Below, in pieces: positions 1 to 35,898 of a stretch of DNA of 35,898 nucleotides. The notes under the pieces were generated by a model, which was not told the origin of the DNA, did no database searches, and saw only the letters and a list, made by a program, of their open reading frames with translations. The stretch is from a virus. Each line of letters starts with the position of its first letter. Position 1 is the stretch's first letter. A program made the position numbers and the translations under genes. The stretch lies in the IMG/VR virus record IMGVR_UViG_3300025949_000061, positions 1-35,898 of that record; one strand, written 5' to 3'.

Positions 1-1
1 C

Positions 2-193
2 ACGTTGGACGGAGAAGTGGCGCTCCTGCCGCTCCGCTACAGCTACGACGATATTCCAGACGAGCAAGACTTTTCGAAAGCGTTTGGGGCGGCGATGACG
101 GTCTGTGCTCGCATCCTGAAAATGAACGATCTTGAAGAGCTTGAGGCGGAGGTCTCTCGTTACGCGGACGAACACTACGGACGCGCCGCATGA
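2..193 (+). CDS. Hypothetical protein, 5' end cut by window edge
   Basis: The reading frame is open from the first bases of the window, so the true start may lie upstream; the first internal candidate is TTG at 5. The visible part is acidic and probably helical, ending in a Glu-rich stretch. No family is recognised. Its stop overlaps the start of the next gene (ATGA), which suggests translational coupling within a plus-strand operon of small genes. Confidence 0.5.
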   Translation, partial: TLDGEVALLPLRYSYDDIPDEQDFSKAFGAAMTVCARILKMNDLEELEAEVSRYADEHYGRAA

Positions 194-477
194 ATAAATG
201 GACGAAAGCTGCTAACGGCGAGCCCTGCGTGAAGTGCGGAAGTATCGGAACGACCGTACTAGCGCATTACAGCGGCCCTCGTCAGCACGATTACGGCAAA
301 GGCAGGAGCATTAAAGGCGCTGACTTGATCGGCGCGCATTTATGCAATGGGCCGGGATCATGTCACGAGTACTTCGACACTTACGAATCGGATAACGACT
401 GGGAACGTTCTGAGGAATTTCTACACTGCGTCGCAATGACGATTATCCGTCTAGTACGCAAAGGGTTAATCAAATGA
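190..477 (+). CDS. YbcO-like (DUF1364) putative nuclease
   Basis: This 95-residue protein has the layout of the DUF1364/YbcO family found in lambdoid phages, which is thought to be a small HNH-like nuclease of the phage recombination (nin-type) region. Visible features are an N-terminal CVKCG zinc knuckle, the TTVLAHY segment, then GADLIGAHLC followed by a CHEYFD motif. Length matches E. coli YbcO (96 aa). Start ATG at 190 overlaps the previous stop; the stop overlaps the next start. The family assignment rests on motif order and length; nuclease activity is inferred. An unrelated zinc-knuckle protein is the main alternative. Confidence 0.75.
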   Translation: MNKWTKAANGEPCVKCGSIGTTVLAHYSGPRQHDYGKGRSIKGADLIGAHLCNGPGSCHEYFDTYESDNDWERSEEFLHCVAMTIIRLVRKGLIK

Positions 478-674
478 GTGACCTCATGGCCGAGAAGGTA
501 GTCACCGACTGGAAACTCTCCGGCGAGCACATCAATTCCGTGCAGCAGGCAAGTATCGAGGAATTAGTGCGCCTGTCCAAGCTAGCTCATTTCGTAGATA
601 TCCGTGTTCGGATTAATGGTGAATTTCGATGGCTTCAAGCGGATTGGCTGAAATGGCTAGAGAAAACTCCATGA
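474..674 (+). CDS. Hypothetical small protein (66 aa)
   Basis: ATG at 474 overlaps the upstream stop by four bases (ATGA), and the stop is similarly coupled to the next ORF. The product is Trp-rich at the C-terminus (WLQADWLKWLE) and has no signal peptide or membrane segment. No family is recognised. The tight coupling to its neighbours is the main support for it being a real gene. Confidence 0.55.
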   Translation: MSDLMAEKVVTDWKLSGEHINSVQQASIEELVRLSKLAHFVDIRVRINGEFRWLQADWLKWLEKTP

Positions 675-919
675 GCGAAAGTCATCTCCCTTCTGAGAAG
701 CGGTTCCCTGAGCTTTCGTCATTTGAGCTGGAATTGGAATCAGCCCAAGGAGCATGGACTACGTTCCGCGCTAATGAAGACGAGCGAGCGGCGCATGTAT
801 TGGCAGACGGCGATGCGGTTTTGACGATGCTCGCTGGCGGCATCGTAACTGTAGAGCGCGATGGACTTCGGACACGATGCAGATTGACGCCCAAAGCGTG
901 GTTGGAGAAGCAGCAATGA
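671..919 (+). CDS. Hypothetical protein (82 aa)
   Basis: The frame is open from 629, but ATG at 671 is preferred because it makes the ATGA overlap with the upstream stop that is typical of this operon. The protein is acidic, with a central Ala/Asp/Glu helix and a short beta-like segment (AGGIVTVERDGL). No family is recognised. Confidence 0.55.
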   Translation: MSESHLPSEKRFPELSSFELELESAQGAWTTFRANEDERAAHVLADGDAVLTMLAGGIVTVERDGLRTRCRLTPKAWLEKQQ

Positions 920-1698
920 GTGATCTTCTTTCCAAAGACACTGTGGCCTTGTGTGCCCTAGTCGCGCGACTGCATGCTGAGCATTCTCATGGGTTATCGG
1001 ATGATGCAGCAGATGCGATTGAATCGCTACAGTGCGAGCTAAGCGAACAGGCTCGCTTACTGGGCGCTGGGAGCGAACGAGAGGCCCGCTTGATGGCACG
1101 TATCGCTGAGCTTGAGCGCGAACTGGCGCAGGCCAAAGACGAGATAGCGGCCATCAAGCGCACGCGCGCACAAGAGGCTCAATACGATCACATGTGTTAC
1201 GAGCTGGCGCAGGCGAAGGAGCGCATTGCGGAGATGGAGCGCAAGCTGAAGAACTACGAGCCAACGGATCTCTATAACGGCCTTACCATTGAGCAATGGA
1301 AATCCAGGGCCAAGGCTGCTGAGAGACGCGCTTTCGAACCGCACTCCGCTCTCCGAAAGATTGTAGACCTGCAAGCTGCAGATGATGGTCTATGGTTTGA
1401 GGCTCGCACCGCATCCGAAGCGTATCTGCAGCAGGAATTGCGCAAGCTGCATGCCGCTATTGAAGCTGAGCCGGCGAAGCCAGAGAGCGAACCGAAAGAC
1501 GTGCGATTCCCGCGAACGCCAGATAGACAGCCTTCTGATTGGCTTATTGAGAAGTCATTCATCTTTAAGGTTCTCGAAGCTCACGAGGCTGTGCCTGAAC
1601 ACTATGACATCACGCCAGAAGAGATTGAGGAAATTTTGATGGCGGTGGAGAAAGTGTGCTCTAGCGCGCCTTCAACGAAGAACTTGGAGCAGTCATGA
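916..1698 (+). CDS. Coiled-coil hypothetical protein (260 aa)
   Basis: The start is ATG at 916, overlapping the previous stop (ATGA); the frame is open from 877. The N-terminal third holds a long heptad-like coiled coil with two imperfect copies of an ELAQAKxxIAxxxR unit, at about residues 65-75 and 93-103. The C-terminal half is charged and contains a short conserved-looking WLIEKSFIFKVLEAHEAVPE segment. Such long coiled-coil proteins are common in phage accessory arms and have no assigned role. A multimeric scaffold or binding protein is possible, but nothing specific can be claimed. Confidence 0.6.
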   Translation: MSDLLSKDTVALCALVARLHAEHSHGLSDDAADAIESLQCELSEQARLLGAGSEREARLMARIAELERELAQAKDEIAAIKRTRAQEAQYDHMCYELAQAKERIAEMERKLKNYEPTDLYNGLTIEQWKSRAKAAERRAFEPHSALRKIVDLQAADDGLWFEARTASEAYLQQELRKLHAAIEAEPAKPESEPKDVRFPRTPDRQPSDWLIEKSFIFKVLEAHEAVPEHYDITPEEIEEILMAVEKVCSSAPSTKNLEQS

Positions 1699-2207
1699 AC
1701 TTCGATGAGGTACCTTGGGATTGGCAAGCGACCGCAACACTGCGCTGGAGCGCTGGCAAACTGCAACAGATTTGGCATAGGAAGGTCAGCGAGATTTCTT
1801 CGTTGACCAACCGTCCCGCGCTTCGCATGGAAACAGAATGGCGAGATGTTCCGGTTGAGCAAGCACCTTCGGAAACGAACTCCGATGTGCTCGATATCCC
1901 AGACTTCCTGCGCAATCAAGATAATCTCAAGGCAGAACGGGCAACGCACCAAGTTCCCGTCGGCCACTTCTGGCGCAGCGACTCCAACCTGTTCTACTGC
2001 CGCCATTGCGGGCAGCATTACGACAAACATCTGCATACGGATGAGGCTTCGCGGTGTCCGACGGATCAGGAAACGAGAGATGAACAGTTGTGCCCGGCCT
2101 GCGATGGGGTCGGCGGCGGAATCACTAAAGACGGCATCGAGCTTGAGTGCAGCCGATGCAATGGGCGCGGCGGAATACCTCTGAACACCGGAGAGGGTCA
2201 GTCATGA
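1695..2207 (+). CDS. DnaJ-type zinc-ribbon hypothetical protein
   Basis: This 170-residue protein starts with an ATGA overlap. The C-terminal half carries two metal-binding patterns. The first is a CRHCGQHYDKH knuckle followed by a nearby Cys. The second is the pair CPACDGVGGG and CSRCNGRGG, which is the CxxCxGxG repeat of the DnaJ/HSP40 zinc centre, here in two copies instead of four. There is no J domain, so it is not a DnaJ co-chaperone. Binding of an unfolded protein or nucleic acid is inferred only from the ribbon type. Confidence 0.6.
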   Translation: MNFDEVPWDWQATATLRWSAGKLQQIWHRKVSEISSLTNRPALRMETEWRDVPVEQAPSETNSDVLDIPDFLRNQDNLKAERATHQVPVGHFWRSDSNLFYCRHCGQHYDKHLHTDEASRCPTDQETRDEQLCPACDGVGGGITKDGIELECSRCNGRGGIPLNTGEGQS

Positions 2208-2530
2208 ACGAACAGTACTGGATCGATGGCGCGCGGGAATGTCTGGACGCCGAAGGCATCTCGGCGACCGACGAGCAGGTCGAGCGCATCGGCAAGCGCC
2301 TCGCTGGCGGCGCTGAGGTAGAGGCTGAGTGCACGGGAATCATCGAACAGACGAAGTCGTGCGCTACCAAACAAAAGACGCCAGAGCAATTGAAGATAGA
2401 GCGGCTCGAATATGCCGTGCAGCGATTGGCAAGCCGGCTCGGTGTATCGGTCGATGTCGATCGATGCGAGATATTGTTCTACACGCCCGTCGGCACATCA
2501 CATTGGGGCACGACGCGCGAGCGTCTTTGA
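2204..2530 (+). CDS. Hypothetical protein (108 aa)
   Basis: The start is ATG at 2204, coupled by ATGA to the zinc-ribbon gene; the frame is open from 2147. The N-terminus is acidic and helical and mentions a Cys-containing ARECLDAEG segment. The C-terminus ends in a basic tail. No family is recognised. Confidence 0.5.
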   Translation: MNEQYWIDGARECLDAEGISATDEQVERIGKRLAGGAEVEAECTGIIEQTKSCATKQKTPEQLKIERLEYAVQRLASRLGVSVDVDRCEILFYTPVGTSHWGTTRERL

Positions 2531-2539
2531 GCGAGAACC

Positions 2540-2731
2540 ATGAGCCTTAGCCGTACGGCAATCGAGTTGAAGCTGGAGCGCTGGGAAATAAGCGAACTCA
2601 TCGAGCGGCTGCGCGACATGCAGTACCGAGCGGCTGACAAGCAAGAGTACGGCGACGCGGCTAACTACAAACAACGGGCAAATGAGCTGGAGCAGTTGTT
2701 GAAGACAACACCGCTTGAGCCCGCAGTCTGA
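2540..2731 (+). CDS. UVR-like helical hairpin protein (63 aa)
   Basis: The product is two short helices, the second of which (about residues 26-56) resembles the UVR motif of UvrB/UvrC and ClpC-type proteins: xxYRAADKQEYGDAAxYKxRxxELE. In those families the motif mediates protein-protein contacts. Here it stands alone, so a small adaptor or binding peptide is a guess. ATG at 2540 lies nine bases after the previous stop. Confidence 0.5.
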   Translation: MSLSRTAIELKLERWEISELIERLRDMQYRAADKQEYGDAANYKQRANELEQLLKTTPLEPAV

Positions 2732-2761
2732 TTGACACTGTTACCAACTATGGAGATTGAA

Positions 2762-3115
2762 ATGCGAACGATCAACGACCATAAAGTAAATCCCGCCAAT
2801 GACAAAATTGAAATCACCGTGACAGATCAGCCGGGGGCTGGCGGCGCAAACCATGTTTACAGCATCAACTGGCAATCCGGGGCGGTGACGCTGCAGTTTC
2901 AGAACGGCCCAATCGCTGAGGTCGGTGTCAACGGCATCACTCAGGAAGTACTGCTCGCGATCTGCGCTGATCGTTTGCGCGCCTTCCAGAGTGGTCCGTA
3001 TGCATGCCGTGAAAACGCATTAGCACTGACCAAGATCGAGGAAGCACAGCACTGGCTGCATCACCGCACACTCGCGCGCATGGCCCGCGGAGTTGAAGGA
3101 ACGCATGCAGTCTAG
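2762..3115 (+). CDS. Tad1/Acb2-like cyclic-nucleotide sponge (putative anti-defence)
   Basis: The start ATG at 2762 is chosen because GGAG lies six bases upstream; the frame is open from 2732. The 117-residue product has a beta-rich N-terminal half (NDHKVNPAND, GAGGANHVYSI) and an alpha-helical hairpin C-terminal half. The hairpin contains QNGPIAEVGVNG, a helix ending in RAFQSGPYACRENALAL and a terminal RxARGVEGTH signature. This architecture matches phage proteins carrying the Acb2/Tad1 hairpin domain. Known members bind and sequester immune signals: Tad1 takes TIR-derived gcADPR (Thoeris) and Acb2 takes cyclic di- and trinucleotides (CBASS). Assignment is from remembered family motifs, not a search. 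The ligand cannot be told from sequence, and the family also includes uncharacterised members. Confidence 0.62.
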   Translation: MRTINDHKVNPANDKIEITVTDQPGAGGANHVYSINWQSGAVTLQFQNGPIAEVGVNGITQEVLLAICADRLRAFQSGPYACRENALALTKIEEAQHWLHHRTLARMARGVEGTHAV

Positions 3116-3123
3116 TTGAGGAG

Positions 3124-3327
3124 ATGCGCGTGCAAGAAGAGTCACCTATTACGTTTGAAGCCCCGAGCTTCGCGCTGTTTGATGTCGAGAAGAATGCTGT
3201 ATGCACAACGGCGCACGGCAATCTCGCCATATTCAGTGTCAAGGCGATGGCTGAGATTTGGGCTCGCAAGACGCCCGGCAATATCGCTGTGATTCCCGTG
3301 CAGATCGCACGCGCGAGCATTTCCTAG
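3124..3327 (+). CDS. Hypothetical protein (67 aa)
   Basis: ATG at 3124 follows GAGGAG immediately upstream, a strong ribosome-binding site with rather short spacing. The product looks like a small beta-rich domain (FALFDVEKNAVCTT, GNIAVIPVQIAR). It follows the Tad1/Acb2-like gene by eight bases and is probably co-expressed with it. No family is recognised. Confidence 0.5.
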   Translation: MRVQEESPITFEAPSFALFDVEKNAVCTTAHGNLAIFSVKAMAEIWARKTPGNIAVIPVQIARASIS

Positions 3328-3342
3328 CGGGAACTGAGACCT

Positions 3343-3615
3343 GTGCATCCACACCCAAACAAACGACACGTAATGACGACGTACCGGCAGTACATCCTCA
3401 ACCGAAAGCGCAAGGATGGGACTGCGCGCGGCTTGATCCATTACCGTCGAATTGTAGATACATACCTATGGGCAAAGCGGGTAGTCATAGCTGGAAAGTC
3501 TGGCGTGGATGTTTGCGAAAGCGAAGTCATCCGAGCCGATGGCATGCAGAGCAAGACATCGCCGGGCGCAAGCGCAGTTGCTACAAGTGCAAATACTGCG
3601 GCATGTGGCATTTGA
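3343..3615 (+). CDS. Possible small basic protein, overlaps next ORF
   Basis: GTG at 3343 or ATG at 3373 opens a frame whose first 45 residues look coding (MTTYRQYILNRKRKDGTARG), with Tyr, Arg and Lys-rich helices. The C-terminal third is low in information and overlaps the zinc-knuckle ORF at 3468-3638 in another frame. Either two genes overlap by 148 bases, or a frameshift has fused two frames. No family is recognised. Confidence 0.25.
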   Translation: MHPHPNKRHVMTTYRQYILNRKRKDGTARGLIHYRRIVDTYLWAKRVVIAGKSGVDVCESEVIRADGMQSKTSPGASAVATSANTAACGI

Positions 3616-3638
3616 CGAGCAAAGTCAGAGTTGACTGA
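3468..3638 (+). CDS. Small zinc-knuckle protein (56 aa)
   Basis: From ATG at 3468 the product is basic, with Trp/His-rich segments and a C-terminal CYKCKYCGMWHLTS motif that resembles a Cys4/Cys-His zinc knuckle seen in many small phage proteins. The frame is open from 3258, but the upstream part looks non-coding. The Shine-Dalgarno is weak. It may bind nucleic acid; this is inference from charge and zinc motif. Confidence 0.45.
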   Translation: MGKAGSHSWKVWRGCLRKRSHPSRWHAEQDIAGRKRSCYKCKYCGMWHLTSKVRVD

Positions 3639-3661
3639 AACATAGCGGGTGAGGTGATCGC

Positions 3662-3922
3662 GTGCGCGATAAGACGATTTGCTGGAAGGTCGAGCTTCGC
3701 TTTAAGGACATGGATATGTCCGGTGGCGACAACGTCGATGGTCCGCGCTGGACTGGCGGATATGTGGATTGTGAACGCGCACTTGTGATCATCGCTCCTA
3801 CTAAAGAGCTAGCGGGGGCAGCCGCGCTTAGTCTGTGTTATGAACACCAAAAAGCAGAAGTGAAAAGCACGCGGAAGTTATACGAAGTGGATGCCACCGT
3901 GATGGTGAGCATCTCTGACTGA
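3662..3922 (+). CDS. Hypothetical protein (86 aa)
   Basis: A GTG at 3662 follows GAGGTGA. The protein is of mixed alpha/beta character: an N-terminal strand (CWKVELRFKD), an Ala-rich helix (KELAGAAALSLCYEHQKAE) and a C-terminal strand. This ferredoxin-like alternation may mean a small globular fold. No family is recognised. Confidence 0.5.
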   Translation: MRDKTICWKVELRFKDMDMSGGDNVDGPRWTGGYVDCERALVIIAPTKELAGAAALSLCYEHQKAEVKSTRKLYEVDATVMVSISD

Positions 3923-3937
3923 AGAAGGAAATCAGAA

Positions 3938-4183
3938 GTGAAGAAATACATTTGCATCGCGGCGCTACTGTTGGTCGCTTGTACCAATCCAGACGGTGCC
4001 ACCCGCGTGCTCAAGGAGAACGGCTTCAAGGACGTGCAAATCACTGGCTACAAATGGCTGACATGCAGCGAAGATGACATCTATCACACGGGCTTTCGTG
4101 CAATAGGGCCGGTAGGTACGAAGGTCTCCGGGACTGTCTGCGAAGGACTGTTCTTCAAGAACTCAACCATTCGGTTCGACTGA
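3938..4183 (+). CDS. Small secreted lipoprotein (81 aa)
   Basis: A GTG start at 3938 (RBS GAAGGAA) gives a 15-residue lipoprotein signal: MKK, a hydrophobic IAALLL core and lipobox LVAC with Cys15 as the predicted lipidation site. The mature part is about 66 residues with two further Cys (LTCSEDD, GTVCEG) that could form a disulfide in the periplasm. It would be anchored in the membrane. Prophage-encoded lipoproteins of this size often alter the host surface or exclude related phages (as T5 Llp or phi80 Cor do), but that role is an inference here. Confidence 0.6.
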   Translation: MKKYICIAALLLVACTNPDGATRVLKENGFKDVQITGYKWLTCSEDDIYHTGFRAIGPVGTKVSGTVCEGLFFKNSTIRFD

Positions 4184-4200
4184 TCATCTTTGATCGCAGG

Positions 4201-4404
4201 ATGAGCATGTGGCTTAACAACGACGAGCTGAAAGAACTCACGGGCTACAGCCAGCGTGATAAGCAGCGTCGTGCCCTGGCCGAGCTCGGAGTTAAGTTTC
4301 GCACCCGGCCGGCGGATGGCTTCCCCTTGGTAGATCGATCGCAATTTGAGCATACTGCGCCCGGAACCCGTCCTAAGCGCGAGCCGAGAGTCCCAATCAA
4401 CTAA
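4201..4404 (+). CDS. DUF4224 protein, putative excisionase/recombination directionality factor
   Basis: The 67-residue product opens with WLNNDELKELTGYSQRDKQ, followed by RALAELGVKFRTRPADGFPLV. This is the DUF4224 pattern: a small winged-helix-like domain found immediately before phage tyrosine integrases. Nine bases separate it from the integrase, so the two are almost certainly co-transcribed. By position and fold it is the best candidate for the excisionase or an integrase accessory factor; direct activity is inferred. Confidence 0.7.
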   Translation: MSMWLNNDELKELTGYSQRDKQRRALAELGVKFRTRPADGFPLVDRSQFEHTAPGTRPKREPRVPIN

Positions 4405-4413
4405 GGACCAGCC

Positions 4414-5409
4414 ATGGGGCGCCAGAGAACAACGCACACCTACCTGCCTAAGTACGTGAAGCCGAACCACGGCAGCCTGTACTACGCACCGCCCAAGCAG
4501 AAGCCCGTTCGCATCTGCAAGATTGGCGATGATCAGGCGCTCTATAAGTTCATGCTGACGCTCACCGAGCCGGCTGGGCCAGTAACGACAATGGGCGATC
4601 TGTTCGACCGCTACGAGCGCGAGATCGTGCCGACACTTTCTCCCACCACACAAAAGGATTACCGCTGGCTGCTCAAGTTCCTGCGCGAGTATTACAGCCA
4701 CATGCGGCCTGACGAGGTGACCACGAAAGACTGCGGGTTGCTACTGCAATCGCAGAAGCACGGAAAGGCCGTGCGTGTACGGCTGCTCGCGGTGCTGTCG
4801 TCAGTGTTCAGCCAAGCTGTCGGCTTCTGGTTTGTCTGCGAGCGGAATCCTTGTCGCGACGTAAAACGTCCGCCGACCGGCAAGCGCGATCGGTACATCA
4901 ACGATGAGGAATACGAGATCATCAAGGCTCGCATGCCTCTACGGCATCAGATCGCGATGGATCTGGCGCTACTAACGGGCCAACGTCAGGGCGACCTGCT
5001 CAGCTTGAAATGGGATCAGGTAGGTCCGGAAGGCATCTACTTCGAGCCATCCAAGGTTCGCAAGAAGACCAAGAAAAAAATCCTCGTGCTGTATTCGCCG
5101 ATGCTCAAAGAGACGCTGGCTCGAGCCAAGATGCTGATCCCGCATTTACCCCGAGAGTACGTGCTGAGAACGGCCAAAGGTAAGCGCTACAGCGCCGGCG
5201 GTTTCCGCTCGATCTGGGGACGGGTAATGCGCAAGGCCATGAAGGACGGCGTGATCGAAACGCGTTTCACGTTCCACGACATCCGAGCCAAGACGGTGAG
5301 CGATGAGGATGATTTGGGCAAGGCCAATTTGCGGGCTGGTCACACGTCAATGGCAATGACCAAAGGCGTGTATGACCGTGGTGTTCGGAAGGTTACACCG
5401 CTGAAATAA
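4414..5409 (+). CDS. int: Tyrosine-type phage integrase
   Basis: This 331-residue recombinase catalyses site-specific integration and excision. It has an N-terminal arm-binding region, a core-binding domain around residues 55-150, and a catalytic domain. The catalytic residues are visible: Arg191 in LTGQRQGDLL, His288 and Arg291 in FHDIRAK, His310 in RAGHTS and nucleophile Tyr320 in GVYDRG. A lysine-rich beta hairpin (RKKTKKK) supplies the expected catalytic Lys. ATG at 4414 lies eight bases after an AAGGA site. The gene ends 62 bases from a tRNA-Thr 3' fragment, which fixes its probable target. Nothing looks truncated. Confidence 0.93.
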   Translation: MGRQRTTHTYLPKYVKPNHGSLYYAPPKQKPVRICKIGDDQALYKFMLTLTEPAGPVTTMGDLFDRYEREIVPTLSPTTQKDYRWLLKFLREYYSHMRPDEVTTKDCGLLLQSQKHGKAVRVRLLAVLSSVFSQAVGFWFVCERNPCRDVKRPPTGKRDRYINDEEYEIIKARMPLRHQIAMDLALLTGQRQGDLLSLKWDQVGPEGIYFEPSKVRKKTKKKILVLYSPMLKETLARAKMLIPHLPREYVLRTAKGKRYSAGGFRSIWGRVMRKAMKDGVIETRFTFHDIRAKTVSDEDDLGKANLRAGHTSMAMTKGVYDRGVRKVTPLK

Positions 5410-5471
5410 GATGCACTCGCTACCGAAAGATGCAATGCGATTTTTTAGGCGCGCCCAAGTGATTGATTTTA

Positions 5472-5516
5472 TGGTGCCGGTTGACGGATTCGAACCGCCG
5501 ACCCCCTCATTACGAA
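5472..5516 (-). other. attP: attP core: 3' half of tRNA-Thr(CGU)
   Basis: Read on the minus strand this 45-bp segment is the 3' part of a tRNA. It starts in the anticodon loop (TTCGTAA, anticodon CGT), then carries the anticodon 3' stem, variable loop, T arm (GGCGG TTCGAAT CCGTC), acceptor strand AACCGGC, discriminator A and CCA. The bases 5' of the loop do not form the matching anticodon stem, so the tRNA is incomplete. Such 3' tRNA fragments beside an integrase are the crossover core of attachment sites. Phage genes on both sides indicate attP and not a host junction. Confidence 0.8.
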
Positions 5517-5581
5517 GATGCTCTACGAAAATTCTGTACTGTGTTCTTTCGGTTAGACTATTCAATCACGGATCGCATCTT

Positions 5582-5618
5582 AAATCGACGTTTCTGGGCT
5601 GTTCCAGGGTCGATTTTT
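5582..5618 (+). terminator. Hairpin with T-run, possible terminator
   Basis: AAATCGAC at 5582-5589 pairs with GTCGATTT at 5609-5616, and inside it CTGG pairs with CCAG around a six-base loop. A run of five T (5614-5618) follows. This could end integrase transcription before the tRNAs. The stem's AT-rich base and the att context leave room for a protein-binding palindrome instead. Confidence 0.4.
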
Positions 5619-5651
5619 GTCGGTTACCGGGCGGGTTAAGATGCGCGAACT

Positions 5652-5726
5652 TGGCATGTAGCTCAGCGGCAGAGCAGACGCCTGTTAAGCGTCCGGTCCC
5701 TGGTTCGATCCCAGGCATGCCAGCCA
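5652..5726 (+). tRNA. tRNA-Asn(GUU)
   Basis: A complete cloverleaf can be drawn. The acceptor is TGGCATG/CATGCCA, the D stem GCTC/GAGC, and the anticodon stem GACGC/GCGTC around CTGTTAA with anticodon GTT. The T arm is CCTGG TTCGATC CCAGG, followed by discriminator G and an encoded CCA (5724-5726). The T1-A72 pair and G73 are typical of bacterial tRNA-Asn. It is probably phage-borne, since it lies between attP and other phage genes. Confidence 0.95.
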
Positions 5727-5733
5727 GTTTTGA

Positions 5734-5807
5734 TCGCGGATCGTCTAACGGTAGGACACGAGATTTTGATTCTCGTAATTGGGGTTCGAATCCCTGTCCG
5801 CGAACCA
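5734..5807 (+). tRNA. tRNA-Gln(UUG)
   Basis: The acceptor is TCGCGGA/TCCGCGA and the D stem GTCT/GGAC. The anticodon stem CGAGA/TCTCG surrounds TTTTGAT with anticodon TTG. The T arm is TGGGG TTCGAAT CCCTG with two G-T wobbles, followed by discriminator A and an encoded CCA. It lies seven bases after tRNA-Asn, so both are likely processed from one transcript. Confidence 0.95.
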
Positions 5808-5830
5808 TCTACCAAAGCTGAAGGCGACCT

Positions 5831-6040
5831 ATGAAATGCCTTAGCCAATCAGCTGAACTGAAGCCATACGGCTGGTGGAACAGCGGCCGTCTTTGGTATT
5901 GCTTCGTCGATGTGGACGGCCGCAGGGTATCTGGGGCAGGCAAAACAAAGGACGAAGCCGTTAGCGATGCCTTGAAGGACGTCCGGAGGATTGCCGGTAA
6001 GAGAATGCAGTCTAAATCGGGAGCAGATCACGACCTATGA
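5831..6040 (+). CDS. Hypothetical protein (69 aa), HicB-like strand pattern
   Basis: ATG at 5831 follows GAAGGCG. The product is a short beta-hairpin domain (GRLWYCFVDVDGRRVSGAG) followed by a helix (KTKDEAVSDALKDV), the order seen in HicB-type antitoxin folds and other small beta-beta-alpha domains. No partner toxin is visible, so this is only a structural resemblance. The C-terminal SKSG is encoded by a 15-bp repeat that recurs 192 bp downstream. Confidence 0.5.
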   Translation: MKCLSQSAELKPYGWWNSGRLWYCFVDVDGRRVSGAGKTKDEAVSDALKDVRRIAGKRMQSKSGADHDL

Positions 6041-6215
6041 GCGAGCTATCGGAGATAGATAAAATTCGGTGGCAACGCGATACGGCCATGGCTGAGCGGG
6101 ATCGACTGGAAAGCCGAAATCGAGAGGCTTACTACCCTATTGTCTTATGCTGAGACTGCGTTGCGCTCCGAGGTAGCACTGCGGCTTGGTATAGGGCGCG
6201 AGTCTAAATCGGGAG
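6009..6215 (+). repeat. 15-bp direct repeat at the 3' ends of two adjacent genes
   Basis: AGTCTAAATCGGGAG is present perfectly at 6009-6023 and 6201-6215. Both copies encode SKSG near a C-terminus, and their GGGAG serves as the Shine-Dalgarno for the following overlapping start (ATG 6037, GTG 6223). A duplicated junction module with translational coupling is the simplest reading. Confidence 0.7.
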
Positions 6216-6226
6216 AGGAACAGTGA
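6037..6226 (+). pseudogene. Coiled-coil small protein with a one-base frameshift
   Basis: ATG at 6037 overlaps the previous stop (ATGA) but the frame ends at 6153 after 38 residues. Removing one A from the AAA run at 6110-6112 restores an open frame to a TGA at 6224-6226. That stop overlaps the GTG of the HNH gene (GTGA), exactly like the other junctions here. The restored product is about 62 residues: MSELSEIDKIRWQRDTAMAE followed by RDRLEAEIERLTTLLSYAE, a smooth heptad coiled coil. The frameshift may be a sequencing or assembly error, a real mutation, or less likely programmed slippage. Confidence 0.65.
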
Positions 6227-6816
6227 AGGATCGGAAGCTTTATGACAGGCTGCTTGAGAAGATAGTCATAGACGAAAGCACAGGCTGTTGGAACTGGACA
6301 GGATATGCCTTTGACAAAAGGCCGTACCCTGGCAATAGGTATGGCTGCATAGGTATCCGTGATCCAGAAACGAACAAGTCCAGGACCATCGCGACGCATC
6401 GCGCCATGTGGTTTGCAGTACATGGTAAGCCGGCGGCTGGTCAGTGTGTTTGCCATAGCTGCGATAATCCGAAGTGCGTGAATCCGAACCATCTATGGTT
6501 AGGCTCTCGCCGTGATAACACTATGGATATGATCAAGAAGAATCGCCATCACCTGAAGAAGAAAACTCACTGCAAGCGCGGGCATCTTCTTTATGGAGTA
6601 AATGTCATGGTGACTGCGGACGGATACCGACATTGCAAAATTTGTGAGCGGGGACGTTTAAGAATGCGATGGGGATGGCCAGAGGACCTTGCTTTTAGTG
6701 TGGCGCCACTGCCTTTGGGTCATGTCATGAACAAAAAGACCGGCGTTGTCATTACTGAATCGCCAAAGGCTCGTATGGCGCGAAAGCGATCTCACAGCGC
6801 AGGAGGTGAAGCGTGA
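6223..6816 (+). CDS. HNH endonuclease (homing-type)
   Basis: A GTG start at 6223 follows GGGAGAGG. The 197-residue protein has an HNH_3-type nuclease core. Its motifs are THRAMWFAVHGKP, CVCHSCDNPKCVNPNHLWLG (catalytic His and Cys/Asn positions) and the RRDNTMDMIKKNR tail helix. After the core a second zinc-knuckle region, CKRGHLLYGVN and CKICERGRLRMR, probably binds DNA. Free-standing HNH nucleases of this kind are common mobile genes in phages. Here it sits beside phage tRNAs and the frameshifted ORF. Confidence 0.88.
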   Translation: MKDRKLYDRLLEKIVIDESTGCWNWTGYAFDKRPYPGNRYGCIGIRDPETNKSRTIATHRAMWFAVHGKPAAGQCVCHSCDNPKCVNPNHLWLGSRRDNTMDMIKKNRHHLKKKTHCKRGHLLYGVNVMVTADGYRHCKICERGRLRMRWGWPEDLAFSVAPLPLGHVMNKKTGVVITESPKARMARKRSHSAGGEA

Positions 6817-7052
6817 TGCAACGATACGATTTCGATAGAGAACAGCGGTGTGGCTTCCGAGAGAACCCGCACGGCGATTTTATTTCTTATCACGACTACA
6901 TGCGTGAAAAGAACGACATCCAGGCGCTTGCCAAAGAAGCGCTATGGGCGCTCAAGCATCGTGATATGCCACTGCAGGAAATTGACGATTACATTATCAG
7001 GCAGCGCGAGATTGTTGCGGCGCTTCGTGCTATTGCCGAGACGCAGGTTTAA
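6813..7052 (+). CDS. Hypothetical protein (79 aa)
   Basis: A strong AGGAGGTGAA site (6801-6810) precedes adjacent GTG 6813 and ATG 6816; the upstream stop overlaps both. The N-terminus is aromatic and charged, and the rest is helical (LAKEALWALKHRDMPLQEID). It is the last plus-strand gene before convergence with the lysis operon. No family is recognised. Confidence 0.55.
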   Translation: MMQRYDFDREQRCGFRENPHGDFISYHDYMREKNDIQALAKEALWALKHRDMPLQEIDDYIIRQREIVAALRAIAETQV

Positions 7053-7053
7053 C

Positions 7054-7536
7054 TCAGAAGCGCGGCGCTAAATCGATGACCGCCTTACATCGCAGCGCTA
7101 AGGCTTGGGCGTCTCGTTTGTAGGCGTCGAGATCTGGGCCGATGTCGATTGGTTGGCTTTCGCTATGATTTTGTCCATCCGTTCTATCCAATCCAGTGGC
7201 ACTGGGGCTACCAGGTCCGCTGGCAATGGCTGTGGCTTCGCGCATGGGGCTGGGATTGGCTGCGTGGCACACGCGGACAACACTAGCAGGCCGAGAATCC
7301 AGCTCGCGCTGTAGAGCCTGTAATTGCGCCTCATAGGATTCACTCCTCGCTTGGATGGTTCGTCGGTCGGACAGTTCCTGTGCGGCGACCGCGGCTGCTT
7401 GTTGTTGTGCGGCGAGCTGGTCGCGTTGGATCTGTTTCTGCTCGCCGATGGATCGTTCATGGCTAGACCACCAAGCGAAGGCCGCTATGAGGATTAGGAC
7501 GGCGGCAAGTTCGGCATAGAGGCGGTAGCCGATCAT
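7054..7536 (-). CDS. Rz-like inner-membrane spanin
   Basis: The 160-residue product has an N-terminal membrane anchor (about residues 8-24, ending AFAWW), then a Gln/Ala-rich periplasmic coiled coil (about residues 28-85). The C-terminal part is Pro/Ser-rich. This is the typical layout of i-spanins, which pair with an outer-membrane lipoprotein to fuse the two membranes in the last step of Gram-negative lysis. An out-of-frame lipoprotein gene lies wholly inside it. Start ATG at 7536 overlaps the holin candidate's stop. Confidence 0.82.
   Translation of the reverse strand: MIGYRLYAELAAVLILIAAFAWWSSHERSIGEQKQIQRDQLAAQQQAAAVAAQELSDRRTIQARSESYEAQLQALQRELDSRPASVVRVCHAANPSPMREATAIASGPGSPSATGLDRTDGQNHSESQPIDIGPDLDAYKRDAQALALRCKAVIDLAPRF
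7098..7334 (-). CDS. Rz1-like outer-membrane spanin lipoprotein, nested in Rz
   Basis: ATG at 7334 is preceded by GAGGAG about eight bases upstream. The 78-residue product has a basic N-terminus, a hydrophobic stretch (ILGLLVL) and lipobox LSAC with Cys22. The mature part is proline-rich (TQPIPAPCAKPQPLPAD), as in Rz1. It is embedded in another frame of the Rz gene, the classical nested spanin arrangement. The open frame begins further upstream at 7460, but that part lacks features. Confidence 0.85.
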   Translation of the reverse strand: MRRNYRLYSASWILGLLVLSACATQPIPAPCAKPQPLPADLVAPVPLDWIERMDKIIAKANQSTSAQISTPTNETPKP

Positions 7537-7745
7537 GATCGTATCCTGAGCGCCTTAAAGGCGATGTAGCAAACAACCGAGAGAAGTGTCCCGAATGCGC
7601 TCTCAAAGCCCGCCACCATGTAATGTCCAAAGGACGCCATACCGAGGACGATCACAGAGCCCAGCGCGCCACCCAGAACTTGCGCCATTGTTCCCTCAAT
7701 GATGCTGCGGCCGGTCGGGATATCGGATGGTTGTTGATCAGGCAT
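7533..7745 (-). CDS. Putative holin (70 aa, two membrane segments)
   Basis: After a polar N-terminus, two hydrophobic segments follow at about residues 22-40 (GGALGSVIVLGMASFGHYM) and 45-66 (ESAFGTLLSVVCYIAFKAL), with a short basic tail. Size, two membrane spans and position between lysozyme and spanins all suit a class II holin that releases the endolysin. It overlaps the lysozyme stop by eight bases and the Rz start by four. No specific holin family is recognised. Confidence 0.6.
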   Translation of the reverse strand: MPDQQPSDIPTGRSIIEGTMAQVLGGALGSVIVLGMASFGHYMVAGFESAFGTLLSVVCYIAFKALRIRS

Positions 7746-8211
7746 TGGCTAAACCCTCGATTCGTTTTGCATGTCTTTCTGTGCGTGCTGGCGTCTGCTT
7801 CGCGAGCTTCGAATTCCTGATCTCGGCCGCCATCGTGTGCCAGTCGTGACGCTCAGCCGCTGCAAGTGCGTTGTGGAAGCCCAGGAGTCCACCTATGCCG
7901 AGTTGGTAGGCCATAGAGATCAAGACCGCCTGTGCGTCATATGGCAGCCCCTGCCAGCCCCTGAGCGTGCTGGATAGCGCGTTGATGACAGCATCGGCTT
8001 CGATGCCCTCTAGATAGCGCGCACCTTCGTGAGTGATGTTGACCGTGAGCCAGCCGCGGTCATAAAGCGTGCGCCATTCGGCGGCGGTGAGCGGTCTGCG
8101 CTCGAGACAGCGGCCAATCGCAAACGTCAGTAGGTTCTCGGTATCGATATAGAGGCTAGCCTTGTAGCCCTCCTCTAGTTCGATCTCATCGAGCAGCGCG
8201 TCGCGGTTCAT
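7738..8211 (-). CDS. T4-type lysozyme endolysin (GH24)
   Basis: From ATG at 8211 the protein is 157 residues. The T4 lysozyme catalytic triad is conserved with exact spacing: Glu14 in EEGYK, Asp23 in YIDTE and Thr29 in LLTFAIG. A mid-protein YDAQAVLISMAYQLGIGGL matches the conserved lower lobe. It hydrolyses the MurNAc-GlcNAc bond of peptidoglycan. There is no signal or signal-anchor sequence, so export should depend on a holin. The start is chosen because it overlaps the upstream stop as ATGA. Confidence 0.92.
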   Translation of the reverse strand: MNRDALLDEIELEEGYKASLYIDTENLLTFAIGRCLERRPLTAAEWRTLYDRGWLTVNITHEGARYLEGIEADAVINALSSTLRGWQGLPYDAQAVLISMAYQLGIGGLLGFHNALAAAERHDWHTMAAEIRNSKLAKQTPARTERHAKRIEGLANA

Positions 8212-8525
8212 CGGTCTTTGTCCAGGAACTTGCGCACCCACACTGGCACCCATTCCTTGATCGTCTCCTGGATGCCATTGCGTAGATCATGGATGTTCCG
8301 CGCCAAGCGATCGGCTTCCTTTTTCGCGTGCTCCATGTCGGTCTCTAGTGCCGTAATGCGCTCGTGCTTGCGGACGCTATCCTTTGCGGTCTCATCCAGG
8401 CGTTCCTCAATTTTGTCGAAGCGCTCATCCTGCTTGTCATCACGTCGCTGTCCAGCGAGATAGATAACACTGATGAGGCCGAGAATGATCGGCACTGCAA
8501 TGCCAACGATCCATAGCGCGTCCAC
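8208..8525 (-). CDS. Membrane-anchored coiled-coil protein of the lysis module
   Basis: The 105-residue product has one N-terminal membrane segment (IVGIAVPIILGLISVIYLA, about residues 6-24). It is followed by a long charged coiled coil and a C-terminal amphipathic segment with two Trp (EWVPVWVRKF). It lies directly before the lysozyme and is coupled to it. Antiholin, pinholin partner or accessory lysis protein are the options; the family is not recognised. Confidence 0.6.
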   Translation of the reverse strand: MDALWIVGIAVPIILGLISVIYLAGQRRDDKQDERFDKIEERLDETAKDSVRKHERITALETDMEHAKKEADRLARNIHDLRNGIQETIKEWVPVWVRKFLDKDR

Positions 8526-8528
8526 ATA

Positions 8529-8717
8529 TCAATCTTCTGTTTTGTGGCGATCGATCTCTGCCTGAACATAGGCTTCTTGTTCGGCCGTCCAGTCATCCAC
8601 ATGCATGTCGCAGATAGTGAAAACATCCGAATCGGTGACCAATGCGCCTAAGTCCTCGATCGTGCGTTTCATGCCGCGACGGACAATGCTGCGAGGCCGA
8701 ATTATCACAACGCCCAT
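8529..8717 (-). CDS. Hypothetical protein (62 aa)
   Basis: ATG at 8717 has an AGGAG site nine bases upstream. The short protein has an N-terminal beta/basic part (VVIIRPRSIVRRGMKR) and an acidic helical C-terminus (WTAEQEAYVQAEID). It has no membrane segment. Position between two membrane proteins of the lysis region is the only functional clue. Confidence 0.5.
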   Translation of the reverse strand: MGVVIIRPRSIVRRGMKRTIEDLGALVTDSDVFTICDMHVDDWTAEQEAYVQAEIDRHKTED

Positions 8718-8718
8718 G

Positions 8719-9069
8719 CTATTTGCTCCTATCGAGTAGTGATTGGATCAGCTTTTCATCGGCTTCGACCCGCGCATTAAGTTTGGCGAACTGCTCTGCT
8801 TTAAATGCATCGAGGTCGTATTCTTTAAGTCTCACTTCGGCCTTGTACTGGTCGATGGTGTACCAGCACCAAAGCATCATCAGCGTCGATGCAATAAGCG
8901 CAAAGGTCATGAGCTTCTCGCGCCCTTCCTTGCTGATCGAGAGATTGAACCACTGATGTCCGCTATTGCGGCTCGCATCGATCTGCGGCGAGTGCGACAT
9001 CGAGCGGTTATCGATAGGCAACCCGTATTCGCTGACCTCTATTCCCTCGCTCGTCACTTCGTCGCTCAT
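8719..9069 (-). CDS. Membrane protein of the lysis module (116 aa)
   Basis: A polar N-terminal 50 residues is followed by one hydrophobic segment (LMTFALIASTLMMLWCWY, about residues 53-70) and a C-terminal coiled coil. Two basic/acidic heptad runs (AFKAEQFAKLNARVEADEK) follow the span. The gene is coupled by ATGA to the preceding one. It may act with the other single-span proteins here as a holin/antiholin set, which is inference. Confidence 0.55.
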   Translation of the reverse strand: MSDEVTSEGIEVSEYGLPIDNRSMSHSPQIDASRNSGHQWFNLSISKEGREKLMTFALIASTLMMLWCWYTIDQYKAEVRLKEYDLDAFKAEQFAKLNARVEADEKLIQSLLDRSK

Positions 9070-9371
9070 GGCTTCCCCCAGAAGTGCTCGATCAAGCTCA
9101 AGACCAATCCCGCGAAGGACATCACAAGTGCGCCGCCTACGATCAATAGCGAACTCATGCCGCCGATGCGATCCCTGAAGCTGCGTACCTGGCCGACCGA
9201 GGAAGTCACTGAGCCCAAGCGGCTGCGAAGTTCGCGGAACTGTCGCTTGTCGTCATCCATGTGCGATTCGATCAACTGCTCGAGACGCGCTTGGCTCGTC
9301 AGAACCTGGACGCGAAACTCGTAGTCGTCCTTGGCAATGCGCAATAGTTCAGGTTTATCCGTTTCGCTCAT
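9066..9371 (-). CDS. C-terminally membrane-anchored protein (101 aa)
   Basis: The start ATG at 9371 overlaps the tailspike stop (ATGA); the frame is open from 9386. The cytoplasmic-looking N-terminal two thirds is charged and helical, and the C-terminus carries one membrane span (MSSLLIVGGALVMSFAGLVL) followed by a short tail ending in WGKP. It is the first gene of the lysis segment. Topology opposite to its neighbour suggests a heteromeric membrane complex; not recognised as a family. Confidence 0.55.
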   Translation of the reverse strand: MSETDKPELLRIAKDDYEFRVQVLTSQARLEQLIESHMDDDKRQFRELRSRLGSVTSSVGQVRSFRDRIGGMSSLLIVGGALVMSFAGLVLSLIEHFWGKP

Positions 9372-11383
9372 GCCTGCGCAGTCCACGTCGCTGATGCACT
9401 CGTACCCGTGTTTACATAGAGCTTCTTGTCTGCCTGATTGAGCAGCAATGACCCTTGCTCGATGCCTACCTCAGTGCCAGGCGGCGCACCTGCAGCGGTG
9501 CGAAAGTAAATACCGAAGTTTGTGCCAAGACCGTTCACGACAAAACCATAGTAGTTAGTGACAACCTGCTTAAGATTCAGCAACAGGCCGTTGTTGGAAT
9601 TACCGATCTCAAAATTATTTGAACTATTGAGCTTGAGTAAATCTCTTGCAGTACCGCCACTCTCTAGCCACTGCTCGGCAACTGCATTGGCAATCTGCAC
9701 TGCTTTACCGAAATAGTGATTACCACTAGAACCGCCTGTCCAAATCTGTTTGTTGCCAGTACCACCAGCAATGTTGGTCATTGCTGTGATGGTCCCACTC
9801 ACAACGGGAATAGGGCCGACTTTAAGGTCATATGCGCCGGTTGATTTAATAAATGTTGCTTGAGTGCCGCCACCTCTATACCAACCACCGTCAACGACGC
9901 AATGCACTTGTGTCGCATCGATTAGCGGAACCGTTGCCGAGCCAGAGCCTTGCGTCCAGGTGCAGCCCCATGCATTGAACTGAGGATTCCCGGATGCCGG
10001 AACGTTGCGTACGAAGTACTTGTCCCCAGAATTCTCAAAGTGAGTTCCAAAGCACGTAACAATTGTATCGCCAGAGATATCGATAGCCGTCGAGGCGTCA
10101 TAGTCCATTGACCCGCCAAAGAAGCGAATATCGAGCGAATTTCCGTATGACCTCAGCGAGCAGGTCACCGAACTACTTAAGCTCGTGCCACGAAACTCAA
10201 CTTGCTCGGCAGCGTTCGTGAGCCCAGATGGGAAATAGGCATTAATGCCGTTCGAGAAGAACCAGCCTTTGTTGCAGGTGAAGGACCACGAGTTGTTACC
10301 CGGCTGTAGCCCAACGCCGAACAAAGTAACTTGACCCGGGCGGAACTCAAACTTAGATGGGAAGCCTGTGCCGGCAGTGTTCTCAATCTTGAGAGCTATA
10401 GACGCCGTAGCATTACCTGGACCGGTAAGATTCAGGCCACCCAACGGCTCGCCCATGAATGGATCAGAGAAAATTCCGCCGTTCACGCCGGTCAACGTAA
10501 CGGCCGTTATATTCGCGGCAGCCGTGGAGAAATCAAACAACACGCCATCACAGCGCAACTTCATCGTCGTATAGATAGTGAGCGCGCCCGTGACTTTGTA
10601 TCGACCGGGTGGCGCATACAACTCGCCCAAGCCATTTGTACCGCCAAATTTAGGTGCGCACTTCAGCCAATTCTGAATGGCAGTCGTGCAGTCCAAAGTA
10701 AAGGCATTTGTCTGAACATCGGTAATTTGCGCAGATGTCATGAAGCGCCATAGATGACCATCTGGATAGAAATAATTAACCGGCGTGACGCCCTCGGCGA
10801 TCTCGGCGGCGGTGCGTCGAATTGAGATCAGTTCATTGCCCTTACCTGCCGTCGTTGTGTTGGCGAGATCAGAACGCAGCGCCGTGTCGTTTCCGGTACC
10901 AACGGAAGAAACAACATTGCCAGCGCCATCAAAGGCCAAATACTGCCCAGCCCGCACAACAGCGGCAGGCAGCACCATCGACGGATTGTTATCAGCATCA
11001 GGCGCACGGACTGCAAAGTTGATCTGAGCTTGTAGGCGCTGCGAGATCTGCACGCTACGGTCGAAGTCCTGCTGAATCGTATCTGATGGGAACGGCTGGC
11101 CATCCACGTACTGGCTAAGCTGCGTAAGCGGTGGATTTAAGAAGATCGCAAGCTGCGCGCCGACAGGGACCGCGACCGTAGTCGTAGCAGTTCCACCGGT
11201 CGCAACTCCTGTGCCGGTAAGCGTGTAGTCAACGTTCAAGACGAGTGTCGTAATGACGCCAGTCGATGACGTTTGCTGTAGCGTTAGATCTGTGGTGGCA
11301 TAGAACAGGAAGGGAATCGCAAAAGGCCCAGTGGTGTTAGCACCGGCATACACAACTCGCGAAACCGTGTTTTGAATGGTCAT
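9368..11383 (-). CDS. Tailspike / tail fibre protein
   Basis: This 671-residue protein has an N-terminal virion-binding domain like that of T7-group tail fibres and spikes. Visible marks are a beta-rich first 80 residues with FAIPFLFYATTDLTL and DVDYTLTGTG-type strands, then the DGQPFPSDTIQQDFDRSVQ helix that links to the shaft. The middle region, about residues 200-520, is full of short Gly/Asn-turn strands and looks like a right-handed beta-helix, as in polysaccharide-degrading or binding spikes. No catalytic pair can be named. It is likely the receptor-binding protein and host-range determinant. It follows the ejection proteins and precedes lysis genes. Confidence 0.82.
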   Translation of the reverse strand: MTIQNTVSRVVYAGANTTGPFAIPFLFYATTDLTLQQTSSTGVITTLVLNVDYTLTGTGVATGGTATTTVAVPVGAQLAIFLNPPLTQLSQYVDGQPFPSDTIQQDFDRSVQISQRLQAQINFAVRAPDADNNPSMVLPAAVVRAGQYLAFDGAGNVVSSVGTGNDTALRSDLANTTTAGKGNELISIRRTAAEIAEGVTPVNYFYPDGHLWRFMTSAQITDVQTNAFTLDCTTAIQNWLKCAPKFGGTNGLGELYAPPGRYKVTGALTIYTTMKLRCDGVLFDFSTAAANITAVTLTGVNGGIFSDPFMGEPLGGLNLTGPGNATASIALKIENTAGTGFPSKFEFRPGQVTLFGVGLQPGNNSWSFTCNKGWFFSNGINAYFPSGLTNAAEQVEFRGTSLSSSVTCSLRSYGNSLDIRFFGGSMDYDASTAIDISGDTIVTCFGTHFENSGDKYFVRNVPASGNPQFNAWGCTWTQGSGSATVPLIDATQVHCVVDGGWYRGGGTQATFIKSTGAYDLKVGPIPVVSGTITAMTNIAGGTGNKQIWTGGSSGNHYFGKAVQIANAVAEQWLESGGTARDLLKLNSSNNFEIGNSNNGLLLNLKQVVTNYYGFVVNGLGTNFGIYFRTAAGAPPGTEVGIEQGSLLLNQADKKLYVNTGTSASATWTAQA

Positions 11384-14300
11384 TGCATCACCGGCATCTT
11401 AAGCGCCTGTCGCGCTTCCTGTTTGTCGCTCACCTCTTGTGCGAGCTTTGGGAACTCTTCCAACAACTGACGCTTAGCGCCTTCTCGGTACTGGTTCATC
11501 AGATCGCGAATCATGATTTCCTTGCCGCCATCCGGACCGTCAGACTTGAGTTGATACACCGCCGACAAGGGATGCTCGCCAGAGACAATAGAGTTCATGA
11601 GTTCTTTCGCACCTACGCCCCACGCGGGTGACTTCCACTCATGCCCCGCAAGCTCTAGGAAGCGCGAATAGGCTTCCGGATATTTCTTGAGATCGATCCG
11701 CGCGCCACTACCGAAAGACTGCGACGGTGACGGCAGCGTGAGATTGAAGCCTTGCTTCAAGATCTCGTTATCGATCGGTGACTCTTTGGCCTTCATTGAT
11801 TTCGCCGGTGAGAAAAGAGATTCCATCACCCCGCCTGTGCCTTCGTTACGTGACGGCACGGGATCGCCCCACAGGTCACGGCGCGGCGGTAATGTGCTCG
11901 AAAGCCCAGGGATGCGGCTCTTGAACTCATCCAGCATCGAATACACAGCGCGCTGATAGGGATCTGCTGCGCGATCGGCTGTTCCAACCACCGAGGGAAT
12001 CGCAGAGCCCGCGGTTGAGAACAACGCAGACTCGCCCGTTCCGCCAGTGCGGCTGTCGTGCAGTACCGCAAAGAAGTTGGCTAGACCTTGCGTGTAGCTT
12101 GAGTTCGAGAGATTGGCTGCAATCGCAAGTGTGGTCGCTACGGCGATCTTCTCGGTGTCTGCATCGTCCTTAAGCTCGTGCTGACCGTTCGTGATAGCTT
12201 CGGTTGCCGAGGCCGCAAGCGTAATCAGCTTGCCGATAGGATGGACGCCGTTTAAGTCGTACCAGCGGTTGCCGACTTTCACGCTCCAGTTCTTTTCGCC
12301 CTCGCGCTCTTGTGCCTGCTGCAATCCCTTCTCTGCAGGCCCTTGCCCTTTGATGCGACCTTGCATAGTGAGATCGGCGGCACTCAGCATGATAGCCGTG
12401 CCGAGTCCCGTCTGTGCTAATGCAAGATCACGTGACGGACCGCCTTGTGCGATGTTCTCCCGGAAGCTCGACATCAATGGCGCAAGCGGTGTGCGCTCCA
12501 TCGTGTAGCTGAAGATGCGTGCAGGGATCTTGATGAATGGCAGAATGAAGCGAAGCTCGGGAATCTTCTGCCGGCCATCCAATAACCATTGGGCGATCTT
12601 TCCAGGTTCATCCAAGAACGCTTGGTACTTCGCCTGATCGATCGACGCCATGTTGATGTGTGGCGGCGGGTTCTGAAGGATATCGGCGACACGCGAGCCA
12701 AAATCCTCACTCGCAAGCAATCCGGCATTCAATTCTTCTGTCGCCTGTCGCACGGCCTGCGCGTGCAGTTCCATGCGATAGGCGAGCGTGAGTGCGGCAT
12801 CGTGTTGGGCCGCAATACCGCGGCGACCTAGCGAGAGGCCGGCAGAGAGATAATCGATACCTTTACCTAGCCAACCTTGATCTGATAACCCAAGCGCTTC
12901 AGACGAAATATTGCTTGGGAATGCCTCGTGAGGCTCACCAATTCCTTCACCGGTGGTTCCGGTCTTTGCAGCCTTCCATGCATACGCCAGTGCATCGCGC
13001 CAACCGCCCGTAAGTCCGGCCCACTGCGCTGCAACTTCACCCGGCGCTACACCGCCTTCCGTGCCGAGTGCGCTTGAGATCTTAGCGGCAATGGCGCGCT
13101 CGCCCATGCGCCAGAGCGACGTTGATGCATTCGATGCGAGAATCTTGGCCTGCGTGACCGGACTCGTGAGCAGTCCATCAGTCCACGCTTGGATTACCGC
13201 ATCACGTGTTTTTGCATAGGCAGACTTCTGGACAAAGCTATCGAGTTCGTTTGCCATCCCAGCGTCAGAGAGGTCGAGCACGCGCTGCGCCATCTCTTGC
13301 ACGTTATCTTTGCCGCCACCCATCTCTAGCAAGCGCCAGTTGATGTCTTCTAACTTGCTTGCTGACGTTCCCACCGGAATGCGCCAAGATGCCAATGCGC
13401 GTGCAGTCTCGGTACGCGCACCGATCGCCTGTTGCTGGATCGCGTAGTGTGTCGCCAACATCTTGCGAAAGGCGAATAGGTTTTCCTCCGTAGGCGCCCG
13501 TGTGGCGAGTTGTGCGACTTCCCGCAGCTTGTCGGCGCTCGTGGCCCAGAGTTCACGCGCAGCAACTGATTGCTCTGCATTTAGAGGATCGCCAATACGG
13601 CGACTCTCAAGTACCCTCCACGCGTCTTGTTGGGCAGCATTGAGCTTGATCTGCTCGAATGTCTGCGTGCCGCGCCGCGCTGTGTCAATCCCTTCCTTGC
13701 CGCGATCAGCAAGCTCCTGCATCGCGCGTTCTATATCTTCGGGTGCTTCGATACGGTTGAAGTTGATGAAGGTCTTGCCGGGAATGTCCGAGCCTTTGGT
13801 GACATCCTCTGGAGAAATCTGAGGACCTTCCGCGCTTAGCGGTGGCTTCTGATTGAGAGGGAACTTGAGATCAGGTCCAGTACCCTGTCCGGTAACGGGT
13901 TCCGTCGATACAAAAGGCGCGTTCGGGTGCTCATCGGGATTCCCCATGCGCTCCATTGCAGTGGGCGGCGGTTCTGGTTGCGTCACCGCCGCGGTTGCGA
14001 GCTCTGGCTCTGCTTCTGCAGCACTACGCACAGCATTAGCGTTCTTCATGAGCTTGATCGCCTTGAAGAAGCCATCCGTCAGCACGCCGAGGCCAGTACC
14101 TTCCAATGCGTTCTTAAAGCGGCCCTCGGCATTGCTGTCGTCGGGTTTGGATGACAGATAGTCCGTGACTGGATTGTGTAACGCCGGGAACTTCTCAATC
14201 AGATCCGAGAGCCGTCCTTGATGCGGATCGAATCCTGCGAAGTTCGCAAGCGCGCCTTTGAGCGCCGAGATCGTATAGCCAGCGGGTCCGGCGAGCTTTG

Positions 14301-14835
14301 GCAGATTGAGTGCCTTGTCGACGCCTTTCATCGACGCCAAGAACTGAGCGACATTCTTGACGAGCCCACCGGTGACGCTCGTCGGCGCGTTGATGTCCGG
14401 AAGATTAACCTTCGCATCGAGTGCATCGGTCGTTGCATCTTTACCGTGTACAACTTTGAGCTCGCCATCTTTCCATGAGAGGCCAGGAAGGTTGAGCTTT
14501 TCAGTTGCGTAGTTGCCTACGTCGTCAGCCAAGTTGATGACGTTCTGGTACGAGTCACGAAAGCCCTTAATGATCGCGCGCGGTATCTCGGTCGTACCCT
14601 TTGCCACATCCGCAACGGCGCGGTATGCCATCGAGTGCTTTGATTGATCAGGCGCCGCGCTATCAATAGGATTAACGCCAGGCGCAACGGGAGACGAAGG
14701 CTTTGGCGCTTCCGGTTCAGGCACTTTGATACGCGAGAGAAGCTCATCACCAGCCGCCGTAGATGCAAGCTTGTCGCGGTACGCCTGATATGGCCCCGTG
14801 AGATCGGTAGAGACTTGATCTGCTGGCGCGCTCAT
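11380..14835 (-). CDS. Large internal virion (ejection) protein
   Basis: At 1151 residues this is the largest gene. It is mostly helical, with a Pro-rich linker near residues 45-60 and another near residues 280-330, and long Ala/Leu/Glu helices after that. Its place after two other internal-virion-type genes and before the tailspike equals that of T7 gp16, which is injected and forms the DNA-ejection channel. No lytic transglycosylase motif of the kind at the N-terminus of T7 gp16 is visible, so any peptidoglycan-cutting role would have to lie elsewhere. Assignment is from position, size and composition. Confidence 0.7.
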   Translation of the reverse strand: MSAPADQVSTDLTGPYQAYRDKLASTAAGDELLSRIKVPEPEAPKPSSPVAPGVNPIDSAAPDQSKHSMAYRAVADVAKGTTEIPRAIIKGFRDSYQNVINLADDVGNYATEKLNLPGLSWKDGELKVVHGKDATTDALDAKVNLPDINAPTSVTGGLVKNVAQFLASMKGVDKALNLPKLAGPAGYTISALKGALANFAGFDPHQGRLSDLIEKFPALHNPVTDYLSSKPDDSNAEGRFKNALEGTGLGVLTDGFFKAIKLMKNANAVRSAAEAEPELATAAVTQPEPPPTAMERMGNPDEHPNAPFVSTEPVTGQGTGPDLKFPLNQKPPLSAEGPQISPEDVTKGSDIPGKTFINFNRIEAPEDIERAMQELADRGKEGIDTARRGTQTFEQIKLNAAQQDAWRVLESRRIGDPLNAEQSVAARELWATSADKLREVAQLATRAPTEENLFAFRKMLATHYAIQQQAIGARTETARALASWRIPVGTSASKLEDINWRLLEMGGGKDNVQEMAQRVLDLSDAGMANELDSFVQKSAYAKTRDAVIQAWTDGLLTSPVTQAKILASNASTSLWRMGERAIAAKISSALGTEGGVAPGEVAAQWAGLTGGWRDALAYAWKAAKTGTTGEGIGEPHEAFPSNISSEALGLSDQGWLGKGIDYLSAGLSLGRRGIAAQHDAALTLAYRMELHAQAVRQATEELNAGLLASEDFGSRVADILQNPPPHINMASIDQAKYQAFLDEPGKIAQWLLDGRQKIPELRFILPFIKIPARIFSYTMERTPLAPLMSSFRENIAQGGPSRDLALAQTGLGTAIMLSAADLTMQGRIKGQGPAEKGLQQAQEREGEKNWSVKVGNRWYDLNGVHPIGKLITLAASATEAITNGQHELKDDADTEKIAVATTLAIAANLSNSSYTQGLANFFAVLHDSRTGGTGESALFSTAGSAIPSVVGTADRAADPYQRAVYSMLDEFKSRIPGLSSTLPPRRDLWGDPVPSRNEGTGGVMESLFSPAKSMKAKESPIDNEILKQGFNLTLPSPSQSFGSGARIDLKKYPEAYSRFLELAGHEWKSPAWGVGAKELMNSIVSGEHPLSAVYQLKSDGPDGGKEIMIRDLMNQYREGAKRQLLEEFPKLAQEVSDKQEARQALKMPVMQ

Positions 14836-16655
14836 TTCTTAGGCGCCTCGGCCGCTGGCGGTGCTGCAAAGAGATCGCGCCAGCGCTTTACAATACCGGC
14901 TTGACGATCAAACTCTTCGCGATCGATCTTGCCTTCACGGAAGGCTTTAACCGTAGCCGTTTCTGTCGCTTCAAGGTTGGGCTTCGCCTGATTGCCGACC
15001 AGATACTTAGGAATCGGCAACTGAAACACCTGCACCGCTTTATTTGCGAGCTGATGATCGTTTCCGATCTGCACATACGCCTTATGGATCTGGTCAGGCG
15101 TTGCGTCTTTGTGCTGATTCATCCACTGGCTGAACTCATCCAGCATTGCCGCCTTCACCTGAGCGGTCGCTGGACTTGGGTTGAGTTCGGAGTGGCCAGA
15201 GAGTGTCGTTAGGTACTGAACGCCTAACTTCACCTGCGAGGGGTAGTTCTTCTCGGTCTCTTCAAGAATCTTGTTGTAGTCTGGAAGTGAGAGATGGCCT
15301 TGCGTCAATTGTTCTTTGGCTTCACTCCTGACGTCCTGCCCACCCATTGCCTTATCTCGCAGGTCTGCATAGGTCGTGACATCCGTTGAACCTTTACCGC
15401 CCGCGCCTCCCACCTGATCGTAGAAATATTTGTATTCCTGCGGTGTCAGGGTGTCGCGGTTCTTCTCAATCCATGCCGGCGTCAACTGGCCGTTCGCGCT
15501 CAGCTTCACGCCATCCTTGAAGAGATTGTCGTGATTGTCTGCTTCCTGCTTGTCCTGTAGTCGCTGTAGCCTTTCCGCATCCGCTACCCGCTGGCGGAAT
15601 ACGGTGTCCGAGTGGTTGATTAGCTGCAGACGCGTGTCAGGATCGAGCGCACGTATTGCCAGATTGCCTTTTGCAGCATCAGAAGGAATGTATTTATCTC
15701 CATCCCAATGACCGGCAAAACGAGCATTTGCACCCTTCGCATAGATGCTCTGATCAGAGAACGTTGCGTGATTTGGCAACTTGAATTCATCCGTGAAGTG
15801 CTGCCCACCGGCTACATTAATATCTGCCGCTCCATACTTCTTGAAGAAGCCGCGCAGGTCGTAATCATTACCGCTGAAGTTTTCATCAAGATTGAATCCT
15901 TTCTCTCGCGTCATCCCGATCTGGCTGAGCCACGAGCGGTAAGCCCTCTCCTGGTCATCGGATAACTTTGTGGTTTCTGGTTTTGAGGGACCAGCCGAAG
16001 TCAGCTGGAGCAAGGTTGCATAAGGATCTGCCTCGATTTGGCCCATCACAGCGGTTTTGGCGAGCGATGACTGCGCGTAGTCATTTAGCTTGCGCTTCGT
16101 ATCCGGATCGAGCGGCATGGCGTCGATGAGCGCCTTACGTTCCGCTAGACGCACGCCAAACACATTGGGATTTGTCAGCACTTCATTGCCGGCGGCGTCG
16201 ATCGATTGCTTTGCCGTTGCGATTGAGTTAGCCGTGCGTTCTCCGGCCTCATAGTTCAGTGACTGGGTCGCGAGTTGATTGCGAAATGCGGTGAGCCGAT
16301 CACCTAAGAACTTCTTCGCAATTGGGGACGGTGCGCCTTTGAGGGCCGTCGCTACGTCGGCGTCATAGTCCTTTAGGACATTGGGCGTGAAATTCTCAGC
16401 ACCATCACCTGCATTCTGTTTATGGTCCTGAAACTTCTGCTGCCAAGATTGCTGAACGTCTGCGAGCGTCTTAGCAGAATAGGTCGCTCCCTGCGCCTCT
16501 AGGTACTGCTGACTCGCTTCGCCTAGCGCATCGCCTACCGCTTTCAATCCCGGCGCGGTCGAGGTGTTGGCCGCCTGCGGCATAACCCGACGCGGTAACG
16601 CCTCTTGAGCGTTTACCTGTGGGGTATACATGCCGGGTTGCGCCGCGTTAGGCAT
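14832..16655 (-). CDS. Internal virion protein (T7 gp15-like)
   Basis: This 607-residue, helix-rich protein starts with a low-complexity N-terminus (NAAQPGMYTPQVNAQEALP) seen in many podovirus ejection proteins. It continues with Gln/Ala-rich helices and a central charged linker. It is coupled by four-base overlap to the large ejection protein and by eight bases to the gp14-like protein. Order and size match T7 gp14-gp15-gp16, the ejectosome that crosses the cell envelope. Sequence-level identity to gp15 is not claimed. Confidence 0.7.
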   Translation of the reverse strand: MPNAAQPGMYTPQVNAQEALPRRVMPQAANTSTAPGLKAVGDALGEASQQYLEAQGATYSAKTLADVQQSWQQKFQDHKQNAGDGAENFTPNVLKDYDADVATALKGAPSPIAKKFLGDRLTAFRNQLATQSLNYEAGERTANSIATAKQSIDAAGNEVLTNPNVFGVRLAERKALIDAMPLDPDTKRKLNDYAQSSLAKTAVMGQIEADPYATLLQLTSAGPSKPETTKLSDDQERAYRSWLSQIGMTREKGFNLDENFSGNDYDLRGFFKKYGAADINVAGGQHFTDEFKLPNHATFSDQSIYAKGANARFAGHWDGDKYIPSDAAKGNLAIRALDPDTRLQLINHSDTVFRQRVADAERLQRLQDKQEADNHDNLFKDGVKLSANGQLTPAWIEKNRDTLTPQEYKYFYDQVGGAGGKGSTDVTTYADLRDKAMGGQDVRSEAKEQLTQGHLSLPDYNKILEETEKNYPSQVKLGVQYLTTLSGHSELNPSPATAQVKAAMLDEFSQWMNQHKDATPDQIHKAYVQIGNDHQLANKAVQVFQLPIPKYLVGNQAKPNLEATETATVKAFREGKIDREEFDRQAGIVKRWRDLFAAPPAAEAPKK

Positions 16656-17091
16656 AGTTCTGCGTGTAGTAGTTAGACGCGCCTTTCAAGAGCGTGGCGC
16701 CCGCGGCCAGATTGGCGTTCTTCTTCTGCGCCTTACCTTCTAGTTCCGTGCTCTGTGCGTTGTAGTCGTAACCGAACTTAGTGAGCGCACCGCGATAGCG
16801 AATATTGAGCGCATCGAGTTCGGCGTTGATGGCCGACTGTGTTTGGACGCCTTCAGATGTCGTTCCGGCCCCAATACCAGACTGCGCCAAGGTCGCAGAC
16901 TGCCTGCCTAAAAACTCGCGCGCGGTACGGCGCTGCGTGCTCTCTTGCGTAAGGGTTTGCTGTTCGGCCGCTTGACCTTCGAGGCGATCCAGTTGCGCCT
17001 GTTGTTGCGCCTGCTGATCGGCTTCTTCGCCTTGCTTATGCTGAGCGAAGGCGCTTACGCCCGCGGCGATCAGTGGAATAAAAGCCGCCAC
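16648..17091 (-). CDS. Internal virion protein (T7 gp14-like)
   Basis: The N-terminus is a short hydrophobic segment (FIPLIAAGVSAFA), followed by a Gln-rich coiled coil (EEADQQAQQQAQLDRLEG) and an Ala/Gly-rich C-terminus. This hydrophobic-then-Gln/Ala pattern, with the segment TLAQSGIGAGTTSEG, is typical of podovirus gp14-type core proteins that insert into the outer membrane during ejection. Length (147 aa) is close to that family. Confidence 0.68.
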   Translation of the reverse strand: MAAFIPLIAAGVSAFAQHKQGEEADQQAQQQAQLDRLEGQAAEQQTLTQESTQRRTAREFLGRQSATLAQSGIGAGTTSEGVQTQSAINAELDALNIRYRGALTKFGYDYNAQSTELEGKAQKKNANLAAGATLLKGASNYYTQNYA

Positions 17092-17510
17092 TATCGCACC
17101 CGCGCGTAGAGATAGTGATCTTCTCCATGGGGTCCGTAGTTGCGCATCGGCTCCGGTGTCTCCAGCTTGAACTCAAGTAATTCGAGCCAACGGCAGCCAT
17201 TGGCAAAACTCGAATCAACCGTAGCCTCAACCCTTTGCAAATCGCAACACGACAACATGCGCCGCACGATGCGATCCAACACCACGAAATGACGCTTAGA
17301 ATCCCGCGCAATGAAGCCCCAAAGCGTGCCATGGAGCGCCGTTCGAGCGATGCCGCCACAGGCGATGGTTTCGCCATCCTGAAGCGCGGTTAGGGCGAGT
17401 CCAGCGTGCTGCAACTCAGTGAGGTATTCGAGGCAGGAGATCTCATTGCGCTGACGTTCCTGCAGCCGCATGGCGATGACATGAGCCGGCTGAAACGCAA
17501 TCAGCTTCAC
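17091..17510 (-). CDS. T7 gp13-like protein with GNAT-like fold
   Basis: The 139-residue protein resembles the small N-acetyltransferase-like proteins found beside tail tubular protein B in T7-like phages (gp13/internal virion protein A type). It begins with the LIAFQPAHVIAMRLQERQRNE segment. It then has an alternating strand/helix pattern with ACGGIARTALHGTLWGFIA, and a C-terminal GCRWLELLEFK followed by a Tyr-rich end. It overlaps its neighbours by one and four bases. Catalysis is doubtful, as no clear acetyl-CoA loop is visible; a virion-assembly role is more likely. Confidence 0.65.
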   Translation of the reverse strand: MKLIAFQPAHVIAMRLQERQRNEISCLEYLTELQHAGLALTALQDGETIACGGIARTALHGTLWGFIARDSKRHFVVLDRIVRRMLSCCDLQRVEATVDSSFANGCRWLELLEFKLETPEPMRNYGPHGEDHYLYARVR

Positions 17511-19990
17511 GTCGGTTCAAAACCAGCAAGGTTCGGGAATATTCCAACCACAGTCATGGGTACGGGATCGTCGTTTTGCACCTGAAGACGGCAGTCGCTC
17601 TCATATTCACCCGGCCATACGACAAGCGTGTCGCCCGAGTAAATAACAGGAGCTGCGCCTACCGCCGTATCGGTGCTGTTGTCTCTGATGTTGTCGAGCT
17701 GGCCGTTCTCCATGCCCACCTTGCCGCCAGTGGTCAACATTGAATCAACCAGTCTGACAGTGCCTTGTGCAACGCGCTTATTCTTACCCTGTGAGGTTCC
17801 AACATCAGCGCCTGCCTCAATGCGCATGGTCACGAGCTTCGCCGTGCACCGCAGGCCCACATTCACCACGCTACCGGCATGCTCAAGAGTGATTTGTCCG
17901 CTCGTCACAACCTTATCCGGATGTACGCCGCCATCCTTTAGAATGCTAACCGTCATGCCTTCCAAATATCCAAGGCCGCTTATGACCGTCGCGGGAGCGC
18001 CGCTGTAGGTCGCGCCGCAGTCGACATAGAAACAGCTCGATTGCGTATCACCGGGTTCGTACGGCTTTTCGATGTACTCAACATAGCGCTTAGTGCTGCC
18101 GTTAATCGTGCGCTTGACGATCAGCCACACCTCATCACGCGTGCCATCAGGCGCCGGAGTTACCGAAACAGATTCGACCACGCCACTGCCGCCGATCGGA
18201 TGGCGGTGCCAGCCTGTGACGTTATCCTCACGGTCGAAGGTGTAGCCCAAGAGCATCCCATCGCCCCGGGTTGCCCACATGATTTCGTATGGCTGCGCCT
18301 GCCATGCCAGCGCGGTAATTCCGCCTTGTGTGATGTGATACGCGAGGCGCGTCTGATTGGTCGAGTCGTAGCGATCGATGTAGAAGTTGTAATCCATCGC
18401 CAAGAGTCGCCGACCCGCCCGCTGCACATAAAGCAGCGACGTACCCACGAGCTCAGGCCGAATGCTTCGGCAACCCTGCTTACTCTGCCGAATGACGTGA
18501 ACGTTGTCTGGCCCCAAAGGATTCGTGGTCGTGATCGGTCCCAATCCAAATTCACCGCCCTGCGTGCCGATGATCAACAGCTGCGCCGCGGACATCCACA
18601 CAATCGTATTGACGTCCTGCGATGAGATGATTCCGGAAATAGAGGCGTCCGTCGTGACTTGTCCCTGAAAATCTCCCGCGTAGCTTGAGTAGGACGCAGG
18701 CACTGATCCGGTCCAGCGCAGTCCACCTGCCCAGAAAAGACGATCGCTAAAGAAGCACACACTTCGCGGCCAGTAGCCTGCATACGCACTGCCGGTGACC
18801 GGCGTCGCCCATGCGCCTAGCTGCCAATAGACCGTCGCGTTCTTGATCGCCGTACCGCCGCTAGAGTAAGCGGTAAACGCCGTGCTATCGATACCACTTA
18901 AGGTGAAGTTTGCGCCGGTGACGGCACTCAACGTGTATGCCTTGTCGTTCACCTGCGTCATGCCAACGACACCATCGATAAAGACGGGATCGCCAACCGC
19001 AAACGCATTCACCGCAGTCACGACAGCGGGATTGGCTTGTGTGATACCTGTGATCGTGGCAACCGTTCCAACCACCGCCGCAGGCAGTGTGCTCAAGACC
19101 GTTGCCGTGACTTGCGTTGCGCTCGTGTACGCAGTGATCTTTGCTATCCCGTAGCCTGAGTCCTGGTACTGCCACAGAACATTGCCTGCGCCATCCCATT
19201 GCGTGCCAGAGATATTCGTAGGCGGCGCAGTGCCAGTATTTGCAGCGTTGAGTGCCTTATAGGTGTTGCCGTTGAATCGACGTAGATCACCAGCAGCGAC
19301 CGCGACACCCGATTGCCACGGTTGCACGTTGTAGGTCTGTACCTGCAACCGAATCAGTCGACCAACGTCAGTGGAGCTGAACACATTGCCGCCAACGGCT
19401 TTGATCGTGACGCTGCCGCTCGTTCCAGAGGCGTACATCGCGATACCCGTATTACCAACACCGGTCGCCGCATTCATTTCAAGAAATGGGCCATCAGTAG
19501 GCGCGAACTGCGCAAATACCCAATTGGTGTCGGAGAATCTCGTGAGCGTGTAGGGTGGATAGCCCGAGCCTGCGCCACCGCCAGCGATGTAAAGCACATC
19601 ACCTGACTGCTCGAACTGCAGCGCAAAGGCGCCTTCGCTATTCGTTAAGTCTGCAACTGCATAGGGCGAGACAATCTCATACGGTATGCCGCCTGATAGC
19701 ACTTGACCGTGATTGGTATAGAAACGGCAGTACCGATCGCCGAATTCGATTTGAAACGCCTGAGTGTTTGAGAACTCAAAGCGCCTTAGCCAAGTCCTAT
19801 TAGCGGATGACTTCACCTCGGCCACGAACCGCGTCCCGGCACGCCGCTGCGCGGGTCCTTGAACTAGGCAATGAAAGTTCTCTAGGGTGTGGCAACCGAC
19901 GCCGTACTTGTCGACGTCGATGCGACCTTCCATCTGTGGCGCGAGTTCGCCCGCGGCAAAACTGGTGAGTGCTGGGCTTGCCTTCGCCAC
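17507..19990 (-). CDS. Tail tubular protein B-like / nozzle (stabilization) protein
   Basis: This 827-residue protein begins with LTSFAAGELAPQMEGRIDVD, followed by YGVGCHTLENFHCLVQGPAQ and RRAGTRFVAE. These are hallmarks of the podovirus tail-nozzle family that includes T7 gp12. It is beta-rich, with a propeller-like middle region and a TGITQANPAVVTAV-type Ig-like domain near residues 310-370. It forms the tube end below the tail adaptor and controls DNA release. GTG start at 19990 lies just after the adaptor gene. Confidence 0.85.
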   Translation of the reverse strand: MAKASPALTSFAAGELAPQMEGRIDVDKYGVGCHTLENFHCLVQGPAQRRAGTRFVAEVKSSANRTWLRRFEFSNTQAFQIEFGDRYCRFYTNHGQVLSGGIPYEIVSPYAVADLTNSEGAFALQFEQSGDVLYIAGGGAGSGYPPYTLTRFSDTNWVFAQFAPTDGPFLEMNAATGVGNTGIAMYASGTSGSVTIKAVGGNVFSSTDVGRLIRLQVQTYNVQPWQSGVAVAAGDLRRFNGNTYKALNAANTGTAPPTNISGTQWDGAGNVLWQYQDSGYGIAKITAYTSATQVTATVLSTLPAAVVGTVATITGITQANPAVVTAVNAFAVGDPVFIDGVVGMTQVNDKAYTLSAVTGANFTLSGIDSTAFTAYSSGGTAIKNATVYWQLGAWATPVTGSAYAGYWPRSVCFFSDRLFWAGGLRWTGSVPASYSSYAGDFQGQVTTDASISGIISSQDVNTIVWMSAAQLLIIGTQGGEFGLGPITTTNPLGPDNVHVIRQSKQGCRSIRPELVGTSLLYVQRAGRRLLAMDYNFYIDRYDSTNQTRLAYHITQGGITALAWQAQPYEIMWATRGDGMLLGYTFDREDNVTGWHRHPIGGSGVVESVSVTPAPDGTRDEVWLIVKRTINGSTKRYVEYIEKPYEPGDTQSSCFYVDCGATYSGAPATVISGLGYLEGMTVSILKDGGVHPDKVVTSGQITLEHAGSVVNVGLRCTAKLVTMRIEAGADVGTSQGKNKRVAQGTVRLVDSMLTTGGKVGMENGQLDNIRDNSTDTAVGAAPVIYSGDTLVVWPGEYESDCRLQVQNDDPVPMTVVGIFPNLAGFEPT

Positions 19991-19991
19991 G

Positions 19992-20600
19992 TCATTGCAT
20001 CCTGGCCAAGATCCAGGAATCGTCAGCCGGATATTCCGGCACCTTCTCTATGGCGTTCGCGCGTACCGCAGCACTGATGGCATCATCATATTCACGTTGC
20101 GCTAGCTGACGCTTCTCAGTGCTCTGTGTGATGCGCTCGCAGCACTTCCAGGCAAGCATCGCAGCGAATGCGATCGTGAAGCTCGCGTCATACAGACCGG
20201 TGTCAACGACACGGTATACATACTTCATCGCAAGCGGCGCCGGCAGATTGGTGAGAATCTTGTCCCCCTCAACCGAATAATCGTCCGTGGTGGGCGCGGT
20301 GCGGTAATCAGATATGTCGACGCCCGGCCAGCCATCGCCAACCATCAGCACTTTGATGCAATCGACAGGTAGCTCAAACATCGTCCCGTATGGGCCAGAC
20401 ACTGGCGTTTCGACCAGGGCTGGGAGCGATGCGCGCTTGACGGAAAAGCGCCACGTATGTTTTCTGAGCTCTGCGTCACGAATGGACGCGTACTCGGCAT
20501 TGAGTACTTGCGCCCTTGTGTTGTTGTCAGTGAGATTGACGATCGTTCCGGCACCCAGGAACGACAGCGCGAGATTCGCGATCTCAGCTTGAGAGGCCAT
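19992..20600 (-). CDS. Tail tubular protein A-like adaptor
   Basis: The 202-residue product opens with QAEIANLALSFLGAGTIVNL, followed by RDAELRKHTWRFSVKRASLP. This is the characteristic pattern of T7 gp11-type (gatekeeper/adaptor) proteins that join portal to nozzle. The C-terminal half has a helical bundle (FTIAFAAMLAWKCCERIT). It is directly upstream of the nozzle gene as in T7-like phages. ATG at 20600. Confidence 0.82.
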   Translation of the reverse strand: MASQAEIANLALSFLGAGTIVNLTDNNTRAQVLNAEYASIRDAELRKHTWRFSVKRASLPALVETPVSGPYGTMFELPVDCIKVLMVGDGWPGVDISDYRTAPTTDDYSVEGDKILTNLPAPLAMKYVYRVVDTGLYDASFTIAFAAMLAWKCCERITQSTEKRQLAQREYDDAISAAVRANAIEKVPEYPADDSWILARMQ

Positions 20601-20603
20601 TCA

Positions 20604-20939
20604 TCACGCGGCCATCGTTTCGACGATGACCATATTGGCCACCGATGCCGTCATCTGAAGTGCGCCAGCACTGTTGCGCCAGTTCAGTTGATAGATAGTA
20701 TCGGCCGTCGTGCTGCCGGTTAGCACATAGTGAGTGGTGTCCTGCGCGGCAGCATGCGTCTGAAAGCCACTATTGAACGTTAGCGTGGCAGGACCAGCAT
20801 TCTTGAGGATGACAACCCGCGTGATGATGGTGTCATTCGCGACGCCGGCAACACCAGGCACGCCAGCCCCAAAATTTACAGCCGTATTCACGCCTAGAAT
20901 CGTAGGCGCGCAAGACTCGATCTTCGCGTAACCAGCCAT
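20604..20939 (-). CDS. Beta-rich virion protein (111 aa), possible decoration protein
   Basis: The product is Thr/Ala/Gly-rich with regularly spaced short strands (TIITRVVILKNAGPATLTF, THYVLTGSTT) and no membrane segment. Its position between the capsid and adaptor genes suggests a capsid decoration or minor head protein. No family is recognised. Confidence 0.55.
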   Translation of the reverse strand: MAGYAKIESCAPTILGVNTAVNFGAGVPGVAGVANDTIITRVVILKNAGPATLTFNSGFQTHAAAQDTTHYVLTGSTTADTIYQLNWRNSAGALQMTASVANMVIVETMAA

Positions 20940-21166
20940 TACGCAGGCGGCCAGTTGTGCGAGATGATCCAGTTCTCAATCTGACTCAACGCAATCAGCA
21001 CTTCATTCTTGCTGATCGTGCGCGTTGAGCCAGATGGATCGGTCACAATCGAGGTTGCCAGATCGACCGTGAATTCGCAGGTATCTGAGTTAGTGGCTGC
21101 GCCAACTTCCTCGACAACCGCGAACTCAGTCTCGCCGGGACTAATCTTGTAGCGACGGGTGGCCAC
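20939..21166 (-). CDS. Small virion-region protein (75 aa)
   Basis: It overlaps its downstream neighbour by one base. The sequence has an N-terminal strand pair (KISPGETEFAVVEEVG), an acidic segment and a C-terminal helix (KNEVLIALSQIENWIISHNW). Small proteins of this style occur after capsid genes in podophages. No function can be assigned. Confidence 0.55.
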   Translation of the reverse strand: MATRRYKISPGETEFAVVEEVGAATNSDTCEFTVDLATSIVTDPSGSTRTISKNEVLIALSQIENWIISHNWPPA

Positions 21167-21167
21167 G

Positions 21168-21692
21168 TTACACCGTGTACGTTACGAGCACGCCGAGTGC
21201 GCCCGTGCCAGTTGTCACGTCCGTGGTGTGTACCGTCGCGCAGATGTCGAGGCGCCCACCTGGGTCAGTGGCCATGCCGATAGCCTGCCAAAGCGGCTGA
21301 GCGCGCTTCACCAGCGTGTTGCCGCTGGTTGCTTTCATTACGCATTCCTGATCGATCACCGCTGCGGCACAATCAAGATCCGTGGTGAAGAAGCTATCAG
21401 CACTCGCGGCGGCGACTAGGCCGCCATCGGTGTTGGTGCGGTACACGCCGATGTTGAACTTGCCGGCCGTTTGCGCACCGCTCGTGACCTTGACCGATGA
21501 CACCACCGCATTGCTCGGCACATCGACCAAGCGAATGACAGAGGTTGCCGAAAGCGATGCCGTGACAGATGCGATATAGCCGTACGCAGTCTGCGCCGTG
21601 CCGATGCCGCCTTGCCCTGGATTGTGCAGAACTTTCGGCGTCGCCTCGCGATCCGTGATGTAAGTGGATTTGAGCGTCAGATCAATTGCCAT
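21168..21692 (-). CDS. Putative capsid decoration / head fibre protein
   Basis: This 174-residue beta-rich protein lies directly downstream of the major capsid gene. It contains the strand-rich run VIRLVDVPSNAVVSSVKVTS and ends in GALGVLVTYTV. Such proteins of about 170-180 residues after the capsid gene often decorate the capsid surface. Assignment is by position and composition. Confidence 0.55.
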   Translation of the reverse strand: MAIDLTLKSTYITDREATPKVLHNPGQGGIGTAQTAYGYIASVTASLSATSVIRLVDVPSNAVVSSVKVTSGAQTAGKFNIGVYRTNTDGGLVAAASADSFFTTDLDCAAAVIDQECVMKATSGNTLVKRAQPLWQAIGMATDPGGRLDICATVHTTDVTTGTGALGVLVTYTV

Positions 21693-21710
21693 GTTCGATT
21701 ACTCCGGGAA

Positions 21711-22619
21711 TTACCGAGCCCAAATCTTGGTGACGCGCTTCTCTTCAAGCCGCGTGGCACCTGCAGTCATGTACACATACGCCTGCCATGGCTCGCTCTG
21801 TAAGTCATGACGTTGGCTAATGTTGGTCGAGATATCGTTCCAGATACCCAGGTGCATGCCCTGCTTCTGCCACATGTAGCAAGGCGTCGATGTGCCAGAC
21901 TGATCATCCGTGCCAGTGCCTAAGCGCTCCGAATGGATGAAGTTAACGCCCAGGAAACGCGTGATCACGCCGTCACGAAGTACGGGCTTGCCTGATTCGG
22001 TGGTGTTGAAGTCGGTCGACACGACCTGCGCTTCTGCGAGTAAGTTGTCGAGCTGCTTTGCACCTGCCACGCAATAGATGTCAGGCGAATCCATCGTGAT
22101 GGCTTCGTTGGTCAGCAACAGACGTTTGGCTTCGCGAATCTTTGCAACCGTGAGACCGGTCGCTGCCGCCGCACCTTGATTCACGCTGACGATATTGCCG
22201 GAGAGGAAAGAAGTTGAAGTTGAGCCCGTCTCGCCGGTCTTCGCTGTGCCACCGAGCGCAGTGATGATCAGATCGTCAATTTGACGGCCCGCCGCATCAA
22301 CTGCGTTCTTCACAAATTTGGATTTCGGATCGATCAACAAGCGCAGCTTGTCGAAATTGTCGAACAACTGCGGCAGATCGAAATCAGATGGATATACCCA
22401 CCGGCGATCAGTCGTTGCATCCACGCGGCCCATCGGCGCGTATCGCGAGTTGACCGGCTGCATGGTGACAGCGCCCACTTGTTCAACCGGCGAACCGGCC
22501 TTACCTACGTATTGCTGCTCAGTTACGCAGCTACGAAGGCGCGAGCCTTCCTGTTGAACCAATTGGTTCAGGATCTTCGCGTACTGTTGTACGTAGAACG
22601 TGGTGATATTGACGGACAC
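21711..22619 (-). CDS. Major capsid protein
   Basis: The 302-residue product has a pattern seen in a phage capsid family: N-terminal VNITTFYVQQYAKILNQLVQ, then RRWVYPSDFDLPQLFDNFDK. The central KFVKNAVDAAGRQIDDLIIT is the long spine-like helix, and the C-terminus is beta-rich with PWQAYVYMTAGATRLEEKRV. It follows a scaffold gene, as expected. An HK97 fold is inferred from the family, not seen directly. GTG at 22619 is chosen because GAGGG stands seven bases upstream. Confidence 0.88.
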   Translation of the reverse strand: MSVNITTFYVQQYAKILNQLVQQEGSRLRSCVTEQQYVGKAGSPVEQVGAVTMQPVNSRYAPMGRVDATTDRRWVYPSDFDLPQLFDNFDKLRLLIDPKSKFVKNAVDAAGRQIDDLIITALGGTAKTGETGSTSTSFLSGNIVSVNQGAAAATGLTVAKIREAKRLLLTNEAITMDSPDIYCVAGAKQLDNLLAEAQVVSTDFNTTESGKPVLRDGVITRFLGVNFIHSERLGTGTDDQSGTSTPCYMWQKQGMHLGIWNDISTNISQRHDLQSEPWQAYVYMTAGATRLEEKRVTKIWAR

Positions 22620-22785
22620 GAAATAACCCTCGAAAAAGTGTTTCGAACTTTTCGAAGGCCGTGTCCGTTAGGGGGCGCTTCTGTACGGTTCAGCCGTACT
22701 ATCAGACTCCTTTGGAGTAGTCAGCGGGGGCCGTGGCCGTGTCCGCGAAATGAAATCTAGATCAGTATTTTTGCAAATTGCAACA
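22613..22785 (-). promoter_or_regulatory. Structured leader of the major capsid gene
   Basis: This is the only sizeable gap in the virion operon. It holds three features. GTACGG/CCGTAC forms a hairpin at 22683-22699, and ACTCC/GGAGT forms one at 22706-22718. GGCCGTGTCCG recurs at 22657-22667 and 22735-22745. Its complement CGGACACG at 22613-22620 contains the GTG start codon. A further inverted repeat at 22630-22655 (TCGAAAAAGT/ACTTTTCGA with one bulge) abuts the Shine-Dalgarno. A weak sigma70-like TTGCAA...TAGATT also lies at the distal end. Control of capsid translation or extra transcription is inferred. Confidence 0.45.
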
Positions 22786-23661
22786 TCATGAAGTAACGAT
22801 CTTCGTGAGCTTCGTCATCTTGCCTTCCGGGCCGTCGTATTCCTTCTGCCACTGATAATCGGTGATCTCGCCAGACATGCGTTTTGCGGTTATTTCGTTG
22901 ATCTGCTCTTGCGCTTGAGCCTTGGTTGTGCCGAATTGGCCAGGATTGTTGCCACCGGCGAAGCCACCTTCTTTCGTGGTCTCGCCCAGCTTCCAGAACA
23001 TCTTGAGCATCTTGTCGGTGCCGATTGCAGACTCGAGCTTCTTGAGATCCTCATCGCCTAAACCAGCCTGCGTACCGATCTCACGTAGACCGCGGCGACC
23101 TAGCTCTGCTCGTTCGTCGAACTGATGGCCCCATTCGCTCTGCAGTGATTGCAGGGCGGCTTCTGACTGCTGCTTCTCTAGCTGCTCTTGTGCTTTGATC
23201 TCGGTGCCGATGAACTCATTCCACTTGCTAGAAATCAGTTCTGCACTCTTCGGCGGTACACCTGCTTCGTGAAACCATTTCGCCGCAGTCTTTGCAAACC
23301 CATCATCTGTCTGACCTTCCGGCAACGGGAGCTTGTAGCCTTCCGGTGTTTCAGGCACGCCGAGCTTGCTCAGAAATGCCTTGCGGCCTTCGATATCGGC
23401 GTCGTCCTTTGGAAGCACAACCGTGCGACCGGCTTTTTCATGGCCGATTAAGCGCTCAAGACTCCAAGCAGCTTTGGCCGCCATCTCTGGAGACTCATAT
23501 TTTTTATTGCTCAGCCAGCCCTTGAGCTCAGCATCTTGTACCGAGTCATACCATGCGCCATTGGCCGCGGGTGTTGATTCAGTCTGTTGAGGCGTCGCCC
23601 CCGTCTGAAGAGGTGCCGCTGCTGTCGATTGAGGTGAAAGAATCTCGGCTGCCGTCGCCAT
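22786..23661 (-). CDS. Capsid scaffold protein
   Basis: From ATG at 23661 (GGAG five bases upstream; frame open from a GTG at 23667) the product is about 291 residues. It is acidic, helix-rich and lysine/glutamate-rich. It has the SKLGVPETPEGYKLPLPEG segment common in podophage scaffold proteins, a Gln/Glu coiled coil near residues 150-180 and a basic C-terminal tail that should contact capsid. It lies just upstream of the major capsid gene. Confidence 0.8.
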   Translation of the reverse strand: MATAAEILSPQSTAAAPLQTGATPQQTESTPAANGAWYDSVQDAELKGWLSNKKYESPEMAAKAAWSLERLIGHEKAGRTVVLPKDDADIEGRKAFLSKLGVPETPEGYKLPLPEGQTDDGFAKTAAKWFHEAGVPPKSAELISSKWNEFIGTEIKAQEQLEKQQSEAALQSLQSEWGHQFDERAELGRRGLREIGTQAGLGDEDLKKLESAIGTDKMLKMFWKLGETTKEGGFAGGNNPGQFGTTKAQAQEQINEITAKRMSGEITDYQWQKEYDGPEGKMTKLTKIVTS

Positions 23662-23917
23662 GTTCACTCCAGTTGATACGTAGGTGGATACGCTTCATCA
23701 CGTCTTGAAGACCGTTCTTATAAGCGGTGAGCCCGCCATCAAATCGGCCCGTGGAATCTTTCACAATGGCGGTGTCGCCGTGTTTGGTGAGCTTCTCTAG
23801 ATCTTTGATGACTAGCTCTTGCTCGAACGTGCGCTTACCCGGCAGTCCAAAGACATGCAGGTAGGCATCGCGCATTTCGCGCAGACGCTTAAGGGTTTGC
23901 TCGCGTTCATCTGTCAT
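23579..23917 (-). CDS. Bbp19-like virion protein
   Basis: From ATG at 23917, coupled by ATGA to the upstream gene, the product is 112 residues. Its core (LREMRDAYLHVFG, followed by RTFEQELVIKDLEKL) resembles the small Bbp19 family named for Bordetella phage BPP-1, usually found near portal and scaffold genes. The C-terminal 28 codons overlap the start of the scaffold gene in another frame by 83 bases, so its Ser/Asp-rich tail may be poorly constrained. Confidence 0.6.
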   Translation of the reverse strand: MTDEREQTLKRLREMRDAYLHVFGLPGKRTFEQELVIKDLEKLTKHGDTAIVKDSTGRFDGGLTAYKNGLQDVMKRIHLRINWSEHGDGSRDSFTSIDSSGTSSDGGDASTD

Positions 23918-25737
23918 AGCAGGTTCTTCATGAGTTGTATCACAGCTGCCTGCCAACTTTCAGCCTCCTGAGTTGTCTGCGCGCTCACTGATGGTTCAAG
24001 CGTCACGGTGACCTTTGGCGGAGCCGATGTTGTAAATGGCGAGATTGGATATTCTTCACCAAATACTTGACCCTCGCGCATGACGGGGCCGACGTCTTTT
24101 TTCTTTTTCTTAAGTTTTGTGCCAGGGACAAAGCCGGGGACGCTGCCAGTCGATACCTGCACAGCGATGATGTCGCCACCGCTCGCAGTCATTGACCCTG
24201 CTGTGAACGTGGCCGCAGCACCAGTGAGCGCAATGGTGATATCTCCGGCAACCTGTGGCGCGAGCGTTCCGGGCGTAAAGGTCGCCTGCATCCCGCTGAG
24301 CGCTAAGGCGAGATTCGGTGTGAGTGTGCCCGTAGCAATTGCTACGCTTTGACCCGCAAGTGCTACGGTTGGCGTTGCAATCAGTGTACCGGGCGCAAAG
24401 GTAGCCGCTGCACCGCTGAGCGCGACTGACGTTGCAGGCGCTAGGGTTCCAGCTGTGAACGTTGCAGCCTGCCCTATAAGGCCAACAGTCACATCGTTGC
24501 CGGTCGTCATCGTGCCGGCTGTGAATGTCGCTACCTGACCGAGCAGAGCAACGTCGGTGTTAGGCGTTACCGTGCCTGCGGCGAACGTGGCAGCTTGGCC
24601 TGTCAGTGCAATTAACAGTGATGGACTGAGCGTCCCTGCAGCGAAGGTTGCTGCTTGCCCCGTGAGGGCAATCGATGTTGATGGCGCTAGCGTGCCAGCG
24701 GCAAAGGTAGCTGCCTGACCAGTTAGCGCAACTGATGTACTTGGCGTTATTGTGCCGGACGCAAATGTCGCGGCTTGCCCGGTCAACGGAACGCTCAACG
24801 ATGGAGTGAGTGTTCCGGCTGCAAACGTTGCTGCTTGGCCTGTTAATGCAACCGTGACATTGGTTGCGACAGGAACGCCAGGCTTAAACGACTGCAGCGG
24901 CGGATTGCCGCCCGGCTTCTGTCCTGGGCCGAGCTTGCGAAAGAAAGACGGGGTAGTGGCAGCTGCACCACCCGCAGTATAGGTGATAACAATAATGCCT
25001 TGCGTACCTGCGCCACCGGCTGTATTACCACCAGTGAACGTACCGCCGCCGCCGCCGCCGCCGTAATTTCCGCCCGGGCCGCCGTTAGCTGTTCCGCCGC
25101 CGCCCGCGCCGCCACCACCAGAGCCGTGCGTGGCATCCCACTCGGTACCGTTCCCGCCCGTGCCACCTACGCCACTGCCACCCGTTCCACCCGCCCCGCC
25201 TGAACCGGCATCGCCGGAGCCGCCGTTAGCGCCGTTGTTGCTGTTGCCTCCAGTGACGCCAGCATTGCCGTCACCATTGGGGCCGGCAGCACCGCCACCG
25301 CCGGCGCCACCATTCAGAGAATCAGCTGTTCCACCACCGGCGCCGCCCGAGTTTTTAGTCGATCCAACACCGCTAGTCTTTAATCCGCCTGCACCGCCCG
25401 TGAGGCTGTCTAGAATGCCAGCAGCACCGCCCTTAGCTCCGCAACTCGATGCAGCTAGATTGGCTCCGTTGAACCAGGTATCGCCACCCGCGCCGCCTGA
25501 TGCGCCGCTTGTTGCAGTACCTGCCGCACCAACAGCAAGCGTTGCGCCATTTGAAGCGCTAACGGTGAGCGCTTTACTGTAGGCGCCACCACCGCCGCCC
25601 GATGCATCACTTGAGCCAGCGGTTGTGCCAGAACCGCCACCGCCACCACCAATAACCTCGACGACATCGGCAGTCCCTGGCCAATCCCCGGGTGCTGTAA
25701 ATGTTGTCCCCGACAGGATGTATATCGTCGTGGACAT
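23914..25737 (-). CDS. Glycine-rich fibre protein with 20-residue repeats
   Basis: This 607-residue protein has three parts. An N-terminal strand pair is followed by about 230 residues with very high Gly content (about residues 33-262), like polyglycine domains of phage adhesins. Residues about 290-520 hold eleven tandem 20-residue units of the form VALTGQAATFAAGTLTPSTS. The C-terminus has a Lys-rich run and a helix. Such repeats occur in many phage structural proteins. The position among head genes suggests a head fibre or minor structural protein. Its role is inferred. Confidence 0.6.
   Translation of the reverse strand: MSTTIYILSGTTFTAPGDWPGTADVVEVIGGGGGGSGTTAGSSDASGGGGGAYSKALTVSASNGATLAVGAAGTATSGASGGAGGDTWFNGANLAASSCGAKGGAAGILDSLTGGAGGLKTSGVGSTKNSGGAGGGTADSLNGGAGGGGAAGPNGDGNAGVTGGNSNNGANGGSGDAGSGGAGGTGGSGVGGTGGNGTEWDATHGSGGGGAGGGGTANGGPGGNYGGGGGGGTFTGGNTAGGAGTQGIIVITYTAGGAAATTPSFFRKLGPGQKPGGNPPLQSFKPGVPVATNVTVALTGQAATFAAGTLTPSLSVPLTGQAATFASGTITPSTSVALTGQAATFAAGTLAPSTSIALTGQAATFAAGTLSPSLLIALTGQAATFAAGTVTPNTDVALLGQVATFTAGTMTTGNDVTVGLIGQAATFTAGTLAPATSVALSGAAATFAPGTLIATPTVALAGQSVAIATGTLTPNLALALSGMQATFTPGTLAPQVAGDITIALTGAAATFTAGSMTASGGDIIAVQVSTGSVPGFVPGTKLKKKKKDVGPVMREGQVFGEEYPISPFTTSAPPKVTVTLEPSVSAQTTQEAESWQAAVIQLMKNLL
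24180..24862 (-). repeat. Tandem ~60-bp repeats (11 units) coding for AATFAAGTL-type motifs
   Basis: About eleven imperfect 60-bp units encode xALTGQAATFAAGTLxPSxS. The units are better conserved in amino acid than in base sequence, so selection acts on the protein. Copy number could vary through recombination. Confidence 0.8.
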
Positions 25738-26132
25738 TACGGGACCGGCTTGGGCAATGTTGCCGGCGGCACGAATGTACTAGGCGGAGTAAATACCCAT
25801 GTCTGGTCTGCGATGTCGTGCTGCACTAACGTACAGTTCGGCACAGCATCGCCGCAAAGCGGATCAGCAAGAATTGCGCCTACGATATTGTTATTTGCAT
25901 CGATGATGCAGTAGCGATCACTGGCAGGAACTTTGCTGGTAGCTGCAGTGACAGCCGCCTGCCATGCATTCAGATCGTTAGTTACCTGTTTGGTATAAAG
26001 CAGCGTGCCTTCGTTGGGGCCAGCTTTTCCTTGCGCAATGAACTGAATAGCATTGGCGACAGCGGCATTAGGATCAATGACGCGGCGAACACGCCCCGTT
26101 GCCTTGCTGTAAATAATAAGTTGGACGGCCAT
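25737..26132 (-). CDS. Hypothetical virion-region protein (131 aa)
   Basis: The N-terminus is beta-rich (AVQLIIYSKATGRVRRVIDP), the middle contains a helix and two Cys (ADPLCGDAVPNC), and the C-terminus is Pro-rich (TPPSTFVPPATLPKPVP). It overlaps the glycine-rich fibre gene by one base and is likely co-translated. It may be a fibre partner; no family is recognised. Confidence 0.5.
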   Translation of the reverse strand: MAVQLIIYSKATGRVRRVIDPNAAVANAIQFIAQGKAGPNEGTLLYTKQVTNDLNAWQAAVTAATSKVPASDRYCIIDANNNIVGAILADPLCGDAVPNCTLVQHDIADQTWVFTPPSTFVPPATLPKPVP

Positions 26133-26137
26133 TCATA

Positions 26138-26731
26138 TCACACGCCGCCGTAACCAAGCGCTTCGACCCAATACTGTTGCAGCTGGTAAGCATTGCCGGC
26201 TGCTGATGTGCCCATTGCTACAAACAGGTCGAGCGAGTTAGCTACTGTCGAGTCAAAGCCCGTTCCAACCGCTGGCGCCGTTTCAGGACCGACCGCAATA
26301 TAAGAACCTGCCGTGTAGTTCGCGCCGGGTGTTGCACCTGGAGCCACAATGCCGGGTCCTGCATGCCATGACGTACCCATGAGCGTTGCTAGCGTGCCAT
26401 TGCCCTGTGAGCGGCAAGTGAGCATGAATTGGCTAATCAGAGGCAGCGTGACATTGGTCGTTGTTGTTACCTTGAGCGCGCCCGTAGTGAAAGCGATCAC
26501 CGCGCCTACCATGATCTGAAACGTGATCGTATTGCCCGATACGCCGGACATGCCGCCAGCGAGTGTGATGCGCAGACCGCCGCCACGTTGAAAGAAGTTC
26601 CCCGGCAGTGGAATGAAGCCGCTCGATGCTTCTGTTGCCGTCGCGCTCGTAAGCATCGACTTGGCGGTGGTGAACGTGGTGTAGTTCGTGCCAGCGACAG
26701 GGATCGTTGCGATGAGTTGAGGATATGACAT
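26138..26731 (-). CDS. Beta-rich virion protein (197 aa)
   Basis: The product is rich in Gly, Thr and Ala with a dense pattern of short strands (LRITLAGGMSGVSGNTITFQ, TTTNVTLPLISQFML) and no helices of note. This composition suits a jelly-roll or Ig-like surface protein. It lies in the block between portal and scaffold with two similar proteins. No family is recognised. Confidence 0.55.
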   Translation of the reverse strand: MSYPQLIATIPVAGTNYTTFTTAKSMLTSATATEASSGFIPLPGNFFQRGGGLRITLAGGMSGVSGNTITFQIMVGAVIAFTTGALKVTTTTNVTLPLISQFMLTCRSQGNGTLATLMGTSWHAGPGIVAPGATPGANYTAGSYIAVGPETAPAVGTGFDSTVANSLDLFVAMGTSAAGNAYQLQQYWVEALGYGGV

Positions 26732-26738
26732 AGCTGTC

Positions 26739-27209
26739 TCAGGCGAGCTGGATAAGCGCGTTGCCTGCGGTATTCGCCGGCATCGTCAAGGTGAAGTTTC
26801 CGGCTGTGACTGTCTGCGAGCCGAAGGTATAGACACCGATCGCTTTATTGCTCTGCGTTGAGTTGTACAACATCACCGCATCAAACGCGGTTGAGAGCGT
26901 GACGGTTGTATAGACAATGCTCGCGCTAGGCGTCCACACACCGCTCGTGCTGTTTGTCGTTGGTGCTGTCGCATTGGTGACGGTCACGCCACCTGCGCTA
27001 TAGCCAGTTCCAGAAACCTCGCCCGTGGCTGTATAGGCAGTATTGCTGCCGTTCGTGGTAGCTGAGGCCAGATATAGCGCCGCCTTTACCGTGTCGGTAG
27101 TAGGTGACGTTAAGCTCGTGCGCGAGGTGAGCGTGACTGAACCGAGCTGATGATTACCGAGCATTACTTCGGCTTTAAAGCTCGTGCAAATTGCTTGTGT
27201 GTTTGCCAT
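26739..27209 (-). CDS. Phage beta-sandwich virion protein (156 aa)
   Basis: The sequence has the pattern of a widespread small phage structural protein: an N-terminal FKAEVMLGNHQLGSVTLTSR followed by VKAALYLASA, then AYTATGEVSGTGYSAGGVTV and a C-terminal VMLYNSTQSNKAIGVYTFGS. These proteins are usually found near head genes and look like Ig-like decoration proteins. The specific role is unproven. Confidence 0.6.
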   Translation of the reverse strand: MANTQAICTSFKAEVMLGNHQLGSVTLTSRTSLTSPTTDTVKAALYLASATTNGSNTAYTATGEVSGTGYSAGGVTVTNATAPTTNSTSGVWTPSASIVYTTVTLSTAFDAVMLYNSTQSNKAIGVYTFGSQTVTAGNFTLTMPANTAGNALIQLA

Positions 27210-27418
27210 TACCCGATTACTCCAGTCTTCGCCTCAACGCCGAGCCCGTGTTTCAAATGGACATGAACTGAGCGGTGCACTAACAGCGAGCCGCTGTAAT
27301 ACTCTACCCACTCGGTATGCTCATGATCGTTATCAACGACGCCAGTACGCTTTTCGAGCGTGCTTTCATCAGCTTCGCGAATCACGCCATCGCCTAAGTC
27401 AACTGTAATCACTGTCAT
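27209..27418 (-). CDS. Small hypothetical protein (69 aa)
   Basis: The product starts with a strand (MTVITVDLGDGVIREAD) and has a His-rich middle and end (DNDHEHTEW, SVHVHLKHG). It overlaps its downstream and upstream neighbours by one and four bases, so it is a coupled cistron of the virion operon. No family is recognised. Confidence 0.5.
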   Translation of the reverse strand: MTVITVDLGDGVIREADESTLEKRTGVVDNDHEHTEWVEYYSGSLLVHRSVHVHLKHGLGVEAKTGVIG

Positions 27419-27804
27419 TCCTCGGTAATCGTCATCTTGACCTTGCCATTTGGAAGGTCGACAACACCACTACGTTTGCGCGGCTTGACCATCTGTAACA
27501 TCATCGCGGTGAGCGCTTTTCGATCCTCTTGCGAGTCGGCCAGCATTCGCTCGTTCAGCATCTCTTCGACCTTGCGCAAGATCTCTGCCTCACGCGCGTC
27601 GTCATCCGCCTTGTCTTCTTCCTTTAGCCGCTTGATGCACTCATCTAGACGCGCTTCCCACACAGCAGTAACGCCCTGAATAATTCCGCGTATCTGCGCC
27701 TCATCCATGCGCGAATCGTCGTCTTTAGATTCCTTGCGCTTGTTCAGCTTCGAAACAAAGTCGGCGTTGTAATCAACCGGCGGCTGCACTTGGGCCTCCT
27801 GCAT
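27415..27804 (-). CDS. Coiled-coil hypothetical protein (129 aa)
   Basis: It is highly charged and helical, with a Lys/Asp/Glu-rich core (KRLKEEDKADDDAREAEILR) and a basic C-terminus ending in VKMTITEE. It overlaps the portal's 3' end by 32 bases. Such a protein next to the portal could be an internal scaffold or a head-completion factor; this is inference from position. Confidence 0.5.
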   Translation of the reverse strand: MQEAQVQPPVDYNADFVSKLNKRKESKDDDSRMDEAQIRGIIQGVTAVWEARLDECIKRLKEEDKADDDAREAEILRKVEEMLNERMLADSQEDRKALTAMMLQMVKPRKRSGVVDLPNGKVKMTITEE

Positions 27805-29461
27805 TCAATTGGCCAGCTTGTGCGCTTGCCTGAGCGGCTTTCGCGAGATTGAGCGCTGATGCAGAGACCGCGGGCGCACCGGCAACCATCGCTTGGTCTT
27901 GAGCCTGCTGTGCCTGCTGTTGCATGAGCTCGTCGATCTGCTCATCGGTACGCAGTAACTTTGCGGGACATCCGGTGATCATGGCCATCTCGCGCGCCGC
28001 GTCTGTCATATCGATGAGGTTTAAAACGGACTTGTCGAGATTGGCCATGACCGCCAGATTCTGGACCGTGTTCATGATCGCCGTGCCTTCCTCAGCGCGC
28101 ATGGCGCGCGTGAGCGGTGAGGTGTATTCGATCTTGATCACGTCTTTGATGGTTGGACGCTCGATGCCGCGAGCTATCGCAGCTTCGATCATCGATTCTG
28201 GCAGCGGCGGTAACTGCCCCGCCGTCTGCAAGATGTCGAGCTCGCGCGTAATGAGCGGTCCAAGGAACTCACTCTGTTGTCGTCCCATTGCAGGGGCAAT
28301 CATTGCGCCTTTCTCTTGGGCGCGAATCAATGCTTCGGTCGCCGTCATCTGCGGGTTCTGCACCAATATCTGGAACAGACTGGTGAGGAACGAATCGTTG
28401 ATCGTGGTGGCTTCGAGCTGCATCATCTGCTCGCCCCACTGCAGATCAGCTTTGATCTGAAATGGCTGCGCCAAGGGCTTGCCGTCTGAGCTCACCATGC
28501 CGTAGTTCACTGCACCGGGACGCTGATTGAACGGCGTCAATACGCCTTCTTCCTCGAGCAATATCGGTGGGTCGACCATCTTCTGACCCGCGCGCAGCAT
28601 CGTCTTTTTCATCTCGTTCAGCGTGCGGATCGCAGGCAATGCGGCAATTGCAGGCGAACGTCCGTAATGCTCACGCGGCGCCATACGATAGCGACCAATC
28701 GAGTACGGGAACGTTCTGAATCCTGAGCGCTGAATGACTGCCTTGTCTTTGAGCGCGATGTACCAGCTCTCGTACTTCATCGATTGATAGCCAATACGGT
28801 CCGTCTTCACATCCTCATTCGGCTTCACGCAGTGCAGGAAATCCATATCGACGAACGGATTGAGCTCGTACTGCTTACGGACCGATTCGCCAGCAGCCTC
28901 ACCAAACTGCTGCATAGCCTGTTTGGCGGTGTATCGGAACTTGCGGAAAACGGTATCGACCATCCCTGAGTGATCGAGTGACCACACGATTTCATTCAAG
29001 GGGATGGAGCGGTAACGCAGTCCCTTGCCGACGATCTCATCCGTGAATAGCGCGTTGTTACCGAAGGCACCCAGGGACATGTAGCACTCGTCCACTTGGC
29101 TTGCGAAGTTCGCCATCGGTCGATAGCGAGCGCCGAATAGGATCTTCACCAGGTTGTCTAGGTACTGCGCCGATTCCTCATCGTCTTCCAACTCATCAAA
29201 CCACGGTTGTAGCTTGTGCCATACCTGCGTGCGCGGCGTAAGCATCTGTTCCATCGCCGCAGCAAAGCGCTCGTTAGCCGTAACCGCAGTCGAATCAAAG
29301 AGCCGCGTATTGCGGTTCACGCCCTCGGCAAACTCGCCTACGAAGTTATCCCACGCAGGCATCACATATTGCGCAGTCGTATTCCAGAGCTGGCGGAAAT
29401 TGGCCTGCTGCGACCACAGATAGTCGTAGTGCTTGATGATCGTGTTGGCATCGTCGCTCAA
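27773..29461 (-). CDS. Portal protein
   Basis: The product is of podovirus head-tail connector type. Visible marks are DYLWSQQANFRQLWNTTAQY with YVMPAWDNF, then NERFAAAMEQMLTPRTQVWH, the large helical wing, the central DLQWGEQMMQLEATTINDSF and the C-terminal IEYTSPLTRAMRAEEGTAIM. This is the DNA-entry dodecamer. The frame is open from ATG 29527, but TTG at 29461 is preferred. It has GGAG eight bases upstream and overlaps the previous stop (TTGA), giving 562 residues. The C-terminus is Gln/Ala-rich. It sits downstream of the terminase as usual. Confidence 0.88.
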   Translation of the reverse strand: MSDDANTIIKHYDYLWSQQANFRQLWNTTAQYVMPAWDNFVGEFAEGVNRNTRLFDSTAVTANERFAAAMEQMLTPRTQVWHKLQPWFDELEDDEESAQYLDNLVKILFGARYRPMANFASQVDECYMSLGAFGNNALFTDEIVGKGLRYRSIPLNEIVWSLDHSGMVDTVFRKFRYTAKQAMQQFGEAAGESVRKQYELNPFVDMDFLHCVKPNEDVKTDRIGYQSMKYESWYIALKDKAVIQRSGFRTFPYSIGRYRMAPREHYGRSPAIAALPAIRTLNEMKKTMLRAGQKMVDPPILLEEEGVLTPFNQRPGAVNYGMVSSDGKPLAQPFQIKADLQWGEQMMQLEATTINDSFLTSLFQILVQNPQMTATEALIRAQEKGAMIAPAMGRQQSEFLGPLITRELDILQTAGQLPPLPESMIEAAIARGIERPTIKDVIKIEYTSPLTRAMRAEEGTAIMNTVQNLAVMANLDKSVLNLIDMTDAAREMAMITGCPAKLLRTDEQIDELMQQQAQQAQDQAMVAGAPAVSASALNLAKAAQASAQAGQLNAGGPSAAAG

Positions 29462-29718
29462 TGCAATGACTCCAAACGACGCACAACCTGCATTCCCATC
29501 ACCAGAAAGCAGTTCATCACCGGCCATGGGTTGCCTGCGGCCTTCGCAGCTGCAAGATCAAGCTGTAACAGCTCTCTATTCACGTTTCCTGCAGTCGCAA
29601 GCCAGTCGAGCATCTGGAACGCTTCGATATCACTCAGCTCCAGCACAAAGTGCTCTAACGGCTCGCCGCTATTCGTTGCATGCTTATGGAGCGCTTCGGC
29701 GCGCTGCATTGGCGTCAT
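29458..29718 (-). CDS. Hypothetical protein upstream of portal (86 aa)
   Basis: The product is helical with an acidic N-terminal half (LEHFVLELSDIEAFQMLDWL) and overlaps both neighbours by four bases. The tight coupling supports a real gene. No family is recognised. A head-assembly role is possible from position. Confidence 0.5.
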   Translation of the reverse strand: MTPMQRAEALHKHATNSGEPLEHFVLELSDIEAFQMLDWLATAGNVNRELLQLDLAAAKAAGNPWPVMNCFLVMGMQVVRRLESLH

Positions 29719-30140
29719 GAGCCCAGCAGCGACTTGCTTGAAGTGGTGACCGGAGCAGAGTTCGGCTGATTGCCACCAAAGATGTTGGCGAGTACACCGC
29801 GGCGGCGGCGAAGATAGTCAGACTGTTGCTGCGCTGAATTGGCGGCGGTATCTTGATTCGGCGCCTTGGGCGCTGCTGCTAGAGCTGCTGCGTTTTGAGC
29901 CGCAATGCGATCCTTCTCAAGCTTCGATTGCGTGAAGAAGTTGGCTGGATCGCCTACCGAACTCGTGTTGAGTTCGTCACCTTCACCTAAGCGCCGACCT
30001 GTGGTTTGTCCAGGCGTCAGGAACTTCACTAGCGAGTTGGTGGGCGCTGCGCTATTCAGCGCAAATGCAGCTGGATCGGTAACAGCGCGGAACGCTTTGT
30101 TACCCGTAATCTTCTTGAAGAGATTGACTGCGCCACTCAT
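29715..30140 (-). CDS. Hypothetical virion-region protein (141 aa)
   Basis: The frame is open from 30230, but ATG at 30140 (MSGAVNLFKKITG) is preferred because a separate coupled ORF occupies 30179-30328. The protein is Ala/Gln-rich with a basic patch (SDYLRRRRGVLANIFG) and a Ser/Thr tail ending in SKSLLGS, a C-terminus seen in several tail-assembly-type phage proteins. No family is firmly recognised. Confidence 0.55.
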   Translation of the reverse strand: MSGAVNLFKKITGNKAFRAVTDPAAFALNSAAPTNSLVKFLTPGQTTGRRLGEGDELNTSSVGDPANFFTQSKLEKDRIAAQNAAALAAAPKAPNQDTAANSAQQQSDYLRRRRGVLANIFGGNQPNSAPVTTSSKSLLGS

Positions 30141-30178
30141 GCCGCGATTGCGACACAAGCGTTTTGCAAATATCAACA

Positions 30179-30328
30179 CTACATATCGCTGTACTCGGGA
30201 CGCTGCCGCTGTTGCCTCAAGCGCTCCCATTCCCTAGGCGATAACGGCTCTTTGACAGGGTCGCGCTCCTTGATACGGCGGATCTCTTCATCCGAGAGCG
30301 GATCAAGGCGGCCTTGTTTCTCATCCAT
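30179..30328 (-). CDS. Small hypothetical protein (49 aa) coupled to terminase
   Basis: ATG at 30328 shares one base with the terminase stop (TGATG). The 49 codons encode a highly charged helical peptide (DEEIRRIKERDPVKEP, then SPREWERLRQQRQRPEYSDM). The stop is TAG at 30179. It fills the gap between terminase and the 141-residue gene and is under 60 codons. Coupling and coding character support it; no family is recognised. Confidence 0.55.
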   Translation of the reverse strand: MDEKQGRLDPLSDEEIRRIKERDPVKEPLSPREWERLRQQRQRPEYSDM

Positions 30329-31635
30329 CACATCACCGAGTAAGCTGGACTTTGCCGGCGCTCATCACGATAGGTTCGCAATCCTTGGGCTAGGTAGCGA
30401 AAGGCGTCAGCAGCGTGACTAGTCCAGTCGTGCAGCGGTGCCTGTGAGAATGCCTTGAGCTTTTCATCAAAGCGCTTCTGGTACTGCCTGAGAGCGTTAA
30501 GACCGCGATCACAAGCAACTGCATCAAACCAACACACTGGCAAGATAACGCGTACCGAATTGATGCCATCGTCAACAGACGCCCGCTTCAGAATGCGTAA
30601 CGGGCGAATTCCTAAGCTCTTGAGGACATCCACGCGACTAGTAGCATTGTTGCCCCATTCTCTGTCGTCAGCATCGTGCGGCAGTATGTGGTAATCGTAA
30701 ATGTACGGCTTTGACTTGAGCACCTTGGCGTAATGATCTGCTCCGACGCCTGACGTCTCGTAGAAATCGATCACCTTGAGCCCAAACCGATCCTGCTGGA
30801 TAAACCAGATCGCTGTCGAGTCACCAACGCCCAAGTCCCATGCGGTAATCACGGGCTGGCGCGGATCGTAATTCACCTCAGTGATGCGCCCGCGTGCCTC
30901 CAGATCAGCAATCAGCTTGCCGTAATAGCTACCAGGAATCGCTGCATCCCAATTGCAGAAGTATTCCTGCTTGATGATGTTGTCCGCCTCATCATCGCCA
31001 CGTTCACGCGCAATCTCACGGCGTTCTTTCTCGATCTCCTGATCGGTCATAGCGTTCGTATCTTTGACCGTCAGCAGCTCCGAGAACCACCCTGGTTCTG
31101 CCTTGCCAAGCTCGTAGATGCCATAGAGATGATTTCGTCCGCGGGGCGTTCCATTGAACAAAGCCCAACCGCCGTTCTCACGCATGATCGGACGAATGAA
31201 GCTCCAGGCGTTTGGGTCACTCAGCATGTACTCGGAATACACCACTCCATACGGCGGAGAGCCAACAAGTGCGTTGTAGTTGTCAGAGCCCACAACCTGC
31301 CAAGTCGAACCGTTCTTAAAGCGAATGAGCATGTCTTGCTCACGCGTGGTGTCGCGCAGTTCCTTCGGAAACGCCCAATCAATACGTCTGATGCCTGTGT
31401 GCGGATCGACTGCATCCCATACCGCTTTACGCGCCTGATTTGATTGCGGCAAGAGATGCCAATAGGTCGCAGGACGTTGCATGGCTTGCGTAGCCGTCCA
31501 ATGAAGCGCCACATCATCCTTGCCGCTTCTACGATGCCAAACAGCAACAGCGCGTCGACAGCCGCCCTCTAGCGCATTCCAGAGCGGCATCTGATACGGA
31601 CGCGGATTCCAGTTATTTGGCAGGCGTATCCGCAT
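30328..31635 (-). CDS. Large terminase subunit (ATPase/nuclease)
   Basis: The 435-residue protein has the ATPase Walker A-like HRRSGKDD at residues 34-41, a Walker B-like VVYSEYML and the FNGTPRG coupling motif. The RNase H-like nuclease has AWDLGVGDSTA (first Asp), HDADDREWG, and a C-terminal WTSHAADAFRYLAQG. It cuts and pumps DNA into the procapsid through the portal. ATG at 31635 is taken as the start although the frame is open from 31650. It overlaps the small-subunit gene by 23 bases. Confidence 0.93.
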   Translation of the reverse strand: MRIRLPNNWNPRPYQMPLWNALEGGCRRAVAVWHRRSGKDDVALHWTATQAMQRPATYWHLLPQSNQARKAVWDAVDPHTGIRRIDWAFPKELRDTTREQDMLIRFKNGSTWQVVGSDNYNALVGSPPYGVVYSEYMLSDPNAWSFIRPIMRENGGWALFNGTPRGRNHLYGIYELGKAEPGWFSELLTVKDTNAMTDQEIEKERREIARERGDDEADNIIKQEYFCNWDAAIPGSYYGKLIADLEARGRITEVNYDPRQPVITAWDLGVGDSTAIWFIQQDRFGLKVIDFYETSGVGADHYAKVLKSKPYIYDYHILPHDADDREWGNNATSRVDVLKSLGIRPLRILKRASVDDGINSVRVILPVCWFDAVACDRGLNALRQYQKRFDEKLKAFSQAPLHDWTSHAADAFRYLAQGLRTYRDERRQSPAYSVM

Positions 31636-31897
31636 ACCGCACAATCTCAATCTGCAATGGTTGATCCTTGTTACCGCTCAGCTCCACGTTCGCTAGCTTC
31701 GGATGCACGTATGGCGCCGCTGCCTTCGCAGCATCGATACGCGCGCCTTCATCTCCTGATGTGCGCATCACAGACAGCAAGTACTCCAGTGGGGTAAGGC
31801 CGCTGTTCGCAATCATGCGTTCGCGTTCTTTGGTCGCTTTGTTACCGGTGCCTTTCTTTCTGCCACCGTAACGCGGATGCCCTTTAGGTGCTGCCAT
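31613..31897 (-). CDS. Probable small terminase subunit
   Basis: The 94-residue product is basic at the N-terminus (HPRYGGRKKGTGNKATKERE), followed by a helix-turn pattern (SGLTPLEYLLSVMRT) and an Ala-rich helix (ARIDAAKAAAPYVHPKLANV). That pairing and its position immediately before the large subunit are typical of DNA-recognition terminase subunits of related podophages. The length is short for the group. Confidence 0.7.
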   Translation of the reverse strand: MAAPKGHPRYGGRKKGTGNKATKERERMIANSGLTPLEYLLSVMRTSGDEGARIDAAKAAAPYVHPKLANVELSGNKDQPLQIEIVRYADTPAK

Positions 31898-31911
31898 AAT
31901 ACAAACCCTTA

Positions 31912-32184
31912 CTATTTTTGTTTCCGCTTCGGCTCAAGGTCAGGCGCGTAGTTCTGTGCCTTGCGATATGAGCGTCTAAATTCCTCGCGCTCTTGTTCCT
32001 CGACCTGGTGACCTAGCTCACTAAGCACGAAGTCCGTGATGCGAGCGAAGGTACGCTGTCCTTCCGGTCCTGACAGGCGTTCTAATGCCTCTTGCTCTCG
32101 CTTTGGTAGACAACTGATGTAGATACTCAGCTGCTGCAGTAGCCGGAGCGTTCGGCCACGGATAAGATCGACTTGGATTAACAC
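31912..32184 (-). CDS. Hypothetical helical protein (90 aa)
   Basis: A GTG at 32184 has GGGAGAG upstream. The protein is helical, with IYISCLPKREQEALERLSGP and a basic C-terminus (EPKRKQK). It may be a small transcription or terminase accessory factor. No family is recognised. The start region is shared, back to back, with the plus-strand peptide at 32196. Confidence 0.5.
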   Translation of the reverse strand: MLIQVDLIRGRTLRLLQQLSIYISCLPKREQEALERLSGPEGQRTFARITDFVLSELGHQVEEQEREEFRRSYRKAQNYAPDLEPKRKQK

Positions 32185-32195
32185 GGAGCTCTCCC

Positions 32196-32354
32196 ATGGA
32201 CCGAGAACAAGAAAGACTTGGGCACTTCAAAGCAATGGTTCTGAATGTAATCACGACAATATTGGTAGCGTGGTTCTTTCACTGGTGGGCGCTCATCCCG
32301 TTACTGATGGCGGTGCAATCTGGTTGGAAGTGGTGGCAGATGTATTCGCATTAG
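32196..32354 (+). CDS. Plus-strand membrane peptide (52 aa)
   Basis: ATG at 32196 has GGAG with seven-base spacing. The peptide has a polar N-terminus (MDREQERLGHFKA), a hydrophobic segment (MVLNVITTILVAWFFHWWAL, about residues 14-33) and Trp-rich C-terminal residues. It lies alone on the plus strand in the minus-strand block, overlaps the next gene's 3' end by 62 bases, and shares a palindromic GGAGCTCTCC with the opposite gene's RBS. Coding status is plausible but unproved. Confidence 0.42.
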   Translation: MDREQERLGHFKAMVLNVITTILVAWFFHWWALIPLLMAVQSGWKWWQMYSH

Positions 32355-32586
32355 CATTTGGCTGACACTTCTGATGCACCAACTTTCGCGCCGTCCGCCC
32401 GCCCAGGAAGGTCGCATTGAGCGGGCCATCGTGCCCGTGGGGCAGCAACAGCATCGATTCGCCGCAGAATAGACATCGGCCATCCTGAAGATCGTAGAGG
32501 CGCTTTTTGATGCGCCTGCGGTGGACAATATGATCTAGGCGCTTCTCCTCGCGAGTACGCTCCTGGACAATAGGGTTAGCGCTCAT
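32293..32586 (-). CDS. Zinc-binding protein, possible degenerate HNH nuclease
   Basis: The 97-residue product has a helical basic N-terminus (RIKKRLYDLQDGR), a CLFCG knuckle and a second half RTARKLVHQKC. This is the Cys-pair-then-His/Cys pattern of HNH proteins. The usual DH(I/F)xP catalytic segment between them is not visible, so activity is doubtful. It overlaps its upstream neighbour by four bases. Confidence 0.5.
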   Translation of the reverse strand: MSANPIVQERTREEKRLDHIVHRRRIKKRLYDLQDGRCLFCGESMLLLPHGHDGPLNATFLGGRTARKLVHQKCQPNANANTSATTSNQIAPPSVTG

Positions 32587-32867
32587 TTGCTTTCCCTACA
32601 GCCACACCACAGAGCCAGCAGAAAGCCCGCGCACGCAATCCCCAGGGCTAGCCTAGGGTGCTCGTCGATCCAGTCGCGTTCGTCCTGTGGTGCGTAATGA
32701 TCACGCGCTTCGAGGATGAGCTCTACCTCGCGTGCGTAATATTCGGCTGAGCGCGGCGGCACGGGGATATCGAGCGCAGGCTCGGGGGCGTATCGGCGGA
32801 TCTGTTCGCCACAATCCAAGCGCTCAAGCGTAGCGGCCACGTGCTTTTCCCCTTTGCGCCGTGCCAC
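32583..32867 (-). CDS. Small protein with C-terminal membrane segment (94 aa)
   Basis: A GTG at 32867 opens the frame. The N-terminal part is charged (EQIRRYAPEPALDIPVPPRS) and the C-terminus has one hydrophobic stretch (LALGIACAGFLLALWCG). It is coupled to its downstream neighbour by ATGA. Tail-anchored topology is likely. No family is recognised. Confidence 0.5.
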   Translation of the reverse strand: MARRKGEKHVAATLERLDCGEQIRRYAPEPALDIPVPPRSAEYYAREVELILEARDHYAPQDERDWIDEHPRLALGIACAGFLLALWCGCRESK

Positions 32868-32982
32868 GGCAGACCGGCGAGCAGAAATGAAACTTCGTGC
32901 GCAGCAGAACCCAACGCTGTTTGTAGTGCTTCAGGCCGCAGGTCATGCATGCAACGTAGGAACCCAATCTCACTGCCCCCAT
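32824..32982 (-). CDS. Small zinc-finger protein (52 aa)
   Basis: ATG at 32982 is preferred because GAGG lies eight bases upstream; longer starts would run deep into the nuclease gene. The product has two Cys pairs, CMTCG and CSPVC, about 22 residues apart, plus a His, as in a treble-clef or Cys4 zinc finger. It is basic and probably binds nucleic acid. It overlaps the next gene by 44 bases. Confidence 0.55.
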   Translation of the reverse strand: MGAVRLGSYVACMTCGLKHYKQRWVLLRTKFHFCSPVCRGTAQRGKARGRYA

Positions 32983-33383
32983 TGCCATGACCTCAAATAA
33001 CTCGTAGTCGCATCGATGGCTTCTTCCGTCGAGCGACATTCGATCACCCAATAGCCTGCATCTTTGAGCTGTCGTTGTGCCTCGAGTTGTTCGTCAGTGA
33101 CGCGGCCGTCATGGCGTTTGAATTCAATTCGTGCGCCGTGATAGCCACCGCAAGAGATATCGATGTTGACGTCTGGAATGCCAGCGGTAAGTCCTTCCTG
33201 CCACTTGTACACGCGGCCCGCATCGGTGAGCTTCGATGAGTTCGGCACGGCATAAATCAGCTTGCAGCCGGGATAGCGCAGACGGACCCATGAAAAATAC
33301 GCCGACTGAATGTGATGCTCAGACGGCGATAGGATTTTCTTGATGCGCTTATGGTGAATGCGATCGATGTCGACGCCTGTCAC
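32970..33383 (-). CDS. VRR-NUC domain nuclease
   Basis: The 137-residue product has the VRR-NUC order: PSEHHIQSAYFSWVRLRYPG, then AVPN, the AGIPDVNID motif (catalytic Asp), ARIEFKRHDGR (E-x-K) and QLEAQRQLKDAGYWVIECRS. This is a PD-(D/E)xK nuclease that acts on branched or structured DNA, like a stand-alone Holliday-junction-type nuclease of phage replication modules. GTG start overlaps the primase-helicase stop. Confidence 0.88.
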   Translation of the reverse strand: MTGVDIDRIHHKRIKKILSPSEHHIQSAYFSWVRLRYPGCKLIYAVPNSSKLTDAGRVYKWQEGLTAGIPDVNIDISCGGYHGARIEFKRHDGRVTDEQLEAQRQLKDAGYWVIECRSTEEAIDATTSYLRSWQWGQ

Positions 33384-35110
33384 AGCGGCTCCTCCAACTG
33401 CTCCGGCTTGGGGCCCACCATCTCTTCGTAGTCACCGAGCGCCTTGCTGTATCTGAAATTCTGAACACCGATTGAGCCCGTCTCGCGCAAGCGAACTTTT
33501 TGCACATGGACCTCTACGGGTGCGTCCTTGTTGTTCTTGTCGCGATAGAGAACGATTCCGTTATCTGGTTTGTTAAACCAATTGGCACTGCCGCTGATGT
33601 CATACAGCGTGGGCATCGGATACTTGCCATCCTTGGTTCGATATAGCTTTGCTGGGTGCGCCACAATCCAGATATGCAGGCCCATGCGACGCGCGAACTG
33701 CCGAATTTGCTTCAAGCATTTCGCAATGTATTCGCTCTCGCTCAGATGCGGGGGTCGCGTATGTTCGAGCTCGTTCCAAGGATCAATCACCATCCCTTTG
33801 ATGCCGTGACGTCGCACAAGCGCCTTGGCGATGTTGAGAATGTTGTCTAACGTCCAGTCGCTTTCATCGTCCGGGAGAATCATCGGGAAATAAAAATCCA
33901 CCCACTCCACCGCCTCTTCTCTGCGTTCAGGAGACATGCGCCGAGTAGGTCCATGACGGAATGGTTCACGGATAAATTTCTCCATTAGCCGCGAATAGTG
34001 CTTTCTCGCGGGCTGATTCTCTGGCGAGAAAATCGGCACGATCCATTGATGATCTCGCGCTAAATTGACAAGCAACGCATCTAGCCAGTTGGATTTTCCA
34101 GAGCCAGGCGTACCTGTCACAACTGTCACTTCGCCCGCCTGAACGGTGTAGTACTGATCGAATTCTCTCCATCCAGTCGATACTCCGCGCGACTCGCCCT
34201 GCTCGTACAGCAGCGCAATTTCTTTGCGCAGCTGGCTCGCATAGATCACACCAGCAATCGGAAATTCTTCTGCGCCATTGATGCAATCACGAAGCTTATC
34301 GACTCCGTGCTTGGTCAACACTTCGTTCGCGTCCTTGCAACCCTCCGGCCACTTCACACGCTTGCAGCGTTCCACACCGAAGCGGCGGACAAGCTCTTCC
34401 TCGAGCCGTGTTCCGGGCGCATCGTTATCGACCGCGATAATCCATTCGCGAACTTGCTCGACCCTCTCGTCATCGAGGTAAGTGAACTTGCTTGCATAGT
34501 TTTTTGCATTGAGTGCAGGCGCGCCATCAGGCACTGATACGCACGAAACAAACCCCGCAGCTTCGACCGAGAGCTTGTCTATTTCGCCCTCGACAATCAC
34601 GCATTTGGCTGGATCGATATCATCGTAGCCATACAGAATTCGCTCGGCGCCAGACTCCATGCGAAAGTTCTTTTCGCGATCCCGATATTTCGCATTCACC
34701 AGCTCGCCGTTGCGGTGGTATGGGAAGCAAATTGCCTTTACGCGCTCCTCCACTTGCGGCATGTAAATCGGCTGCAAACTGAGCTTGTTTCGACGCAATA
34801 CAGCAGCCGGAATGCTGCGTGCCGCGAACCACTGCACGAGCGCCACATCGAGCATTTCTGCAGGCACAATCGGCTCAGGCTTGCGATACACGGGCTTGCG
34901 CCAATGCAGGTCATCGCTCGCCCCTTTGTGCCCTTCGCGTAGCCCCCCACTCACGCCGCAGTGATGGCAAAAATACGTGCCCTTGTCGACGTTGACCGAT
35001 AGGCATTTGGCCTGTTTTTTCTTGCGCTGATGCGAGCACCACGGGCACTGCGTATCGGTTTCGCCCGATGTCGCGTGGAACGCAATTCCAAGCTCTGCCC
35101 AAGTTTTCAT
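33380..35110 (-). CDS. Primase-helicase (T7 gp4-like)
   Basis: This 576-residue protein joins three domains. The first is a primase zinc finger with Cys22, Cys25, Cys48 and Cys51 (CPWCS, CHHCG). The second is a TOPRIM primase core with IVEGEIDKLSVEAAGF. The third is a RecA/DnaB-type helicase with Walker A GTPGSGKS at about residue 335, Walker B GMVIDPWNELEH and a C-terminal DISGSANWFNKPDNGIVLYR. It unwinds DNA and makes primers at the fork. The gene overlaps both neighbours by four bases. Confidence 0.93.
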   Translation of the reverse strand: MKTWAELGIAFHATSGETDTQCPWCSHQRKKKQAKCLSVNVDKGTYFCHHCGVSGGLREGHKGASDDLHWRKPVYRKPEPIVPAEMLDVALVQWFAARSIPAAVLRRNKLSLQPIYMPQVEERVKAICFPYHRNGELVNAKYRDREKNFRMESGAERILYGYDDIDPAKCVIVEGEIDKLSVEAAGFVSCVSVPDGAPALNAKNYASKFTYLDDERVEQVREWIIAVDNDAPGTRLEEELVRRFGVERCKRVKWPEGCKDANEVLTKHGVDKLRDCINGAEEFPIAGVIYASQLRKEIALLYEQGESRGVSTGWREFDQYYTVQAGEVTVVTGTPGSGKSNWLDALLVNLARDHQWIVPIFSPENQPARKHYSRLMEKFIREPFRHGPTRRMSPERREEAVEWVDFYFPMILPDDESDWTLDNILNIAKALVRRHGIKGMVIDPWNELEHTRPPHLSESEYIAKCLKQIRQFARRMGLHIWIVAHPAKLYRTKDGKYPMPTLYDISGSANWFNKPDNGIVLYRDKNNKDAPVEVHVQKVRLRETGSIGVQNFRYSKALGDYEEMVGPKPEQLEEPL

Positions 35111-35775
35111 GGCACCGCCCTCCGGTTGAGCGATTCATCGGGTTTTTTCGCGCCGTTCAGCGCTGCCGCGAGGTAAGACCTGGCCTGTTCTGGATCTTTG
35201 CGCCTGCAAGATTCGATGACGCCTAGAACCCAGGGTTTGCCGTGAGCCTTGATGGCCTTGGAAATCTGACCGCCGATGGATAAGCCAAAGATCTCCCTGG
35301 CTTCGCGGTAGAGGGCTTGATCAACCGACGGCGATTCGCCCCGAAGGGAATCTTCTGATTGGAGATTGGAGATTGGAGATTGGAGAGCTTTTTGTTGGGT
35401 TTCGTTTTCAGAACCCACAAATAACCCAGTGGGTTTTTCTTGGGTTCCATTTGGGTTCTTTCTTGGCCTTCCTCCTTTGGTTCCATTCTCACGAGCGGCT
35501 GCGATTCTATTTTGCGCACTCGCTATGACCTCCTCGCAGCGATTCTTTGACCACGCGTTATTGTTGAGTACGAAAAACTCATTTAGTACCGAATCGACAG
35601 CGCGTTTTTCTGCTTTGGTTTTTGCGCGGGCAACTCTGTACACATCGCTGACTGGAATAGGCTTCTCTGTAGCGTAGTACCGATCGAGTAACAAGTTGTA
35701 GGCGCCATGTTCAAGCATGGATAGGTGTCCCGTCTGCTTGGCATAATCGCCAAGATGCCGTTCGTAGTAGTTCAT
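35107..35775 (-). CDS. DUF1376 protein, putative replication initiator/helicase loader
   Basis: From ATG at 35775 the product is 222 residues; the frame is open from 35859. The N-terminal DUF1376 domain is clear: YYERHLGDYAKQTGHLSMLE, then HGAYNLLLDRYYATEKPIP, and a winged-helix-like pattern. A linker with a 7-bp tandem repeat leads to a basic, Lys/Arg-rich C-terminal half. DUF1376 proteins lie upstream of phage helicases and are thought to act in replication initiation. It is coupled to the primase-helicase. Confidence 0.8.
   Translation of the reverse strand: MNYYERHLGDYAKQTGHLSMLEHGAYNLLLDRYYATEKPIPVSDVYRVARAKTKAEKRAVDSVLNEFFVLNNNAWSKNRCEEVIASAQNRIAAARENGTKGGRPRKNPNGTQEKPTGLFVGSENETQQKALQSPISNLQSEDSLRGESPSVDQALYREAREIFGLSIGGQISKAIKAHGKPWVLGVIESCRRKDPEQARSYLAAALNGAKKPDESLNRRAVP
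35357..35386. repeat. Tandem heptamer GATTGGA x4
   Basis: Four perfect tandem copies of GATTGGA stand at 35357-35384, plus two further bases. They lie inside the DUF1376 gene's linker (LQSPISN on the coding strand). Seven is not a multiple of three, so loss or gain of one copy would shift the frame. Confidence 0.85.
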
Positions 35776-35898
35776 TCTCGTGGGACACGTTTGGCATCCA
35801 ATGAAACGGCGCGCTTGTCTTGCGCCGCAAGGAATTCCGGCGTATCGAAACACCGGCAATGAATAATGGCGTTATCGTATTCATCGATGAGCCGGCCG

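Follow-up and report, generated by a model that had tools for sequence, protein, structure and literature searches.

A Compact Tad1-Family Protein, Very Likely a Nucleotide-Signal Sponge, in the Integrase Arm of a Small Temperate Podovirus-Like Phage

Introduction

The window analysed here is a virus record of 35,898 bases, and on its plus strand, at positions 2762-3115, lies a small gene whose product was proposed in a preliminary description to be a probable anti-defence sponge of the Tad1/Acb2 type. The question is to which of these two families the protein belongs, if to either, and what it would capture in the infected cell.

Tad1 is reported to be hexameric, with three interlocked dimers as its building units. 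A dimer accommodates two molecules of gcADPR or of a cyclic dinucleotide in pockets to which one protomer contributes its loops and tail and its partner the helices, while cyclic trinucleotides are held at two trimer interfaces, and the ligands are sequestered without being degraded (PMC12043709; PMC12657218). The fold is defined by an N-terminal antiparallel sheet, beta1-beta4, followed by two long C-terminal helices, and the C-terminal tail contributes to the pocket; Acb2 is also a hexameric sponge (PMC12043709).

Results and Discussion

The open reading frame encodes 117 amino acids and coincides exactly with positions 2762-3115 of the plus strand, starting with ATG and ending with TAG. A Shine-Dalgarno-like GGAG can be read directly in the sequence at 2752-2755 (+), 6 nt 5' of the ATG, and we consider it a good ribosome-binding site. 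Comparison with four close relatives gives pN values of 0.12-0.19 against pS values of 0.73-0.88, that is, the synonymous sites are near saturation and the protein is little changed. Such a low pN at a near-saturated pS shows that tad1 is a real gene under selection, and the case for purifying selection is strong.

Searching the PDB with the single sequence yields CmTad1 (8kbb, E 1.3e-20), CbTad1 (7uav and its kin, 1e-14) and phiKZ gp184 (1.6e-14), and all of the significant sequence matches are Tad1. With a profile built from 42 viral relatives, the E-values become 1.3e-38 for CbTad1, 9.2e-32 for CmTad1 and 4.7e-22 for phiKZ gp184. The identity to the Tad1 of phage SBSphiJ7 is 47% over 92 residues, and the best PHROG match is PHROG_2428 (E 7.1e-31, residues 15-116). 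Since both the best PDB match and the best PHROG match reach such values, the similarity is far past chance, and the protein is significantly homologous to characterised Tad1 proteins.

We now turn to the predicted fold. The AlphaFold2 model, calculated for the monomer with an alignment of 42 rows, has a mean pLDDT of 91.5 and contains strands at residues 2-4, 17-20, 32-37 and 40-46, followed by helices at 61-77 and 83-108. This confirms the beta-rich N-terminus seen earlier, and the order of four strands and then two long helices is the one that defines the Tad1 fold (PMC12043709). A Foldseek search of the PDB, which had been suggested as a check and in which the lack of a structural match would have spoken against the proposal, returned 20 matches at E<=0.001, all 20 being Tad1, with TM-scores up to 0.85 and rmsd values of about 2 A for the best ones. 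They include apo, gcADPR-bound, cA3-bound and cAAG-bound entries, and the first match beyond the 20 Tad1 structures has an E-value of 0.3. As every significant sequence and fold match in the PDB is Tad1 and none is Acb2, the original Tad1/Acb2 call, which is upheld by sequence, profile, predicted fold and conserved pocket residues, can be narrowed to Tad1. The protein is thus an additional Tad1 of an already known family.

The conserved residues give a consistent picture. Among the 42 viral relatives, A29, H31, Y33, Q47, G49, G58, R71, F75, G78, C82, R83, E84, N85, W98, R102, R106 and G113 are invariant. In an alignment of the characterised proteins (SBSphiJ7 Tad1, phiKZ gp184, CbTad1 and part of CmTad1), N85, R102, R106, G113 and T114 are identical throughout, and residue 75 is a phenylalanine in all of them except phiKZ gp184, which has a tyrosine. 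CbTad1 carries F, N, R and R at positions 82, 92, 109 and 113, and these four align with F75, N85, R102 and R106. F82, N92, R109 and R113 are the sites of the gcADPR-pocket mutants of CbTad1, and by this list the pocket residues are conserved in the present protein.

At the DNA level, these positions fall into four segments of the plus strand. The codons for FQNGPI (residues 46-51, positions 2897-2914) form a conserved segment leading from the end of strand 4 into the G55-G58 loop, and include the invariant Q47 and G49, with the invariant G58 closing the loop. The two motifs that were quoted in the preliminary description as a hairpin signature were both located, namely FQSGPYACRENALAL at residues 75-89 (2984-3028), which covers the end of helix 1, the hairpin turn and the start of helix 2, and ARGVEGTH at residues 108-115 (3083-3106), which is the conserved C-terminal tail. 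Between them, RTLAR at residues 102-106 (3065-3079) contains R102 and R106, the counterparts of CbTad1 R109 and R113.

It is useful to consider the genome in which the gene is found. The minus strand encodes replication genes (a primase-helicase, a primosomal protein and a Holliday junction resolvase), the terminase, the head-tail adaptor, the major head protein, a tail protein, an internal virion protein and the lysis genes. The nearest relatives of the head-tail adaptor are from an environmental Caudoviricetes record, two Stenotrophomonas phages and Burkholderia phage BcepC6B (38-43% identity), which suggests a temperate podovirus similar to BcepC6B. On the plus strand, positions 1-5.4 kb are occupied by a series of small genes in which tad1 lies midway and xis and int come last, the former an excisionase-like DUF4224 protein at 4201-4404 (+; PF13986, E 8.1e-12; excisionase PHROG_1266) and the latter a tyrosine integrase at 4414-5409 (+; PF00589, E 1.1e-11; PHROG_1, E 4.8e-41). 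In the left operon of lambda, an arm of this type is transcribed early and carries accessory genes, and by analogy we infer an early timing for this one as well. A scan of the arm for promoters and terminators gave hits at chance level.

The neighbouring small genes had been thought to hold possible further anti-defence functions, but this idea did not find support. Apart from orphans, they comprise a widespread phage lipoprotein, a peptide with a UVR motif and the excisionase, and searches of Pfam, PHROGs, NCBIfam and PADLOC with the neighbours of tad1 brought up nothing convincing among defence or anti-defence families. A PADLOC match to LmuB/JetC at 877-1698 was dismissed as weak coiled-coil similarity. 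Directly upstream of tad1, at 2540-2731 (+), lies the gene of a 63-aa protein in which the UvrB/UvrC (UVR) motif PF02151 scores above its Pfam cut-off. The predicted lipoprotein of 81 aa at 3938-4183 (+) belongs to PHROG_902 and has relatives in 1,029 phage records, most of them from enterobacterial phages. It may be an exclusion lipoprotein, and its similarity to the Cor superinfection-exclusion family is very weak.

Some further features lie beyond the integrase. Just past it, at 5471-5530 on the minus strand, a stretch of ~60 bases resembles the 3' part of a tRNA-Thr and is about 85% identical to phage tRNA-Thr genes, with no tRNA called there by ARAGORN or Rfam. This stretch is probably the attP core, and the internal position of the putative core suggests that the contig represents circularly permuted or packaged phage DNA rather than an integrated prophage. 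Beside it, at 5652-5807 (+), are phage-borne genes for tRNA-Asn(gtt) and tRNA-Gln(ttg), and an HNH homing-type endonuclease (PF13392) is encoded at 6223-6816 (+), between the tRNA genes and the lysis genes. HNH endonucleases of this kind are also found near two of the tad1 relatives.

The position of tad1 changes between relatives. Of the three relatives examined for this, two (L001 and L005) have the gene between the replication genes and the terminase, and the third (L061) has it upstream of the terminase. In the DNA around more than 130 relatives, with tad1 itself as the positive control, none of the neighbouring reading frames of the 1-5.4 kb run, xis and int included, recurs beside tad1. 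A conserved anti-defence island is therefore rejected, and the changed position together with the non-recurring neighbours indicates that tad1 appears to shuffle as a single accessory gene. Tad1-like genes were also seen in two contigs binned as archaea (Pacearchaeota, L088:6001-6330, and Thermoplasmatales, L092:6001-6324), and these may be genuine genes of archaeal viruses or the result of faulty binning.

The hosts of the relatives offer both kinds of target. In the 16 genomes holding close relatives, a SMODS cyclase match at E<=0.001 is found in three, two of these being over the cut-off, and a ThsB TIR (ThsB_TIR) match at E<=0.001 is also found in three. Adjacent ThsB-type proteins matching the PADLOC Thoeris models are present in Aureimonas pseudogalii (L060), and a CBASS cyclase with a 2TM effector in Psychrobacter aquaticus (L081). 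Thoeris and CBASS thus both exist in these hosts, but as the counts come from a small set of 16 genomes with no background rate, the co-occurrence names no target defence for the present phage.

Taken together, we consider it very likely that the 117-aa protein is a Tad1-family signal sponge that keeps Thoeris or CBASS effectors silent. According to the model, the protein would consist of a four-stranded N-terminal sheet and a long two-helix hairpin. By analogy with the characterised homologues, two protomers would interlock into a dimer and three dimers would assemble into a hexamer, in which each dimer could bury two molecules of gcADPR or cyclic dinucleotide in pockets where the helices contributed by one protomer face the loops and C-terminal tail of its partner, with two further sites on the trimer faces for cyclic trinucleotides. 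The gene would be expressed from the accessory plus-strand run that it shares with xis and int, presumably in the early phase of infection or upon induction. Tad1 would then capture, undegraded, the alarm molecules made by the TIR enzymes of Thoeris and the CD-NTases of CBASS, such that ThsA, NucC, CapV and similar effectors stay inactive and the phage escapes abortive infection. Of the possible ligands, gcADPR is the one most likely sequestered, and cyclic tri- and dinucleotides are probably sequestered as well. For the oligomer, pockets, ligands, timing and role in vivo alike, we infer these properties from the homologues.

This interpretation has to be weighed against other explanations. 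Perhaps the one that deserves most attention, albeit rather unlikely in our judgement, is that the protein has the Tad1 fold but is specialised for one ligand class, for instance gcADPR without cyclic trinucleotides, or for a different TIR or CD-NTase product, with differing details of assembly or pocket. Few members of the family are shorter than its 117 aa, its strand 3-4 segment falls well below the length seen in many relatives, and the breadth of cyclic dinucleotide binding is reported to vary among Tad1 homologues (PMC12043709). On the other hand, the pocket residues are conserved, the binding of cyclic trinucleotides and gcADPR is reported to be conserved among the homologues that have been tested (PMC12043709), and the SBSphiJ7 Tad1, which blocks Thoeris (PMC12043709), likewise has a short segment there. 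The short segment is, for this reason, no argument against Thoeris inhibition. That compact Tad1 proteins with a short strand 3-4 segment have lost a ligand class or acquired another, and as a subgroup counter a signal made by TIR enzymes or CD-NTases for which no sponge is known so far, is a speculation to which we assign a low probability.

Another scenario considered was that of a phage structural or packaging-linked protein that merely shares the hairpin. Relatives in Lactococcus phage 1706 and Bacillus phage P59 carry the annotation structural protein, phiKZ gp184 is likewise entered as structural, and some relatives are located directly upstream of terminase genes. However, the match to Tad1 is full-length and the protein does not have the N-terminal extension of phiKZ gp184, the gene is situated in the int/xis arm apart from the virion genes, and the phiKZ Tad1 is itself described as being injected and as acting against CBASS and Thoeris (PMC13282480), which together make a structural role very improbable. 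Even less probability can be given to an Acb2-type anti-CBASS sponge. PF24729 does pool the hairpins of Acb2 and Tad1 and gives a weak match here, but no Acb2 chain was found among the PDB sequence matches, with either the single sequence or the profile, nor among the fold matches at E<=0.001. Moreover, the model has a four-stranded N-terminal domain, whereas in Acb2 the two helices are preceded by just a short N-terminal helix (PMC12043709). With neither a sequence nor a fold match, and with the N-terminal sheet present, the Acb2 identity was rejected.

Returning to the Tad1 assignment, it is important to point out that common annotation libraries miss this Tad1 subgroup. The match to PF24729 (Acb2/Tad1 hairpin) has 23.4 bits and an E-value of 6.8e-5, just short of the curated gathering cut-off of 27 bits, and as direct Tad1 homology exists, this family seems too narrow for the subgroup. 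Searches of NCBIfam and PADLOC gave no match to the protein. Its coding sequence (2762-3112) matches three PHROGs that are unlabelled, PHROG_2428, PHROG_23843 and PHROG_22140, which on sequence grounds appear to be Tad1 families. Considering that 116 phage records match the 117-aa Tad1 alone, relabelling PHROG_2428 would reveal many unannotated tad1 genes.

Comparison with Known Systems

With the present case, the Tad1 family gains a well-supported member from a small, temperate phage that resembles podoviruses. The family was discovered in SBSphiJ7, whose Tad1 inhibits Thoeris (PMC12043709), and the two proteins share the conserved helices, the tail, the pocket residues and the short strand 3-4 segment. 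They differ in the N-terminal stretch, and the phages themselves are different, SBSphiJ7 being a large Bacillus herellevirus (153 kb record).

Acb2 resembles the 117-aa protein in its two-helix hairpin, on account of which it is pooled with Tad1 in PF24729, but it is without the N-terminal sheet that the protein possesses. The match to PHROG_2428 leads to a family that carries no functional label in PHROGs v4.

In the case of phiKZ gp184, the virion Tad1 (PDB 8y6v), the C-terminal Tad1 region can be aligned with 34% identity, and N85, R102 and R106 are kept. Unlike the 117-aa protein, which has neither an extension nor a link to the virion, gp184 has an N-terminal extension of ~100 residues and is carried in the virion. 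There are also CmTad1 (8kbb, 8kbc and 8kbd) and CbTad1 (7uav, 7uaw, 8smd, 8kbe and 8kbf), with which the protein shares the pocket residues and, with TM-scores of 0.75-0.85, the fold, the identities over the aligned part being 51% and 42%, respectively.
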